A stretch of 64,000 bases of DNA from Neotamlana nanhaiensis (lineage in GTDB: Bacteria; Bacteroidota; Bacteroidia; Flavobacteriales; Flavobacteriaceae), in contig NZ_JTDV01000001.1 in the NCBI RefSeq assembly GCF_000943555.1, positions 248,001-312,000 of the forward strand. Direction: 5' to 3'. This document shows, in pieces, positions 1 to 64,000 of the stretch. Under the pieces are notes generated by a model that searched no databases, was not told the origin of the DNA, and saw only the letters and a list, made by a program, of their open reading frames with translations. The position numbers and the translations under genes were made by a program. The first letter of the stretch is position 1. Every line of letters begins with the position of its first letter.

Positions 1-273
1 GTTTTAAAATATAATTTAAGCGGTGTTTTTAATGCCGTTGCCCCAAACCCAGTAACGAATAAAGAATTAATAAAAACCATAGCTAAAACCCTTGAAATGC
101 CGTGTTTTTTACCCGGAATTCCTAAAATAATTATGCGCTTAGCGTTAGGAGAAATGCATATTTTATTATTTGAAAGTCAGCGAGTAAGCGCAAAAACTAT
201 GGAAAATAAAGGCTTTAATTTTAAATACAATTGTTTAAAACCTGCATTAAATGATTTATTAGAATCGGTTTAA
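1..273 (+). CDS. TIGR01777-type NAD-dependent epimerase, C-terminal part only
   Basis: The reading frame is open from base 1 to the TAA at 271-273, giving 90 residues; the N-terminal NAD-binding part lies outside the window. The motif GVFNAVAPNPVTNKEL, then a stretch with PGIPK and LGEM, matches the C-terminal DUF1731 domain of the YfcH/SDR39U1 family of sugar-nucleotide epimerase-like proteins. The substrate of the family is not established. It is followed 11 bases later by a small gene on the same strand. Confidence 0.8.
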   Translation, partial: VLKYNLSGVFNAVAPNPVTNKELIKTIAKTLEMPCFLPGIPKIIMRLALGEMHILLFESQRVSAKTMENKGFNFKYNCLKPALNDLLESV

Positions 274-284
274 AAAGTAAAAAT

Positions 285-752
285 ATGTCTATCGAAAATT
301 ATATTAAACTCATTCACTCCGAAGAAGGTCGGAAAGGTTACAAAAGCTTAATGCAGTATTTGATGCAATTGCGAACACATTTTGCTAATACATTTAAAAA
401 TGAAATATCTGTTGGAAGTTTTTATCAAGGTTTTATGGATATGACTTATTTCCCAATTACAACGCCCGTTTTAAAAGCTCATAAACTAAAAGTAGGTGTT
501 GTATTTAACCATGAGCGTATTCAGTTTGAACTTTGGTTAGTAGGACAAAATAAGAAAGTAAATAAACAATATTACAGTTATTTTCTCGACAAAAACTTTA
601 CCAATTATAAATTGTCTGAGACCAATCAAGAATCAATTATTAATTATTCTGCTTTAAAATCGCCTAATTTTAATAATTTAAATGAAATTACAAATTCAAT
701 TGAAAATCAAACTTTACAGTTTATAAATTCTGTTGAAGGTTTTCTTAAATAA
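285..752 (+). CDS. small hypothetical protein (DUF7000-like)
   Basis: This 155-residue soluble protein has no signal peptide or membrane segment. The N-terminal pattern GYKSLMQYLMQLR followed by YQGFMDMTYFP (about residues 19-57) resembles the uncharacterised DUF7000 family, an assignment made from memory and not certain. It follows the epimerase gene by 11 bases, so co-transcription is likely. It ends 12 bases from the convergent methylmalonyl-CoA mutase gene. The function is unknown. Confidence 0.7.
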   Translation: MSIENYIKLIHSEEGRKGYKSLMQYLMQLRTHFANTFKNEISVGSFYQGFMDMTYFPITTPVLKAHKLKVGVVFNHERIQFELWLVGQNKKVNKQYYSYFLDKNFTNYKLSETNQESIINYSALKSPNFNNLNEITNSIENQTLQFINSVEGFLK

Positions 753-764
753 AATTTTTAAAAA

Positions 765-2921
765 TCAATCTATTAAAATTTCTAAAAGTTGAATAGCTGC
801 ATCACTAATTTTAGTACCAGGGCCAAAAACAGCAACAACACCTGCATCAAATAGAAACTGATAATCTTGCTTAGGAACTACGCCACCAACAATAACCATA
901 ATATCGTCGCGCTCATAATCTTTTAGGGCTTCAATAACTTGAGGAAGTAAGGTTTTATGTGCGCCAGCTAAACTAGAAACGCCTAAAATATGTACATCGT
1001 TTTCTATAGCCTGTTTAGCAACTTCGTTTGGCGTTTGGAATAACGGACTAATATCAACATCAAAACCCATATCGGCATAACTGGTTGCAACAACTTTAGC
1101 ACCACGGTCGTGACCATCTTGTCCCATTTTCGAAATCATAATACGTGGGCGTCGGCCTTCTTGTTCGGCAAAAACATCGGCTAAAGCTTGTGCTTTTTTA
1201 AAACTACTATCGTCTTTAATTTCTTTACTATACACACCCGAAAATGATTTTATTTGCGCTTTGTAACGGCCAAAAGCAACTTCTAATGCATCACTAATCT
1301 CGCCTAACGTAGCACGAGCTCTAGCTGCTTCAATAGTTAAAGCCAATAAATTAGAATCTGAATTATAACCTGTTGCTTTTGTATTTGAATTTACAAAATT
1401 ATTTCCTGCTCGAGTTAAATTATTTAACGTCATTTTCACTAAAGCCTCATTTCTAGAAGCTTTAATGGTATGTAATCGCGCTATTTGCTGCGTTCTTACT
1501 TTTTCATTATCAACCTCTAAAATATTTAAAGGCTTTTCGTCCTGTAATTGGTATTTGTTTACACCAACTATAATATCTTGTCCAGAATCTATTCGGGCTT
1601 GTTTTCTAGTGGCCGCTTCTTCAATTTTAAGTTTAGGTATACCTGCTTCAATAGCTTTAGTCATGCCACCTAAGGCTTCAATTTCTTCAATTAAATCCCA
1701 AGCCTTTTCTGCAATATCATGAGTTAATTTTTCAACAAAATAACTTCCTGCCCAAGGATCGACCGTTTTAGTAACCCCTGTTTCTTCTTGTAAAAATATT
1801 TGCGTATTACGTGCTATTCTGGCTGTAAAATCGGTTGGAAGCGCGATGGCTTCATCTAAAGCATTTGTGTGAAGGCTTTGTGTACCACCAAAAACCGCCG
1901 CCGTAGCTTCAATGGTTGTTCGCGCCACGTTATTGTAAGGGTCTTGCTCTGTTAAACTCCATCCGCTAGTTTGGCAATGTGTTCTTAACGACAACGATTT
2001 TGGGTTTTTAGGATTGAATTGCTTTACCAATTTTGCCCATAACATTCTGGCAGCACGCATTTTTGCAATTTCCATAAAATGATTCATCCCTATACCCCAA
2101 AAAAACGATAATCTTGGTGCAAAATCATCTATATCTAAACCAATTTCTAGTCCTTTTTTAATGTATTCTAAACCATCGGCAAGGGTGTATGCTAACTCAA
2201 TATCGCAAGTTGCTCCAGCCTCTTGTATATGGTATCCAGAAATGCTGATGCTATTAAATTTTGACATGAATTTACTGGTGTATTCAAAAATATCGGAAAT
2301 AATTTTCATGGAAGGTTTTGGTGGGTAGATATATGTATTTCGCACCATAAATTCCTTCAAAATATCGTTTTGAATAGTACCTGCCAGCTCATTGGAATTT
2401 ACCCCCTGTTCTTCGGCAGCTACAATATAAAATGCCAAAATGGGCAAAACCGCTCCATTCATGGTCATTGAAACCGAAATTTTATCGAGCGGTATTTGGT
2501 TGAATAATATCTTCATATCTTCAACCGTATCAATAGCTACACCAGCTTTTCCAACATCGCCTACTACACGTTCGTGGTCTGAATCGTAACCGCGATGCGT
2601 GGCTAAATCGAAGGCGACTGATAATCCTTTTTGTCCTGCTTTTAAATTGCGCTTGTAAAAAGCGTTGCTATCTTCGGCGGTACTAAAACCAGCATATTGC
2701 CTAATTGTCCAAGGTTTTTTTACATACATGGTACTGTATGGCCCGCGTAAAAAAGGAGCGATTCCAGCAGCAAAATTTAAATGTTCTAAATCTTCAACAT
2801 CCTCTTTTTTATAAGTCGATTTTATATTGATGCCTTCGGCGGTTTGCATAACCGAGTCGTCATACTCCAAAGAAGCATCATTACAAGCTAAAGTGATATG
2901 TTGAAGATTTTTTCTTGACAT
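765..2921 (-). CDS. scpA: methylmalonyl-CoA mutase large (alpha) subunit
   Basis: The enzyme interconverts (R)-methylmalonyl-CoA and succinyl-CoA with adenosylcobalamin and acts in the cytoplasm in propionate metabolism. The 718-residue protein has the usual length. The substrate-binding TIM barrel comes first ([14 protein letters not shown] near residue 105, [11 protein letters not shown] near 230) and the cobalamin domain last, with DGHDRG at about 602-607, whose His is the lower cobalt ligand. The ATG overlaps an upstream in-frame TAA (TAATG), which suggests translational coupling. It is the last gene of an operon with udk, ftsB-like and the small subunit. Confidence 0.96.
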
Positions 2922-2992
2922 TATTTCGTCTTAATCATTTTCTTTTGTTGCATCTCATTTTTTAAGTTTTTAATAGCTTCTTTTCTATTTTC
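2921..2992 (-). other. in-frame 23-codon extension of the upstream lipoprotein gene, behind a stop codon
   Basis: Directly after the TAA of the 203-residue gene the same frame stays open for 23 lysine- and glutamate-rich codons (starting ENRKEAIKNLKNEM) and stops in a TAATG overlap with the scpA ATG. Stop-start overlap in the same frame is what an intact gene would show, so the internal TAA looks like a recent nonsense change or a sequencing error. Whether the extension is translated cannot be told from the sequence. Confidence 0.55.
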
Positions 2993-3604
2993 TTAAACCG
3001 CTTTTTGGTTTGTTTCATTAGCTTCAAAATCGACAGAATTAAAATCTACTTGAAATAATTTTGCATAAAAATAATCGAGCGCAATAAAAGTTTGTAAATA
3101 AGGATCGTTTGAATATGATGTATTAGATTGTAAGGCAGGTGTAAAAATCTGTTGACTCATACTATTAGTGCTTACAAGGGCTTTAAAAGTTGTTTTTAAA
3201 TTTTTATCCATCATTTTTTGGGTTAAACAACTTAACAAATTATGGTTATAATTTAAATGATTGCCATCCCATAAATTGGTATGTGTTTTAAGCACATCGA
3301 ATACCGCTTTGGTTTGTTTCGAGATTATTTTATCGAACTGAACGCGATTAGTCATAGAATAGGTTATAAAAGTTCGATAAGCCCTTAATTTGTTTAATCC
3401 ATTTTTGTCGTAAGCATTAATTATATCATTTTCAAAACTATATAACGCTTCTTTAAACAAATCATCGGTTTCTATATTACAGCTTATTGTTGGGTTTTTA
3501 TCGGCATATTTATACTGTGTTAAAGTGGCCTGAGATTTTTGTTTACAGCTTAAACAAAGTGTAATGGTTATTAAAATAATAAAGTGTAAAGTATTAGTTT
3601 TCAT
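2993..3604 (-). CDS. hypothetical lipoprotein inside the methylmalonyl-CoA mutase operon, probably shortened
   Basis: This 203-residue protein starts with a hydrophobic segment and a lipobox-like LCLSC, with Cys at about 20, so it should be a lipoprotein. The rest is mostly helical and matches no family I recognise. Its start overlaps the end of the mutase small-subunit gene by 11 bases, so the genes are co-transcribed and perhaps translationally coupled. A location in the envelope makes a direct part in the cytoplasmic mutase unlikely. The frame continues past its TAA for 23 more codons, so the gene may have lost its natural end. Confidence 0.7.
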   Translation of the reverse strand: MKTNTLHFIILITITLCLSCKQKSQATLTQYKYADKNPTISCNIETDDLFKEALYSFENDIINAYDKNGLNKLRAYRTFITYSMTNRVQFDKIISKQTKAVFDVLKTHTNLWDGNHLNYNHNLLSCLTQKMMDKNLKTTFKALVSTNSMSQQIFTPALQSNTSYSNDPYLQTFIALDYFYAKLFQVDFNSVDFEANETNQKAV

Positions 3605-4961
3605 TTTTAAATTTTTTATAAAATCGTTTACGTTCTAAATTTTCGGATACTCGTTTTTCAACTATCGATTCAATTAATGTTAATCTTGGTTTTAAACTTA
3701 CAAAAGGGTATTTGTTAATGGTTTTTCCTATATTTTCAATAGGATATTGGTGGGCATTTACACCAACTAAAATGGTTTCATTTTGCTCTAGTTGTTTAAC
3801 AGATTTATTAAAACTTTCTCTTATTTTTCGCTGAATTGTATCTTCTTTCAACAGTCTTAAAAAGCCTTCTTTTTTTTCAATCTCTTTAAAAATAATAAGC
3901 GCTTTTTGAGCTAGCTGGTTTGTAATTGATTCGATATAATACGACCCATCGGCAGGGTTATTTACCATATTAAAATAACTTTCGTGTTTTAAAATTAGCA
4001 ATTGGTTTCGAGCAAGCCGTTCGTTTTCTGCATTATTTTTTTTAGTAACGTTATTATATGGTATGTTAAAAACAGTATTTGCACCACCCAAAATAGAACT
4101 CATACATTCGGTAGTTGTTCGTAAAAGGTTATTATAATTTTCGTAAATGGTTTTATTACTTAAGGTTGGCAACGCCACGATGTGGCAATCAACACTTATT
4201 TTATATTCATTAGCTAGAGATTTCCAAAGCAAACGTATAGCTCGCAATTTAGCTATTTCGAAAAAGTAGTTAGAGCCTATTGCAAATTTAAACTGTACTT
4301 TGGTGTTTGGTAAAAGCATCCCGTCTTGGTGCAAACAATGCAAGTATTCGTTAGCATGAGCCAAAGCATAAGCTAATTGTTGCACATTATTGGCCCCAGC
4401 ATTTTGGTATAGAGCAGCATCAACCGAAATGGTATTGGTGTATTTGTAAATATCTTTAAAACTATTGAGGTCTTGTTTTAAATTTTTAAACCATGTTCCT
4501 GTTTTGGCAACATTACCTATAACATCGATATGAATAAAAATGGTGGTTTTTTTCGGAATTTTTTTGACGAAAGCTTCCGATTGAAAAAGTAATTTAAAAT
4601 GAATTTCTGTGGTTTCTAAATCGATATCTTCTAGTAAATCGTTAATTAGCACGTCTTCCGAAGGAATAATAAAAGCTATACTCTCAACACCATTTTTAAT
4701 AGCAAATCGCGCATTTTTATTCGATTTTTCAATATTAGCAACATATATAGTTTGACCTACTTTCCATTGCGTAGCCTTGGTGCTTACTGTATTGGAAGTT
4801 GTTTTTAAATCATCGGCGTGATAAAAAGGTTTAACCAAAATATCATCGTTAGTTTGCCATAAAAGTTTATTATAATCTTCGCCTTGAAGCTCAAACTGAA
4901 TATTTTGTTTCCACTGTTTAGCCGAAACCGAATTAAAATCATCAAACAAGTTCTTGCTCAT
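3594..4961 (-). CDS. mutA: methylmalonyl-CoA mutase small (beta) subunit
   Basis: This is the non-catalytic partner of the mutase heterodimer. The 455-residue protein shows the mutase barrel signatures (DAALYQNAGANNVQQLAYAL, FEIAKLRAIRLLWKSL, NPADGSYYIE) but no DxHxxG cobalamin motif and no B12-like C-terminal domain, so it is shorter than the classical subunit of over 600 residues. The short form is, to my knowledge, usual in flavobacteria. It starts 2 bases after the ftsB-like gene and overlaps the next gene by 11 bases. Confidence 0.92.
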   Translation of the reverse strand: MSKNLFDDFNSVSAKQWKQNIQFELQGEDYNKLLWQTNDDILVKPFYHADDLKTTSNTVSTKATQWKVGQTIYVANIEKSNKNARFAIKNGVESIAFIIPSEDVLINDLLEDIDLETTEIHFKLLFQSEAFVKKIPKKTTIFIHIDVIGNVAKTGTWFKNLKQDLNSFKDIYKYTNTISVDAALYQNAGANNVQQLAYALAHANEYLHCLHQDGMLLPNTKVQFKFAIGSNYFFEIAKLRAIRLLWKSLANEYKISVDCHIVALPTLSNKTIYENYNNLLRTTTECMSSILGGANTVFNIPYNNVTKKNNAENERLARNQLLILKHESYFNMVNNPADGSYYIESITNQLAQKALIIFKEIEKKEGFLRLLKEDTIQRKIRESFNKSVKQLEQNETILVGVNAHQYPIENIGKTINKYPFVSLKPRLTLIESIVEKRVSENLERKRFYKKFKNEN

Positions 4962-4963
4962 AA

Positions 4964-5278
4964 TTAATCGGTTTTTAGGCTGTCTTCATATTCAATAATG
5001 TAAATTTCTTCGTTGTCGCGTTTCATATAATATTCTTCGCGAGCAAATTTTTCGAGGCCTTCACTAGAGCTTAATTCTTTTAAAGTCTTTTTGTCTTTCT
5101 CAATTTCTTTTTGGTAGTATTCTTTTTCTTTTTCTAAATTGTCGATATCGGTATTTAATTCGTGATGAATTAACCATGAGTTAGCATCAAAAAAAAGCAT
5201 CCAAACCGCAAAAATTACCAGAATAATTACAAACCAGTTTTTAAAGGGTTTTAAATATTTAGTTTTCGATGATTTCAT
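4964..5278 (-). CDS. septum formation initiator family protein (FtsB/DivIC-like)
   Basis: The 104-residue protein has a short cytoplasmic tail, one membrane segment (about residues 15-31) and a periplasmic coiled coil rich in Glu and Lys (about 40-70), the architecture of FtsB/DivIC. That family bridges FtsL and FtsQ in the divisome. It lies 4 bases after udk and 2 bases before mutA. The udk-ftsB-mutA order is, as I recall it, common in flavobacteria. Confidence 0.9.
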   Translation of the reverse strand: MKSSKTKYLKPFKNWFVIILVIFAVWMLFFDANSWLIHHELNTDIDNLEKEKEYYQKEIEKDKKTLKELSSSEGLEKFAREEYYMKRDNEEIYIIEYEDSLKTD

Positions 5279-5282
5279 TTAT

Positions 5283-5888
5283 TTATAATTTGTCGTTTAT
5301 TATGGTTTTTACAATATCAACCGCTACGGTGTTGTAATGGTTGTTAGGAATTATAATATCGGCATACTCTTTCATGGGTTCAATAAATTGAGAATGCATA
5401 GGTTTTAATGTGCTTTTATAACGATTTAAAACTTCATCTAAATCACGGCCACGTTCCGAAATATCACGTTTTAGTCTTCTAATTAATCGTTCATCACTAT
5501 CGGCATGAACAAATATTTTTATATCGAACATATCGCGTAATTCAGGATGACTTAACACTAAAATACCTTCAACAATTATTACTTTTCGCGGATGTGTTAA
5601 AATAGTATCACCTGTTCTATTATGTTTAACGAACGAATACACAGGTTGGTGTATTGGATTGCCTTTTTTTAATTCTTTTAAATGCGCTTCAATTAACTCG
5701 AAATCGATAGATCTTGGATGATCGAAATTTATTTTAACGCGTTCGTCGTATGATAAATGCGAGGTATCTTTATAATACGAATCTTGCGATAAAATGCCCA
5801 CTTCGCCTTCTGGAAGTTCTTTTAAAATTTGATTAACAACGGTTGTTTTTCCGCAACCAGTTCCGCCAGCAATACCAATAATTAACAT
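5283..5888 (-). CDS. udk: uridine kinase
   Basis: The enzyme phosphorylates uridine and cytidine in pyrimidine salvage. The 201-residue protein has the Walker A loop GIAGGTGCGKTT at residues 5-16, the DSYY motif near 37, the FDHP motif near 55, and RRLKRDISERGR near 135-146, all typical of Udk. It is the first gene of the operon that leads to the methylmalonyl-CoA mutase genes. A TAACTTTG -7 element lies 26 bases before the ATG. Confidence 0.96.
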   Translation of the reverse strand: MLIIGIAGGTGCGKTTVVNQILKELPEGEVGILSQDSYYKDTSHLSYDERVKINFDHPRSIDFELIEAHLKELKKGNPIHQPVYSFVKHNRTGDTILTHPRKVIIVEGILVLSHPELRDMFDIKIFVHADSDERLIRRLKRDISERGRDLDEVLNRYKSTLKPMHSQFIEPMKEYADIIIPNNHYNTVAVDIVKTIINDKL

Positions 5889-5913
5889 GGATTAGTTTTT
5901 AGTTTGATTGATG

Positions 5914-5921
5914 CAAAGTTA
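5914..5921 (-). promoter_or_regulatory. -7 promoter element for the udk operon
   Basis: On the minus strand the sequence TAACTTTG fits the Bacteroidota -7 consensus TAnnTTTG and would give a leader of about 20 bases before udk. No good -33 TTTG is present at the right distance, so the call rests on the -7 box and its position. Confidence 0.5.
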
Positions 5922-5953
5922 ACCAATTGTACATGTAAAGTTAAAAAGAATAC

Positions 5954-6355
5954 TTACTTTTTAATTTTAGAAACTTCGGCTACGGTAACCATTTTTTCGT
6001 TTTTATTTCCCCAACTATTTGTTATATAGTTCATAACATCTGCAACTTCATCGTCGCTTAAACCCATGGGCATCATAGCGTTTTTATAAGTTATATCGTT
6101 AACTTTTATTTCGCCACGTAAACCAAATTTAATGGCTTTTATAGTGGCTTCGCGGTTTTTTAAAAAATCGGATTTCGCTAATGGAGGAAATGTTTTTTTT
6201 ACGCCTTCACCATTTGCCATATGGCAGGTAAGGCAAAAATCTTGATATATGGCTTCTCCTTTTTTTATACTGTCCTTTAAGTTTGAATTTTGAGCCTCGG
6301 TCACATTTATAAAAGTAAAAATTAACGCTAAAGCTATCATTTTAAATATTTTCAT
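5954..6355 (-). CDS. periplasmic cytochrome c (class I)
   Basis: The 133-residue protein starts with a signal peptide ending near VTEAQ and carries one heme site CLTCH (residues 41-45) and a distal Met in MMPMGL near 95. I chose the ATG at 6355 because it begins directly with the signal peptide (MKIFKMIALA); the longer frame to 6388 would overlap the preceding gene. It follows the PQQ dehydrogenase by 7 bases and is probably its electron acceptor. That pairing is inferred from the context. Confidence 0.88.
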   Translation of the reverse strand: MKIFKMIALALIFTFINVTEAQNSNLKDSIKKGEAIYQDFCLTCHMANGEGVKKTFPPLAKSDFLKNREATIKAIKFGLRGEIKVNDITYKNAMMPMGLSDDEVADVMNYITNSWGNKNEKMVTVAEVSKIKK

Positions 6356-6362
6356 AAATCGA

Positions 6363-7487
6363 TTAATTTTTAGGAACAATTTTAACAATACCTACACCTT
6401 CGATACCTACATAAATAAAACCATCTGGCGCTTCAACAACATTTCTAACTCTTCCAAGACCTTCTAATAGTTTTTCGCGTTTAACAACCTTTTCTTGTTC
6501 TATAATTAAACGCTCTAGATACATGAATTTTAATGATCCAACCAGAAGCGAACCTTTCCAATCGGGGTAATTATTTGACGCAACAAAAGTCATACCACTA
6601 GGCGCAATTGATGGTACCCAATAAAATAAAGGTTGTTCCATGCCTTCTTTTTCGGTAATATCAGTAAATGTAGTGCCACTATAATTAATGCCATACGAAA
6701 TAACTGGCCAACCATAGTTTTTACCACTTTCAATTACATTAATTTCGTCGCCACCTTGAGGTCCGTGTTCGTGAATCCAAATTTTACCTGTAAAAGGATT
6801 TTTGGTCATGCCTTGCGGATTGCGATGACCGTAGCTATAAATGGCAGTTTTAGGATAAAGTTCGTCTACAAAAGGATTATCGTTTGGTATCGAACCGTCG
6901 TCATGGAGTCTGTAAATTTTACCACCATCTCGTTTAATATCTTGAGGATTTACATCGCGTTCGCCACGTTCGCCAATTGAAAAATATAGAAATCCTTCGT
7001 TGTCGAATGCTATTCGCGATCCCCAATGTTGTCCTTTTGTTGTGTTTGGTGTGGCTTTATAGAGTAGTTGTTTTTCTATTAATGTATCTCCTCTCAATTT
7101 TGCTCGCATTAATGCAGTATGACCGCCATTTTGTTCGCCTTCGGGAGAGCTGTAAGTAAAATAAATCCAGCCGTTGTTTGCATAATCAGGATGCAACTTG
7201 ATATCCATTAAACCACCTTGACCACGAACATAAACTTCAGGTAATCCTTCTATAGATGTTTTATTACCGTTTTTAAAATGAATGAGTTCACCTGATTTTT
7301 CGGTGATAAGGATACTACCGTCCGGTAAGAAAGCCATTCCCCAAGGAATATATAAATCTTGAACAATAACCTCGGTAGAATAAGCAACAGACGTAGGGGT
7401 TTCCGCTTTAATATCGGTTTCGGTTTGTTGAGCGCAAGCGTTGATAGTTAAAAAAACTAAACACAAAATGGCATGTAAATTTTTCAT
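6363..7487 (-). CDS. PQQ-dependent sugar dehydrogenase (soluble aldose dehydrogenase family)
   Basis: The family oxidises aldoses to lactones with PQQ on a six-bladed propeller. The 374-residue protein begins with a lipoprotein-type signal (INACAQQ, Cys near 18). Family motifs follow: PWGMAFLPDG near 48, the presumed catalytic His in KGQHWGSR near 154, SYGHRNPQGM and HEHGPQGGDEIN. The start at 7487 is preferred over 7511, because the latter falls in the last codon of the receptor gene. The sugar substrate cannot be told. It sits between a TonB receptor and a cytochrome c. Confidence 0.9.
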   Translation of the reverse strand: MKNLHAILCLVFLTINACAQQTETDIKAETPTSVAYSTEVIVQDLYIPWGMAFLPDGSILITEKSGELIHFKNGNKTSIEGLPEVYVRGQGGLMDIKLHPDYANNGWIYFTYSSPEGEQNGGHTALMRAKLRGDTLIEKQLLYKATPNTTKGQHWGSRIAFDNEGFLYFSIGERGERDVNPQDIKRDGGKIYRLHDDGSIPNDNPFVDELYPKTAIYSYGHRNPQGMTKNPFTGKIWIHEHGPQGGDEINVIESGKNYGWPVISYGINYSGTTFTDITEKEGMEQPLFYWVPSIAPSGMTFVASNNYPDWKGSLLVGSLKFMYLERLIIEQEKVVKREKLLEGLGRVRNVVEAPDGFIYVGIEGVGIVKIVPKN

Positions 7488-7510
7488 AAATAATTTTTCA
7501 TTAAGATACA

Positions 7511-9811
7511 TTAAAAAATATAATTCAAATCAATTCCAGAATAATAGTTTAGAGGATTTCCAGGATAGTAGTATCTAGGAGCGTTATTACCAAACCCAGT
7601 GGCATTTATTAAAATTTGAGAAGCGTAATGTTCATCAAAAATATTATTTAATCCAAAAAATATATTCATGTTTAAATTATCTAACAAATTCTTTTTATAC
7701 CCAACTTTAAAATTGGAAATATTATAGCGCATTGAGTATAAACTGTTACTGTCTGTAATAGGCATACGGCCTACATATTGGTAATTATAGTTGCCATAAA
7801 AACCATTACTAAAATCAACATCAGCTATAATGTTTAGAACGTTTGAAGGAACGCCTGTTAAATCATTTCCAGAATAGTCGTTTTCTGCGTCTGTAAACTC
7901 TACAAATTTAAATTGGTTTAATGTGTAGTTTGCTGTTAAGTTAAGTTTAGAGGTTTTACTTTTAATTAATACGTAATTAGTTTCTAACTCAATGCCGTTA
8001 TGGCTTGTTTTACCAGCGTTTATACCTATGTATTGATTGTTAGAAAGGCGCCTCGATACTAATAGGTTTTTAATTTTTAATTGAAAAATTGATGCGGTAA
8101 ATTGCATTCTATTTTTTAGCAAGGCGCCTCTTGTCCCAACTTCGAAATTCCATCCTGTTTCTGGTTTTAAACTTGGGTTTATTTGTCCGTTTGGAAGCAA
8201 AGTTTCTTCCAACGAAACAGGAGAAAATCCGTGGCTAGCGTTCGAGTACAGACTTATGTTTTGGGATATTAAATGAGAAATGCCAAATTTAGGTGAAACC
8301 ATAGTTTGATAAGAAAAACTTCCAGTTTGATTAGGGTTAGTATCGCTTTCTGGAAAATGATCTTCAAGATTATACGATGTTTTGTTTAGATTTAAGCCAA
8401 CGGAAACAAATGTTTTTTTGCTTAACGTGTAGTTAGTCTCAATAAAAATGTTGTAATAACTTCTGTTTTCTTTAAAATTAGAAAGTTGTTCTCCTTCAAC
8501 ACTGCCTGTTCCTTCTGGGAAGTCTTCGTATAAATTATCAAATGTTCGGTAATTATTTTTATCATTAAAAAGCTCGAAACCAACGGTCCATTGCATCGTA
8601 TTATTAAAAACTTTAATATTGCCTAAAATCCTACTTCTTAAGCCTGTGGCGAATGCTTTTTCTTTAAGTATATTAAAAGGCCTGGGTTCATAAGCTTTTC
8701 TGAAGGATGAGAAAACACTAGTAAATAGCTTAATATTTGCGTTGTATTTATGATGCCAAGTTACACCAAAAATACCACGTTTTGCATCTTCAAAACCTTG
8801 CGCTTGCTGCCAGGTATAAGCTGCAGATTTTGGTGAGTTTAAAAATGTATTTTCATTAATGGAGCTTGGTATAAATGCTTTTAAATTAACATAACTTGCT
8901 AAAAACGATAATTCGTTTTTTTTGTTAATAAAATGGTTTGAGGTTGTTGTTAATGTTTGTCTGTTGTAGTTGTTGTTATTTCGGTATTCGTTGCTTTTTG
9001 TGTTGCTATAAACGGTTAGAATGTTATGTTTAGGAGAACCAAAATTAAAATTTGATGTATTTTTTACTAAACCAAAGGATCCTAATAAAAATTCATGTTT
9101 AAAACTTAGTTCGTTAAATGAGGCATTTTGAGGTATTAAAGTAATAACGCCGCCAAGACCAGCTCCGTAAATACTAGGTACAGCACCTTTTGTAATGTTA
9201 ATATTAGAGATTGATGCGAGTTCAAAGTCATCAATTGAAGTTTGCCCACTACCATTGGTTAAGGGGATATCTTTAAAGTACGCTCTAATTTTAGAAGTAC
9301 CATAAGGACTTCTAGATCCAACGCCACGTATAGTAATGCGGTTGGTATTAAGCGCACCTGTTTGCATAAATACGCCAGAGACTTTATTTAAAATTGGAGC
9401 AAAATTTGTGCGATTTGATTGTTGGAGGGCTTCAGGTGAAATAATATCTTTTGATACTGAAGCAAGTTTTAATTTTTTTGGAATTGCTTCAGAATTTATA
9501 ATAATTTCGGATAGAATAGATGGATTTAATTTTAGTTGAATGGTATAGAATTGATTTGCTTTTAAAGTGATTTCTTTTCTGATAAATCCTGATTTTTCAA
9601 AACTGTATCTTCCGCTCTTTTCGAGTGTAAAAGTACCATCGTTTAAGGATAGGCTAAATGTATTATTAGTTAAATTAACGATTTTTACGGAGTCAATTTC
9701 AATGTTGTTATCATCTATAATTTTACCTATTATTGCAGATTGACCCAGGCTACTAAAATGAAGGCTTATAAAAACAAAATAGAGCAGGCTTTTATTGAAT
9801 TTTATACGCAT
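7511..9811 (-). CDS. TonB-dependent outer-membrane receptor
   Basis: The 766-residue protein has a signal peptide (to about residue 24), a carboxypeptidase-like regulatory domain (about 25-95), a plug with NRITIRGVGSRSPYGTSKIR, and a beta-barrel ending in the aromatic NYIF. It is much shorter than SusC and has no SusD partner, so it looks like a small-ligand receptor of the siderophore/vitamin type. It leads a three-gene cluster with a PQQ dehydrogenase and a cytochrome c, which makes uptake of PQQ an attractive but unproven role. A TAAGTTTG -7 box lies 23 bases before the ATG. Confidence 0.9.
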   Translation of the reverse strand: MRIKFNKSLLYFVFISLHFSSLGQSAIIGKIIDDNNIEIDSVKIVNLTNNTFSLSLNDGTFTLEKSGRYSFEKSGFIRKEITLKANQFYTIQLKLNPSILSEIIINSEAIPKKLKLASVSKDIISPEALQQSNRTNFAPILNKVSGVFMQTGALNTNRITIRGVGSRSPYGTSKIRAYFKDIPLTNGSGQTSIDDFELASISNINITKGAVPSIYGAGLGGVITLIPQNASFNELSFKHEFLLGSFGLVKNTSNFNFGSPKHNILTVYSNTKSNEYRNNNNYNRQTLTTTSNHFINKKNELSFLASYVNLKAFIPSSINENTFLNSPKSAAYTWQQAQGFEDAKRGIFGVTWHHKYNANIKLFTSVFSSFRKAYEPRPFNILKEKAFATGLRSRILGNIKVFNNTMQWTVGFELFNDKNNYRTFDNLYEDFPEGTGSVEGEQLSNFKENRSYYNIFIETNYTLSKKTFVSVGLNLNKTSYNLEDHFPESDTNPNQTGSFSYQTMVSPKFGISHLISQNISLYSNASHGFSPVSLEETLLPNGQINPSLKPETGWNFEVGTRGALLKNRMQFTASIFQLKIKNLLVSRRLSNNQYIGINAGKTSHNGIELETNYVLIKSKTSKLNLTANYTLNQFKFVEFTDAENDYSGNDLTGVPSNVLNIIADVDFSNGFYGNYNYQYVGRMPITDSNSLYSMRYNISNFKVGYKKNLLDNLNMNIFFGLNNIFDEHYASQILINATGFGNNAPRYYYPGNPLNYYSGIDLNYIF

Positions 9812-9833
9812 GAATATCTAAAAAAGGATATTA

Positions 9834-9841
9834 CAAACTTA
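9834..9841 (-). promoter_or_regulatory. -7 promoter element for the TonB receptor cluster
   Basis: The minus strand reads TAAGTTTG here, a match to TAnnTTTG, 23 bases upstream of the receptor ATG. No clear -33 TTTG accompanies it. Confidence 0.45.
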
Positions 9842-9898
9842 GTGTTTATATTTAAAAAATATTTTAGATAGTATGTTTTTTAATTTCAATAAAAAAAT

Positions 9899-9906
9899 TA
9901 TATTTG
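9899..9906 (+). promoter_or_regulatory. -7 promoter element for tRNA-Pro
   Basis: TATATTTG matches the TAnnTTTG consensus and lies 71 bases before the tRNA, facing it. The -33 region is only T-rich. Confidence 0.45.
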
Positions 9907-9977
9907 CACGCGCTATACAATTCAGGGCGTTGTTTATTAACGAATTTAAGATAAATTGCGCAACGGATTAATGTTTT

Positions 9978-10052
9978 CGGGGTGTAGCGTAGCCCGGTTA
10001 TCGCGCCGCGTTTGGGACGCGGAGGTCGCAGGTTCGAATCCTGCCACCCCGA
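9978..10052 (+). tRNA. tRNA-Pro (anticodon TGG)
   Basis: A full cloverleaf can be drawn: acceptor CGGGGTG pairing with CACCCCG, the anticodon loop TTTGGGA at 10011-10017 with TGG at 10013-10015 on a 5-bp stem, and the T arm GCAGG-TTCGAAT-CCTGC. The discriminator is A and no CCA is encoded. A terminator follows 24 bases later. Confidence 0.96.
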
Positions 10053-10076
10053 CAAAACCGTAAAAGGTTAAATTAA

Positions 10077-10112
10077 AACACCATTAATGTTTAATTAGTG
10101 GTGTTTTTTTTA
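10077..10112 (+). terminator. terminator after tRNA-Pro, possibly bidirectional
   Basis: A 12-bp stem (10077-10088 with 10094-10105, one G-T pair) and a 5-base loop are followed by a run of Ts. The convergent pyrophosphohydrolase gene ends at 10118, so the hairpin may serve both strands. Confidence 0.8.
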
Positions 10113-10117
10113 TTTAA

Positions 10118-10504
10118 TTACTTATCTAAAACTGCTTTAATATTAGGTTTAAAATAATTGGGACCTTTAAGTACTTTACCATCTTCGCGGTAAATAGGTT
10201 GTCCATCTTCACCTAATTTACTCATATTACTACGCTGAATTTCGGCAAACACCTCCTCTATTTTGTGTTGCATACCGTGTTCTATAATAGTACCGCACAA
10301 AATGTACAGCATATCACCTAAAGCATCGGCTACCTCAACTAAATCGTTGTTTTGTGCTGCTTCAAAATACTCCTCATTTTCTTCCTTCATTAAATTAAAC
10401 CGTAAGGTGTTTTTGGCTTCTCCTAAATTGGCTTTTGGAGTTTCTCTATGACCAATTTTAAACGCGGTGTGAAATGCTTTTACTGCTTCAATTTTATCTT
10501 TCAT
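10118..10504 (-). CDS. MazG-like nucleoside triphosphate pyrophosphohydrolase
   Basis: This 128-residue protein belongs to the all-alpha NTP pyrophosphohydrolase (MazG/HisE-like) superfamily. The metal-binding signature is visible as EENEEY at residues 41-46 and EVADALGD at about 57-64. Members hydrolyse NTPs or dNTPs to monophosphates and clear modified nucleotides; the substrate here is unknown. It stands alone between tRNA-Pro and a divergent small membrane protein gene. Confidence 0.85.
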   Translation of the reverse strand: MKDKIEAVKAFHTAFKIGHRETPKANLGEAKNTLRFNLMKEENEEYFEAAQNNDLVEVADALGDMLYILCGTIIEHGMQHKIEEVFAEIQRSNMSKLGEDGQPIYREDGKVLKGPNYFKPNIKAVLDK

Positions 10505-10523
10505 AAATAATTTTAACTTTTCA

Positions 10524-10541
10524 TTTCCGCAAAGGCGGAAA
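10524..10541. repeat. short palindrome of the TTCCGC type
   Basis: TTTCCGC and GCGGAAA form a 7-bp stem with a 4-base loop just upstream of the MazG-like gene. The core resembles the palindromes at 59319-59346, 59656-59684 and 63216-63235, so it may belong to one dispersed family. Confidence 0.5.
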
Positions 10542-10581
10542 TCTCATTCTGTTTTATTTAAATTTGCATAAAAATACTTAT

Positions 10582-10764
10582 ATGTTTAGTAAAGGTCAAA
10601 TTGTTTTTGGGGTTTTATTTTTTGTAGTTTTTGCTGTAATTGTTGGTTACCAGTACAGAAAAGATATTAAAATCCATAAACGTTTTTATAAAGGTAGCTT
10701 TTGGGTGCTTTTGGCTTTTATTGCATTTATTGGCTTAATTTCGGCGATTAAGTTTTTATTGTAA
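10582..10764 (+). CDS. small two-helix membrane protein
   Basis: The 60-residue protein has two predicted membrane helices (about residues 5-22 and 40-58) joined by a basic loop (YRKDIKIHKRFYKGS). The ATG at 10582 is preferred over a TTG at 10564, which would lie within a possible TAAATTTG promoter box at 10559-10566. I do not recognise a characterised family. Confidence 0.65.
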   Translation: MFSKGQIVFGVLFFVVFAVIVGYQYRKDIKIHKRFYKGSFWVLLAFIAFIGLISAIKFLL

Positions 10765-10789
10765 CCTCTTTTCTCCAACTTCATCTTAA

Positions 10790-11032
10790 AACAATAAAGG
10801 TAAACTTACCAAACGTCAAATTGAAATATTACAACTTATTGCCAAAGGGAAAACCTCTCGCAAAATTGCTGATATTCTATTTATTGGTATTAATACTGTA
10901 GATACGCATAGAAAAAAAATGGCACGCATTTTAGGGCTTCATGATAAAGGAGAACTGTTGCGCTATACTTTAAATAAAAAATATAGGTTTAAGAACTATC
11001 GATATATAAAATCTCATAAGACTAATATATAA
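10790..11032 (+). pseudogene. fossil of a LuxR-type transcriptional regulator (HTH end only)
   Basis: The frame opens after a stop at 10787-10789 and runs to TAA at 11030-11032 with no usable start in front. It encodes KLTKRQIEILQLIAKGKTS, then KIADILFIGINTVDTHRKK and LGLHDKGELLRYTL, a complete and well-kept LuxR C-terminal helix-turn-helix. The sensor or receiver part that should precede it is missing, and the only in-frame ATG (10919) lies inside the recognition helix. It is best read as the leftover end of a deleted regulator gene. Confidence 0.75.
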
Positions 11033-11133
11033 TAACTTAATTAAGTTTTTAAAACTTATAAATTTCCATTTATCTATCTATTTACTGCCAACCTATACAA
11101 CACGGTTTATCGATGTTTTTTCGACAAACGCAC

Positions 11134-11161
11134 AAAAAATACCCAAATTTGGGTATTTTTT
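11134..11161. promoter_or_regulatory. 28-bp perfect palindrome (operator or terminator)
   Basis: The sequence is perfectly self-complementary around the core ATACCCAAATTTGGGTAT, with A-tracts before and T-tracts after. With no loop it suits a dimer-binding operator, but the following T-run also allows a terminator hairpin. It lies between the LuxR fossil and the promoter of the next gene pair. Confidence 0.6.
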
Positions 11162-11177
11162 TTTGCCCCTAAATCCT

Positions 11178-11185
11178 TAACTTTG
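11178..11185 (+). promoter_or_regulatory. -7 promoter element
   Basis: TAACTTTG matches TAnnTTTG and sits 30 bases before the ATG of the 74-residue gene, just downstream of the 28-bp palindrome. Confidence 0.5.
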
Positions 11186-11214
11186 AGTAGCTATTAATCA
11201 ATTATTCTTATAAC

Positions 11215-11439
11215 ATGAAAAATTTTCAAACACTTTTTCAGGTTGTTTTGCTATGCTCTCCTTTAGCACTTTGCAGCCATAATCAAAACTCCTTGAGCCA
11301 AAAAATCAAAAGTCAATCAAAAGTCTTTACTAAACTAATTTCAAAAGTTAGTTATAATTCAAAAAGTATGTCTTTAGTTTTAAAACGTTCTCATCATTAT
11401 TTACAAGACTGTAATAGTGTACCAGAATTAATCAATTAA
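11215..11439 (+). CDS. small putative exported protein of unknown function
   Basis: The 74-residue product starts with a hydrophobic stretch (FQTLFQVVLLCSPLALC) that could be a signal peptide, followed by a Ser/Lys-rich tail. I know no family. A promoter element fits its start, and it lies 30 bases before the DUF5723 gene, so it may be a real small exported protein or just a leader ORF. Confidence 0.45.
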   Translation: MKNFQTLFQVVLLCSPLALCSHNQNSLSQKIKSQSKVFTKLISKVSYNSKSMSLVLKRSHHYLQDCNSVPELIN

Positions 11440-11469
11440 ACACCAATAAAAACATAACCATAATCCATT

Positions 11470-12801
11470 ATGAAAATTAATCTTTCTATAAAATTACTAT
11501 GCCTATTAATTACGTTGTATAGTCTAAATTTTAATGCACAAAGCTATATTGGTAACACCATTGATAATTATGCGGGCATACAATCGTTGGCTTATAACCC
11601 ATCAAATGTATTCGATTCTCGTTTTAAAGCCGATATAAACCTACTTTCGGTAAGTGCTTTTGGAGGTAGTGATTACTTCAGCATTAGCGTTAGTGATATT
11701 ATAAACTCCGATGAAGGTTTCGACTTTGAAACGGATGCAGAAAAATTCCCAACCGATGCCAATCATTTTTTTGTAAATGCCGATATTTTAGGCCCTTCAT
11801 TTATGTTCAATATAACCCCAAAAAGTAGCGTCGGTTTAATTACAAGGGTTAGAACTCTAATGAATGTAAACAACATTAATGGTGAACTTTTTGAAACTAT
11901 TTCGGAAGATTTTGATTCTGATGATGACTTCAGCTTTAGTCAAGAAAATTTAAGTGGTACCATTCATGCTTGGGCAGAACTAGGACTTGTTTATGGTCGC
12001 GAAATTTTAAGCACCGAAAAACACTTTTTAAAAGCAGGAGCCACATTAAAGTACTTACAAGGTGCCGGTAGTATGTTTATAAACAGTCCTAATTTAACAG
12101 GTAATTACGACGCTACTAACGAAACCTTAACCACAACCGGACAATTAATTTATGGAGCTTCTGAAGATTTTGATAACGACGATATTAACTTTAATAACTT
12201 AACACAAGGTTTTGGTGTCGATATTGGATTTACTTACGAATTTAGACCTGAAACTAGCGATTCGCTTACAAGAAAACACAACAAATACAAGTTTAAAATT
12301 GGAGCTTCTATTACCGATATTGGCTCGGTTAATTATAAAGATGCATCAGTAACCACTTATAATATGAATGGCACCGTTGATGCTTCATCGTACGAAGATG
12401 AAGATGATATTGAAGCATTTTTAGAAGATAATTATACGGGCTCAGAATCTATAATGAATCAAAAAATTAAATTACCAACAGCGTTTCATTTGTTGGTCGA
12501 TTATCACTTAGCAGGCAAATTATACCTAAGTTTTCAAGGCAACATGTCTTTAGTTAAAGATAACACTATGTATGCCAACTCCATTATAAATTCGGCAACG
12601 CTATCACCAAGGCTAGAAACTAAATGGTTTAGTTTATACTCGCCTATTAGTATGCGTCAATATGGCGATTTTGCTTGGGGAGCAGGTTTACGCGTTGGGC
12701 CGCTTATGCTTGGTTCAGGATCTATTATTACTAATTTAATTTCAGACGCTACAAAAACTACCGATATTTATTTAGGTCTTAAAATTCCATTATACCAATA
12801 A
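11470..12801 (+). CDS. DUF5723 family outer-membrane beta-barrel protein
   Basis: The 443-residue protein has a signal peptide (cleavage near NAQSY, residue 24) and a body of alternating hydrophobic strands with NPSNVFDSRFKADINLLS near the start, as in the DUF5723 family of Bacteroidota porin-like proteins. Acidic stretches (DFDSDDDF, DEDDIEAFLEDN) suggest surface loops. Its function is not established. A terminator follows. Confidence 0.8.
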   Translation: MKINLSIKLLCLLITLYSLNFNAQSYIGNTIDNYAGIQSLAYNPSNVFDSRFKADINLLSVSAFGGSDYFSISVSDIINSDEGFDFETDAEKFPTDANHFFVNADILGPSFMFNITPKSSVGLITRVRTLMNVNNINGELFETISEDFDSDDDFSFSQENLSGTIHAWAELGLVYGREILSTEKHFLKAGATLKYLQGAGSMFINSPNLTGNYDATNETLTTTGQLIYGASEDFDNDDINFNNLTQGFGVDIGFTYEFRPETSDSLTRKHNKYKFKIGASITDIGSVNYKDASVTTYNMNGTVDASSYEDEDDIEAFLEDNYTGSESIMNQKIKLPTAFHLLVDYHLAGKLYLSFQGNMSLVKDNTMYANSIINSATLSPRLETKWFSLYSPISMRQYGDFAWGAGLRVGPLMLGSGSIITNLISDATKTTDIYLGLKIPLYQ

Positions 12802-12844
12802 TTTTAAAAGAAGTTAGTCACCTTATTTTAATTTATTGAAATCG

Positions 12845-12874
12845 AAAACCCTCCAATCCGAGGGTTTTCTTTTT
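12845..12874 (+). terminator. rho-independent terminator after the DUF5723 gene
   Basis: AAAACCCTC and GAGGGTTTT form a 9-bp stem around the loop CAATCC, followed by CTTTTT, 43 bases after the stop codon. Confidence 0.88.
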
Positions 12875-12995
12875 AAAAAAAAGTAATTATAAAGGCTAGG
12901 AATTTTTCAAACAAAACTGTTATAAAAATAAATGTGCTTTTTACACGCAACCTTTTTGAGATTTCTGTATCTAATAAATAACCAATCCAAAAATT

Positions 12996-13082
12996 ATGAA
13001 AATATTATTGCTAATTAGTGTGCTCCTCATCGTTAATTTATTACTTCTATTTTTTAGTGTAAACAAGAGAACCGAACCTTAA
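12996..13082 (+). CDS. 28-residue hydrophobic peptide ORF
   Basis: ATG at 12996 opens a 28-codon frame ending in TAA at 13080-13082. It encodes one hydrophobic helix (LLLISVLLIVNLLLLFF) and the polar tail SVNKRTEP, a plausible single-pass membrane microprotein. No clear promoter or conservation evidence is available, and chance is a real alternative. The rest of the gap (12875-13158) shows nothing. Confidence 0.35.
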   Translation: MKILLLISVLLIVNLLLLFFSVNKRTEP

Positions 13083-13158
13083 TTTTATTTTATTCATCAA
13101 TTTTCACTTTCATTTTTCTAATAATTTAGGTAAACCTATTAAATATTTATAATTTGAT

Positions 13159-13166
13159 TATATTTG
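13159..13166 (+). promoter_or_regulatory. -7 promoter element of the SRPBCC/GyrI-like gene
   Basis: TATATTTG matches TAnnTTTG and would start transcription near 13173, which supports the ATG at 13194 and rules out the TTG at 13164. Confidence 0.5.
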
Positions 13167-13193
13167 ATATGTTTAATTCTCAATCCTATATTA

Positions 13194-14216
13194 ATGAAAG
13201 CGTTAAAATACGTTCTATTTTTACTATTAATAGTAATTATTGGTCTTGCCATTTACATAGCTGTACAACCTAACAGCTTTAGTTTTTCTCGTAGCCGTGT
13301 TATTAACGCACCTACTACGCTACTTTTTAATAAAATTAACGATTACAAAAACTGGCCTAGTTTTTCTCCTTGGATTGAACACGAACCTGAAGCCTCGTTA
13401 ACCTATGGCGATACTACTGTTGGTATTAAGGCTAGTAACGCTTGGAAAGGCGAAATTTTAGGCGAAGGTGGTATGAAAACTTTAAACGTAGAACAAAACA
13501 AATCTATTTCGCAAAAAATAACGTTTATAAAACCTTTTGAATCTCAATCTGATATTAATTGGACATTCGAGAACACCAACCAAGGTACCAAAGTAACTTG
13601 GGCTATGAGCGGCAAACAAGATTTTATGACCAAGATGTACACCACATTTGCAGGTACTATTGAAGAAAACACTGCTCCCGATTTTGACCGCGGTTTGTTT
13701 AAACTTGATAGTATTGTTACTGCCGACATGAAAAAATTCACTGTAAATATTGACGGCATTTCAGAATATGGTGGCGGATTTTATATGTATAAAACCACAT
13801 CGGCCACAACCAAAAACATTAGTCAAATTATGGGCAAACAATTTGGCGAAATTATGGCATATATGGGTAAAATTAATTTAGTTGCATCGGGTATGCCTTT
13901 TACTATTTACAACGATATGAACCCTGAAAACGGTGGCATCATTATGAGTAATGCAATTCCTGTTTTAAACAAAGTAACGCCAGAAGGCGACGGCCAAATA
14001 TTATGTGGTTATATACCAAAAGCTAAGGTGGTTAAAACCACTTTAAAAGGTAATTACACTAATTTACCAAAAGCTTGGGAGCAAACTATGCAATACTTAG
14101 GTAAAAATAATTTAGAACAATCCAATATTCCGCCATTCGAAATTTACACTAACGATCCTGGTGATTTCCCAAACCCAGCAAATTGGGTGACAGAAATTTA
14201 TATTCCTATAAAATAA
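13194..14216 (+). CDS. SRPBCC domain protein with a GyrI-like C-terminal domain
   Basis: The 340-residue protein has an N-terminal membrane or signal segment (YVLFLLLIVIIGLAIYIAV), then a polyketide-cyclase-like SRPBCC domain (about 25-160; NAPTTLLFNKINDYKNWPSFSPW) and a GyrI-like small-molecule-binding domain (about 190-340; PPFEIYTNDPGDFPNPANW near the end). Both folds bind small hydrophobic ligands, but the ligand is unknown. The crcB gene follows 22 bases later. Confidence 0.82.
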   Translation: MKALKYVLFLLLIVIIGLAIYIAVQPNSFSFSRSRVINAPTTLLFNKINDYKNWPSFSPWIEHEPEASLTYGDTTVGIKASNAWKGEILGEGGMKTLNVEQNKSISQKITFIKPFESQSDINWTFENTNQGTKVTWAMSGKQDFMTKMYTTFAGTIEENTAPDFDRGLFKLDSIVTADMKKFTVNIDGISEYGGGFYMYKTTSATTKNISQIMGKQFGEIMAYMGKINLVASGMPFTIYNDMNPENGGIIMSNAIPVLNKVTPEGDGQILCGYIPKAKVVKTTLKGNYTNLPKAWEQTMQYLGKNNLEQSNIPPFEIYTNDPGDFPNPANWVTEIYIPIK

Positions 14217-14238
14217 TAGCTACTACAGGTAATTTAAA

Positions 14239-14604
14239 ATGAAACAACTTTTACTTGTTTTTGTTGGTGGTGGTTTTGGCAGCGTATTGCGCTACTTAAT
14301 TGGTAAGTATTTAAACAATGCCTATACTGGTATTCCATACGGCACTTTTGTGGCCAATATTTTAGGCAGCTTATTAATTGGTTTAATTTTAGGTTTGGCA
14401 TTAAAAAATAACTCGCTTTCGCAAAACCAAACCCTACTTTTGGCTACTGGGTTTTGTGGTGGGTTTACAACCTTTTCAACCTTTGCTTACGAAAATCATC
14501 TATTTTTAAAATCGGGGGATTTTACAAGCTTTGCCATATATACCATTGCCAGTTTTGTTCTTGGGTTTCTAGCTGTTTTTTTAGGTATGTTTCTAGTTAA
14601 ATAG
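14239..14604 (+). CDS. crcB: fluoride efflux channel CrcB/Fluc
   Basis: The 121-residue membrane protein has four hydrophobic segments and the family motifs GGGFGSVLRYLIGKY near residue 9, GTFVANILGS near 34, and GFCGGFTTFSTFAYE near 72. It exports fluoride as a dual-topology dimer; one copy is enough. No fluoride riboswitch is visible upstream, so expression probably follows the preceding gene. Confidence 0.93.
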   Translation: MKQLLLVFVGGGFGSVLRYLIGKYLNNAYTGIPYGTFVANILGSLLIGLILGLALKNNSLSQNQTLLLATGFCGGFTTFSTFAYENHLFLKSGDFTSFAIYTIASFVLGFLAVFLGMFLVK

Positions 14605-14705
14605 TATCATAATTCATGTAATTCGTGCATTATTAAATAAAAAAATCTTGAAACATTGTAACAACTTAGTAAATTAAGCTACTAATAGGTAACTAAACCA
14701 TCAAT

Positions 14706-15200
14706 TTGAAAACCGAACTCGAACATAATTTTGTAGAATTACTTGAAAAACATCAAAATATTGTACACAAAGTCTGTAGGCTATACACAAATAACTACGA
14801 CGCGCATAACGATTTATTTCAAGAAATAACCATACAACTCTGGAAAGCCTATCCTAAATTTCGTGGCGACTCAAAATTTAGTACCTGGATGTACCGTGTT
14901 GGGTTAAACACCGCTATAACACTTTATAGAAAATCGAAACGACAAATTTCTACCCAAGATTACGATGGTGTAGAATTTAAAATAAAAGCCGAAGATTATG
15001 ACGATACCGAAGAGCAACAACTTAAAGTACTTTACAAAGCCGTACATAAACTAAACGACATTGAAAAAGCACTTGTTTTCTTGTACCTAGAAGACAAAGA
15101 TTATAGAGAAATTAGCGAAACTTTAGGAATTAGCGAAGTGAATGCTAGAGTGAAAATGAACCGAATAAAAACCAAGCTAAAAGCTATTTTAAATCCGTAA
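14706..15200 (+). CDS. ECF-type RNA polymerase sigma factor
   Basis: The 164-residue protein has sigma region 2 (DLFQEITIQLWKAYPKFRG, then STWMYRVGLNTAITLYRK) and a region 4 helix-turn-helix (YREISETLGISEVNARVKMNRIK), with no extra domains. The start is TTG; I see no in-frame ATG nearby. It lies 5 bases before a membrane protein gene that is probably its regulator. The signal and regulon are unknown. Confidence 0.9.
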   Translation: MKTELEHNFVELLEKHQNIVHKVCRLYTNNYDAHNDLFQEITIQLWKAYPKFRGDSKFSTWMYRVGLNTAITLYRKSKRQISTQDYDGVEFKIKAEDYDDTEEQQLKVLYKAVHKLNDIEKALVFLYLEDKDYREISETLGISEVNARVKMNRIKTKLKAILNP

Positions 15201-15205
15201 AAACT

Positions 15206-15841
15206 ATGGATGAATTAGATCTATTAAAGAAAAGCTGGAATAAACCACAGCAAGCCCATAAAACATTATCGGTAAACGATATTTACCCCATGTTGCATAA
15301 AAAATCGTCTTCCATTGTTAAGACTTTATTTTACATAAGCATTGCCGAACTCGTGTTTTGGTTATTAATTAATGCCATACCCGTTTTTTACTCCGATGAG
15401 CATAAACAAAAACTCGAAGCACTTTACCAAAACGACACCTTGCTTACCGTAATTACATTTATAACCTATGGTATAATTTTAGTATTTATTTACTTGCTTT
15501 ACAAATCGTACCAAAATATTTCGGTTACCGATTCGGCAAAAAAACTCATGGAAAACATCTTAAAAACACGTAAAATTATTAAGTATTACGTGCTTTATAA
15601 CCTCATTATGGCGGCGGTTTCGTTATCTATTGGGTTCTATTATGTGCTCCACAACGATGTTAATCTAACCGACAAAATAGCCCATTTAAGCAACTCGCAA
15701 CTCGTTGGCTTATATGCCGGTATAGTTGCTGTCGTAATTATTTTTGTTTGTATTATTTGGCTATTTTACAGACTTATTTACGGCTTATTACTAAAGCGTT
15801 TAAACCGTAATTACAACGAATTAAAACAATTGGAAGATTAA
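15206..15841 (+). CDS. membrane protein, putative anti-sigma factor
   Basis: The 211-residue protein has a soluble N-terminus of about 40 residues (MDELDLLKKSWN is common in such sigma partners) and four membrane helices (about 42-62, 82-100, 130-148, 168-192). No zinc anti-sigma HxxxCxxC motif is visible. The role is inferred from its place 5 bases after an ECF sigma gene and from the soluble-head plus membrane layout. Confidence 0.6.
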   Translation: MDELDLLKKSWNKPQQAHKTLSVNDIYPMLHKKSSSIVKTLFYISIAELVFWLLINAIPVFYSDEHKQKLEALYQNDTLLTVITFITYGIILVFIYLLYKSYQNISVTDSAKKLMENILKTRKIIKYYVLYNLIMAAVSLSIGFYYVLHNDVNLTDKIAHLSNSQLVGLYAGIVAVVIIFVCIIWLFYRLIYGLLLKRLNRNYNELKQLED

Positions 15842-15852
15842 GTTCTTGGGAG

Positions 15853-15895
15853 TTCAAGCGGGCTTTCGGTAGTCGCTCTCTGCGAGTAGCTCCAA
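15853..15895. repeat. imperfect intergenic hairpin
   Basis: GGTAGTCGC and GCGAGTAGC plus neighbours form an imperfect stem around TCTCT between two convergent genes. It may act as a transcription end or be a degraded dispersed repeat. Confidence 0.3.
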
Positions 15896-15909
15896 CAATA
15901 CCTCAATCC

Positions 15910-16500
15910 CTAACGCAACAGTTTGCCAACCTCAATAACATCACCGGGTTGCATATTATTTATTAAAACGGTGCCAATACGTACTCTAACTAGTCGTAAG
16001 GTAGGGAAACCAACAGCCGATGTCATTTTACGCACCTGCCTAAATTTACCTTCGTTTAATGTCACCGATATCCAACTGGTTGGTCCATGTCTTTCATCTC
16101 GAATTTTTTGAGAACGCATTGGTAATTCTGGTGTTTCGTTAAGCTTAAAAGCTTTACATGGTTTGGTTTTATATTTTTTCCCATTAAAACCTATTTCAAC
16201 ACCATTTTTTAGCTGTTTTAAAGCTTCAAGAGTTATGTCACCATCAACTTGAGCATAATATTCTTTCGCTACTTTTTGGCTGTTAATATAATCACTTGTT
16301 TGCCCGTTAGTTGTTAAAAATAATAGGCCTTCCGATTTTTCATCTAAACGTCCAATGGCCATAATTCCTTCAGGGAAATCGTATAATTCACCTAAAAAAT
16401 GTTTCTTTTGCTGCTTAGAATCGTTGCTTTTAAACTGACTTAAAAAACGATATGGTTTGTAAATAATAAAATGCTTATGACTATTACACATAAGCTTCAC
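15910..16500 (-). CDS. rluE: 23S rRNA pseudouridine synthase RluE-like
   Basis: The 196-residue enzyme belongs to the RsuA/RluE group. The catalytic Asp is in GRLDEKSEGLL (about residue 53), followed by VAKEYYAQVDGD and the C-terminal EGKFRQVRKMTSAVGFPTLRLVRVRIG. There is no N-terminal S4 domain, as in RluE. The 5' end overlaps the topB stop by about 17 bases; a second ATG at 16491 shortens the overlap. Confidence 0.87.
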   Translation of the reverse strand: MKLMCNSHKHFIIYKPYRFLSQFKSNDSKQQKKHFLGELYDFPEGIMAIGRLDEKSEGLLFLTTNGQTSDYINSQKVAKEYYAQVDGDITLEALKQLKNGVEIGFNGKKYKTKPCKAFKLNETPELPMRSQKIRDERHGPTSWISVTLNEGKFRQVRKMTSAVGFPTLRLVRVRIGTVLINNMQPGDVIEVGKLLR

Positions 16501-18802
16501 TCAAAATTTTATAAATTAAATCTTTAGTTGGTTTTTCACCATTAATTTTAGCCTTAACGACATCGAAAGTTACTTTAAAATCGCAACCTTCTTTGTAACT
16601 TGAACATCCAAAAGCGGTTTTACCTTTTATCACGGTTCCAGTTTTACACTTTGGGCATATATTAGCATTCGCAATTTCAGTTTTAGTTTCTGTATTTTTT
16701 TTTGTTTCAGTTTGTTTAGGTTCTAACGTTAAATTAAAATTATCGCCAAAACGCAGTAAGCCTTCAGCAGTGCCCGTTTCTGTTTTAAAACCCTTTAAAT
16801 TTACCGTGCTTCCTTTTTGTAGTAATCTAACAAATTGTTTTTCCGATATTTTTTTGTCGTAAACCTTAAAAGGCATTTTAAAATCGCATCCAGATTTATA
16901 TTGTGTACATCCATAAGCCGAATTTCCTTTTAATATGGTTCCCTGCTTACATTTTGGACAAGGTTCTGCCGTAATTCCAGCCTTTTTTACTTTGGCTTCT
17001 TTAGCTTTTCGACTTTTAATAACATTAGCTTGAGAAATATTGGCACGCTTAGTTTCGGTTCGCACTTCATAAACTAAAGCATCAACCATACGCTTCATAT
17101 TTTTTATAAACGCGGCAGCACTGTACTCCCCTTTTTCAATATCTTTTAATTGTTTTTCCCATTGCCCAGTTAATTCCGCAGATTTTAACAATTCATTTTG
17201 AATGGTATCAATTAGTGCAATTCCTGTTACGGTTGGCAAAACCTGCTTTTTATTACGTTTTATATATTGGCGTTTAAACAAGGTTTCAATTATATTCGCT
17301 CTGGTTGATGGTCGTCCAATACCATTTTCTTTCATTAAATCACGCAATTCATCATCATCTACTTGTTTACCTGCAGTTTCCATAGCGCGTAAAAGTGATG
17401 CCTCTGTAAACTGATTTGGTGGTTTGGTTTCTTTCTCTAAAAACGACGGTTCGTGTGGCCCTTTTTCGCCTTTAGTAAATGATGGTAAAATTTTATCATT
17501 TGTTCCACTTAGCGCAGACGAAGTTTCAAAAACAATACGCCAACCTTTACTTAAAATTTCTTTACCTGTGGTTTTAAATAACACTTCGGCAGCATTACCA
17601 ATTACGGTGGTATTCGACACCATACAATCGTCGTAAAAAACCGCTATAAACCGTTTTACAATAATATCATAAACCTGCTGTTGTACTGGATTTAATGATA
17701 TTTGCACACCTGTTGGTATAATGGCATGGTGATCGGTTACTTTTTTATCATTAAAAACCTTACTCGACTTTTTTATTTTTTTACCTAAAAGTGGTTGTGT
17801 TAAAGTTGCATAATTGGTTAAATTTTTAAGTATTGCCGGTACTTTAGGGTAAATATCATTTGGTAAAAATGTGGTATCTACTCTTGGATAAGTTACCACT
17901 TTGCGCTCGTATAATAACTGAACAATCTTTAAAGTTTCATCGGCCGAAAGCCCAAATTTGGTATTACAATACACCTGCAATCCCGTTAAATCGAAAAGTT
18001 TTGGTGCGTATTCCTTTCCCTTTTTTTTGGTAATCGATTCAATGATAAAATCGCTCTCCTTTACTTTTGCAGCTAGAGCCTCACCAGCTTCTTTTTTGGT
18101 AAAACGTCCTTCTTCGTAGCTAAAAAGCGTGTCGCGATAAGTAGTTTGCAATTCCCAATAAGGTTGTGGTTTAAAATTTTCAATTTCTTTAAACCGGTTT
18201 ACAACCATTGCCAAAGTTGGTGTTTGTACACGACCAACGGATAACACTTGCTTATAACCGCCGTGTTTTACGGTGTATAATCTAGTAGCATTCATACCTA
18301 AAAGCCAATCGCCAATAGCTCTAGAAAAACCAGCATAATATAAATTATCGTAATCTGTTGCTGGTTTTAGATTGCTAAACCCTTCTTTAATGGCTTCGGT
18401 AGTAAGCGACGATATCCAAAGCCGTTGTACTTCACCCTTATAATTAGCTTCGTTTAAAACCCAACGCTGAATAAGTTCTCCCTCTTGCCCCGCATCACCG
18501 CAGTTTATTACCACTTCTGCTTTATCAAAAAGTGATTTCACTATTTTAAATTGCTTTTGTATACCTGAATTTGAAACTACTTTAGTCTCAAATCTTTCAG
18601 GAAGCATGGGTAAATTATTTAAATCCCAACTTTTCCAATAGGGCTTGTAATCGTTAGGTTCTTTTAGCGTGCATAAGTGTCCGAAGGTATAAGTAACGGC
18701 ATAACCATTGCCTTCAAAATAACCATCGCGTTTGGTTTTTGCCCCCAAAACCGATGCTATTTCGCGAGCTACACTTGGCTTTTCTGCTATGCAAACTTTC
18801 AC
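16484..18802 (-). CDS. topB: DNA topoisomerase III
   Basis: This type IA topoisomerase decatenates DNA. The 772-residue protein has the TOPRIM domain (KVCIAEKPSVAREIA at the start, GDAGQEGE at about 102-109), the active-site Tyr in TYPRVDTTFLP (about 305), and two C-terminal zinc-finger-like repeats, CPKCKQGTILKG...GC near 610 and CPKCKTGTVIKG...GC near 710. Such chromosomal TopB copies are usual in flavobacteria. The next gene, rluE, overlaps its end. Confidence 0.95.
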   Translation of the reverse strand: MKVCIAEKPSVAREIASVLGAKTKRDGYFEGNGYAVTYTFGHLCTLKEPNDYKPYWKSWDLNNLPMLPERFETKVVSNSGIQKQFKIVKSLFDKAEVVINCGDAGQEGELIQRWVLNEANYKGEVQRLWISSLTTEAIKEGFSNLKPATDYDNLYYAGFSRAIGDWLLGMNATRLYTVKHGGYKQVLSVGRVQTPTLAMVVNRFKEIENFKPQPYWELQTTYRDTLFSYEEGRFTKKEAGEALAAKVKESDFIIESITKKKGKEYAPKLFDLTGLQVYCNTKFGLSADETLKIVQLLYERKVVTYPRVDTTFLPNDIYPKVPAILKNLTNYATLTQPLLGKKIKKSSKVFNDKKVTDHHAIIPTGVQISLNPVQQQVYDIIVKRFIAVFYDDCMVSNTTVIGNAAEVLFKTTGKEILSKGWRIVFETSSALSGTNDKILPSFTKGEKGPHEPSFLEKETKPPNQFTEASLLRAMETAGKQVDDDELRDLMKENGIGRPSTRANIIETLFKRQYIKRNKKQVLPTVTGIALIDTIQNELLKSAELTGQWEKQLKDIEKGEYSAAAFIKNMKRMVDALVYEVRTETKRANISQANVIKSRKAKEAKVKKAGITAEPCPKCKQGTILKGNSAYGCTQYKSGCDFKMPFKVYDKKISEKQFVRLLQKGSTVNLKGFKTETGTAEGLLRFGDNFNLTLEPKQTETKKNTETKTEIANANICPKCKTGTVIKGKTAFGCSSYKEGCDFKVTFDVVKAKINGEKPTKDLIYKILSEAYV

Positions 18803-18894
18803 GTAAAAACAACTTTAAATTAGCGTTGCAAAATAGAAATTTTAATAGGTTTAAAAAAACAGAATTATTAGGAGTTATTAACTAGAAAAATAAA

Positions 18895-18925
18895 AAAAAC
18901 GGGATGCTAAACACATCCCGTTTTT
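18895..18925 (-). terminator. terminator of the araBDA-galM-symporter operon
   Basis: A 12-bp perfect stem (AAAAACGGGATG with CATCCCGTTTTT) and a 7-base loop lie 22 bases after the symporter stop on the minus strand, with a T-run. Confidence 0.88.
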
Positions 18926-18947
18926 ACTTATCTATAATATCTTATTT

Positions 18948-20513
18948 CTAAGCTAAGAAAACGTATAATAAAAGTACACAGGCACATACAGCAAAACCAA
19001 CAGGTTTTAAGTATTTCCATGGTGTAATATCTACTTGTTTTGTGTATTCTTCCTCGAAATCGGTTTCTCTAGGTTTTATTGAGCTTATTAAGAACATAAA
19101 CACAATAGTTAATACAAATAAAATACCCATTAAGTGTAAGAAACTAATATCTGGTTTAATGATGTAAAGCGTCACTAAATAAGTAACTGCACTAAATAAA
19201 ATAGAAATATTAGCGGCTCTACCTGTTACTTTCTTAGAGAAAATACCAACTAAAACAATGGCTAAAATTGGTACACTATGCGTACCGTTTAACTGCTGTA
19301 AGTAGGTGAAAATACCACCTTGAACGCCATATAATAAAGGTGCTATTGCCATAGAGAAAATGGCTAACACGATACCAAAAGTTTTTCCAGCTTTTACTGT
19401 TTGTAATTCAGAAGCATCTTTATTGATGTATTCCTTGTAAAAATCTAACCCAAATAAGGTTACCGAACTGTTTAATGCACTATTAAACGAACTTAAAATC
19501 GCACCAAATAAAACAGCAGCAAAGAAGCCAACAAATGCGGCAGGCAACACTGTTTTTACTAACATTGGATAGGCTTCATCTGGATTATCTAAATTTCCAT
19601 TGAAAATATAAAACGCAATAATACCTGGTAAAGCAACAATTAGCGGCCCTAATATTTTAATAAAAGCAGCTAATAATAACCCTTTTTGTCCTTCTTTTAA
19701 GTTTTTCGCACCTAAAGCACGTTGTATAATCGCTTGATTGGTTCCCCAGTAGTAAAAGTTAACGATAACCATACCTGTAAATAATGTCCAGAATGGTACA
19801 TCGGAATCTGGTCCTCCAATAACGCTAAACTTTTCTGGTAATGCCGTTGTTAAGGTGTTTAAACCTGTTAAAACGTTGCCATCACCAATGTACATTAATC
19901 CGAAAATAGGAATTAAAGATCCACCAATAATTAAACCTACTGCGTTAATTGAATCGGATACAGCCACCGCCTTTAATCCTCCAAAAATCGCATAGATACT
20001 TCCTATGATACCAATAGCCCAAACTGTAACCCATAAGGCCGATTTTGGATCCATGTTAAGCATTTCAGGAATATCAAACATACTATTAATTGCTAATGCA
20101 CCAGAGTACAAAACTGTTGGTAACATTGAAATAGCATAGCCTAATAAAAATAAAATTGAAACTATTGTTTTTGTAGCTTTACCAAAACGTCTTTCTAAAA
20201 ATTGTGGTACCGTTGCAATACCCACTTTTAAATATTTTGGTAACAGTACAAATGCCGTAAACACCATAGCTACCGCGGCAAATACTTCGTATGCTATAAT
20301 TGGTAAACCGTCTCTAAACGATACACCGTTAACACCTATAATTTGTTCTGTTGATAAATTGGTAAGTAATAATGAACCTGCAATTACTGGCCCTGTTAAA
20401 CTACGACCTCCTAAAAAATAGCCATCTGAAGAAGTTTCATCGGTTTTTCTAGTTGATAAATAAGCAATTACAGCTACTAAAAGCGTAAAACCTATAAAAG
20501 AAATTAATCCCAT
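18948..20513 (-). CDS. sodium:solute symporter (SSS/SGLT family), probable L-arabinose importer
   Basis: The 521-residue inner-membrane protein has about 13-14 helices and the SGLT signatures YFLGGRSLTGPVIAGSLLLTN near residue 33 and YYWGTNQAIIQRALGAKN near 255. It would bring a monosaccharide into the cell with sodium. It is the last gene of the araB-araD-araA-galM operon, so L-arabinose is the most likely substrate; that specificity is inferred from context. Confidence 0.9.
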   Translation of the reverse strand: MGLISFIGFTLLVAVIAYLSTRKTDETSSDGYFLGGRSLTGPVIAGSLLLTNLSTEQIIGVNGVSFRDGLPIIAYEVFAAVAMVFTAFVLLPKYLKVGIATVPQFLERRFGKATKTIVSILFLLGYAISMLPTVLYSGALAINSMFDIPEMLNMDPKSALWVTVWAIGIIGSIYAIFGGLKAVAVSDSINAVGLIIGGSLIPIFGLMYIGDGNVLTGLNTLTTALPEKFSVIGGPDSDVPFWTLFTGMVIVNFYYWGTNQAIIQRALGAKNLKEGQKGLLLAAFIKILGPLIVALPGIIAFYIFNGNLDNPDEAYPMLVKTVLPAAFVGFFAAVLFGAILSSFNSALNSSVTLFGLDFYKEYINKDASELQTVKAGKTFGIVLAIFSMAIAPLLYGVQGGIFTYLQQLNGTHSVPILAIVLVGIFSKKVTGRAANISILFSAVTYLVTLYIIKPDISFLHLMGILFVLTIVFMFLISSIKPRETDFEEEYTKQVDITPWKYLKPVGFAVCACVLLLYVFLA

Positions 20514-20551
20514 ATGTTAGTTAATGTTGGTTAATATATTATTCAATAATA

Positions 20552-21745
20552 CTACTTATTTTCCTTTACTGAAAATAAAAACAAAGTTTTCGTTTTATAG
20601 GTCTCACCCGGATTTAAAACTACAGAAGGAAAAGCTTCTTTGTTTGGCGAATCTGGGAAATGTTGTGTTTCTAAACAAAAACCTGTTCTGTGTGCGTAAG
20701 TACCACCATTTGGCATTGGTAACGTCCCATCTAAGAAATTACCTGTATATAATTGAATACCTGGTTCTTCTGAGAAAACTTCCATAAAACGACCTGTAGT
20801 TGCATCGTAAGCAGAAGCTACAAAACGCATACCTGCTTCGGCATCGTTTAATACCCAACAATGGTCGTAACCTTTACCTAAAATAAGTTGTTCGTTTTCT
20901 GCATTAATTTCTTTTGAAATCTTTTTAACCGATGTAAAATCGAAAGGTGTTTCTGCTACTTTCCTAATTTCACCTGTTGGAATTAAAGCACCGTCAACTG
21001 GTAAAAATCCGTCGGCATCAATAACAATGTCATGGTCAACAATTGCTTTGCTAAAATCGCCAGTTAAATTAAAGTAAGCATGTTGTGTTAAGTTAACTAC
21101 AGTTGCTTTATCGGTAGTTGCTTCGTAAGCGACTTCTACCGCATTTTCGCTAGTTAACGTGTACACCACAGTAACGTTTAAATTACCAGGGTAACCTTCT
21201 TCTCCATCTTTACTTAAGTAAGTTAGTTTTAACCCAGGATTGTTTTCGTCTTCAATTGGTGTTACATTCCATACCACGCGATCAAAACCATTTACACCAC
21301 CGTGTAAGTGATTTGGGCCGTCGTTTGTTGCTAACGTATAATCTTCGCCATTTAAGCTAAACTTACCTTTCGCTATTCGGTTGCCAAAACGACCAATTAA
21401 CGCACCAAAGAAAGGATTATCGCCTTCGTAGTCGGCAATATTATCAAACCCTAAAACAACATTTTCAAATGTACCTTGACTATTTGGTACTTTTAACGAC
21501 GTTATTCTTCCGCCGTAAGTTATCACATCCATTTCTACACCATTTTTATTCTTAAGGCTGTATTTTTCAATGGCTGTTCCGTCTTTTAATGTTCCAAAAT
21601 CGGATTTTACGATGCTTGATTTTACTTCTGTCATTGTATCTTGATTTTCTGATGCTTGTTCTTTTTTAGCGTCTTTACATTGTGTATTTAACAGCGTAAA
21701 TGTAACTATAAAAAGTGCAAACAAGGATTTTTTTAGAGTTCTCAT
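20552..21745 (-). CDS. galM: aldose 1-epimerase, lipoprotein
   Basis: The enzyme equilibrates the alpha and beta anomers of aldoses, here probably L-arabinose before uptake. The 397-residue protein has a lipoprotein signal (LLNTQCKDAKK, Cys near 23) and GalM active-site motifs: GRFGNRIAKGKF, PNHLHGG, TQHAYFNLTGD and LETQHFPDSPN with the catalytic Glu. A periplasmic location fits the sodium symporter that follows 38 bases later. Confidence 0.93.
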   Translation of the reverse strand: MRTLKKSLFALFIVTFTLLNTQCKDAKKEQASENQDTMTEVKSSIVKSDFGTLKDGTAIEKYSLKNKNGVEMDVITYGGRITSLKVPNSQGTFENVVLGFDNIADYEGDNPFFGALIGRFGNRIAKGKFSLNGEDYTLATNDGPNHLHGGVNGFDRVVWNVTPIEDENNPGLKLTYLSKDGEEGYPGNLNVTVVYTLTSENAVEVAYEATTDKATVVNLTQHAYFNLTGDFSKAIVDHDIVIDADGFLPVDGALIPTGEIRKVAETPFDFTSVKKISKEINAENEQLILGKGYDHCWVLNDAEAGMRFVASAYDATTGRFMEVFSEEPGIQLYTGNFLDGTLPMPNGGTYAHRTGFCLETQHFPDSPNKEAFPSVVLNPGETYKTKTLFLFSVKENK

Positions 21746-21772
21746 CCTTTCTTATTTAGTTGTTAATAATTA

Positions 21773-23275
21773 TTATTTATGATAAAACATGTGGTATGCT
21801 TCACTTGCTTTTATATCTTGTTTAAAGTTACGAATGGTTGTATCTTCATCAATAACTAAAGCTTCAATACCTGCAATTTCTGCGAAATCTTCCATTTGCT
21901 CAACAGTTAAATTTTCACTGTAACAAGTATGGTGTGCACCACCTCCTAAAATCCAAGCTGTACAAGCGGTTTTAAAATCTGGCAACGGTTTCCACATCAC
22001 TCTAGCCACTGGCAAGTTAGGTAATTCTTCCGTAACTTCTTCACCAACGGTTTTATTAATTAACAGTCTAAAACGGTTACCAAAATCCATTAAAGCCGCT
22101 ACTAAAGAGTCGCCCGCTTTACCGTTAAATACTAAACGTACCGGATCTTCTTTTCCGCCAATTCCTAACGGATGTACCTCGCAAGATGGTTTGTCGGCTG
22201 CTAAAACAGGATCAACTTCTAACATGTGAGATCCTAAAATTCTTGGATTTTCTGGATCTAAATGATAGGTGTAATCTTCCATAAAAGCATTACCACCTTC
22301 TAATCCTGATCCCATAACCTTCATTGCTCTTGTTAAAGCCGCTGTTTTCCAATCGCCTTCTCCAGCAAATCCGTATCCTTTTTGCATTAAACGTTGTACT
22401 GGTAAACCTGGTAATTGTTTCATACCATGAAGATCTTCAAACGTATCAGAGAACCCTTTAAATCCGCCATCCACTAAGAATTTTTCTAAACCTAATTCTA
22501 TTCGTGCTGCTTCAATTAAAGATGCTCTATTTTTTCCGCCTTCAAGTAAAGATTCAGCCATATTATAAGACGCTTCGTATTCTTTTACTAAAGCATCAAT
22601 ATCGGCATCTGAAACTGCATTTATAACTTCAACTAAATCGCCAATAGCATAGGTGTTTACAGAGAAACCAAACTTTGTTTCAGCTTCTACTTTATCGCCA
22701 TCGGTAACAGCAACAAAACGCATATTATCACCAAAACGAGCGAATTTGGCACCTTGCCAATCATCCCAAGCTGCAGCAACACGCGTCCAGTCTCCAATAC
22801 TTTTTTGTACTGAAGCTTCGCTCCAATGCCCAACAACTACTTTTCTGTTTTTACGTAAACGACTTACCATAAACCCAAATTCACGGTCACCATGCGCCGC
22901 TTGGTTAAGGTTCATGAAATCCATATCGATAGTACCCCAAGGAATATCTCTGTTAAATTGCGTGTGTAAATGACACATTGGTTTTTGAAGCGCCGTTAGC
23001 CCACGAATCCACATTTTTGCAGGTGAAAATGTATGCATCCAAGTAATAATACCGATACAGTTTTTTTCTTGGTTTGCTGCGGTTAAAGTTTCAAAGATTT
23101 CGTCTGAAGACTTAACCATTGGCTTAATAACCACGTTTACTGGAATGCCTGCTGAAGCATCTAATGCTTTTGCTATTTCGGCTGAATTTTCTGCAACTTG
23201 CTTTAGTGTTTCTGGTCCGTATAAGTCTTGGCTACCTGTTATAAACCAAACTTCTTTAGTTGAAATATCTATCAT
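21773..23275 (-). CDS. araA: L-arabinose isomerase
   Basis: It converts L-arabinose to L-ribulose, the first catabolic step, in the cytoplasm. The 500-residue length and the motifs [46 protein letters not shown] and [14 protein letters not shown] are those of AraA, with metal-site Glu and His residues in GEGDW, HMLEVDP and the C-terminal HHT. It lies 24 bases after araD in the araB operon. Confidence 0.97.
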
Positions 23276-23299
23276 TTTAATTTCTTGGTTGATTGTTTA

Positions 23300-24001
23300 T
23301 TATTGTCCGTAATAAGCATTTTTACCATGCTTACGTAAGTAATGTTTCTTGATTAATGAATCTTTTAATTTTGGTGCTTCAGGATTAATTTGAAGCGTTA
23401 AATAGGCCATTTCTGCAACCACTTCTAGCACTTTACTGTTGTAAACCGCTTTAGCTGCATTTTTACCCCAGGCAAATGGTCCATGATTTCCTATTAAAAT
23501 CATTTCGACTTCGCTATGCGATAAATTTTTCTCTTTAAAACAGTCTAAAATTTGAATACCTGTATTATGTTCGTAGTTTCCTTCAATTAAATGATCTGCC
23601 ATTGGAGGCGCACAAGGAATATCTGCAGTTAAATGGTCGGCGTGCGTTGTTCCAAAAATTGGCACATCGCGTTGCGCCTGCGCCCAAGCACAAGAAAACT
23701 TAGCATGAGTATGCGCTACACCACCTATATCATCCCAGTTTTTATATAAATATGAATGTGTTTTCGTATCTGATGACGGACGTTTATCGCCTTCAACAAT
23801 ATTATTATCGTAATCTACAATAACAATATCTTCTGGCTTTAAAGTTTCGTAAGGCACGCCACTTGGTTTTATAGCAAAAACCGCATTATCTCTATCTACA
23901 GCGCTTACATTTCCAAAGGTATACACTACAAGACCTAACTCGTTTAATTGCATGTTAGCTTCGTAGCATTCTTCTTTTAACGATTTATATTTGGTACTCA
24001 T
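23300..24001 (-). CDS. araD: L-ribulose-5-phosphate 4-epimerase
   Basis: It converts L-ribulose 5-phosphate to D-xylulose 5-phosphate, which enters the pentose phosphate pathway. The 233-residue class II aldolase-like protein has the zinc His residues in HTHAKFSCAWAQ (about 96-107) and GNHGPFAWG near 171, plus IKPSGVPYE near 44. It starts 1 base after the araB stop. Confidence 0.97.
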   Translation of the reverse strand: MSTKYKSLKEECYEANMQLNELGLVVYTFGNVSAVDRDNAVFAIKPSGVPYETLKPEDIVIVDYDNNIVEGDKRPSSDTKTHSYLYKNWDDIGGVAHTHAKFSCAWAQAQRDVPIFGTTHADHLTADIPCAPPMADHLIEGNYEHNTGIQILDCFKEKNLSHSEVEMILIGNHGPFAWGKNAAKAVYNSKVLEVVAEMAYLTLQINPEAPKLKDSLIKKHYLRKHGKNAYYGQ

Positions 24002-24002
24002 T

Positions 24003-25676
24003 TTATTTTGTTTTTATGGTGTCTTCTATAAAATTAGCTAAGGCTTTATAAGCCTCCATGAATTTAGCATACACTTTAACTTCGGTTGCCTGTGGGAAAT
24101 ATTCCGCTTCAAAATCGCTACCCATTACTTTACTAGCCTCGATAACATCACTGTAAACACCACCTGCAACTGCTGCATAAATGGCCGCTCCTAATGCTGG
24201 TGCTTGATCTGATTCTGCAACTTTAATTGGCATGTTTAATACGTTTGCTAAGGTTTGCATGATAAATGGTGATTTACGTGCCACACCACCAATACCAATA
24301 ACAGTATCAATTTTTACACCTTCGCTTTCAAAACGATCTACAATCATTTTAGAACCAAAACATATCGCGTTTACTAAAGCTTTAAAAATATGAGGTGCTT
24401 TTGTTCCTAGAGAAATACCCGAAATAGCAGCTTTTAACTCTTGGTTAGCATCTGGCGTTCTTCTACCATTTACCCAATCTAAAGCAATTGGCACTGCTTC
24501 TTCTAACGGAATTTGTTCTGCTTGAACCGCTAACGTTCTAATAAAATTAGCTTCAACTTCATCTTTTAATTTGGTTTTTTGTTCTTCCGAAAGGATATCA
24601 GAAGTCATCACTAAATTATCAATTGGCCATGATAATACGTTTTTAAACCACGCTAAAACATCACCAAAAGCCGACTGACCAGCTTCTAAACCAATCATAC
24701 CTGGAATTACCGAGCCATCTACTTGTCCGCAAATACCGTTCACACAATTAGCGCCAATTACCACTTCATCGGCAACCATAATATCACAAGTTGAAGTTCC
24801 CATTACGCGAACTAAAGCGTGCTTATCTACTTTGGCACCAACCGCACCAGAATGCGCATCGAAGGTACCAACGGCAATTACAGTTTTTGTTGTTAAGCCT
24901 AATTTAGTTGCCCATTCTTCATTTAAATTACCAGCAATTTCATCAGATGTGTAAGTTTCACTGTATAAGTTGCCTTTTAATTCAGCTAAATAAGGGTCAA
25001 GCTGCGTTAAAAAGGCTTCATCTGGTAATCCGCCCCAGCTTTCGTGCCACATGGCTTTATGTCCTGCCGCACAACGACTGCGTTTAAAAGTTGCTAAATC
25101 TTGATTATCAACCAACATGTACGTCATGTAATCGCAATGCTCCATCCAAGTGTAAGCCGCTTCTTTTACCGCCTTATCCTCGCGAGCAATGTGTAATATT
25201 TTTGCCCAGAACCATTCCGATGAATAAATTCCGCCTTCATATTTTGTGTAATCTTCACCACCCCAACTTCTTGCCAAATCGTTAATCTCGTTAGCTTCTT
25301 TTACCGCTGTATGATCTTTCCAAAGTACCATTAAAGCGTTAGGATTTTCAGTAAAACCATCAACTAAAGCTAAAGGCACGCCCTCTTTATTTAGAGGAAG
25401 CGGTGATGAACCTGTAGTATCGATACAAATACTTACTACCGATTCTGGAGCCACTTCGCTTTGCGCGATTACCGATTTAATAGTATGCTCTAAACCTTCA
25501 ATGTGATCTAGTGGATGTTGTCTAAACTGATTAATACCAGCATTACAGTATTGTTGTGCTTTCCAACGCGGATACCAAAATACTTCTGAAGCTAATTCTG
25601 CCCCATTTTTTGTATCGATTAGTACCGCTCTTACAGAGTCTGAACCATAATCTAGACCTATTACGTATGTTTTCAT
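24003..25676 (-). CDS. araB: ribulokinase
   Basis: It phosphorylates L-ribulose. The 557-residue FGGY-family kinase has the N-terminal phosphate motif GLDYGSDSVRAVLID (residues 7-21), WMEHCDYMTYMLV near 180, RVMGTSTCDIM near 290 and GIGGVARKSPFIMQTLANV near 455. It is the first gene of the catabolic operon, with a leader of about 107 bases behind an AraR-type operator and promoter. Confidence 0.97.
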   Translation of the reverse strand: MKTYVIGLDYGSDSVRAVLIDTKNGAELASEVFWYPRWKAQQYCNAGINQFRQHPLDHIEGLEHTIKSVIAQSEVAPESVVSICIDTTGSSPLPLNKEGVPLALVDGFTENPNALMVLWKDHTAVKEANEINDLARSWGGEDYTKYEGGIYSSEWFWAKILHIAREDKAVKEAAYTWMEHCDYMTYMLVDNQDLATFKRSRCAAGHKAMWHESWGGLPDEAFLTQLDPYLAELKGNLYSETYTSDEIAGNLNEEWATKLGLTTKTVIAVGTFDAHSGAVGAKVDKHALVRVMGTSTCDIMVADEVVIGANCVNGICGQVDGSVIPGMIGLEAGQSAFGDVLAWFKNVLSWPIDNLVMTSDILSEEQKTKLKDEVEANFIRTLAVQAEQIPLEEAVPIALDWVNGRRTPDANQELKAAISGISLGTKAPHIFKALVNAICFGSKMIVDRFESEGVKIDTVIGIGGVARKSPFIMQTLANVLNMPIKVAESDQAPALGAAIYAAVAGGVYSDVIEASKVMGSDFEAEYFPQATEVKVYAKFMEAYKALANFIEDTIKTK

Positions 25677-25789
25677 GTGTTATTTTGTGTTTTTATGGTC
25701 ACATTCAACCTTTATTACCAACTAAAATGCTCGATATTAGCAAATTTATAGTTAACGTTCTGCTTATATTGATATATTATTAATTTGTA

Positions 25790-25823
25790 CAAATATATAT
25801 TTTAATTTCATATAAGTGTCAAA
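25790..25823 (-). promoter_or_regulatory. promoter of the araB operon
   Basis: The minus strand shows a -33 TTTG at 25820-25823 and a -7 TATATTTG at 25790-25797, 22 bases apart, which fits the Bacteroidota sigma consensus. The -33 box lies inside the palindromic operator at 25810-25836, the classical layout for repression. A second TAAATTTG at 25741-25748 has no -33 partner. Confidence 0.7.
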
Positions 25824-25836
25824 TTTACACTTATAT
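25810..25836. promoter_or_regulatory. palindromic operator, probable AraR (NrtR-type) binding site
   Basis: ATATAAGTGT and ACACTTATAT flank a 7-base centre, CAAATTT; 12 of 13 possible pairs match. A close copy lies at 39638-39662 upstream of the GH operon. Both halves have the same spacing. The regulator is probably the Nudix-type protein at 45701-46390; that link is inferred. The site overlaps the last codons of the GH51 gene upstream. Confidence 0.75.
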
Positions 25837-27813
25837 TTTTATTTTAACAACACTAAACGATTGTTGTGGTATTTGAACGTTGATTGCTTTTCGTTTTACT
25901 TTGATGTTTGAAGATTTGGGACTTACTTTTTCAGGATTATCAAAATCGTTGTATGCTTTTAAATCTGTATTTTCAATAGTAGTAATAGTGGCATTTCTTT
26001 TTAAAGAAGCACCATTTACACTAAAACTTAAACTTTTGTTTGATTTACTGGTATTGGCAATTTTGATAATTAGTGTTTTTGTACTAACATCTTTTACCGC
26101 TGAAGCATACAATCCATCTGATCCTATGACGTTCTTACCGTTTTGTGTTAACGATACTGTATGTGTTCCAGCATTGTTTGAATACAGCTTTTGCACTTGA
26201 TAATTTGCCGTACCATAAGATTCTAGATTGTTAAACCAAATCATGTCTGGTGCCCATTGAAAAGCATTTATATGTGCCATTAACGGTGCATAAGACGTCA
26301 TAACCACAACATCGGCATTACGCTCTAAACCTGTCATGAAAGCCGCTTCGGATAATGCTGCTTCCCAATTGTTTTCTGTGTTTCCATCGGAAACTCCTTT
26401 TGGGTGAGCTGCATATTCTCCTGCAAATACTTTTGGGCCGTTTCTATCGTAATCATCGTATCTACCTGCGTTTTCTAAAAACCATTGTGGCGGACGATAA
26501 TAATGTTCATCTACAATTTCGGCATCTAATTTTTTAAGTTCTTTCCAACCGTATTCAAACTGTTCACCGTCGGGGAATGGCCCACTTCCCGAAACAATAA
26601 TAATTTCTGGGTGTTGCGCTTTTATTTTTTCGGCAAAAATCTTGTATCTATCTATGTAGTCTGGCCCCCATTGCTCGTTACCAATTCCTACATATTTTAA
26701 ATTGAAAGGTTCTGGATGCCCCATGTCGGTTCTTAGCTTACCCCAAGTTGTTGTAGCATCACCGTTTGCAAATTCAATTAAATCGATAGCATCTTGTACG
26801 TAAGGATCAAGCTCTTCTAATGGTGCCAACTCGCCCGTATTAAACTGACATGCCATACCGCAACCTAAAATTGGTAACGGTTCTGCGCCTAAATCTTCAG
26901 ATAACTGAAAATACTCATAAAAACCAATACCAAAACTCTGATAATAATCTGGTGCTGCTTTATGTGAAAACTCGGTATTCCAACGGTTGACTAACAATTC
27001 TCTATCTTCAACATCGCCTACTGTTTTTTTCCATTGGTAGCGACGTTCAAGCGTTCTTCCTTCAACAACGCAACCACCTGGAAATCTTAAAAAGCCAGGT
27101 TTTAAATCGTATAATAGTTGTACTAAATCTTTACGAAGTCCTTTTTCTCTGCCTTTCCAAGTATCTACAGGAAACATCGAAATCATATCTAAATCGATAA
27201 CTCCTGTACCTTTAAAAGTCAATTTTAGCTGCGCTTCTTCTTCAGTTTTACTGACCGTAATTTGTGCTTGATAATCTTTCCAATTAGCACTGCTAGTTTC
27301 AATTTTTGTTTCACCTAAAACGTCGCCATTTTTGGTTATTAACTGAAGTGTTATTTCTGAAATATTACCACTTTTATTTAAGGCAGATAGATAAACGTTA
27401 TACACAGCGTTTTCTTTTATGCCCATACCACGGAAACCTTCGTTGATCAATTCATAACCCGATGCATCATTTATAGTAACACGACAAAAGTTTTTATTAC
27501 CAGAGCCTTCTTTATGCTTTACCACAGAAGCCATTCCTGATTTTTCATTTAAAGAATACCTATTGGTTTTTGGCTGATGCCATCCCATGAAAGGTGCAAT
27601 TGTAAACTCGAAAGATCGGTTTTTAACCATTTCGGCATATAAACCGCCATCGGCAGCAAAATTGATATCTTCAAAGAAAATACCGTACATCGTTGGCTGA
27701 ATTTCGTTTACATTTTTGGTAAGATCGATTTGTAAACGTGCATCTTGAGCTACAAGCAGTAAGCTTTGAAAAAGCAATACCGCGATTAAGGTAATTGGTT
27801 TAGTTGGTTTCAT
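25831..27813 (-). CDS. exported GH51 alpha-L-arabinofuranosidase (large form)
   Basis: It removes terminal alpha-L-arabinofuranose from arabinan or arabinoxylan. The 660-residue protein has a signal peptide (to about VAQDA, 25), a carbohydrate-binding-like beta domain (about 85-215), and a GH51 barrel with the acid/base Glu in GIGNEQWG (E380) and the nucleophile in FAGEYA (E466), then a C-terminal beta domain. It stands between a terminator and the araB operon, so it is probably its own transcription unit. Its 3' end overlaps the araB operator. Confidence 0.92.
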   Translation of the reverse strand: MKPTKPITLIAVLLFQSLLLVAQDARLQIDLTKNVNEIQPTMYGIFFEDINFAADGGLYAEMVKNRSFEFTIAPFMGWHQPKTNRYSLNEKSGMASVVKHKEGSGNKNFCRVTINDASGYELINEGFRGMGIKENAVYNVYLSALNKSGNISEITLQLITKNGDVLGETKIETSSANWKDYQAQITVSKTEEEAQLKLTFKGTGVIDLDMISMFPVDTWKGREKGLRKDLVQLLYDLKPGFLRFPGGCVVEGRTLERRYQWKKTVGDVEDRELLVNRWNTEFSHKAAPDYYQSFGIGFYEYFQLSEDLGAEPLPILGCGMACQFNTGELAPLEELDPYVQDAIDLIEFANGDATTTWGKLRTDMGHPEPFNLKYVGIGNEQWGPDYIDRYKIFAEKIKAQHPEIIIVSGSGPFPDGEQFEYGWKELKKLDAEIVDEHYYRPPQWFLENAGRYDDYDRNGPKVFAGEYAAHPKGVSDGNTENNWEAALSEAAFMTGLERNADVVVMTSYAPLMAHINAFQWAPDMIWFNNLESYGTANYQVQKLYSNNAGTHTVSLTQNGKNVIGSDGLYASAVKDVSTKTLIIKIANTSKSNKSLSFSVNGASLKRNATITTIENTDLKAYNDFDNPEKVSPKSSNIKVKRKAINVQIPQQSFSVVKIKI

Positions 27814-27844
27814 TAAATTACTTATAAATAAGTGATAACAAAGT

Positions 27845-27868
27845 AACCGTAAATTTATATAAACGGTT
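27845..27868. promoter_or_regulatory. possible operator upstream of the GH51 gene
   Basis: AACCGT and ACGGTT form an inverted repeat with 12 bases between, 32-55 bases before the GH51 ATG. A near-consensus -7 box (TTACTTTG, minus strand) lies next to it. The arms are short, so chance is possible. Confidence 0.35.
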
Positions 27869-27940
27869 TATTTAATTAATCGCTGAAATATTTTATAAAA
27901 TTGACATATTTCAAGCTTTTAAATAGGGTATCAATCGTTT

Positions 27941-27983
27941 AAAAAAAGGGTACATACTGTCCAATTTTGGAATACATGTCCCC
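27941..27983 (-). terminator. terminator at the end of the arabinan GH operon
   Basis: On the minus strand an imperfect hairpin (GGGGACAT with ATGTACCC, inner CCAA/TTGG) is followed by seven Ts, 15 bases after the GH43 stop codon. It separates the GH operon from the second GH51 gene. Confidence 0.7.
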
Positions 27984-27997
27984 TTTATTAAATATGC

Positions 27998-28999
27998 CTA
28001 AAAATATTCGAAAATTGGTGCGCCATCGTCATCAAATTTCACTTCCATAACTCTGGCATGACGATTAGGATCGTATAACGGATCCGCTTTAATTTCATCT
28101 AACGGACGCGTATCGGTTTTAGGCACAACCGTTGGATCTCCAACTGCATGCTCGTAATCTCTAGCATGATAAATACTTAATGGGTTTCCGTTTTCATCAA
28201 CAGTAAAACTGTTATGACCTGGACCGTAAATCCCTTTTTCTTCATTAGTTTGAAGTACTGGATATCTGGTTTTCTTCCAAGAATTTCTATCTAACAAATC
28301 GGCATTTTCATCGGCTCTCATTAATCCCATACAATAACAAGAACCTGTTGCACTTGCAGAAAATGCGATATATATTTTTCCGCTATTTTTTATAACAGCA
28401 GGCCCTTCGTTTACCCAAAACCCTAAGCGTTCCCAATCGTAATCGGGTGTTGTAAGCATAAATTGCGTGGTTTTTAATTTAATGGGCGATTCCATTTCGG
28501 CGAGGTATAAATTTGAAGCTGCAAATTGTCCGCCTGTTTTTTCTGCCCAACAGAAATAGCGTTTGCCTTTGTTTTCAAATACAGTACCATCTAATGAAAA
28601 ATCTATAAACGATTTATTATCACCATCGGCTGCTTGCATTTGCCCTAACTCTACCCATTCATCTTGTAATGGATTTTGCCCTGTACATTCTAAAACATAC
28701 GGTCGTAATTTCCAAATATCTTCTTCTTCACTTGCGGCAAAATACACGTACCATTTTCCGTCTAAATAGTGAATTTCTGGTGCCCAAATGTGGCGACTCA
28801 TTGGTCCGTTTTCATGCTTAAACCACACATTAAATGTTTCAGCATTTTGTAATTCGGCTATGGTTTTTGCACGACGTAATTCTATGGTATCGTAAGTTGG
28901 CACAGATCCTGTAAAATAGTAGTACCCATCGGTATGCTTGTAAATAAAAGGATCGGCACGTTGTTCTACAATTGGTTCGTTTGTAAACGAATTGCTCAT
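27998..28999 (-). CDS. cytoplasmic GH43 glycosidase, probable arabinofuranosidase
   Basis: The 333-residue protein has no signal peptide. GH43 catalytic residues are visible: base Asp in RADPF (D16), the pKa-tuning Asp in FIDFSLDG (near 133), the acid Glu in VNEGPAV (E198), and the GPGHNSF signature near 266. The fold has no extra domain. Its position directly after a GPH-type sugar symporter suggests that it splits imported short arabino-oligosaccharides inside the cell; the exact subfamily cannot be told by eye. Confidence 0.88.
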   Translation of the reverse strand: MSNSFTNEPIVEQRADPFIYKHTDGYYYFTGSVPTYDTIELRRAKTIAELQNAETFNVWFKHENGPMSRHIWAPEIHYLDGKWYVYFAASEEEDIWKLRPYVLECTGQNPLQDEWVELGQMQAADGDNKSFIDFSLDGTVFENKGKRYFCWAEKTGGQFAASNLYLAEMESPIKLKTTQFMLTTPDYDWERLGFWVNEGPAVIKNSGKIYIAFSASATGSCYCMGLMRADENADLLDRNSWKKTRYPVLQTNEEKGIYGPGHNSFTVDENGNPLSIYHARDYEHAVGDPTVVPKTDTRPLDEIKADPLYDPNRHARVMEVKFDDDGAPIFEYF

Positions 29000-29002
29000 T
29001 TT

Positions 29003-30343
29003 TTAAATATTCAATTTAGTTTTAATAGTTTCGTAGTAAGAATCTGTGATTTTATATCGGAACATGAGCAAGCCCATGATAACATGAAATACACCAGGTA
29101 TAATGGTTAACATTAAGGTAATACCGAGCAAAGCGGTTTCGGTTTGTGCCACATCTGGAACATATCCAAAACCATCTAAAAGATATCCTACCGCAGCACC
29201 AGCAATTCCCATTCCTAATTTTTGAGCGAACGAAATACCTCCAAAGGACAATCCTGATACGCGTTTACCAGTTTCGGCATGACCGTAATCTACGGCTTCT
29301 GCTATGGCCGACCAAAATACAGGCGCATGTAAATCGACTACAAAAGATAAGATGAAATACAGAACATAAGCCAATATCATATCGCCTGGTTTAATGATGA
29401 AAAACATTAGCAAACTAATACCTCCAACTGCCAATTGTGTGTATTTAAACATCTTAACCTTACAATACACTTTTGTAATAAATGTTGACGCTGGCATTGC
29501 TAAAATAGCCGCAGCAACACCGGTTCCCATAAAGGTAGATTGTACACTAGCATCGCCTCCTAAAAAGTATTTCGCATAAAAAATAGCCACAGAACCACGA
29601 ATTACATAACCTACGGTTCCGGTTAAACATACCCCGAAAAGCAACGTCCATTGACAGTTCTTTACGAGGAGCTTAAATTGTTCTAGTAATGGTTTATCAT
29701 CTACTTTATGCTCAACACGTTCTTTGGTTGTGAAGAATGTAAAAATAAATAATAATGTACCCATTAATGCCATAATTCCCATGGCTAATTGATAACCACG
29801 TGCAATATCATTTTTTCCTAATTTTTCTGCTAAAATTGGAACGACTATAGAAACTAAAAACGCTGCTATTTTTGCAAAAAATAAGCGATAACCATTGGCT
29901 GATAATTTCTCCTTAGGATCGCTAGTCATCACACTAATTAAAGATATATACGGAATTGTAACCGATGTAAACATGATAGTTACGAAAATATAAGTTACGT
30001 AAGCGTAAATCATTTTACCTGTGTAATCGAAACTCGGAGTGGTGAATGTTAAGAACACCGAAATACCAAATGGCACAGCCAGAAATAAAAAGTAATGCCT
30101 GTATCGCCCCCATTTGGTTGTTATTTTATCGGTTAACAACCCCATTAAAGGGTCGGTAATGGCATCAATTAATCGCACTAATAAAAATAACATCGCCATG
30201 TCCTTTGGTTTTAACCCAAAAACATCGGTGTAAAAAAATGTTATAATTAAAAACATGGATGATATTACCACGTTTACCGCTGCATCTCCAGAACCATACC
30301 CTATTTTTTCGAGTATGCTTAATTTTTGATTATCTGATTTCAT
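29003..30343 (-). CDS. GPH-type (MFS) sugar:cation symporter
   Basis: The 446-residue protein has 12 hydrophobic helices and the GPH motifs GYGSGDAAVNVV near residue 15, RLIDAITDPLMGLLTDKITTKWGRYRHY spread over about 57-85 and GKRVSGLSFGGISFAQKLG near 355. Family members (MelB, XynB-like) carry oligosaccharides or glycosides. It sits 3 bases before a cytoplasmic GH43, so an arabino-oligosaccharide substrate is likely but inferred. Confidence 0.9.
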   Translation of the reverse strand: MKSDNQKLSILEKIGYGSGDAAVNVVISSMFLIITFFYTDVFGLKPKDMAMLFLLVRLIDAITDPLMGLLTDKITTKWGRYRHYFLFLAVPFGISVFLTFTTPSFDYTGKMIYAYVTYIFVTIMFTSVTIPYISLISVMTSDPKEKLSANGYRLFFAKIAAFLVSIVVPILAEKLGKNDIARGYQLAMGIMALMGTLLFIFTFFTTKERVEHKVDDKPLLEQFKLLVKNCQWTLLFGVCLTGTVGYVIRGSVAIFYAKYFLGGDASVQSTFMGTGVAAAILAMPASTFITKVYCKVKMFKYTQLAVGGISLLMFFIIKPGDMILAYVLYFILSFVVDLHAPVFWSAIAEAVDYGHAETGKRVSGLSFGGISFAQKLGMGIAGAAVGYLLDGFGYVPDVAQTETALLGITLMLTIIPGVFHVIMGLLMFRYKITDSYYETIKTKLNI

Positions 30344-30364
30344 TTATTAAAAAGTTTCCTGAAA

Positions 30365-32077
30365 TTATTCCCAGGTTAACTGTATTAATGATATGCCTTG
30401 AATAGGTAAATCAAATTTTAAGTCTAGTTTACCATTTGATATTTCACGCCATTCAGGAGAATTTAATAATTGTAATTGCCCTGATTTTTCTAACTGTTGA
30501 ATTTGCTTCTCGGTTGGGTTTTGAGGTGATCCCATTGATTTCCAAACCGTGTAGGAATTACTGTGGTTTTGATCTACTCTATAATGATTCATTAAAACCT
30601 TCTTTGATTCAATATTATTAATTTGAAGATTTATAAGTTGATCGCTTATTGTTAAGTCGTCATTATCATGATAATTCCAAACCATTACTGTAATAGATTT
30701 TTCTTTTTTTGATGCCAAAGCATTCACATCTGAATACACCTCTCGAACGCTTTTATTTCTTATTTTTAAAAAATCATAATTAAGATTATCTTGATTTACC
30801 TCAATTAAATCGCCTCCCATTAAACCAAACATTCTAAAAACATTTAGTACAGGTTTATCAACGCCATTAGTAGCCATATCTCTAAAACCCGCAAACCATG
30901 GTTGGTTTTCAAACTCAAACCCCCAAGTTACTGCGCCTAAAAGATTAACATCAAAATGCTTAGCCAATTTATATTTTCTTGCAAATGAAGCCGCAGTATA
31001 ACTTGCATACATAGTACCATTTCTATATGCATTATGCGGATAATCGGCCTCCGAACATGCCGCACAACCTTCAGGATCGGATTCTCCAATAATTATTGGC
31101 AAATGCTTAAATTCTGGATATGAAGCAACTATTTCAAAACCTTTACTGATATCATTTAATTGCGCGCCCATATTCATTTGAACCATACCGTTCACTACTT
31201 TTGGGCTACCCTTTGCATGAAAGGTTATAAAATCTAACGGTGAACCTGTTTTGCCTGTGGCATAGTTTTTTCCACTTTTTACATGATCTAAAAACGTACG
31301 TAAAAAATTAGCGGCTTTATCCCAACCAGGACCTGTAGTTTCTGGTCCGCCTACTTTGGCAGTTGGCAACGCTCTTTTTACGGCATCGGCACTATAATCG
31401 TACAGTTTTATATATTCTTCGGTTGTACCTTGCCAATAGCCAATGTTTGGTTCATTCCACAATTCCCAATACCAACTTTCTACTTCGGTTTTTCCATAAC
31501 GCTCAACAGAATGTTTTACCCATTGATACACTAACTCCGCCCATTTTTCATAATCTTTTGGTGGATATGCCCATCCTGTATAAATATCTCCGTACGCAGC
31601 ACCTGGTTTCCAGTAATGTCTGTATGGTTCTGGCTTTGAGGATAACGCTTTTGGCATAAACCCTATTTGAGCAATGGGCTTCATTCCACGTTCTATGTAA
31701 GTATCAAAAATTTTATCAACTATAGTCCAATCATATATTGGGTTTCCATTTTCATCTTCGGTATAAGCGTTCGTAGAACCCCATTTTAAAGCATGCGTTC
31801 CTTCACCAGTAACCAATAAACTATGCGCTCTTACAAATACCGGTACGGGACTAAGCGATGCTATTTCTGATAGTAATTTTTTACCATCCTTCATGTAGGT
31901 ATAGTTGGGTTCATCGTAACCCCACCAAGCCCAAATAGGATTCATTTCGCCTTCAGTTTTATCGGCATTAATCACTATTTGAGTGGAATCAGATTGCGCA
32001 TAGCAAAAACTGAATGCGCTAATTGTTGCAACTAAAATTGCAAAACGTACTTTTTTTTGAAAATCATACTTTGTCAT
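30365..32077 (-). CDS. exported GH39-family glycosidase
   Basis: The 570-residue protein has a signal peptide (to about FCYAQ, 28) and a TIM barrel with the acid/base Glu in ELWNEPN (E209) and a probable nucleophile in IIIGESD (E332), as in GH39. Two Cys in EGCAACSEAD follow the nucleophile. GH39 includes beta-xylosidases and some arabinose-releasing enzymes; the context favours action on arabinan or arabinogalactan side chains. It lies between the GH127 and symporter genes. Confidence 0.82.
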   Translation of the reverse strand: MTKYDFQKKVRFAILVATISAFSFCYAQSDSTQIVINADKTEGEMNPIWAWWGYDEPNYTYMKDGKKLLSEIASLSPVPVFVRAHSLLVTGEGTHALKWGSTNAYTEDENGNPIYDWTIVDKIFDTYIERGMKPIAQIGFMPKALSSKPEPYRHYWKPGAAYGDIYTGWAYPPKDYEKWAELVYQWVKHSVERYGKTEVESWYWELWNEPNIGYWQGTTEEYIKLYDYSADAVKRALPTAKVGGPETTGPGWDKAANFLRTFLDHVKSGKNYATGKTGSPLDFITFHAKGSPKVVNGMVQMNMGAQLNDISKGFEIVASYPEFKHLPIIIGESDPEGCAACSEADYPHNAYRNGTMYASYTAASFARKYKLAKHFDVNLLGAVTWGFEFENQPWFAGFRDMATNGVDKPVLNVFRMFGLMGGDLIEVNQDNLNYDFLKIRNKSVREVYSDVNALASKKEKSITVMVWNYHDNDDLTISDQLINLQINNIESKKVLMNHYRVDQNHSNSYTVWKSMGSPQNPTEKQIQQLEKSGQLQLLNSPEWREISNGKLDLKFDLPIQGISLIQLTWE

Positions 32078-32085
32078 AATGTTTG

Positions 32086-34047
32086 TTATTTAGTTTCTGG
32101 AAGCCAAACCTTCATTTTATTTACACCACGGTTAGACCAAGCGTAATAAGGAATTGCTTTTAATGTTTCATTTGAAATTGTATTTACACCTTCGAGCGTC
32201 GATTCTTTTTTCACCGTAAATTCATCGGAAGTTGAAACCGTAATCGCATCAATATTTTCATTATCGACTTCTTCTACGGCATATACTAATGGCCCGTATT
32301 CTAAAGAGAGTTTTCCTTGGTCGTCCTCTATATTTTCGTTTGCTTTTACAGTTCGTACTTCCATTGGGAAATTAAGTTCGATAGTATCATCGATTTTCCA
32401 ATTTCTGGTAACTTCAAAGTAACCATCCTTAACGGAAGCATAAACTTGTTCCCCATTAATACTTAAAGTAGGTTTGCCATTATAAGTATCCGCGAAAGCG
32501 TATAAATCGCTTGGTAAAACCTCATTTCTTACCCAACCAGGAACACGGAATTTAACGGTTAAACCGGAATTTGAATTGATTTTGAAGTTAACCTTTCCGT
32601 TCCATGGATATGCTGTTTCTTGTGATATGCTTACAGTCTCGCTACCTAAATTGATATCGGCATTACTAGATGCGTACAAATTGACATAAACCGTATTTTT
32701 AGATTGCGAATATATTAACCCTGGAATTGAAGGCACAAAACGAATAACATTGGTCGGACAGCACGAACAATCAAACCAAGCCTGACGCGTACATGACCCA
32801 CGATTGGATTTATAAACGCCATCAGATTCTAATGCATTTGGATAGAAAAAGTTTGTTCCATCTAACGACAAACCTGAAATTAAACCGTTGTACAACGTAC
32901 GCTCGATAACATCGAAGTATTTAACATCGCCGTATAAATTGTGTAACCTGTGATTCCAATAAACATCGCCAATTGCAGCGCAGGTTTCGTTGTATGCAGT
33001 TAGGTTAGGTAATTCATAATTTTCACCAAAAGCTTCACCATCGTGTCGCGCACCAATACCGCCTGTAACATACATTTTTTTGTTTACCATATTTTCCCAA
33101 AGATTGTTAACCGCGGCAGCATATAAACTGTCTTTTTTTATTGCCGCAATATCGGTCATGGCTGCATACATGTAAACAGCTCTTACGGCATGTCCAACCA
33201 CTTCGTCTTGCTCTACCACAGGTACATGATCTTGAGAATAAGCTCCAAATAACTCATGATTATCGGGGTTTCCGCGATTATCTAAAAAATACTTTGCTAA
33301 ATCTAAATAGGCTTCTTTTCCTGTAATTTGATACAGTTTAATTAATCCCGTTTCAATAATTTGATGCCCTGGAACGGCTTGAATTTTCCCTTCACCTTCG
33401 CCAAAAGTGTCCACCATTAAATCGGCATTTTTTAAGGCTATATCTAAAAAATTACGTTTTCCTGTGGCCTTGTAGTGTACCGCTGCGGCTTCATATAAAT
33501 GGCCTGCATTGTATAACTCGTGACTCATAAATAATCCGTCCCAACGTACACCTTTTGGTGTTTTTACCCAAGTTGCAGGTGGTTTTGCAGGGTTAATTGT
33601 TCTCCAGGTTGTTAAATAACCATCGGTTTCTTGTCCTACTTTTATAATGTTAACCAAAGAATCTAAAACAGTTTCTAATTCTTGGTTAGGTGCACTTATT
33701 AAAGAATTAGATGCCCCTTCAATAATTTTATAAACATCGGTATCATCAAAAGGCATTTCACCTTTAACTTCACCTTCCATTTTTCCTCCGGCGATTAAGA
33801 AGTTATCTAAACGCCCTTCTTCTTCACATTTTGCAATGGCATAAGCAATGGTTTTTTCTTGAACGCGCTTGATTATAGGTAACCAAAATGCATCGGTAAC
33901 TTTTACATGTTGAATATCTACTGGCTGAATGTTGTAACCAGTATCTGTAGCTGTAGTTGCTTCTTCTGCATCTATTTTATTTTCGGTTTTGCAACCAACA
34001 ATTGTAAGCAGCGCTAAACCTAAACTTAAGTTTTTTAGTGTTTTCAT
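32086..34047 (-). CDS. GH127 beta-L-arabinofuranosidase lipoprotein (DUF1680)
   Basis: The family removes terminal beta-L-arabinofuranose and uses a zinc-bound Cys nucleophile. The 653-residue protein has a lipoprotein signal (TIVGCKTE, Cys 19), an alpha/alpha barrel, and the expected active site: Glu and Cys in AYNETCA (E354, C356) and the CSCCPTN motif (C429/C430). A beta-linkage enzyme among alpha-arabinosidases shows that the substrate is not plain linear arabinan. Confidence 0.92.
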   Translation of the reverse strand: MKTLKNLSLGLALLTIVGCKTENKIDAEEATTATDTGYNIQPVDIQHVKVTDAFWLPIIKRVQEKTIAYAIAKCEEEGRLDNFLIAGGKMEGEVKGEMPFDDTDVYKIIEGASNSLISAPNQELETVLDSLVNIIKVGQETDGYLTTWRTINPAKPPATWVKTPKGVRWDGLFMSHELYNAGHLYEAAAVHYKATGKRNFLDIALKNADLMVDTFGEGEGKIQAVPGHQIIETGLIKLYQITGKEAYLDLAKYFLDNRGNPDNHELFGAYSQDHVPVVEQDEVVGHAVRAVYMYAAMTDIAAIKKDSLYAAAVNNLWENMVNKKMYVTGGIGARHDGEAFGENYELPNLTAYNETCAAIGDVYWNHRLHNLYGDVKYFDVIERTLYNGLISGLSLDGTNFFYPNALESDGVYKSNRGSCTRQAWFDCSCCPTNVIRFVPSIPGLIYSQSKNTVYVNLYASSNADINLGSETVSISQETAYPWNGKVNFKINSNSGLTVKFRVPGWVRNEVLPSDLYAFADTYNGKPTLSINGEQVYASVKDGYFEVTRNWKIDDTIELNFPMEVRTVKANENIEDDQGKLSLEYGPLVYAVEEVDNENIDAITVSTSDEFTVKKESTLEGVNTISNETLKAIPYYAWSNRGVNKMKVWLPETK

Positions 34048-34050
34048 AAA

Positions 34051-35037
34051 TTAATCCATTGCTTTTACAGATGGCCACCCGTCTATCCAGGTCAATTCTT
34101 TTACAATTAATTTAGGTAATCCTTTATCGCTAGCGTCGTAGCCGTGCATAAATGTATAATCTTTTCCATTAAAAGTAAACACACTATTATGCCCAACACC
34201 ATACCAATTTTTATTACCTTCTATCACCATGCTACCACCACCTTCGGTGAGTTTTTTACCTGTTTTATCTACATAAGGACCTGTAACGCTTTTTGAGCGA
34301 CCAACCACCAATTTATAGGTACTGTTTTCGCCTCGGCAACAATAATCCCATGACAGAAACTGATAGTAATAATCGCCTTTTTTAAATATAAATGGTCCTT
34401 CTAAAGCGGCATCGCCAGCATCGGCATCAGGTATATTTTCGCTGCGCGTTCTACTTGCAATAGGCACCCATTTTTGTGGTTCTGCCAAAGTTTTTAAGTC
34501 ATCATTTAATTGAACCATTTTTAATCCGCTCCAAAACGAACCAAAAGCTAACCACGGTGTGCCTTCTTCATCAAAAATTAAATTCGGATCGATGGCATTC
34601 CACATATCACGATTTGGAACCGATTGAATCACACAACCTTGATCTTCCCATTTGTAATTTTCATCATCTGGGTTCAAAGTTTTATTAGTTACCAAGCCAA
34701 TTCCTGAAGTATTTTTACCAAATGCAGAAATGGAATAATACAAATAATATTTGCCATTGTGCAACGTAATATCTGGCGCCCAAATGTGACCGTTAAAACC
34801 TGGCGCTACCTGTTTTGCCCATTTTGGACTTTCGGCAAAAACACGTTTGGCTTTCGTCCATGTTTTTAAATCTTTACTAGTAAATTGTGTAATTCCTGGT
34901 CCGGTACAAAACAAATAATAGGTATCACCTTGTTTTGCAACCACCGGATCGTGCGTTATGGGTTTGGTTGTTTGTGCACATGACAATAAACTGGCACAAA
35001 AAAGACATTGTAATATGAAAAGTTTAGCTGATTTCAT
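34051..35037 (-). CDS. GH43 arabinan endo-1,5-alpha-L-arabinosidase-like lipoprotein
   Basis: The 328-residue protein has a lipoprotein signal (SLLSCAQ, Cys 20) and a single five-bladed GH43 domain: base Asp in THDPVV (D30), Asp in NAIDPNL (D150), acid Glu in ALEGPFI (E213), and VGHNSVF near 280. This set, including HIWAPDI and FGSFWSG, is that of the short arabinanases. It starts 3 bases before the GH127 gene and follows another GH43 gene by 5 bases. Confidence 0.88.
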   Translation of the reverse strand: MKSAKLFILQCLFCASLLSCAQTTKPITHDPVVAKQGDTYYLFCTGPGITQFTSKDLKTWTKAKRVFAESPKWAKQVAPGFNGHIWAPDITLHNGKYYLYYSISAFGKNTSGIGLVTNKTLNPDDENYKWEDQGCVIQSVPNRDMWNAIDPNLIFDEEGTPWLAFGSFWSGLKMVQLNDDLKTLAEPQKWVPIASRTRSENIPDADAGDAALEGPFIFKKGDYYYQFLSWDYCCRGENSTYKLVVGRSKSVTGPYVDKTGKKLTEGGGSMVIEGNKNWYGVGHNSVFTFNGKDYTFMHGYDASDKGLPKLIVKELTWIDGWPSVKAMD

Positions 35038-35042
35038 TGGAT

Positions 35043-36029
35043 TTAATTTTGAATACCTTCGGAAGTCATAATAACACGTTTTAGTGTGCCGTCTTCCTTA
35101 TAATATAACCTATCGACACAAACCGAACGTCTGAAACTTCCACCATGCGTTGGAATACTACCGTTGTGATAAATAAAATAATCTTTTCCTTTAAACTCGA
35201 TTATAGATTGATGGTTGGTGTTACTATTTCCTGCGACTTCATTTAAAATACCTTTAAATTCCCATGGCCCAGTGATAGATTTGCTCATGGCGTAAGCTAT
35301 TTTTTCAGGAAATTGATACGCATAAGACAAATAATACCAATCGCCCTTTTTATGAATGTAAGGTGCTTCGGTAAAGTTTGGCAAATCAATGGTCATGATT
35401 GGTCCATCAAGTTCAATCATATTTGATTTTAGTTTCGCATATTTACAAACGGTATTTCCCCAGAAAATATAAGCTTGTCCGTCGTTATCAATCCAAACCG
35501 TTGGATCGATATCATCCCAACTAATTTGTGTTTGGGTTGTCATGTCGTTTGTAATTAAGGCTTTACCAATAGCATCTGTAAACGGTCCGGTTGGGTTATC
35601 GGATACCGCCACACCAATAGCTTTACCATGAATACTTCCGTGTTCAACGGTTACATACCAATAAAATTTACCATTATGCTCTACAACCTCTGATGCCCAG
35701 GCACTACCCGACGCCCATTTAAAATCGGTTGGTTTTAATGGTACGGGATGTTCTTCCCAATGTACCATATCGGTTGATGAATAGACCAACCATTCATGCA
35801 TACGATACGCATTTACATCGTTAGGCGCTTGATCGTGTCCTGCATATAAATACACCGTGTTATCGTGTACCATAGCCGCTGCATCGGCGGTATACTTATC
35901 GGTTATAATTGGATTGTTTAATTTTAAATCGGTTGATTTATTATTAGTCTGTTTAGCACTTTTACAAGCCATAATGCTTGCAACAGTGATTAAGTATAGA
36001 AACGCTTTTCTCATAGTGTGTTTCTCCAT
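35043..36029 (-). CDS. GH43 lipoprotein, probable exo-arabinofuranosidase
   Basis: The 328-residue protein has a lipoprotein signal (SIMACKS) and one GH43 domain: base Asp in YTADAAAMV (D49), Asp in WDDIDPTV (D175), acid Glu in FTEAPYI (E221). The ADAAA variant is typical of a GH43 branch of arabinofuranosidases and xylosidases. An alternative start is the ATG at 36014, just before the signal peptide. Gaps to both neighbours are 3-5 bases. Confidence 0.86.
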   Translation of the reverse strand: MEKHTMRKAFLYLITVASIMACKSAKQTNNKSTDLKLNNPIITDKYTADAAAMVHDNTVYLYAGHDQAPNDVNAYRMHEWLVYSSTDMVHWEEHPVPLKPTDFKWASGSAWASEVVEHNGKFYWYVTVEHGSIHGKAIGVAVSDNPTGPFTDAIGKALITNDMTTQTQISWDDIDPTVWIDNDGQAYIFWGNTVCKYAKLKSNMIELDGPIMTIDLPNFTEAPYIHKKGDWYYLSYAYQFPEKIAYAMSKSITGPWEFKGILNEVAGNSNTNHQSIIEFKGKDYFIYHNGSIPTHGGSFRRSVCVDRLYYKEDGTLKRVIMTSEGIQN

Positions 36030-36032
36030 TTC

Positions 36033-37754
36033 CTAATTAATTTTTTTACCCCAAATAGGCATTCCTGAAGCTGTTAAACCAGAATAAGAAATTGTAACTT
36101 TTCTTGTAGAAGCTTCCCAATCCCAGGCATCAAAAACTTTGCATTCAATACCGTTAATATTTAAGGTTTTAGTACCGCTATCATAAGACCAAGACCCTGA
36201 AAAATCGCCACTAATATTATTATTTGTATTCAAATAAATAGTTTGCGCGTTTTGAACGGTTCTATATTGATATTGCATAGGAATATGTTCCCAACTCCCA
36301 ACAAAAGACGCCTCGGTAATTTCGGTTTCAGGTACATTCGCATAGCGTTCTGGCGCAATAACTGGCCAACCATCTGAAGTCCATTCAATTTCTCTAACGT
36401 GTCCCATCATAACAGCATTCGACACGTTTATTCCTGGAACATTTTCTGGTAATCTGGCTTGCGATGCATAATACCATTTGTTTGTATCTGGATTTTGAAA
36501 AACAGAACAATGTGAAAAACCAACCCAACCCGTATGATTATTAAATTTATACGGATGCGTAAGCATAGGATAACAATCGGCTCCATTGGTAACATCGCCA
36601 CCGTCAATACCAATATACGGCCCTGTTACATTTCTAGAACGAGCTACTCTGGTATTGTAAGCCACAGAAAGTTCATCATAAGCTAAAAACAAATAATAGT
36701 AATCGGTATCTGGATTATAAATAATCTCGGGACCTTCACTTGCTTGCCATCTGCTAAAACCACGTTTTGCAACGGTAACACCATAATCATCTAAAGTTTC
36801 CAACTTATTTGGCTTACCAGTTGCTGGATCTAACTTAACTGCTGCAATTCCAGAATGCCATGAGCCGTAAATTAAATAGTGCTCATTTTCAGGAGTAATA
36901 ATCATTGTAGGATCGATGGCATTAAATTTAAAATATCCACTCCAATCGTTACCGCTAGTTCTTGTGTAAGTTTCAAGGCCATCTTCAATAGAACAAACCA
37001 CCATTCCTTTATCTGTCCAACTGTTTGAAGCTAGATTATCCGTTTCCATAAGTCCAACAAAAGCTCTTTCTGTCCATGAAGCATTGGTATTGTTCCCTAC
37101 AATATGGTTAATTACTACCACGCTATAATACATTCTATAAACACTACCCACTTTTTTTATGTAAGGCGCCCAAAACCCATATTGCGGATTTTCGATTGCT
37201 GGTAATGCCGGATTCATTCGCGCTCTTTTATTATTTAACGTATCCTTTATCCAAGTTGGTGGCGATGGCATACTGCTTCCTAAATATTCCCAAGTTACAA
37301 GATCTTTAGAGCGACGGTGATGAAAATGCCCATGCCCATCGTGCGCATTACCGTAAGACGCATCGGTTTGATACATGTAATAGTATTCACCATCTTTTTC
37401 TACTGTTGGATCATGCACATTAGCTAAGTTCCATTGCGCTCTAAAACCCCAAGAAGCCATTGATGTATAATTATCGGGATAGGTTGGCCCATTAAAGCCT
37501 TCTGCAGGTTCTTCATAACCACATTCAACTGAGTTTTCAAAACGGTTTTTATAAGTTCCACCGCTACCATCGGCATATGTAACCACTCTTATAGTACCAC
37601 TACACTCCGTACTAATGACTGTTCCTGCTGCCTGATAATTTATATCATCGCCTCCTGCTTCATCTTTTGTACAGTTTGTTATACCTAAAAACAATGAAAT
37701 AAAAAATACAGGCCAATGCTTTTTTAAATTAATTTCTTTTATTGTAAAAGCCAT
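36033..37754 (-). CDS. large GH43 endo-arabinanase lipoprotein with C-terminal beta domain
   Basis: The 573-residue protein has a lipoprotein signal (GITNCTKD, Cys 28), a linker to about 100, a GH43 blade domain with VHDPTV (D115), NAIDPTM (D281) and ASEGPEI (E340), and a C-terminal beta-rich domain from about 475 to the end, as in the long endo-1,5-alpha-L-arabinanases. His-rich HDGHGHFHHRR near 138-148 lies near the active site. It probably cuts the arabinan backbone at the cell surface. Confidence 0.88.
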   Translation of the reverse strand: MAFTIKEINLKKHWPVFFISLFLGITNCTKDEAGGDDINYQAAGTVISTECSGTIRVVTYADGSGGTYKNRFENSVECGYEEPAEGFNGPTYPDNYTSMASWGFRAQWNLANVHDPTVEKDGEYYYMYQTDASYGNAHDGHGHFHHRRSKDLVTWEYLGSSMPSPPTWIKDTLNNKRARMNPALPAIENPQYGFWAPYIKKVGSVYRMYYSVVVINHIVGNNTNASWTERAFVGLMETDNLASNSWTDKGMVVCSIEDGLETYTRTSGNDWSGYFKFNAIDPTMIITPENEHYLIYGSWHSGIAAVKLDPATGKPNKLETLDDYGVTVAKRGFSRWQASEGPEIIYNPDTDYYYLFLAYDELSVAYNTRVARSRNVTGPYIGIDGGDVTNGADCYPMLTHPYKFNNHTGWVGFSHCSVFQNPDTNKWYYASQARLPENVPGINVSNAVMMGHVREIEWTSDGWPVIAPERYANVPETEITEASFVGSWEHIPMQYQYRTVQNAQTIYLNTNNNISGDFSGSWSYDSGTKTLNINGIECKVFDAWDWEASTRKVTISYSGLTASGMPIWGKKIN

Positions 37755-37763
37755 ATTGTATTA

Positions 37764-39314
37764 TTACTTACTTTCTAAAACAACAACCGAAAATGGTGGT
37801 AAAGTAACCGACAATTTTCCTTTTTTAATTTTGAAATCTTTAAACAACTCTGGAACAATATTTTTAGGATTATCAAAAGTATTATGATCTTGAAGTTTTT
37901 TAGAAACTAAAATTTGACCTTCTGCCTTTTTAAATCCTAAAGCCTCAACATCTAATTCTACAGTATTTTCTTTTGATGCATCAATATTAACCAATGAAAT
38001 ATGCACCACATTGTTTTTATCTTTTGAAGCTGAAATAGAAATTGAAGGCAACGATTTTCCTTCAAACTCGTATTTAGGTGACTCGAATTCTACAGGTAAT
38101 AATTTGGCATCATGATGTACGTTATACATTTTCATAACGTGATACGTTGGTGTAAGCAACATTTTTTCATCTTCGGTTAAAATAACCGCCTGAAGCACAT
38201 TAATGGTTTGTGCTAAGTTTGCCATTTTTACTCGGTGTGCCCAATTGTTAAAAATATTTAATGTTGTACCCGCAATCATAGCGTCACGCATGGTATTTTG
38301 TTGGTATAAAAACCCTGGGTTTGTACCTTCTTCAACTTCATACCAACCACCCCATTCGTCAACAATTAAATCAACTTTATGTTCTGGGTCGTATTTATCC
38401 ATTATTTCGGTGTGCTTTTTTATAAGCTCATCCATTTTTAACGCCGTTTCCATGGTTGAAAAATATTGAGCTTCGTTAAAACCTGTAGCCGATCCTTTTT
38501 TACTCCATGTTACAAATGAATATGAGTGTAAAGCCACACCTTCAATTAAACTTTTTGGAATTTCGCGCATTAACACTTCGGTCCAATGATAATCGGCAAC
38601 ATTAGCTCCTGAAGCCACTCTGTACATACCGTGAGAGTTTGTCCAATCTGACATAAAAGTCGCATACTGTCTGTAAATATTGGCATAATATTCTGGAGTC
38701 ATGTTACCACCGCAACCCCACATTTCGTTTCCAACACCCCAAAAACCAATACTCCAAGGCTTTTCTCTACCATTTTTTTTACGTAAATCGGCCATTGGGC
38801 TCCCATCTGGATGAGTAACATATTGAATATATTCTGTAAATTCTTGTACCGTACTACTACCAACGTTTGCTGCCAAATAAGGTTCGGCTTCTAAAACTTC
38901 ACATAAGTTTAAAAAATCGTGTGTACCAAAACTATTATCTTCCGTAACACCACCCCACCAACGGTTTACCATTTCTGGTCTGTCTTCTTTAGGGCCAATA
39001 CCATCTCTCCAATGATATGTGTCTGCAAAACAACCACCTGGCCATCTTAAATTAGGCACTTTTAATTCTTTTAAAGCTTTAATAACATCATTACGCACAC
39101 CATTTGTATTCGGTATATCACTGTCTTCACCAACATAAAAACCTCCATAAATACAGCGTCCTAAATGTTCGGCAAAATGCCCATATATATGTTTGCTAAT
39201 TATTGGAGCATCGTCTGGATTGGTAAGTTTTACATTAGTTACGTTTTGAGCTTTAACAAGTGCTGTTGCCAAAACAAAAAGACAAGTTAATTTAATGTGT
39301 GTTGATTTTTTCAT
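37764..39314 (-). CDS. abfA: exported GH51 alpha-L-arabinofuranosidase (short form)
   Basis: The 516-residue protein has a signal peptide (to about VKAQN, 23) and the GH51 barrel with acid/base Glu in GVGNEMWG (E197) and nucleophile in IVDEWGGWY (E320); RWPGGCFAD near 90 is also a family motif. It opens the GH operon, which runs to 27998 with gaps of 3-21 bases. The leader upstream holds a SusD fossil, a hairpin and an AraR-type operator. Confidence 0.93.
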   Translation of the reverse strand: MKKSTHIKLTCLFVLATALVKAQNVTNVKLTNPDDAPIISKHIYGHFAEHLGRCIYGGFYVGEDSDIPNTNGVRNDVIKALKELKVPNLRWPGGCFADTYHWRDGIGPKEDRPEMVNRWWGGVTEDNSFGTHDFLNLCEVLEAEPYLAANVGSSTVQEFTEYIQYVTHPDGSPMADLRKKNGREKPWSIGFWGVGNEMWGCGGNMTPEYYANIYRQYATFMSDWTNSHGMYRVASGANVADYHWTEVLMREIPKSLIEGVALHSYSFVTWSKKGSATGFNEAQYFSTMETALKMDELIKKHTEIMDKYDPEHKVDLIVDEWGGWYEVEEGTNPGFLYQQNTMRDAMIAGTTLNIFNNWAHRVKMANLAQTINVLQAVILTEDEKMLLTPTYHVMKMYNVHHDAKLLPVEFESPKYEFEGKSLPSISISASKDKNNVVHISLVNIDASKENTVELDVEALGFKKAEGQILVSKKLQDHNTFDNPKNIVPELFKDFKIKKGKLSVTLPPFSVVVLESK

Positions 39315-39331
39315 AGGATTACTTTTTAAGA

Positions 39332-39362
39332 ATATATGGCAAGCCTAAAGCCTGCCATATAT
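39332..39362 (-). terminator. hairpin in front of the GH operon, old terminator or leader structure
   Basis: TATATGGCA-type arms form a 10-bp stem (39332-39341 with 39353-39362) with an 11-base loop, 38 bases after the stop of the SusD fossil and 18 bases before the first GH gene. It is followed by TTCTTAAAAAG on the minus strand, not a clean T-run. It may be the former terminator of the lost susD, now within the GH operon leader. Confidence 0.6.
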
Positions 39363-39399
39363 AATAACTAATTCAAAAAATATATATTATGCTTATCTA

Positions 39400-39489
39400 T
39401 TAATAGCCATCGTTTTGACCCATTCCTTTATTATTATCCATTTCTAATTGCGGAATTGGGAAATACCTATTTCTATAAAAGTAGGCTCT
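39400..39489 (-). pseudogene. fossil of a SusD C-terminus
   Basis: The minus strand encodes RAYFYRNRYFPIPQLEM and then DNNKGMGQNDGY before a stop, the typical end of SusD/RagB proteins (PIPQ.E...NPGY type). An in-frame stop just upstream and the lack of any preceding coding sequence show that only about 29 codons remain. The present susD (39845-41968) ends in a different sequence, so this is not a duplicate of it. It is probably the leftover of an earlier susD that directly preceded the GH operon. Confidence 0.8.
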
Positions 39490-39637
39490 TTATCTGGAAT
39501 GCAGAAGTTAACAATTACTCGATTTATTATTTTTTTAATATTTAAAAAACAATAGGGAAGCAGTAAGTAATCGCATGTTATTCTTTTAATTGTTAACATA
39601 CGTGTTTGGTTTAATTTAGTTTAAGTTATTTTTTTAC

Positions 39638-39662
39638 TATAAGTGTAAAACTTACATTTGTA
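39638..39662. promoter_or_regulatory. second AraR-type operator, upstream of the GH operon
   Basis: TATAAGTGT and ACATTTGTA flank a 7-base centre; the left arm is identical to the site at 25810-25836 and the right arm differs at two positions. It lies 324 bases before the first GH51 gene. A lone half-site AAGTGTAA follows at about 39708. No good promoter boxes are visible beside it. Between 39663 and 39784 the sequence is AT-rich, with one degenerate TGTAATCG motif at 39731. Confidence 0.6.
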
Positions 39663-39784
39663 AAATAATAACAAAAATTTAACATATCCAAATAAATTTT
39701 ACTTACAAGTGTAATTTTAAAATTTAAAAATGTAATCGTTGTCATTTTTGTAGCAATAGAATTCACGCTTTACAAAAGTTTTAA

Positions 39785-39815
39785 ACAAAAAAACACCTCG
39801 CAAAAACGAGGTGTT
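39785..39815 (-). terminator. terminator of the susCD operon
   Basis: AACACCTCG and CGAGGTGTT form a 9-bp perfect stem around CAAAAA; the minus strand continues with a T-run. It lies 30 bases after the susD stop, so susCD and the GH genes are probably separate transcripts. Confidence 0.85.
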
Positions 39816-39844
39816 AAATTAAAATGATATATTTTAACTTTTAT

Positions 39845-41968
39845 TTACTCTGAAGCATGTCCATAACCTTGTGTAATTAAACCGTTTGATGCAGCTAAAG
39901 TTGTAAACGGTATAGCACGATTATAACGTGGTGGTTGTCCTTCGGAATAATAAGCATCTGGATAGCCTTTAAAAATATCGGAAGTATATTGACTTTCGTT
40001 ATTAACTATATTAATTCCCCACGGTGACATAACATACCCGTCGGCTTCAAGCGCAGCAGCTTCTGCCCCATTAGGATCGATATAACTATATAACCCCATA
40101 ATTGCAAGATTTACCTTATCGCTAGCTAATGTTGAAATATAATCAGTCCATAAATCGCTTGTACCTCTCCAACCAGGGACTAATACCGGATAAGTTGGAT
40201 CGGAGGAAGTTATACCGTCAGGAGATTGTGTTGTTAACAAGTTTAACGATGCATCAACATCATCTTTAATATTTACAAACTTGGTCCAAACATAATTTGA
40301 AATTGTCATTCCAGTATCTGGGAATGTGTAATACCCATTATCCTTTAAACCTTCAACCATTGCTATTTGGCGATTACGTAAATTGTAAATACGTTCTGGC
40401 ATAGTTCCGTAAAGCGTCATATCCCAGCGCGTTTTACCTTCTCCTGCAAGCTCTAATTTTCGTTCGAAAGCAATAGCATCTAATAAAGCTTGACCAGAAA
40501 GCGGACTAATGTAACCGGTTACATGAACCGATTGATCAGCAGATGAAAATGCACGACTACGTACTTTTGTTAAATAGGTTTTTGCTGTTGCTTCGTCGCC
40601 AGTTGCTGCCGCAGCATAAGCTAAATCTAACATAACATCACCCATTCTTAATTGTTGCCAGTTACAACCAGATTGACGTTGGCGTACAGTATAAGGATCG
40701 GCAAAACGAGATTCGTCTAATTTATTCATAGCTAAACCTCCTTTTTCTCTACTTCCTGGTTCAAAATTAATTAAACGCTCTGAAGCAGCTCCAGAATTTG
40801 CAGTTATACAAGCGGTTACATCTCGCCTTTTATCGTTTGGCAAAAAGTCGCCATAATAAAAACTAGCGTAAATTCTTGCTTGTCCATAATTTTTTGGTGG
40901 ATAAGCATTTGAACCTCCACCACCAGAAGGACGCCCAAAAGAATATGGGAAATCGGAATTCTTACCTCTAGTATAACCTGATTCGTATAACGATTCTGGG
41001 CTTACTTGTAAATCCATTAAATATTGAAAATTGCGTTGAAACGGATTATCAAACCCAGCTCCTCTTTCGTCTACTTCAATTAACATGGCTGTCCCTGGAT
41101 TATTCATTACATTTAAATAATGCGTTTTAGCTAATTCCATATACGACCTCCAATCTGAACGACGTACGTATTTAGCTTGCCACGTTGAGTTTTCAACACC
41201 AATTTGATCGAAAGTTACACTGCCATAATCAAAATCGGTTCTACGCGTTTGGTAACCAGCAGCATCAAAAGCCAAACGACCAATTAAGGCATCGGCATAA
41301 GTACCAGAAAAACGTTCGGCAGTAATACCACCTTCACCTAACCTATACATTAATGGTACCGCTTGTTGTAAAGCTTCAATTTCACCATCATAAATTTTAT
41401 CTCTAGAAGTTAAACCAATGGTATCGGCTTGCGAAGCACTTCTAATTGCATAATTAAAATATGGTACATCACCAAAATAACGCACTAATAATTTAAAGGC
41501 CGTAGCACGACATGCAATTGCCTCACCGTATAATTGAGTCCATTCACTTTTTGTGTTACTTTCTTTATCGTTTTGATAATCGGCATTACTTTCAATGCCT
41601 TCTATAACTAAATTAGCTCGAGTAATTACTTGATAACATTCGCGCCATGTTTTAGATGAGTTTCCGTCGTTGATATTAAATTCTGATGCAAACAAACCCT
41701 CAGGAATATGACGCCCTTGTGAGCTATAGTTTTCCGGGTGACATTCAGAATCTGATCCTACCACTTCAGTTTCATAATACAACAATCTATCTAAATCGTA
41801 TTGTACATCGTATATCCCCGCAACAGCTTTAAAAGCCTCACTTGGATCTGAAAACAAGAAATCTTCATCTAAACTAGAAGGTGACTCTGTTTCTAAAAAA
41901 TCTTTTTCGCATGCTGTTGTAATTAACATTAAAACAGAGCATATGATATAAACTATTTTTTTCATCAT
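39845..41968 (-). CDS. susD: SusD/RagB-family glycan-binding lipoprotein
   Basis: SusD proteins form the surface lid of the SusC channel and bind the oligosaccharide. The 707-residue protein has a lipoprotein signal (LITTACEKDFLE, Cys about 20), the SusD-like N-terminal TPR helices, and the late motif AFERKLELAGEGKTRWDMTLYG (about 510). It is longer than the usual 500-600 residues. It starts 9 bases after susC. The ligand, arabinan or an arabinose-rich pectin side chain, is inferred from the locus. Confidence 0.93.
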   Translation of the reverse strand: MMKKIVYIICSVLMLITTACEKDFLETESPSSLDEDFLFSDPSEAFKAVAGIYDVQYDLDRLLYYETEVVGSDSECHPENYSSQGRHIPEGLFASEFNINDGNSSKTWRECYQVITRANLVIEGIESNADYQNDKESNTKSEWTQLYGEAIACRATAFKLLVRYFGDVPYFNYAIRSASQADTIGLTSRDKIYDGEIEALQQAVPLMYRLGEGGITAERFSGTYADALIGRLAFDAAGYQTRRTDFDYGSVTFDQIGVENSTWQAKYVRRSDWRSYMELAKTHYLNVMNNPGTAMLIEVDERGAGFDNPFQRNFQYLMDLQVSPESLYESGYTRGKNSDFPYSFGRPSGGGGSNAYPPKNYGQARIYASFYYGDFLPNDKRRDVTACITANSGAASERLINFEPGSREKGGLAMNKLDESRFADPYTVRQRQSGCNWQQLRMGDVMLDLAYAAAATGDEATAKTYLTKVRSRAFSSADQSVHVTGYISPLSGQALLDAIAFERKLELAGEGKTRWDMTLYGTMPERIYNLRNRQIAMVEGLKDNGYYTFPDTGMTISNYVWTKFVNIKDDVDASLNLLTTQSPDGITSSDPTYPVLVPGWRGTSDLWTDYISTLASDKVNLAIMGLYSYIDPNGAEAAALEADGYVMSPWGINIVNNESQYTSDIFKGYPDAYYSEGQPPRYNRAIPFTTLAASNGLITQGYGHASE

Positions 41969-41977
41969 TCTTTTTTT

Positions 41978-44900
41978 TTAAAATTCAATATTTACACCAA
42001 ACGTATATGTACGTGCGCGTGGGTAAGACCCATAATCTAATCCTGGGGTTGGATAATCTGAGCTACTGGTATCATCAACATTCACCTCTGGATCAAATCC
42101 GCTATATCCTGTAATAGTAAATGCGTTAAAAACAGAACCATATACTCTAAAACGGTTTATACCTAGTTTATTAATTAAACTTTCTGGTAAAGTATACCCT
42201 AATGTTACTGTATTTAATCTTAAATACGAACCATCTTCAACTCCAAATGTTGTATTTATACTACTTTCTGGGTAAGGTAAAAATGTTGATGCATTTTCGT
42301 TAAGTGCATCTAATTGAGCTGGCTCAACAACTTTAGTTAATTGCCCATCAACTATATCGTAAATTTTGTAGTGTCCAGATAATTCATCGAATCTATTTCT
42401 AAATAAACCAGATTCTTTGTTTCCTAAATAAGCTTCAACATGTGTTGCATTGTAAATATCGTTACCCACACTGTAAGTAAAGTTTAAACCAAAATCGAAA
42501 GCCTTATAGTTACCTGTTAGGTTAAAACCACCAGTAAAATCTGGGTTTGTATCGCCAATTACTTGTAAATCTAAATCGTCGATAACACCATCGTTATTAG
42601 TATCTTTTACTTTTTGCACACCTGGATAAGCTGTTTGGTCTCCTGGTTTATTGCTAAACGTTCCATAAACATTAGGAAGCAAACCACTTGCATAATCGGC
42701 TACACCATCTTTAAGTGTATAGGTTTGTGTATTGGCATCGTAGTTAAAATCGTCGGTAGTATACCAACCATCATAAACCCAACCCCTAATTAAACCTACT
42801 GGTTTTCCTTCTTCTAAAATATAATCTCCGTTTGTTGGAGAATGGCGAACACCTCCCCATCCAGAATTGTAAACATTATTTATTCCTTCGGATAACTTAT
42901 CTACATTTCCTCTGTTAAAGTTTATATTAAAACTTGCTTGTAAATTAAAATCTTGCGAATTGTAAATATCGCCATTTAACGAAATTTCAAGACCTGTATT
43001 GCTGGTTTGACCAACGTTTCTTAGCTGACGAGAAAACCCTGTAATTTCGGAAAGCGAAGTATCGACTAACAATAAATCTTTAACCGAATTTTTATAAAAT
43101 TCGATAGTACCAGATAATTTACTATTAAACATTGTAAAATCTAACCCAATATTTCTTGTAATGGTAGTTTCCCAAGTTAAATCTGGATTTGCTAATAAAT
43201 CTGAAGAAGGCGTGTATAACGGTTGTAATACTTCGTTAATAGAAAATGTACCTAATGAAGGGGCATATAAATTAACAAATGCATTTGAAGGAATTCTGTC
43301 GTTACCTACAGAACCGTAAGAAATACGTAATTTTAAATCGTTTAACCAATTCGCACTAGAGGCAAAACTTTCTTCTGAAATACGCCATGCAACAGCTGCT
43401 GCTGGAAAGTACCCCCAACGCTTACTCGGTGCAAATTTTGAAGAACCATCGGCTCGAAATGTTCCTGTAAACATGTATTTGTCTTTAAAAGCATAATTTA
43501 CACGACCGAAGTACGAATTCCAGCGTGACGGTGCATCGATAGATGAGGCTAATGCATAAAATTGCTGTTCGGCCACTAAATAACTATCTATATTTGCCCA
43601 AGCACGCTCTGCATCAAAAGACGAAGGATAACGTTGACCACCAACAGCTATTCCTTCAGAACCTCCATCAATTACTTCGGTACCTGCTAATAAATTTAGA
43701 GCATGATTATCCCCTAAACCTTGTACTTGATAATTTAAAGTATTGGTCCAAATCATTCTCCAAGATTCGGTAGAAGATATTGCTGCATTACCACCATAAA
43801 TAGCATTTCCATCTCCATCGAGGTAATTATTAACTATAGCTCCAGCCCACTGTTTGTTTCTATTCCAACCAGCCGTGATACTTAAGCTTGTTTTTGCAGT
43901 TAAACCTTCAATAATTTCCCAAGCTAACGAACCGTTGGCTACTAATTCTCTTTCAACTTTTTCTGAATCTGTATCATACAATTGAGACACCGGATTAAAA
44001 GTATCAGACAGCACATAGTCGTAATCTCCTAATTGTGTATTACTTGTAACATCGGCATCACCTAAAATATCGGCAGAACCAATTGGGCGGAAATAATAAG
44101 CCGTTGAGTTTCCATCGTTATTTCCTTCAGATTCTTGAGAAAAACGTGTGTTTAAGTTAAAATCTAACTTTTCACCTAGTTTTTGATCGAGCTTTAACTG
44201 CAAATTGGTTCGTTTATAAAACGAGCGTACTTTATTACCTTCTTGATCAATATGGTTTAACGATAAAAGATATTTTGTTTTATCGGTTCCGCTAGAAATA
44301 TTAAAGTTGTGATTATGCGTAAAAGCGTTATTATAAAGTTCTTTTGTAAAATCTCTGCTTGATACATTTTTGTAATAGTCTATACCCTGCGAATTACTTC
44401 CTTCGGCATCTCCAATTAACCATAAACGTTCCCAAGCATCTCTATACTGTGCACCAATAGCATCGGCGTAAGCCCAGTTATACGCAATATAGTCGTAACC
44501 ATTCATCACTGGAATATATTTTGAATCTGGTATTACACTAAATTGAGTGTAACCATCATAGGTTACTTTGGTTTTTCCTACCGAACCACCTTTAGTGGTT
44601 ACAATAATAACACCATTAGCACCACGAGCACCATATATAGCTGTAGATGCAGCATCTTTTAATACATCAATGCTTTGAATTTGACTTCCAGGAATATTAG
44701 AAATGGTATTTACTTGAAAACCATCTACAATATATAATGGGTCGTTACTTTGCGAAACAGATCCACCTCCACGAACACGAATTCTAACATCGGCACCTGG
44801 GCGACCATCTTGAGTGGTAATATTTACACCTGGTAATTTCCCTTGTAGTGCTTGCGTTGCATCTGGCACAGGTACTGCTGCCAATTTTTCTCCAGAAACA

Positions 44901-45280
44901 GAAGCTACCGAACCTGTTAAATCGCGTCTTGTAGTACTACCATATCCTATTACTACCACCTCGTCTAACACGCCAGCTTCTTCGGCTAAAGTAATATTTA
45001 ATACCGAGTTATTTCCTACTGTTAGTTCTTGAGTTTTATAACCTAAATAGCTAAAAACTAATACGTCAGAAGCATTTGCTTTTATGGTGTATTCACCATC
45101 AAAATCGGTTGTAGTACCAGTTGAACTATTTTTTATAATAATTGAAACTCCAGGTAAGGGCACTCCTGCCTCGTCTTTAACAATACCTGAAACATTTGAA
45201 GTGTTTTGTGCATGCATAGGCATATACAACAGCACAATAATAAAAGCCAACAGGCTTTTAAAATTCATTTTTGTTATCAT
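41978..45280 (-). CDS. susC: SusC-type TonB-dependent oligosaccharide importer
   Basis: The 1100-residue outer-membrane protein has a signal peptide (to about MHAQN), a carboxypeptidase-like domain (about 30-105; VSGIVKDEAGVPLPGVSI, DFDGEYTI), the SusC-family VVIGYGSTTRRDLTGSV before the plug, and a 22-strand barrel ending in FGVNIEF. A second ATG at 45268 directly precedes the signal peptide and may be the true start. It pairs with susD and imports arabinan fragments, as inferred from the locus. Confidence 0.94.
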   Translation of the reverse strand: MITKMNFKSLLAFIIVLLYMPMHAQNTSNVSGIVKDEAGVPLPGVSIIIKNSSTGTTTDFDGEYTIKANASDVLVFSYLGYKTQELTVGNNSVLNITLAEEAGVLDEVVVIGYGSTTRRDLTGSVASVSGEKLAAVPVPDATQALQGKLPGVNITTQDGRPGADVRIRVRGGGSVSQSNDPLYIVDGFQVNTISNIPGSQIQSIDVLKDAASTAIYGARGANGVIIVTTKGGSVGKTKVTYDGYTQFSVIPDSKYIPVMNGYDYIAYNWAYADAIGAQYRDAWERLWLIGDAEGSNSQGIDYYKNVSSRDFTKELYNNAFTHNHNFNISSGTDKTKYLLSLNHIDQEGNKVRSFYKRTNLQLKLDQKLGEKLDFNLNTRFSQESEGNNDGNSTAYYFRPIGSADILGDADVTSNTQLGDYDYVLSDTFNPVSQLYDTDSEKVERELVANGSLAWEIIEGLTAKTSLSITAGWNRNKQWAGAIVNNYLDGDGNAIYGGNAAISSTESWRMIWTNTLNYQVQGLGDNHALNLLAGTEVIDGGSEGIAVGGQRYPSSFDAERAWANIDSYLVAEQQFYALASSIDAPSRWNSYFGRVNYAFKDKYMFTGTFRADGSSKFAPSKRWGYFPAAAVAWRISEESFASSANWLNDLKLRISYGSVGNDRIPSNAFVNLYAPSLGTFSINEVLQPLYTPSSDLLANPDLTWETTITRNIGLDFTMFNSKLSGTIEFYKNSVKDLLLVDTSLSEITGFSRQLRNVGQTSNTGLEISLNGDIYNSQDFNLQASFNINFNRGNVDKLSEGINNVYNSGWGGVRHSPTNGDYILEEGKPVGLIRGWVYDGWYTTDDFNYDANTQTYTLKDGVADYASGLLPNVYGTFSNKPGDQTAYPGVQKVKDTNNDGVIDDLDLQVIGDTNPDFTGGFNLTGNYKAFDFGLNFTYSVGNDIYNATHVEAYLGNKESGLFRNRFDELSGHYKIYDIVDGQLTKVVEPAQLDALNENASTFLPYPESSINTTFGVEDGSYLRLNTVTLGYTLPESLINKLGINRFRVYGSVFNAFTITGYSGFDPEVNVDDTSSSDYPTPGLDYGSYPRARTYTFGVNIEF

Positions 45281-45452
45281 ATTTACTTATTTAGTTAGTT
45301 TAAATTGTTGGTTTTTTAGTTGTTTAAAGGTTTAAATTTTCATAAGCACGTAAGTTTAGAGTTAATAATTTCTGTCAAAACATTTAAATAGGTAGGGTTT
45401 AGTGGTAAATAATGCTACCTTTATAATCAATCTTCAACCAAGATATTTTAAA

Positions 45453-45466
45453 TGTAATCGATTACA
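45453..45466. promoter_or_regulatory. perfect palindrome upstream of susC (LacI-type operator-like)
   Basis: TGTAATCGATTACA is perfectly symmetric with a central CG, the form of many LacI-family operators. It lies about 175 bases before susC. A half copy (TGTAATCG) is found at 39731. No LacI regulator gene is in the window. The remaining intergenic DNA (45281-45700) is AT-rich, and I see no convincing promoter pair in it. Confidence 0.5.
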
Positions 45467-45700
45467 ATATTACAACTTAATGTTGTTTTAACAAATTATT
45501 TAGTAGTCTTTTTATTAAAAAAAAAATTATAGTCAATATTTCTTAATTTTTTATAATTAAAAAATCCTAACAAAACATTTCATTAAATTCTTCCTACTTA
45601 AATTAGTAAAAACTTGAAAAATCTCAAAAACGCAGCTTAAATCTATCCTAAATTCAATTTTAAAAAATATCCTATATTAGCCTACACAAAACTATTTAAG

Positions 45701-46390
45701 ATGATTAAAGGATATAATCCTGAAGATAAAATATTTCTAGCTGTAGACTGTATTATTTTTGGTTTTGATGATGAAGACCTTAAAGTACTCCTAATTCAAC
45801 GCGATTTTGAACCAGAAAAAGGTAATTGGTCTCTAATGGGAGGTTTTTTAAAACAGGAGGAGAACCTTGATGATGCTGCTACACGCATTTTATATCGATT
45901 AACAGGTATGCATGATATTTATATGGAGCAACTTTACGCTTTTAGCGAAGTTGATAGAGATCCTGTAGCACGTACCATTTCAACAGCCTATTATGCCATA
46001 ATAAACATTGAAAAACATAATGAAGAGCTTATTGAAAATTACAACGCAAAATGGTTTAGTTTAAAGGAAGTACCCGATTTAATTTTCGATCATAATGCTA
46101 TGCTCGATAAAGCCATACGGCGCTTACGCAGAAGAACCTCGATTAACCCTATTGGTTTCGAACTTTTACCCGAAAAATTCACAATGCGTCAACTACAAAA
46201 ATTATATGAAGCCATTTTAGATAAAAAGCTAGATAAACGTAACTTTATAAATAAAATAAACTCAATGGATATTCTTATTAAATTGGAAGAAAAAGACATG
46301 AGTTCGTCAACAAAAGGATCGTTTTTACATACTTTCGACCAAGAAAAATACGATAATAAAAAAACAAACAACTTCTATTTGAAGTTATAA
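45701..46390 (+). CDS. araR: NrtR-type Nudix transcriptional regulator (AraR-like)
   Basis: The 229-residue protein has an N-terminal Nudix domain whose box (GGFLKQEENLDDAATRILYR, about 47-66) lacks the catalytic EExG glutamates, so it should bind a ligand rather than hydrolyse it. The C-terminal part (from about 150; FTMRQLQKLYEAILDKKLDKR) is the winged helix of NrtR regulators. A Nudix regulator of this kind, AraR, controls L-arabinose use in Bacteroides thetaiotaomicron. It is divergent from susC. Sites at 25810 and 39638 are its likely operators. Confidence 0.88.
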   Translation: MIKGYNPEDKIFLAVDCIIFGFDDEDLKVLLIQRDFEPEKGNWSLMGGFLKQEENLDDAATRILYRLTGMHDIYMEQLYAFSEVDRDPVARTISTAYYAIINIEKHNEELIENYNAKWFSLKEVPDLIFDHNAMLDKAIRRLRRRTSINPIGFELLPEKFTMRQLQKLYEAILDKKLDKRNFINKINSMDILIKLEEKDMSSSTKGSFLHTFDQEKYDNKKTNNFYLKL

Positions 46391-46391
46391 G

Positions 46392-47468
46392 TTAATTTCT
46401 TTGCGATTTCGCTGCTAACATCGCTTTAGTTACCACAGTTCTAAATCCTACGTGATCTGATCCAGAATCGAAACTAAACCCCATTTTAGCTGAAATTCTA
46501 AAACTTGCGCAATAAGAAGCATGGCATAAAAAAGAGCCTCCTTTTATTATATATTCTGTTTGATACGGATTGAAAGGATTAAAACTTTTAGCTGCGCCTT
46601 TAGGATTAATTATTGGTTTAGAAACGTCTAAAGTTTTGTAATAACCTTCATTATATAAATCGCTAGTTAACTCCCAAACATTACCCAACATATCATAAAT
46701 ACCAATACTGTTAGGTTCATACGATTTTATAGGAGCTATAAAGGCGAATCCGTCTTTAGATTCATTTTTAACAGGAAAAACACCTTGCCAAGTATTGGCT
46801 CTACTATTTAAATCTTTTGGATTATCGCCCCAAGTATAAATCTGGTTAGTGCGTGTTCCTTGGGCAGCAGCTTCCCACTCCGCTTCGGTTGGTAAGCGCC
46901 GATTCGCCCATTTACAATAAGCTAAAGCATCCTTAAACGCCACATGAACAACCGGATAAGCATCTTTACCATCAATATTAGATTCTGGACCTTCTGGGTG
47001 TTTCCAATTGGCTCCAATTTTCCATATCCACCATTGCGAATAATCTCCCATAGTGGCCACTTTATTTATATTTTTATTGAAAATTAAACTACCTGGTTGC
47101 AATAGAGAATCATGCGGTTTTTGAATACCTAGCGGTAAACTTTTTTTCATTACTTCCCAATCAATTGGGCGTTCTGCAACGGTTTTATAACCAGTAGCTT
47201 CAACAAAAACATTAAACTGCGCATTAGTAACTTCGGTTTCATCTATATAAAAACCATCAACTGTAACTTTATGCCCTGGTTTTTCTCTTTCCATGGCATA
47301 AAAATCGTTAGCCTTTGCTCCTTGAATAAAAGTTTTATTCGCTACCCAAATCATTCCTTTTGGAGCCATGACCTTATTTAAATCTGTACTGTCTGATTCC
47401 CTGCTTATATTTTTACAGGCAGTAACCAATAACAAACTACAAATAAGGACTAAACTTCGGGTTAACAT
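46392..47468 (-). CDS. formylglycine-generating-enzyme-like lipoprotein
   Basis: The 358-residue protein has a lipoprotein signal (LLVTACKN, Cys 18) and the FGE-sulfatase fold: VTVDGFYIDETEVTNAQF near 68, RRLPTEAEWEAAAQG near 190, and KGGSFLCHASYC near 309-320. The last motif keeps both Cys (about 315 and 320) that carry copper and activity in true formylglycine-generating enzymes, which most lookalikes lack. It would oxidise a Cys in sulfatases, yet none is in the window. It converges on araR with a 1-base gap. Confidence 0.85.
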   Translation of the reverse strand: MLTRSLVLICSLLLVTACKNISRESDSTDLNKVMAPKGMIWVANKTFIQGAKANDFYAMEREKPGHKVTVDGFYIDETEVTNAQFNVFVEATGYKTVAERPIDWEVMKKSLPLGIQKPHDSLLQPGSLIFNKNINKVATMGDYSQWWIWKIGANWKHPEGPESNIDGKDAYPVVHVAFKDALAYCKWANRRLPTEAEWEAAAQGTRTNQIYTWGDNPKDLNSRANTWQGVFPVKNESKDGFAFIAPIKSYEPNSIGIYDMLGNVWELTSDLYNEGYYKTLDVSKPIINPKGAAKSFNPFNPYQTEYIIKGGSFLCHASYCASFRISAKMGFSFDSGSDHVGFRTVVTKAMLAAKSQRN

Positions 47469-47536
47469 TATAAATTACTGTTTTTATTTAAAAATTAATA
47501 CAACTAATTTTATTTTCACTAAAATATCTCGAAACA

Positions 47537-47568
47537 AAAAAGCCTCAACAAAACTGTTAAGGCTTTTT
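47537..47568 (-). terminator. terminator of tRNA-Arg
   Basis: AAAAAGCCT and AGGCTTTTT form a 9-bp stem with a partly paired loop, directly after the tRNA on the minus strand and ending in Ts. Confidence 0.85.
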
Positions 47569-47569
47569 G

Positions 47570-47643
47570 TGATCGCGACAGGATTCGAACCTGTGACCGT
47601 CTGCTTAGAAGGCAGATGCTCTATCCAGCTGAGCTACGCGACC
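47570..47643 (-). tRNA. tRNA-Arg (anticodon TCT)
   Basis: The minus strand folds with acceptor GGTCGCG/CGCGATC, the D arm GCTC/GAGC, an anticodon loop CTTCTAA with TCT at 47607-47609, and T arm ACAGG-TTCGAAT-CCTGT. The discriminator is A and no CCA is encoded. A strong promoter lies upstream and a terminator follows. Confidence 0.96.
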
Positions 47644-47672
47644 TAATATATATAATTTAATTTTCCGGTGCG

Positions 47673-47704
47673 CAAATATAGAATTAACTACAAATCTAAC
47701 CAAA
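47673..47704 (-). promoter_or_regulatory. promoter of tRNA-Arg
   Basis: The minus strand has -33 TTTG at 47701-47704 and -7 TATATTTG at 47673-47680, 20 bases apart, an ideal Bacteroidota promoter 30 bases before the tRNA. Confidence 0.75.
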
Positions 47705-47843
47705 AGAATTTCTTAATAAATTTAAAAAACCAATAGTCAACAACTTTAACACAAAGTAAATAAGACTTTTAACACTAAAAAAAATTGATTTTTTTTAGTT
47801 AAAAGTTTATTTCTAAAAATTTTAATACTCTTCAATAAACCGC

Positions 47844-47851
47844 TATTTTTG
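47844..47851 (+). promoter_or_regulatory. -7 promoter element of galK-galT
   Basis: TATTTTTG matches TAnnTTTG, 40 bases before the galK ATG. The -33 region reads TTTA instead of TTTG. The region 47705-47843 is AT-rich with no other signal. Confidence 0.5.
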
Positions 47852-47890
47852 GCAGTCAGTAATTAAATTCCAGTACTCAACTTAATTAAA

Positions 47891-49039
47891 ATGAATAAAA
47901 CATTAGTTAATGATGTAAACCAAAATTTCATCGACACCCATAAAACCAATCCTTTACTAATTTTTTCACCAGGTAGAATAAACATTATTGGCGAACATAC
48001 CGATTATAACGATGGCTTCGTGTTTCCTGCCGCTGTAGATAAAGGTATAGCTGCTGCCATACAAAAAAGCGCTAACGGTAAATCTTCGGCGCATGCATTG
48101 GATTTTGATAGCAAAACCGAATTCGACATTAATAATTTAGCGCCACTCGAAGAAGGCCGTTGGGAAAATTACGTGTTTGGTGTTGTTGCCGAAATTCAGA
48201 AAAAAGGACTTAAAGTTGATAATTTCAATATGATGTTTAAGGGCAATATTCCGGCTGGAGCAGGTATGTCGTCGTCTGCAGCTCTAGAAAACAGTGTGGT
48301 TTTTGGACTTAATGAGTTATTCAATTTAGGATTAAGCAAACACGATATGATTTTAATTTCGCAACTAGCCGAACATAATTATGTAGGCGTTAAATGTGGG
48401 ATTATGGATCAATACGCCAGTATGTTTGGTATAAAAGACAATGCGTTACTGCTTGATTGTCGAACTGTTGAATCGAAACCTTATAAAATCGATTTTAAAG
48501 ATCACCAACTACTTTTAATAAACACGAATGTAAAACACAGTTTATCTGATAGCGCTTATAACGACAGGCGTTCGGCATGCGAAAGCATTTCAGAAATGCT
48601 TGATATTACTGCTTTACGCGATGCTGTTGAAAGCGATTTAGATAAAATAAAAGATAAAGTTACACCCGAAAATTTCCAAAAAGCCTTATTCGTTATTCAA
48701 GAAAATGAGCGTGCTGTAAAAGCATCAAAAGCAATTGAAACTAACGATTTACAAACTTTAGGCGAACTTATTTATGGATCTCACGATGGACTATCGAATC
48801 AATATAAAGTAAGCTGCGACGAGCTAGATTTTCTTGTAAAACACGCTAAAACCAATCCGCAAGTTCTAGGAGCAAGAATGATGGGTGGTGGCTTTGGCGG
48901 TTGCACCATTAATTTGGTAGCTAAAGATGAAGCTAAAAATTTCGCCGAAACAGCATCAAAAGCATACAAAAATGAGTTCAACAAAGACTGTTCGGTTTAC
49001 TTCGTCGAACTTTCTGAAGGCACTCACATTGTAAAATAA
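47891..49039 (+). CDS. galK: galactokinase
   Basis: It phosphorylates alpha-D-galactose in the Leloir pathway. The 382-residue GHMP kinase has SPGRINIIGEHTDYNDGFV at about 26-44 (galactose signature), the ATP motif IPAGAGMSSSAALE near 120, and the C-terminal MMGGGFGGCTINL near 333. It forms an operon with galT, 15 bases downstream. With the arabinan locus next to it, it fits the use of galactose from arabinogalactan. Confidence 0.97.
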   Translation: MNKTLVNDVNQNFIDTHKTNPLLIFSPGRINIIGEHTDYNDGFVFPAAVDKGIAAAIQKSANGKSSAHALDFDSKTEFDINNLAPLEEGRWENYVFGVVAEIQKKGLKVDNFNMMFKGNIPAGAGMSSSAALENSVVFGLNELFNLGLSKHDMILISQLAEHNYVGVKCGIMDQYASMFGIKDNALLLDCRTVESKPYKIDFKDHQLLLINTNVKHSLSDSAYNDRRSACESISEMLDITALRDAVESDLDKIKDKVTPENFQKALFVIQENERAVKASKAIETNDLQTLGELIYGSHDGLSNQYKVSCDELDFLVKHAKTNPQVLGARMMGGGFGGCTINLVAKDEAKNFAETASKAYKNEFNKDCSVYFVELSEGTHIVK

Positions 49040-49054
49040 CCTATTAAAACTAAA

Positions 49055-50077
49055 ATGAATAATACCGATTTACAAGATTACTCTCATAAACGCTTAAATA
49101 TATTAACTAACGAATGGGTTTTAGTCTCGCCACACCGCGCTAAACGACCATGGCAAGGACAAAACGAAACCGTTAACAACGAAACAAGACCAACTTACGA
49201 CGAAAACTGTTATTTGTGTGCGGGAAACACCAGAATTAATGGTGAAAAAAATCCTGATTACAAGGATGTGTACGTGTTTACCAACGATTTCGCAGCGTTA
49301 CAAAGCAACACCAAATCGTTTGAAGTTAATGATGGTTTATTAGTAGCACAAAGCGAAACAGGCATTTGCAAAGTGGTTTGTTTTAGTCCAGACCACTCCA
49401 AAAGTTTAGCCGATATGTCTGCCAACGATATTAAACAAGTAGTAAAAACGTGGCAAAACGAATACAAAACACTCGGAGATAATCCTGAAATTAATTACGT
49501 TCAAATATTTGAAAACAAAGGTGCGGTTATGGGCTGCAGTAATCCGCATCCACACGGACAAATATGGAGTCAGTCTAACTTACCAAACGAAGTTGACAAG
49601 AAGAACAAAACCCAATTAGCGTATTACAGCAATAAAAAATCTAGCCTTTTAGGCGATTATTTAAAACAAGAAATAGATTTACAAGAGCGCATTATTTTTG
49701 AAAACGACGCCTTTGTAGTTTTGGTTCCATTTTGGGCAATTTGGCCTTTTGAAACCATGATTGTGCCTAAAAAGCATCAAAAAAACATTCTTGAAATGAA
49801 TGATGATGAAGCCTTTTTATATGCTGAAGCCATTTCGGTTATAACAAAAGCTTACGATAAGTTATTTAATACTTCGTTCCCCTACTCTAGCGGAATTCAT
49901 CAAGCACCAACAAATAGTGAAAATAATGAACATTGGCATTGGCACATGAGTTTTTATCCGCCACTTTTAAGAAGTGCAACCGTTAAAAAATTTATGGTAG
50001 GTTACGAAATGTTTGGTACACCACAACGTGATATTACAGGTGAAACGGCAGTAAAAATGCTAAAAGCATTACTTTAA
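49055..50077 (+). CDS. galT: galactose-1-phosphate uridylyltransferase
   Basis: It swaps UMP between UDP-glucose and galactose 1-phosphate. The 340-residue protein has the zinc Cys pair CYLCAG near 50, the active-site GCSNPHPHGQIW near 165 with the nucleophile His, and HWHWHMSFYPP near 290. The second gene of the galK-galT operon; no galE is in the window. Confidence 0.96.
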   Translation: MNNTDLQDYSHKRLNILTNEWVLVSPHRAKRPWQGQNETVNNETRPTYDENCYLCAGNTRINGEKNPDYKDVYVFTNDFAALQSNTKSFEVNDGLLVAQSETGICKVVCFSPDHSKSLADMSANDIKQVVKTWQNEYKTLGDNPEINYVQIFENKGAVMGCSNPHPHGQIWSQSNLPNEVDKKNKTQLAYYSNKKSSLLGDYLKQEIDLQERIIFENDAFVVLVPFWAIWPFETMIVPKKHQKNILEMNDDEAFLYAEAISVITKAYDKLFNTSFPYSSGIHQAPTNSENNEHWHWHMSFYPPLLRSATVKKFMVGYEMFGTPQRDITGETAVKMLKALL

Positions 50078-50153
50078 TATAACTTTTAGCTGTAAAACAC
50101 ACTATTTCGTAACACTAAAAGTTATATTTTTAGTCAACCAAATGTTATCATCA

Positions 50154-51719
50154 ATGAAACGCTATTTTTACTTTATACTAACCCTTGGTTTTCTTTTACT
50201 TTGGAGCTCTTGCCGTAAGGATTTTGAATTCACTTCAAGCACAGGAACGCTTCAATTTTCAAAAGACACCGTGTATTTAGACACTGTTTTTACAAACATT
50301 GGTTCAAGCACTTATAACCTAAAAGTGTATAATAAAAGTGATGATGATATTTTAATTCCATCGGTTAAATTAGCTTTAGGTAATGCTTCAAATTATAGAC
50401 TGAATGTCGATGGTATTTCAGGTAAATCATTCGAAAATGTGGAGCTTTTAGCCAAAGATAGTCTGTTCATTTTTATTGAAACCACTATTGATTATAACGA
50501 TTTTAGTAACTCCGAAACATCCTTTTTATACACCGATCAAATTGAATTCGATGGTGGCGCAAATCTTCAAAAAGTAGAACTTGTCACCTTAGTTCAAGAT
50601 GCTATTTTCATTTATCCTGATAGAGATAACACGACGAAAGTTGTAGAAACCTTATCGTTAAATATTGGTGGTGAAATTGTAGAAACCGAACTTCAAGGGC
50701 GTGAATTAAAACCTGAAGAACTCACATTTAGCAACGAAAAACCTTATGTAGTCTACGGTTTTGCAGTGGTTCCAGAAAACGAAACACTAACTATTGATGC
50801 TGGTGCTCGCGTTCATTTTCATGCCGATTCAGGCATTATTGTTTCAAACGGCGCATCAATTAATGTTAACGGCGCATTCAGTACCAATCAAGAATTACTT
50901 GAAAACGAAGTTATTTTTGAAGGCGACCGCTTAGAACCAAATTTCGAAGACATTCCAGGTCAATGGGGAACCATTTGGTTGCTAGATGGTAGTGTAAACA
51001 ATTCCATTAATTATTTAACTATAAAAAATGCGACCATTGGTATTTTAAGCGATGGCAACCCAAATGAATCTGATAACAAACTGAACATTTCAAATTCTCA
51101 AATTTACAACTCAAGTGCTTTTGGTATTTTTGGTAGAAACACCTCCATTTCAGGAGAAAATGTAGTGATAAACAATTCTGGACAATCCTCATTTGCAGGA
51201 ACTATTGGCGGTAAATATAATTTTACACATTCGACGCTAGTTAATTATTGGAATAATGGCTTTAGACAATATCCTGCTGTTTTACTAAATAATTTCATTT
51301 TAGATGAAGAAAACAACGCCACATTAGCCAGTTTAACCGAAGCCAATTTTAACAACTGTATTATTTACGGTAATGATAATATTGAGTTTCAACTTGAAGA
51401 AATTGAAGACGATGCGGTCGATTTTAACTTTAAATTCACCAATTGTTTTATTCGTTTTAGAGATACCAACAACAATTTTACAGGTGATAATTACGATTTT
51501 GATAATGCTGAGCGTTACGAGAATATTCTTTTTAATAAAGAACCAGATTTCAAGGATACCGAAACCAATCAATTTATTATAGGTGAAAATTCTGAAGCCA
51601 TAAATCAAGGGTCAGCCCTATTTGCAAATCAAGTACCACTCGATATATTAAATAATAATAGAACGACTTCACCAGATTTGGGTGCTTATCAGCATACTAC
51701 TTTTACCGAAGATGACTAA
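50154..51719 (+). CDS. hypothetical lipoprotein with right-handed beta-helix
   Basis: The 521-residue protein (start chosen at the ATG before MKRYFYFIL; 50142 is possible) has a lipoprotein signal (LLWSSCRKD). An immunoglobulin-like N-terminal region is followed, from about 200, by repeated short strands with Asn and Ser turns (NNSINYLTIKNATIGIL, NNSGQSSFAGTIGG), a parallel beta-helix. Such folds are found in pectin-active enzymes and adhesins, but I see no catalytic signature. It follows galT by 76 bases. Confidence 0.75.
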   Translation: MKRYFYFILTLGFLLLWSSCRKDFEFTSSTGTLQFSKDTVYLDTVFTNIGSSTYNLKVYNKSDDDILIPSVKLALGNASNYRLNVDGISGKSFENVELLAKDSLFIFIETTIDYNDFSNSETSFLYTDQIEFDGGANLQKVELVTLVQDAIFIYPDRDNTTKVVETLSLNIGGEIVETELQGRELKPEELTFSNEKPYVVYGFAVVPENETLTIDAGARVHFHADSGIIVSNGASINVNGAFSTNQELLENEVIFEGDRLEPNFEDIPGQWGTIWLLDGSVNNSINYLTIKNATIGILSDGNPNESDNKLNISNSQIYNSSAFGIFGRNTSISGENVVINNSGQSSFAGTIGGKYNFTHSTLVNYWNNGFRQYPAVLLNNFILDEENNATLASLTEANFNNCIIYGNDNIEFQLEEIEDDAVDFNFKFTNCFIRFRDTNNNFTGDNYDFDNAERYENILFNKEPDFKDTETNQFIIGENSEAINQGSALFANQVPLDILNNNRTTSPDLGAYQHTTFTEDD

Positions 51720-51795
51720 AATTTAGTGCAAATACGTATTGTTTTAATACAACATATTTTATAACTTTTGGACTATCAATTAAACCAGATAAGTC

Positions 51796-53283
51796 ATGCC
51801 CACCATAAAATATATTAAACATAATACTGCAAAAGTTTACAAAAACAGCAGCGAAAACAAAATACTTTTAGAAGCCTTATGGGGCGATCGCGTTGAAATT
51901 ATAGACAACACACCAATTAATGGTCGCTTAAAAGTTCATGTGCGTTGGGCAAATTACGCTTATATAAAAATTGAAGATTTAGGCGACGAACCATTGCTTG
52001 AACTTTATTTTATTGATGTTGGCCAAGGTGATGGCGTTTTAATTGTAACTCCAGAACGCAAACATATTTTAATAGATGGCGGTTACAAACGCTCCAAACA
52101 ACCACACGGTAAAAGTGCTGCCGATTTTGTAGATTGGAAATTCAAAAAAGATTACCGACAAAACACCATCGAACTCGATGCCATGATTTGCTCGCATTGT
52201 GATGCCGACCATTACGGCGGATTGTGGGATTTACTAAACCCTGATGAGCGCGAACAAAAAGAACTCGACACCAAAGCCACTAATATTGACACATTTTATC
52301 ATGCAGGCGTATCTTGGTTTAAAACCGAAGAAAAATCGCGATTTCTTGGAAAGGAAGAAGATGGTAAACTACACGATTTGCTTACCGGAAAAACCTCTAT
52401 AAAAAATGCATTACGTAAAAATGCAGATTTAAAATTACAAGGCGAATGGGCTGAATTTTTAAAATGCATTATCGCTTCAAATTGTAAAGTAAAACGATTA
52501 GCGCACAATCCTAATGCTAATTTTGATTATTTAGATGGTTTTGAAGCCGATAAATCTACATCCATAAAAGTTTTAGGGCCCATTGAAACTAAAGTTAATG
52601 GCAAACCAACACTTAAAGATTTAGGCTCTTACAGCAAAAACACCAACGGAAATTCGGTGTTACTTCGAGTAGATTATGGTAGATCTCGCATTTTATTAAC
52701 GGGCGATTTAAATAAGAAAAGTCAGCGATACATTTTAGAATCGCTTTCCGGAAATTTAATAGAACTCGCCGCCGATGTTGTAAAATCCTGCCACCATGGT
52801 AGCGACGACTGTTCGTATGAGTTTCTACAGTATGTAAATGCCGCCGCAACAATTATTTCTTCTGGCGACGACGAAACGCACGCACATCCAAGACCAAATA
52901 TCGTGGCAGCTTCAGGAGCAACTGGTTTCAAAAAAATTGAAAATGACGAAATGGTAACTCCATTAATTTACAGCACCGAAATTTCAAGAAGTTATCGAAT
53001 TGGTGATCCTTACGAAGTAAATTCAAAAAACTATCCAACCTCAAACGGCGATATTGATGTGGTTTTAACCAACGAAGCTAAAACAAACATTCGTTACAAA
53101 CACGGTAAATCTGGCGCTTTAAATCCTTCCGATAGGGTAAAAACCATGAATCGTTTAAAAGTAGTTGACGGCATTGTTTACGGATTGGTGAACGTTCGTA
53201 CTGATGGCGAAAAAATACTTTGTGCAACATTAAATGAAGGCAAAAGTAAATGGGAATATAAAACGTTTGCTTCTAGATTTTGA
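51796..53283 (+). CDS. ComEC/Rec2-like MBL-fold hydrolase with an N-terminal SH3-like part
   Basis: The 495-residue cytoplasmic protein begins with an SH3-like segment (about 1-60), then a metallo-beta-lactamase domain: FIDVGQGDGVLI near 72, the metal motif SHCDADHYGG at 133-142, LLTGDLNKKS near 295, and CHHGSDDC near 330. A C-terminal part of about 100 residues follows. This is the hydrolase domain of the ComEC type, but without membrane helices, so it cannot be a DNA channel. The substrate may be nucleic acid or a phosphodiester; this is inference. Confidence 0.82.
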   Translation: MPTIKYIKHNTAKVYKNSSENKILLEALWGDRVEIIDNTPINGRLKVHVRWANYAYIKIEDLGDEPLLELYFIDVGQGDGVLIVTPERKHILIDGGYKRSKQPHGKSAADFVDWKFKKDYRQNTIELDAMICSHCDADHYGGLWDLLNPDEREQKELDTKATNIDTFYHAGVSWFKTEEKSRFLGKEEDGKLHDLLTGKTSIKNALRKNADLKLQGEWAEFLKCIIASNCKVKRLAHNPNANFDYLDGFEADKSTSIKVLGPIETKVNGKPTLKDLGSYSKNTNGNSVLLRVDYGRSRILLTGDLNKKSQRYILESLSGNLIELAADVVKSCHHGSDDCSYEFLQYVNAAATIISSGDDETHAHPRPNIVAASGATGFKKIENDEMVTPLIYSTEISRSYRIGDPYEVNSKNYPTSNGDIDVVLTNEAKTNIRYKHGKSGALNPSDRVKTMNRLKVVDGIVYGLVNVRTDGEKILCATLNEGKSKWEYKTFASRF

Positions 53284-53546
53284 TATTGAAAAAAGTTCTA
53301 TAAGCAAAAAATTCTCAATTCTAACAACTTACACCCATGCATTGATCAGAATCTATATCAAGAATAAAATTTTTGACTTCAATCCTGTTCTTAATTTATC
53401 CGGTCAAAGCGAGATACTCTAACGGACACAAAATTGTTAATAACTTGCATTTTGAAGTGTTGCGTATGTTTTAATAAAATTTACTTTCGCTCCCGCAAAA
53501 ATTTAAAAACTTTGTATATTCACATTGCTTAAATACTATAAAAAAA

Positions 53547-54440
53547 ATGTCAAGTAATCGTAACAATTACAAAATTGCCGTTATTCAATTAAACTTAAAT
53601 AACACTCCAGAAAATAATCTGGAAAAATGCATAAAATGGGTAAAAGACGCTGCCAAACAAGGTGCTGAAGTTATATCCTTACCAGAACTTTATAGCAGTC
53701 ATTATTTTTGCCAGAGCGAAGATGTCGATAATTTCGCTTTCGCGGAACCATTGTACAGCACGTCGTTTAATGCATTTAGCGCCTTAGCAAAAGAATTAGG
53801 TGTGGTGATTATTGTTCCGTTTTTCGAAAAACGAATGGCTGGCGTGTACCACAACAGTGCTTACATTATTGACACTGATGGTTCTGAAGCTGGTTTATAC
53901 CGCAAAATGCACATTCCAGACGATCCGCATTTTTACGAGAAATTTTACTTTACTCCTGGCGACATAGGCTTTAAGTCCTTCCCTACCAAAAAAGGAAATG
54001 TAGGGACATTAATCTGTTGGGATCAATGGTATCCTGAAGCAGCACGATTAACAGCGTTACAAGGCGCCGAGGTATTATTTTATCCAACAGCAATTGGATG
54101 GCATCCGCAAGAAAAAGAAGAATTTGGCACCAACCAACAAGGTGCTTGGATGAACGTGATGCGTGGTCATGCCGTAGCTAACGGTATTTATGTGGCTGCT
54201 GCAAACCGCATCGGTTTAGAAAAATATTTACCAGAAACTAATGGAATTGAGTTTTGGGGTTCTTCGTTTATCGCCGGTCCGCAAGGTGAAATTTTGGCGC
54301 AAGCATCCGTAGATCAAGAAGAAATTTTAATTGCTGAAGTCGATTTAAGTCTACAAGAAAACGTACGCCAAAACTGGCCATTTTTACGCGACAGACGTAT
54401 TGATAAATACGGTGACATCACTAAACGTGTAATTGACTAA
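53547..54440 (+). CDS. aguB: N-carbamoylputrescine amidase
   Basis: It hydrolyses N-carbamoylputrescine to putrescine, CO2 and ammonia. The 297-residue nitrilase-family protein has the Glu-Lys-Cys triad in SLPELY (E47), YRKMHIPDDPHF (K120) and LICWDQWYPEAAR (C157); the last two motifs are specific to this family. Its stop overlaps the aguA start by 1 base (TAATG). Confidence 0.94.
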   Translation: MSSNRNNYKIAVIQLNLNNTPENNLEKCIKWVKDAAKQGAEVISLPELYSSHYFCQSEDVDNFAFAEPLYSTSFNAFSALAKELGVVIIVPFFEKRMAGVYHNSAYIIDTDGSEAGLYRKMHIPDDPHFYEKFYFTPGDIGFKSFPTKKGNVGTLICWDQWYPEAARLTALQGAEVLFYPTAIGWHPQEKEEFGTNQQGAWMNVMRGHAVANGIYVAAANRIGLEKYLPETNGIEFWGSSFIAGPQGEILAQASVDQEEILIAEVDLSLQENVRQNWPFLRDRRIDKYGDITKRVID

Positions 54441-55480
54441 TGCAAAGCGAGAACTGGATATTTCCTGCAGAATGGGAAAAACAAGAAGGCATTTTATTAT
54501 GTTTTCCGCATAACGGTAACGATTGGCCAGGGAAATACGAAGCCATTCAATGGGCTTTTGTAGAATTCATTAAAAAAGTGGCTACCGTTGAAACTGTTTT
54601 TTTAATTGTCGCTGATGATAAACTAAAAACTAAGGTTACTGGCATGCTGGAAACAGCTCACGTTAATATAAAAAATGTGACGTTTATTATCCATAAAACC
54701 AACCGAAGTTGGATGCGCGATTCGGGGCCAATAATTGTAAAGAATGGTAAGCAACGTAAAGCCATCAACTTCAATTTTAATGGTTGGGCTAAATACAAGA
54801 ATTACCGTTTAGATAAGGGCGTTCCTGCGAAAGTAGCTGAAACTTTAAATATGCCTATTGAGCAAGCTAAAATAAACGGAAAACCTTTTGTTTTAGAAGG
54901 CGGTGCTATTGATGTAAACGGAAAAGGTACGCTCATAACTTCGGAAGAATGTTTGCTTCATCCAACGATTCAAGTTCGTAATGCAGGCTTTACAAAAACA
55001 GATTACGAAGCTGCTTTTAATCAGTATTTAGGTGTAACCAATGTTATTTGGTTAGGCAATGGCATTATTGGCGATGATACCCACGGCCATATTGATGATT
55101 TAGCGCGTTTTGTTAACGAAAATACGATTATTACGGTTGTTGAAACCAACCAAAATGATGCGAATTACAAACCGCTACAAGACAACCTAAAGCGTTTAGA
55201 AAACGCCGTTTTAGAAGATGGCAGCAAACCAAATATTATAACCTTACCAATGCCAAAACCGCTTTGGTTTGATGGTATTACATTACCTGCAAGTTATGCG
55301 AACTTTTTAATTCTAAACAAAACGGTTTTAGTGCCCACCTTTAACGATGCTAACGATCGTGTGGCTTTAAACACTATTGCCAATTGTTTCCCGAAACACG
55401 AAATTATTGGTATTTCTGCCATCGATTTTATTTGGGGTTTTGGCTCGTTGCATTGTTTGAGTCAGCAGATTCCTTTGTAG
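54440..55480 (+). CDS. aguA: agmatine deiminase
   Basis: It converts agmatine to N-carbamoylputrescine and ammonia, supplying the substrate of AguB. The 346-residue guanidino-modifying enzyme has WMRDSGP near 93, LEGGAIDVNG near 152, GDDTHGHIDDLARF near 212, and the catalytic Cys in GSLHCLSQQIP (about 339). A bidirectional terminator follows. Confidence 0.95.
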   Translation: MQSENWIFPAEWEKQEGILLCFPHNGNDWPGKYEAIQWAFVEFIKKVATVETVFLIVADDKLKTKVTGMLETAHVNIKNVTFIIHKTNRSWMRDSGPIIVKNGKQRKAINFNFNGWAKYKNYRLDKGVPAKVAETLNMPIEQAKINGKPFVLEGGAIDVNGKGTLITSEECLLHPTIQVRNAGFTKTDYEAAFNQYLGVTNVIWLGNGIIGDDTHGHIDDLARFVNENTIITVVETNQNDANYKPLQDNLKRLENAVLEDGSKPNIITLPMPKPLWFDGITLPASYANFLILNKTVLVPTFNDANDRVALNTIANCFPKHEIIGISAIDFIWGFGSLHCLSQQIPL

Positions 55481-55486
55481 AAAAAT

Positions 55487-55521
55487 ACAAAGCAATAAAA
55501 CTTTCGAGCTTATTGCTTTGT
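55487..55521. terminator. bidirectional terminator between aguA and the four-helix sensor gene
   Basis: A 12-bp perfect stem (ACAAAGCAATAA with TTATTGCTTTGT) and an 11-base loop have T-rich sequence on both strands. It lies between convergent genes. Confidence 0.82.
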
Positions 55522-55540
55522 TTAAAACTTTTCAAAAAAG

Positions 55541-56143
55541 CTATTTTTCTTTGTCCTTTGGTTGGTACATTATAATAACTTGTACAACAACAGCTAAAAA
55601 TATTAAAAAGTAAATCTCTATATGAGTGAAAAGTTCAACTGTATCTACCGCGCGTTTGCTTATAGACATTTGACGCCGACCTTCATCAATTTGTATTTTA
55701 GATAAATCATTCAGATTCTCCTTTAAACCAGAAATATGTTTAAGCATATCAACATTATTAGACTTTTCTGTCTTTACAAAAGACTTTTCAGAAGCTATTA
55801 AGAGTTTTACATTTTCCTTTAAGTTTCCAAAAACCTCAGCCTCATCTTTAGTTAATTTAGTTTTATCAAATCTTAGAACTAAAGTGGTTAAATGATCATT
55901 TATAGTTTCATTTCGATATTTAAAAAAAGTAGAATCAGACACTAAAACCGCTAACTCCTTTTCTTGGATAGATTTTAGCATTTCAAAAATTAAATCTTTA
56001 GCGATAAGTCTATCTTCATATATGGTTTCTACAGAATCACGAACTCGAACAAAATTATTTTTGTCTATTAAATTAGTTGTTATTATTAAAACAAAAACAA
56101 TTAGTATTCCAAGAATCCATTTAATCTTATTGTAAAATGTCAT
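55541..56143 (-). CDS. membrane protein with a periplasmic four-helix-bundle sensor-like domain
   Basis: The 200-residue protein has a membrane helix near each end (about 9-27 and 170-192) and a periplasmic helical domain of about 140 residues between them, the layout of the 4HB_MCP ligand-binding module of chemoreceptors. There is no HAMP, kinase or signalling domain; the C-terminus ends with a few charged residues (YQPKDKEK). It may be an orphan sensor or a structural envelope protein. Confidence 0.7.
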   Translation of the reverse strand: MTFYNKIKWILGILIVFVLIITTNLIDKNNFVRVRDSVETIYEDRLIAKDLIFEMLKSIQEKELAVLVSDSTFFKYRNETINDHLTTLVLRFDKTKLTKDEAEVFGNLKENVKLLIASEKSFVKTEKSNNVDMLKHISGLKENLNDLSKIQIDEGRRQMSISKRAVDTVELFTHIEIYFLIFLAVVVQVIIMYQPKDKEK

Positions 56144-56369
56144 ATAAATTTAAAGTTTAGTGATCAGCGATTAATTGTAAAGATACAAAATCGGAAAAGG
56201 AAAAAATGTTAATTTTTAAGTTTAGAAATAACATGAAATTTACTCAAAATCATAAGACTAGTCAAAAGATATTATTATCACAGTCATTAATATTTTAGTT
56301 AAATTCCTTCTCGTAGTAACAGTAATTTTAATATTTACATGTAACATTAATTCAAACGTAATTCTGAAC

Positions 56370-56399
56370 CTTTCGATTGCCACTAAAGCCAATCGAAAG
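56370..56399. other. perfect 10-bp intergenic hairpin
   Basis: CTTTCGATTG and CAATCGAAAG pair perfectly around a 10-base loop in the 364-base gap between the sensor-like gene and the RNA methyltransferase gene. There is no T-run on either side. It could belong to a small RNA or a decayed terminator. The remaining gap (56144-56369) shows nothing. Confidence 0.4.
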
Positions 56400-56423
56400 T
56401 GAAAAAATCTTTTCTAATTTTAT

Positions 56424-56506
56424 GTCATTGCTAATGCAGTGAAGCAATCTGCTTATTTTTGAGTTCCAATTTAAAAGATTACTTCGTCCTACCTCCTCGT
56501 AATGAC
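56424..56506. repeat. 83-bp intergenic repeat, copy 1 (GTCATT...AATGAC ends)
   Basis: It starts with GTCATTGC and ends with TACCTCCTCGTAATGAC; the ends are inverted copies. The 3' half contains TTACTTCGTC. A second element of exactly 83 bp with the same ends and 3' half lies at 60128-60210. It abuts the stop of the RNA methyltransferase gene (56508). Confidence 0.7.
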
Positions 56507-56507
56507 A

Positions 56508-57662
56508 CTAATTAAACTTAGCCTTCTTACTCCCTTCATACATCACATACCTTACCAAACGCGACTCTAATTTAGCATTGTAAAGCTGTATTTTTCGTGA
56601 GGGACGTAATCCAACATGCTTCAAAGCCTCAAGGTTACTGGTAATAAACCAAGCATCGGTGCCTGGGTAGTTTTGTTTTAGGGTATCGCCAATATTTTTG
56701 TAAAACTGTTCCATATCGATATTTAAACGCTCACCGTACGGCGGATTAAATACCATGTGCAGTTTACCTGTTCCACCCTTTTGGGTTTTAAAGAAATCTT
56801 CGTGTTGTACGCTTATAAAATCGTCTAGCTGCGCGTTTTTAACATTGTCTTTGGCTTTAAAAACAGCACTCGGCGCTTTATCGTAACCTATTATTTTATA
56901 ATGAAAATCGCGTGTTTTTTTAAGTAATGATTCTTCTATTTTCTCGAATAAATCAACATCCCAATCTTGCCAACGCTCAAAGGCAAATTCTTTACGCATT
57001 AGGTTTGGTGGTATGTTGCAGGCTATCATAGCAGCTTCAATTAGCATAGTACCCGAACCACACATAGGATCCATGAAATCGGATTGTCCGTCCCAACCCG
57101 ATAGCATAATCATACCCGCCGCCAACACTTCATTTATTGGTGCAATATTAGTTGCGGTTTTATACCCGCGTTTGTGTAAAGAATCGCCCGAAGTATCCAA
57201 TGAAATATTACAATGGTTTTTGCTTACATGCACGTTTATTTTAACATCTGGAAATTTTAAATCTACATTAGGACGTTGCCCCGTAGTATCTCTAAACTTA
57301 TCCACAATGGCATCTTTAGTTTTTTGGGCTATAAATAAGGAATGTGAAAACAAATCGGAATGAATGGTAGCATCGACTGCCAAAGTACCTGTCGGTTTTA
57401 GGTATTGGCTCCAATCCATGGCGTAGATATTTTTATATAAATCGGTTTCGTTTTTTACTCGAAACGAATGGATAGGCTTTAAAATTTTAATTGCCGTACG
57501 CAACGCTAAATTGGCTTTGTACATAAACCCTTTATCGCCTACAAATGATACCATGCGCACACCTTTAGTTATATTTTGCGCACCGAGCTGTACCAATTCT
57601 TTCTCTAATAAATCTTCGAAGCCAAATAAGGTTTTGGCTATCATTTTAAAGTTTTCTTCCAT
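56508..57662 (-). CDS. THUMP-domain class I RNA methyltransferase (RlmL/RlmN2G type)
   Basis: The family makes N2-methylguanosine in 23S rRNA. The 384-residue protein has an N-terminal ferredoxin-like plus THUMP region (about 1-155), then a Rossmann methyltransferase with DPMCGSGTMLIEAA near 200 and the catalytic NPPYGERL near 310. The ATG at 57662 is preferred over 57680, since a promoter box at 57683-57690 puts the transcript start near 57676. It lacks the RlmK half of the E. coli fusion. Confidence 0.9.
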   Translation of the reverse strand: MEENFKMIAKTLFGFEDLLEKELVQLGAQNITKGVRMVSFVGDKGFMYKANLALRTAIKILKPIHSFRVKNETDLYKNIYAMDWSQYLKPTGTLAVDATIHSDLFSHSLFIAQKTKDAIVDKFRDTTGQRPNVDLKFPDVKINVHVSKNHCNISLDTSGDSLHKRGYKTATNIAPINEVLAAGMIMLSGWDGQSDFMDPMCGSGTMLIEAAMIACNIPPNLMRKEFAFERWQDWDVDLFEKIEESLLKKTRDFHYKIIGYDKAPSAVFKAKDNVKNAQLDDFISVQHEDFFKTQKGGTGKLHMVFNPPYGERLNIDMEQFYKNIGDTLKQNYPGTDAWFITSNLEALKHVGLRPSRKIQLYNAKLESRLVRYVMYEGSKKAKFN

Positions 57663-57682
57663 CGTTTTTATAAAATACATTG

Positions 57683-57690
57683 CAAAAATA
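57683..57690 (-). promoter_or_regulatory. -7 promoter element of the RNA methyltransferase gene
   Basis: The minus strand reads TATTTTTG, matching TAnnTTTG, with the expected start of transcription near 57676. Confidence 0.45.
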
Positions 57691-57748
57691 ATGTAATTTT
57701 GCCCGAAACATAATGTTTACTGATAATTAGGTTAAGGATTGAAGTGGC

Positions 57749-57771
57749 ATCCCCCGAATTTGTTCGGGGAT
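57749..57771. repeat. palindrome between divergent methyltransferase genes
   Basis: CCCCGAA and TTCGGGG pair around TTTG (57752-57769), with partly matching flanks. It resembles other dispersed GC-rich palindromes in this AT-rich DNA. Another palindrome-like stretch, CGCGCCTTAGCGTG, lies at about 57839-57852. Confidence 0.45.
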
Positions 57772-57872
57772 ATAACGAAATGTTTACATTCATGAGCTCC
57801 TTAAAATGAAAATAAAAAATTGTGAATAAAAGCCTGACCGCGCCTTAGCGTGGGAACCTCCAAAAAAAAACT

Positions 57873-58604
57873 ATGACAAAACAGACTACCAAATGGTTTA
57901 CTTCGTGGTTTAACACACCGTTTTACCATACTTTATACAAGGATAGAGATTCGGCCGAGGCACAAACATTTATGGATAACCTTACCCAGTATTTAAATAT
58001 TCCTGAAGGTGGTTCTATTTTAGATTTAGCTTGCGGACGTGGCAGACATTCGCGCTATTTGAGTAGCTTAGGTTACAACGTTACAGGAGCCGATTTAAGC
58101 GAAAATAGCATTGCATTCGCCAAACAATTTGAGAATAGTAATTTGCATTTTGAGGTACACGACATGTGCCAGCCTACTGGTAGAACTTTTGACGCTGTGG
58201 TAAATTTGTTTACTAGTTTTGGGTATTTTGATAAAGATGAAGACAATCTAAATACGATAAAGGCAATTAAAGCCGATTTGAACGAAACTGGTTTTGGTGT
58301 CATCGATTTTATGAATAGCGATTACGTGATTGAAAACCTCGTACCTGAAGAAACAAAAACCGTTGACGGCATTACTTTTAACTTAAAACGTTTTGTTGAA
58401 AATGGTTATATTGTTAAAACGATTGCTTTTGAAAACGACGGTGAAAGCTATCAGTTTGAAGAACGTGTTAGAGCCTTTTCGTTGAAAGATTTTGAAACCT
58501 TATTCGACCAAGCCGATGCGTACTTATTGGATGTTTTTGGAGATTATAAATTGCGAAAATTTCACCCAAAAACATCGGAACGTTTAATTATGATTTTTAA
58601 ATAA
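57873..58604 (+). CDS. class I SAM-dependent methyltransferase
   Basis: The 243-residue protein has motif I ILDLACGRGRHSRYL (about 49-63), an acidic motif II (VTGADLSENS near 72), and a motif like VNLFTSFGYF near 113. It is a small-molecule methyltransferase-like protein whose substrate I cannot name. The ZIP transporter gene follows closely on the same strand. Confidence 0.85.
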   Translation: MTKQTTKWFTSWFNTPFYHTLYKDRDSAEAQTFMDNLTQYLNIPEGGSILDLACGRGRHSRYLSSLGYNVTGADLSENSIAFAKQFENSNLHFEVHDMCQPTGRTFDAVVNLFTSFGYFDKDEDNLNTIKAIKADLNETGFGVIDFMNSDYVIENLVPEETKTVDGITFNLKRFVENGYIVKTIAFENDGESYQFEERVRAFSLKDFETLFDQADAYLLDVFGDYKLRKFHPKTSERLIMIFK

Positions 58605-58636
58605 ACCAATTGGCTGTTTTTGTGACCATTTTTTTA

Positions 58637-59311
58637 ATGACTAACTTTATTTTACCCATACTTGCCGTTATTTTAGGTGTTATTTTGGCCTTTATTACCA
58701 AATCGCAAAAATCGTGGAACACCAAGCTCCTACTCTCGTTTAGTGGTGCTTTTTTGTTGGCATTAACGCTTTTTGAGTTGTTGCCAGAAGTGTATCATCA
58801 TTTAGAGGCTAAACGCATTGGTTTGCTTATTATGTGCGGTATTTTGTTGCAAATTGTTTTGGAATTATTCTCGAAAGGTGCCGAACATGGGCACGTGCAT
58901 ATTCATAAAGATGAAGCCAATTTCCCATGGTTATTATTTATAAGTTTATGCATTCATAGTTTTTTAGAAGGCTTCCCAATACACGAACATAACGATATGG
59001 TTTACGGCGTTTTGGTTCACAAAATTCCTATTGCGACCTTAATTACCGTGTTTTTATTACACTCGAAGTTTACGAAATTACAAATGGGTTTATTTTTGCT
59101 TGTTTTTATGTTTATGACGCCTCTGGGAACACTTATTTCAAATTTATCGAATTTACAGGAAAGTACTGTTTTAAGCATCAATGCGATGGTAATTGGTATA
59201 TTTTTTCATATTTCGACCACCATTTTATTTGAAAGTAGCGACGGACATAAATTTAATGTTTCAAAATTTGTCGCTATTATTTTAGGGGTTGCTGTGGCTT
59301 ATTTGATGTAA
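58637..59311 (+). CDS. ZIP-family divalent metal transporter
   Basis: The 224-residue inner-membrane protein has about eight helices and ZIP-like features: FELLPEVYHHLEAKR near 53, a His-rich loop (EHGHVHIHKDE, about 80-90), and CIHSFLEGFPIHEHND near 105, with metal-binding His and Glu. The ATG at 58637 is preferred over a TTG at 58610. It probably moves zinc or a similar metal; the ion is inferred from the family. Confidence 0.85.
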   Translation: MTNFILPILAVILGVILAFITKSQKSWNTKLLLSFSGAFLLALTLFELLPEVYHHLEAKRIGLLIMCGILLQIVLELFSKGAEHGHVHIHKDEANFPWLLFISLCIHSFLEGFPIHEHNDMVYGVLVHKIPIATLITVFLLHSKFTKLQMGLFLLVFMFMTPLGTLISNLSNLQESTVLSINAMVIGIFFHISTTILFESSDGHKFNVSKFVAIILGVAVAYLM

Positions 59312-59318
59312 TTTTTTT

Positions 59319-59346
59319 GTCATTCCGCGCTTGATGCGGAATCCAT
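59319..59346. repeat. left palindromic terminal repeat of the GIY-YIG element
   Basis: GTCATTCCGCGC and GATGCGGAATCCAT form an internal hairpin (ATTCCGC with GCGGAAT). The whole repeat is an inverted copy of 59656-59684. It ends 5 bases before the GIY-YIG ATG. Confidence 0.8.
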
Positions 59347-59351
59347 AAATC

Positions 59352-59654
59352 ATGTATAATCGACAATATAGTTTTTATGTTTATATTCTTTCAAACAAAA
59401 AGAATGGCACGCTCTATATTGGAATGACAAATGATTTAGAAAGGCGTATGTTTGAACATAAAAATAAACTTGTTGAAGGTTTTACTAAAAAATATAGTTT
59501 AAACAAACTCATCTATTTAGAACATTTTCAATATGTTAATGATGCTATTAAAAGAGAAAAACAGTTAAAAAACTGGAAAAGACAATGGAAAATTGGTTTG
59601 ATTGAAAAAGATAACGCTGATTGGAAAGATTTATCTTCCGATTGGTTTAACTAA
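59352..59654 (+). CDS. GIY-YIG nuclease family protein
   Basis: The 100-residue protein is a single GIY-YIG domain: FYVYILSNKKNGTLYIGMTN (about 8-27), the catalytic Arg in LERRMFEHK (about 29-37) and the catalytic Glu in AIKREKQLKNWKR (about 69-81). The family cuts DNA at one strand or at branched structures. The 5 bases between the left repeat and the ATG leave no room for an ordinary promoter, so it must be read from the upstream ZIP gene or from within the repeat. Confidence 0.92.
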   Translation: MYNRQYSFYVYILSNKKNGTLYIGMTNDLERRMFEHKNKLVEGFTKKYSLNKLIYLEHFQYVNDAIKREKQLKNWKRQWKIGLIEKDNADWKDLSSDWFN

Positions 59655-59655
59655 A

Positions 59656-59684
59656 ATGGATTCTGCGTCGTAGCGCAGAATGAC
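59656..59684. repeat. right palindromic terminal repeat of the GIY-YIG element
   Basis: ATGGATTCTGCG and CGCAGAATGAC form the inverted partner of 59319-59346, with ATTCTGC/GCAGAAT as internal hairpin. It starts 1 base after the GIY-YIG stop. Confidence 0.8.
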
Positions 59685-59697
59685 AAAACGAGAACAT

Positions 59698-60126
59698 ATG
59701 TTTAGCAAAGAAGAATCAAGAATATTACGACAAGAATTCTGGACCAGTTTTGGAAAATCGTTTCCAAGAAAATGGATTTTATACGATACAAAATTAAAAG
59801 GCTTCAGTTTTAAATTTCATTTCGATACCAAAAGTGCTTTAGTCGCGCTGGATGTGGAAGACGATTTGGAATTCCGCATTAAATATTGGGAAAAATTAGA
59901 AGCTTTAAAATCGATTTTAAAAGATGATTTTTTACCCGATGCCATTTTTGAGGAAGAATATTTTTTAGAAAACCACAAAGAAGTTTCTAGAATTTACGTG
60001 TCTTTAAATGAAAAAGTGTCTATTCACAATAAAAATACTTGGCAAGTGGTTATGGAATTCTTCAATGAAAACATGAGTCTTTTTGAAGCCTTTTTTGAAG
60101 ACTATAAAGATGTTATTGAAGGGTAG
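59698..60126 (+). CDS. DUF4268 domain protein
   Basis: The 142-residue protein (MFSKEESRILRQEFWTSFGK at the start) matches the DUF4268 family, short proteins related to a domain found beside some restriction or nuclease modules. The catalytic function is unknown. The ATG at 59698 is chosen because the upstream ATG at 59680 lies within the terminal repeat of the GIY-YIG element, which may have separated this gene from its own leader. Confidence 0.78.
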   Translation: MFSKEESRILRQEFWTSFGKSFPRKWILYDTKLKGFSFKFHFDTKSALVALDVEDDLEFRIKYWEKLEALKSILKDDFLPDAIFEEEYFLENHKEVSRIYVSLNEKVSIHNKNTWQVVMEFFNENMSLFEAFFEDYKDVIEG

Positions 60127-60127
60127 T

Positions 60128-60210
60128 GTCATTGCGAATTACGCCCTAGCGTAATGTGGCAATCTCATTAAATTAAAGGGTTACTTCGTCGTTACACGCC
60201 TCGTAATGAC
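60128..60210. repeat. 83-bp intergenic repeat, copy 2
   Basis: It has the same length, ends (GTCATTGC... and CCTCGTAATGAC) and 3' core (TTACTTCGTC) as the element at 56424-56506, while the centres differ. An additional internal palindrome (ATTACGC...GCGTAAT) is present in the left half. It fills the gap between two convergent genes. Confidence 0.7.
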
Positions 60211-60213
60211 TAA

Positions 60214-60705
60214 TTAAACCAATTTCGCCATTAACAAATCGTCCATAACAAAGCCATTTCCTATATCGGTAACTAACTCACCTGTTTTTTTAAACCCAAT
60301 CTTTTCGTAGGCTTTAATGGAATTACTGTTATCACGGTTTACAGTAAGTCTAATTTTAGGCAAGTTTAAACGTGCTGCTTCAGCTTCTATAAATTGTATG
60401 GCGCTTTTGCCTATACCCTTTCCTCTATAGTCATATAACACATAAATTTTACTCAAAAATAAAGCTTCAACTTCTGGTTTTATGGCGATATAGCCTACGG
60501 TCTTTTGATTAAAATTGAGCAAATAATAACAATATCCAGTTTCAACTTGTTCAGTAATAGCGGGAACCGATTGATACTTTTCAAGCATATAATCTACCTG
60601 AGCTTTACCAATTATTGGTGTGTAATGGTGTTCCCAAATGGTACGCCCTAAAGTTTCTATTGTTATGTAATCGGATTTGTTTTCCGCTGAAATAATACGA
60701 ATCAT
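60214..60705 (-). CDS. GNAT-family N-acetyltransferase
   Basis: The 163-residue protein has the acetyl-CoA-binding motif VLYDYRGKGIGKSAIQFIE (about 88-106) and a late NSIKAYEKIGFKKTG (about 128-142), as in RimI-like acetyltransferases. The substrate is unknown. It lies 1 base after the hemolysin III gene in a three-gene minus-strand operon. Confidence 0.9.
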   Translation of the reverse strand: MIRIISAENKSDYITIETLGRTIWEHHYTPIIGKAQVDYMLEKYQSVPAITEQVETGYCYYLLNFNQKTVGYIAIKPEVEALFLSKIYVLYDYRGKGIGKSAIQFIEAEAARLNLPKIRLTVNRDNSNSIKAYEKIGFKKTGELVTDIGNGFVMDDLLMAKLV

Positions 60706-60706
60706 T

Positions 60707-61333
60707 TTAAATAATATATAAGTAAACCATTAAAAAGTGAAACACCGCTCCAGCCAACACAAATACATGCCAAATAACATGATTAAACGGTATTTTCTCG
60801 ATGGCATAAAACACAATGCCGCCTGTATAAGCTAATCCTCCCGCAAATAAGAGCCAAATGCCACTATCTCCAATTTGTTGCACCAAATAACTATAATCGA
60901 ACACCACTAACCAGCCCATTACCAAATACAAAAGTGTTGAAAACACTTCAAACTTTCCTGTAAAGAATAGTTTTAAAATGAGTCCGAAAGCTGCAATACC
61001 CCAAACCAAATAAAACAAGAGCCATCCCTTGCTAGCATCGAGCGCAATTAAACATACGGGTGTGTAAGTTCCCGCAATTAAAATGTAAATGCTAATGTGA
61101 TCTAAAATTCTAAAATAGTGTTTACGCTTTTCATTGCGCATCGCATGATAAAAGGTTGAAGCCGTAAACAACACGATTATTGATATACCATAAACCACCA
61201 CACTAAATAAACTCCAAGTGGTTTTTTCGGTGTTATGCAACACTAAAAGGATTAAGGCTACGATACCAAAAATGGCACCAATGGCGTGCGAAACCGCATT
61301 TAGTTTTTCCTCGAAAGGTGTTTGAATACGCAT
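60707..61333 (-). CDS. hemolysin III / PAQR-family membrane protein
   Basis: The 208-residue protein has seven hydrophobic helices and the family motifs NAVSHAIGAIFGI near 12, FYHAM near 61, LDHISIYILIAGTYTP near 76, and HVIWHVFVLAGAVFHF near 186 with the zinc His residues. Bacterial relatives (TrhA/YqfA) influence membrane fluidity. It overlaps the DUF4294 stop by 1 base. Confidence 0.9.
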   Translation of the reverse strand: MRIQTPFEEKLNAVSHAIGAIFGIVALILLVLHNTEKTTWSLFSVVVYGISIIVLFTASTFYHAMRNEKRKHYFRILDHISIYILIAGTYTPVCLIALDASKGWLLFYLVWGIAAFGLILKLFFTGKFEVFSTLLYLVMGWLVVFDYSYLVQQIGDSGIWLLFAGGLAYTGGIVFYAIEKIPFNHVIWHVFVLAGAVFHFLMVYLYII

Positions 61334-62016
61334 TATTCTGCTTTAGGTTCTTTTGAATTTAACCACTTATCGGTGAGATCGTAAAAATCGAAATCTAATG
61401 CCGATTTCTGGCGTTCTAAGCGTCCGCTTTGGAAGTTGCGTTGCAAGATATCTTCAATTAAATAATCTTCTTTTTCGTTAAACGGATCGAACTCCCGCTT
61501 TAATGAAATATCAAACATACTTGCTGTGGTATTGTACCAAAAGGCCCGCCATCCATTGCGAAGTTCTTTAACTAAATCGAAAGCTGTAATTCCGGTTTGT
61601 CTGTGAATCAGTTTTACTAAAATCTGACCTTCGGTACGTGAAAATTTCTTTAATTCTTCCGAAAATTCACCTTCAATATATTTCTGAACACGTTTGGTAT
61701 ATCGTTTTTTATCGCGACTTTTAGTAAGTGTCGCTAAACGTGTATTCATAGAATCTAAACGGTCTGCGGCTAACTTAGCATATGGGTAGACTTTCAAGGT
61801 CTTTCGGCGTAAAATCAAATAGCGTATTCTATCTTCTCTACTATCAAACTTCAACTTATGCAATAGCATCACCTCATCTAAATCGATAGTAGTTTGCGGA
61901 ATGGAATCGCCTTTTATAATTAGGTAAGTTGTTTCGGTGGTGTCTTGCTCGGTTTCAGTTACCTGAGCCACCATCAAAAACGGACAAATTAGGAATAAAT
62001 ACTTTAAATAGTTCAT
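61333..62016 (-). CDS. DUF4294 domain protein, exported
   Basis: The 227-residue protein has a signal peptide (to about MVAQV, 18) and a helix-rich body with YLILRRKTLKVYPYAKLAADRL (about 66-87) typical of DUF4294, a family of Bacteroidota with unknown function. It is the first gene of a three-gene operon and is divergent from an M42 peptidase. Confidence 0.85.
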   Translation of the reverse strand: MNYLKYLFLICPFLMVAQVTETEQDTTETTYLIIKGDSIPQTTIDLDEVMLLHKLKFDSREDRIRYLILRRKTLKVYPYAKLAADRLDSMNTRLATLTKSRDKKRYTKRVQKYIEGEFSEELKKFSRTEGQILVKLIHRQTGITAFDLVKELRNGWRAFWYNTTASMFDISLKREFDPFNEKEDYLIEDILQRNFQSGRLERQKSALDFDFYDLTDKWLNSKEPKAE

Positions 62017-62044
62017 CTGTAAAATACTGGAGCATTCACTATGC

Positions 62045-62052
62045 CAAAATTA
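62045..62052 (-). promoter_or_regulatory. -7 promoter element of the DUF4294 operon
   Basis: The minus strand reads TAATTTTG, a match to TAnnTTTG, 29 bases before the ATG. No -33 box is clear. Confidence 0.45.
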
Positions 62053-62119
62053 CTAATTTACACTCTGGAAAACATTTTTTTTCTATTTATATTATTATTT
62101 TAGTGCAAAACTTTATTAA

Positions 62120-63208
62120 ATGACAAGCAAAAGCATACTGAATGAAAAGTCTATGGACTTTTTAGAAAAATATTTGAATAATGCTGCTCCAACAGGTTAT
62201 GAATGGACGGGGCAAAAACTATGGATGGATTACCTAAAACCTTATGTAGATGAGTTTATTACCGATACCTACGGTACTGCCGTTGGTGTTATAAATCCAG
62301 ATGCAAAATACAAAGTGGTTATCGAAGGACATGCTGATGAGATTTCGTGGTACGTGAATTATATTTCGGATAATGGTTTAATTTATGTGATTAGAAATGG
62401 CGGTAGCGATCACCAAATTGCACCTAGTAAAGTGGTTAATATTCATACTAAAAACGGCATTGTAAAAGGTGTTTTTGGATGGCCAGCGATTCACACACGT
62501 AGCCGAACTAACGAAGAACCACCAAAACCAGACAATATAACCATTGATGTTGGTGCCAAGGATAAAGCCGAAGTAGAAAGTATGGGCATTCACGTGGGTT
62601 GTGTTATTACTTATCCTGACGAATTCCATATTTTAAACGGTGATAAATTTGTTTGTCGCGCTTTAGATAACCGCATGGGCGGATTCATGATTGCAGAAGT
62701 AGCGCGCTTACTTAAAGAAAACAACAAAACCTTACCATTTGGACTTTACATCACCAATTCGGTACAAGAAGAAATAGGATTACGCGGTGCGGAAATGATT
62801 ACCCAAACCATTAAACCTAACGTAGCAATTGTTACCGATGTTACGCACGATACGACAACACCAATGATTGAAATGAAAAAAGAAGGTCATTTAGAAATTG
62901 GTAAAGGTCCTGTTGTTGCTTATGCGCCTGCAGTACAACAAAAATTACGCGATTTAATTACCGATACGGCTGAAGCTAAAGACATTCCTTTTCAACGTTC
63001 GGCATTATCGCGCGCTACCGGAACCGATACCGATGCTTTTGCTTACAGCAATGGCGGTGTAGCTTCGGCACTTATTTCATTGCCACTACGCTACATGCAT
63101 ACTACCGTAGAAATGGTACACAAAAGTGATGTTGAAAACGTGATAAAATTAATTTACGAAACGCTGCTTAACATTAAAGACGGCGATACGTTTAGTTATT
63201 TTGAATAA
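62120..63208 (+). CDS. M42-family metallopeptidase
   Basis: It is a cytoplasmic aminopeptidase of the TET/FrvX type. The 362-residue protein has metal ligands in EGHADEISWYV (near 70), LDNRMGGF (near 185), EEIGLRGAE (near 218), and TDVTHDTT (near 240), with a late PLRYMHTTVEMVHKSD (near 325). A second possible ATG is at 62153. A terminator follows. Confidence 0.94.
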   Translation: MTSKSILNEKSMDFLEKYLNNAAPTGYEWTGQKLWMDYLKPYVDEFITDTYGTAVGVINPDAKYKVVIEGHADEISWYVNYISDNGLIYVIRNGGSDHQIAPSKVVNIHTKNGIVKGVFGWPAIHTRSRTNEEPPKPDNITIDVGAKDKAEVESMGIHVGCVITYPDEFHILNGDKFVCRALDNRMGGFMIAEVARLLKENNKTLPFGLYITNSVQEEIGLRGAEMITQTIKPNVAIVTDVTHDTTTPMIEMKKEGHLEIGKGPVVAYAPAVQQKLRDLITDTAEAKDIPFQRSALSRATGTDTDAFAYSNGGVASALISLPLRYMHTTVEMVHKSDVENVIKLIYETLLNIKDGDTFSYFE

Positions 63209-63215
63209 CATTTAA

Positions 63216-63242
63216 ATTCCCGCGAAAGCGGGAATCTTTTTT
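63216..63242 (+). terminator. terminator after the M42 peptidase gene
   Basis: ATTCCCGC and GCGGGAAT form an 8-bp stem around GAAA, followed by TCTTTTTT. The stem has the same form as the palindromes around 59.3 kb. Confidence 0.88.
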
Positions 63243-63328
63243 ATTGGAACTTATCTTATCAACAAACAATAGAACATCAAAAGAACTTTATTAAGTTTCT
63301 TAACAAGGTTCTAACTGATTCAATTTAC

Positions 63329-63883
63329 ATGGACGAACTCATAGACATCGTAGACCAAAACGGCAACCCAACTGGCGAAACTGCATTAAAATCGGTTATT
63401 CATGCCAAAGGGTTATTTCACAATACGGCGCATTTATGGCTTTACACAAAAAACGGCGATATTTTATTATCGCAACGCAGTGCTAAAAAACTTATTTGTC
63501 CGTTACTTTGGGATGTTTCGGTTGCTGGACATATAGATGCGGGCGAAACTGCAGAACAAGCCACCGTTAGAGAAACTCATGAAGAAATAGGTTTAAAGAT
63601 AAACGAAGCCGATTTAGAAAAAATTGGTGTTTTTGAATGTTTTCAATCGTACGATAACGGTATTCAAGACAACGAATTCCACAACACCTTTATAGCCGAA
63701 TTTACTTCAACCCTAAATCAACTTACTCCACAACCCGAAGAAGTCGATGCCTTAAAACTGGTTACACTTCAAGAATTTAAAACCTTAATAAAAACATTAG
63801 GCAATAACGACAATCATTTTGTTCCTAGTAACAAAAAATACTACGAACTTGTTTGTCATAAAATTGAAGAAAAACTTAGCTAA
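63329..63883 (+). CDS. NUDIX hydrolase (isopentenyl-diphosphate-isomerase-like)
   Basis: The 184-residue protein has a complete Nudix box (GHIDAGETAEQATVRETHEE, about 72-91, then IG), with the catalytic glutamates present, and the N-terminal DIVDQNGNPTGE and LLSQRSAKK typical of the YfcD/IDI-like branch. It may be a hydrolase of nucleotide or coenzyme derivatives. It ends directly at the next ATG. Confidence 0.88.
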   Translation: MDELIDIVDQNGNPTGETALKSVIHAKGLFHNTAHLWLYTKNGDILLSQRSAKKLICPLLWDVSVAGHIDAGETAEQATVRETHEEIGLKINEADLEKIGVFECFQSYDNGIQDNEFHNTFIAEFTSTLNQLTPQPEEVDALKLVTLQEFKTLIKTLGNNDNHFVPSNKKYYELVCHKIEEKLS

Positions 63884-64000
63884 ATGAGTTTATTACTTAC
63901 GGCCATCGCTCCTATTTTTGTTATTATAATCTACATTTATACCCGCGATTTATACGAAAAAGAGCCAACAAAACTCTTAATTATTAGTTTTCTATTCGGA
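63884..64000 (+). CDS. PrsW-like intramembrane protease, N-terminal part only
   Basis: The ATG follows the NUDIX stop without a gap and 39 codons are in the window: a hydrophobic helix (LLLTAIAPIFVIIIYIYT), then RDLYEKEP and another hydrophobic stretch. The Y-x-x-D-x-Y-E-K-E-P pattern is that of the PrsW family of membrane proteases. The catalytic region lies beyond the window. Confidence 0.65.
   Translation, partial: MSLLLTAIAPIFVIIIYIYTRDLYEKEPTKLLIISFLFG

Follow-up and report, generated by a model that had tools for sequence, protein, structure and literature searches.

REPs are common repeats of bacterial genomes, and those of the GTAG type have RAYTs. According to the excerpted text of PMC2817692, RAYT genes are flanked by inverted REPs with which they coevolve, REP number follows the presence of the enzyme, and pieces of the 3' end of the gene occur between REPs. 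CGTC-type REPs, on the other hand, were without a transposase and without association with transposase genes in the available portion of the 2013 survey of tagged REPs in more than 80 species, which left their mobiliser open (PMC3733652). The same portion (Di Nocera et al. 2013, PMC3733652) describes CGTC REPs as having a CGTC or TGTC tag, a stem of 8-9 bp nearly always starting with AT, a loop of 4-5 bases and a tail that is mostly CCA, and as forming dimers that are mainly tag-outward (HH).

No link of GIY-YIG genes with REPs was found in the titles and abstract openings of the literature that we searched, which had preprints and most subscription journals outside its range. RayT and a GIY-YIG gene are merely named in one table of clade-specific genes in the excerpts of PMC9465073. 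None of the words in the excerpts of the 2025 RepRanger paper (PMC12306157) starts with "nuclease", "RAYT" or "transposase"; the excerpts of a 2021 TnpA-REP paper (PMC8266576) do not mention GIY-YIG.

Here we describe a GIY-YIG nuclease gene between two hairpins in a window of 64,000 nucleotides from contig NZ_JTDV01000001.1 of Neotamlana nanhaiensis. This unit is probably, though far from certainly, a REP-associated element that resembles a RAYT but has a GIY-YIG nuclease as its enzyme, with tag-outward CGTC-type REPs as its cognate substrates. We show that gene and hairpins are associated, that the tags point outward, that enzyme and repeats are cognate, that gene-less copies are dispersed and that the site is occupied in some relatives and empty in others; mobilisation is the part that we infer.

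Anatomy and site of the unit

The whole unit occupies 59319..59684 (366 bp, + strand) and was delimited by sequence, flank alignment and folding. It consists of a left REP hairpin, the GIY-YIG gene and a right REP hairpin, with the GTC tags outward. The gene (59352..59654, + strand; PF01541, E 5e-18) encodes 100 aa and is the only one between the inverted hairpins, in agreement with the first-pass annotation. The left hairpin (59319..59345, + strand) reads GTC-ATTCCGCG-CTTGA-TGCGGAAT-CCA, with one G-T pair in the stem, and was recognized by sequence, folding and the CGTC-REP anatomy of PMC3733652. The inverted right hairpin (59657..59684, - strand; sequence and folding) reads TGG-ATTCTGCG-TCGTAG-CGCAGAAT-GAC. 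In both, the tag (T)GTC is unpaired, the stem has 8 bp starting with AT and the tail is CCA, while the loops (CTTGA and TCGTAG) have 5 and 6 bases. With the tag TGTC, an 8-bp stem, a short loop and the tail CCA, the hairpins of the unit fit CGTC-type REPs. As single-stranded DNA of the + strand, both fold better than 200 of 200 shuffles (z -3.1 left, -4.2 right); on the other strand, 4 of 200 shuffles fold as well as the left hairpin. The left flank aligns with the reverse-complemented right flank at a score of 38, and mismatched flank pairs score at least 34 in 1.1% of cases and at least 40 in 0.5%.

The left neighbor of the insertion site is a ZIP transporter gene (58637..59311, + strand; PF02535), its start set by eye where the list of open reading frames has a TTG at 58610. 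The right neighbor is a DUF4268 gene (59698..60126, + strand; PF14088) whose start is conserved in relatives, and the unit ends 13 bases before this ATG, just as had been noted. A DUF4268 start at 59680, given by a longer open reading frame, was rejected as a mechanical extension into the hairpin, relatives starting at the position of 59698. Two 83-bp repeats nearby, at 56424..56506 (sequence comparison) and 60128..60210 (sequence comparison and folding), neither assigned a strand, had been suggested as possible non-autonomous relatives of the unit. They are gene-less tag-outward doublets of another REP class (GTCATTGC...GCAATCT) with little in common with the unit beyond GTCATT, and derivation from it was ruled out. 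The first folds no better than shuffles (36 of 200 fold as well) and has seven further partial matches in the N. nanhaiensis genome; the second folds better than most (4 of 200 as good).

Residues Y11, Y22, G24, R32, H36, E69 and N88 of the nuclease are invariant among 43 sequences, and we take them to have catalytic roles in the window protein. The nearest structure to its AlphaFold model (pLDDT 88.9) is the UPF0213 protein 1zg2 (Foldseek, E 6e-5), the sole match with E below 0.001; weaker matches are Slx1, another UPF0213 protein and UvrC domains. Structure-selective cutting, if the enzyme has it, would suit a hairpin substrate. A match to TIGR01453 falls below the cut-off of that family. 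The window gene has dN/dS values of 0.065 and 0.072 against two orthologous copies (dS about 1.6), and the ratio is 0.00-0.15 in the 8 non-saturated of 13 GIY-YIG gene pairs. These ratios indicate that the nuclease gene is under purifying selection.

DUF4268 is present in 35 of the 60 genomes searched, and we looked at 29 loci besides that of the window. In 22 of these 29, the gene directly upstream of DUF4268 is ZIP; the two are separated by about 3-150 bp without a GIY-YIG gene, so that the empty sites which the first-pass annotation had named as support were found. In three genomes of the same genus the unit is absent and the gap holds decayed hairpin-like sequence. At the ZIP-DUF4268 site, the unit with both hairpins occurs in three named species: Seonamhaeicola sediminis, with a right hairpin that belongs to a different class; Ichthyenterobacterium magnum; and Flaviramulus basaltis, with a shortened open reading frame. 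The protein is 81-83% identical. Since the site is common to species of three genera, the unit appears to have been inserted long ago and to have been gained or lost patchily. Outer flanks are also related across genera in two groups of loci (L006/L019/L021 and L007/L017/L022/L038/L040). Together with the shared site of the window unit, this suggests that the gene transposes rarely if at all. Comparison by eye of the window junctions with the diverged empty sites revealed no target-site duplication.

Gene-less doublets made of variants of the unit's own two hairpins were found in relative G032, whose ZIP-DUF4268 site is empty. Two such doublets have the hairpins 13 bp apart, and a third has a degenerate mate. 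The spacer of one contains 8 bases, TAAAATAG, that are identical with the stop codon of the I. magnum copy and the bases behind it, a short and A+T-rich match. In genome G061 a doublet is present at three sites, and at two of these it is identical. Of the 25 class-C genomes, only 3 have the strict doublet pattern.

These observations bear on the possibility that the hairpins are substrates or regulatory or terminator elements in domesticated hairpin processing, repair or autoregulation, with no mobilisation today. The purifying selection, long residence at fixed sites and the weak structural matches to Slx1 and UvrC are in line with such a role. COG2827 is a label for small GIY-YIG proteins like UPF0213. 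Caulobacter crescentus has three small COG2827 genes, UvrC-like endonucleases to which no role is assigned, and the SOS box reported for one of them would also suit a function in repair (PMC1839093, in the text available). A domesticated function is nevertheless difficult to reconcile with patchy presence (36 of 60 genomes) and empty sites, with dispersed gene-less doublets and with decayed and tandem copies, and we consider it improbable.

GIY-YIG genes and hairpins across genomes

Two sets of loci were compared. The family-level set covers 60 genomes, that of N. nanhaiensis included, with a homolog at E 1e-5 in 36, and holds 86 gene records, 5 of which repeat an already seen protein; matches of fewer than 50 profile columns were dropped. 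The cross-phylum sample consists of the best 80 of at least 562 confirmed relatives, picked by protein similarity alone. It gave 82 genes, 80 of them testable, with none from locus L187; three of its loci are the same site as the window unit, and it may overlap the family-level genomes by a few species. At the family level, the left flank scores at least 30 against the reverse-complemented right flank in 33 of 86 records, compared with 2.0% of mismatched pairs. The corresponding figures for the cross-phylum genes (best 80 of at least 562) are 51 of 80 and 13.8%.

A strict detector was then defined by GTC, a stem of at least 7 bp, a loop of 3-12 bases and an outward tag. Among the best 80 of at least 562 relatives, it finds a hairpin on both flanks of 37 genes, in 16 named phyla of 26 sampled, on at least one flank of 62 and on neither flank of 18. 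The gene thus recurs together with its two hairpins at further loci, other phyla included; the expectation that the repeats would always lie on both sides proved too strict. Family-level genes have strict hairpins on both flanks in 8 of 82 cases (0 of 27 controls), and many repeat classes in that set have long or branched loops. In a plasmid collection with 34 matching records, strict hairpins accompany the gene on one or both sides at 7 of 10 loci examined, 3 of them having it on both, and 3 loci have none. One GIY-YIG relative without strict hairpins, L267 on plasmid p1 of Planktothrix agardhii, has an MmeI-type restriction enzyme on one side and DISARM drmA on the other. Phage carriage of GIY-YIG relatives was considered and rejected, no match at E 1e-5 being found among 50,697 phage records.

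It could be argued that REPs collect in intergenic space and so end up near any small intergenic gene, and background REPs do occur beside other genes (among 52 space-matched controls, on the left of 9 and on the right of 8). However, strict hairpins are present on both flanks of only 5 of 183 other genes of the same loci (4 of 176 with a second choice of controls) and of 2 of 52 controls with free space on both sides, short of the 37 of 80 (best 80 of at least 562) for GIY-YIG genes (Fisher 2.5e-8 for the space-matched comparison). Small-size controls gave 1 of 54, and the tightest control, 60-160 aa with free space, 1 of 13 in a small sample. Outward hairpins peak sharply near the gene: each flank has on average 0.60 within the nearest 100 bp and 0.11 within the following 100 bp, falling to 0.01-0.05 per 100 bp at distances above 300 bp. 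The bias for outward tags is 0.60 against 0.17. Inward-tag hairpins on both flanks were found in 10 of 80 cross-phylum genes and 3 of 183 controls. Other GIY-YIG clades are mostly without hairpins, with an outward GTCA on each flank in 1 of 16 compared with 29 of 62, and the cognate specificity described below likewise speaks against intergenic bias, which we regard as a very remote explanation. The association of gene and hairpins is general.

These other clades, mostly of about 80 aa in flavobacteria, have tRNA genes close by in the loci scanned, which are 10 of 12 (L035, L061, L065, L072, L080, L081, L084, L085, L086 and L089; L036 and L088 were left out of the scan). In some, another tRNA-like match lies at the opposite side, and some are tandem. 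They are possibly a separate, tRNA-associated GIY-YIG element.

The cross-phylum hairpins share the anatomy of CGTC-type REPs. The detector demanded GTC and a stem of at least 7 bp in the 99 hairpins from the best 80 of at least 562 relatives and left the preceding base free; this base is T or C in 94 of 99 (TGTC 68, CGTC 26). Stems of 8 bp account for 97 and stems of 9 bp for the other 2; the loop has 4-5 bases in 86, and the tail is CCA in 51. Stem covariation is seen in class-E repeats, where a stem position that the search pattern leaves free is Watson-Crick paired in 52 of 59 repeats in the first part of the list, against 21 expected. Among the species listed in the 2013 survey (PMC3733652), Azospirillum lipoferum has a GIY-YIG gene with such REPs on both flanks and Sinorhizobium meliloti one with such REPs on one flank; Caulobacter crescentus is CGTC-positive in the portion of the survey available (Di Nocera et al., PMC3733652). 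In A. lipoferum 4B (L261), identical CGTC REPs lie on both sides of the gene, between sufB and sufC.

Repeat classes, nuclease clades and copy numbers

The genome of N. nanhaiensis (4.02 Mb in 37 contigs) contains four GIY-YIG genes at E of at most 1e-3, the window gene and those at L006, L007 and L008, and all four lie between inverted hairpin repeats. For L006 and L007 this was judged by eye because the copies are imperfect, with alignment scores of only 20 and 21. The window gene, L006 and L007 are flanked by variants of one repeat class, and the most diverged gene, L008, by a longer class (GTCACTTCGAGT...TATCGAGAA). Each exact window hairpin occurs once in this genome, where many copies had been anticipated, and a wider pattern gives 22 matches of mixed type. 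A RAYT or IS200 element as the present mobiliser was rejected, since PF01797 (Y1/RAYT) has no match in the N. nanhaiensis genome; it is present in 21 of the 60 genomes searched.

Across genomes, genes with more similar proteins also have more similar flanks. When flanks were permuted within genomes, the observed correlation of r 0.366 compared with 0.051 +- 0.025 and was reached in 0 of 2000 permutations (78 genes, 21 genomes with at least two). With a stricter exclusion of orthologous sites (57 instead of 36 related-flank pairs) r was 0.367, and a host effect was discarded as the cause of cognate specificity. Repeat classes were assigned by motif, one motif being loose; left and right classes are equal in 40 of 46 labelled loci, against 16.4 expected. 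On a tree of 155 proteins, 87 of them labelled and 68 set aside, repeat class changes 14 times, compared with 37.9 +- 1.5 under shuffling. The 53 labelled cross-phylum proteins, shuffled within phylum, gave 9 changes against 14.5 +- 1.3, with 1 of 300 shuffles as low. By these tests on sequence, repeat class evidently tracks nuclease clade rather than host.

Of 45 loci chosen for copy counts, all but two were used, and two of them share a genome. The 25 class-C genomes have a median of 9 class-C (range 1-146) and 0 class-E repeats, while the 17 class-E genomes have a median of 0 class-C and 10 class-E repeats. After subtraction of two locus copies per genome, the repeats of a genome's own class are the more numerous in 32 of 42 genomes and the less numerous in 4 (p 6e-4 and 5e-5), namely the more numerous in 18 of 25 class-C and 14 of 17 class-E genomes, with the reverse in 3 and 1. 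The genomes of L177 and L197 have 115 and 146 class-C copies. The GIY-YIG enzyme and its flanking REPs thus coevolve as in RAYT/REPtron systems, and abundance follows class, with exceptions. Class-2 counts give a mixed picture: genomes G002 and G006 have 9 and 10 class-2 repeats without a close cognate gene, which counts against the unit being an element of this kind. Genome G048 has 68 class-2 repeats, those listed all being GTCAGTTCGAGTG and many lying in pairs and arrays, together with PF01797 matches, and no GIY-YIG match with the window or L008 protein as query; repeats can therefore exist without the gene.

Two further loci drew attention by their arrangement. At L075 (G016:C15:33388-37072), class-2 REP doublets form an array with one every 150-180 bp or so, resembling a BIME cluster with the gene included; inside are two GIY-YIG genes, 1036 bp apart, that encode an identical protein. 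At L052/L009 (G022:C20:45756-46633), one full GIY-YIG gene is accompanied by two truncated tandem copies.

The GIY-YIG family is a classic homing family. The main rival to our reading is a homing-type passenger, that is, a nuclease that cuts REP doublets and whose gene was inserted between the REPs of an existing dimer, the REPs being spread by other means; cognate specificity would then be target specificity. The TIGR01453 match, though below cut-off, and the REPs without a gene in G048 are compatible with a passenger. The HH dimer is a common CGTC arrangement in the available portion of the 2013 survey, so that insertion into a dimer would give the anatomy of the unit (PMC3733652). In the same portion, however, no mobiliser was known for CGTC REPs, and PF01797 is lacking from N. 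nanhaiensis as noted above. Repeats also track enzyme clade within genomes, and the G032 spacer TAAAATAG, short and A+T-rich as the match is, fits an internally deleted unit and not a pre-insertion target. We therefore find a homing-type passenger unlikely, and prefer an element whose nuclease acts on its own REPs.

Proposed explanation and described systems

That the unit resembles a REP/RAYT arrangement with another enzyme, as first suggested, holds for a GIY-YIG gene between hairpins and for cognate repeats, both far more widespread than had been noted; it does not hold for copy number in the genome itself, which is low, and the insertion is old. In the element that we favor, the nuclease would recognize the extruded hairpin, single-stranded or cruciform, by tag and stem and would nick it at or near the tag. 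GIY-YIG enzymes hydrolyse DNA and form no tyrosine-DNA intermediate, so host replication or repair would finish excision, copying and insertion. REP doublets may spread rarely and the gene-bearing unit more rarely still, the enzyme being kept by purifying selection for long periods at fixed sites.

We give even chances to a broader proposal, in which the dedicated enzyme so far missing for the CGTC REP superfamily is, in bacteria of many phyla, a small GIY-YIG nuclease. The process would be transposition-like without a transposase, a hydrolytic, structure-selective nuclease and host repair spreading hairpin doublets. The phyla concerned would be Bacteroidota, Pseudomonadota, candidate phyla, Chloroflexota, Planctomycetota and others. 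If true, the question of the CGTC-REP mobiliser would be open to direct test in laboratory strains, REPs would have two unrelated kinds of enzyme system, and it would become possible to study how DNA spreads by a route that involves no transposase. A likely substrate could also be assigned to many genes that now bear no annotation beyond "GIY-YIG nuclease family protein".

By sequence and fold, the closest solved relatives of the nuclease are UPF0213 and other small GIY-YIG proteins (1zg2, 1ywl) and Slx1. Unlike the unit, these have no REP association in the literature examined, and the clades of about 80 aa are mostly without REPs and lie beside tRNAs. Free-standing GIY-YIG homing endonucleases of the I-TevI type are another system for comparison and share the catalytic domain family with the unit nuclease. 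The unit differs from them in having no DNA-binding extension and no intron, in ending in inverted hairpins and in having dispersed repeats.

The REPtron/RAYT system, TnpA-REP with GTAG-type REPs, is like the unit in that a small nuclease gene lies between two inverted REPs, and both systems have cognate pairs of enzyme and repeat as well as dispersed gene-less REPs and doublets (Nunvar 2010, PMC2817692, in the excerpted text). The RAYT enzyme is a Y1 HUH transposase of the IS200/IS605 type, whereas that of the unit is a PF01541 GIY-YIG nuclease with repeats of the CGTC type; the unit is not a RAYT because the defining Y1 enzyme is absent. The CGTC REP superfamily, as described in the available portion of PMC3733652, matches the unit in tag, stem, loop, tail and tag-outward dimers. 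There these REPs have no association with a transposase gene, whereas the unit carries a nuclease gene inside the dimer.
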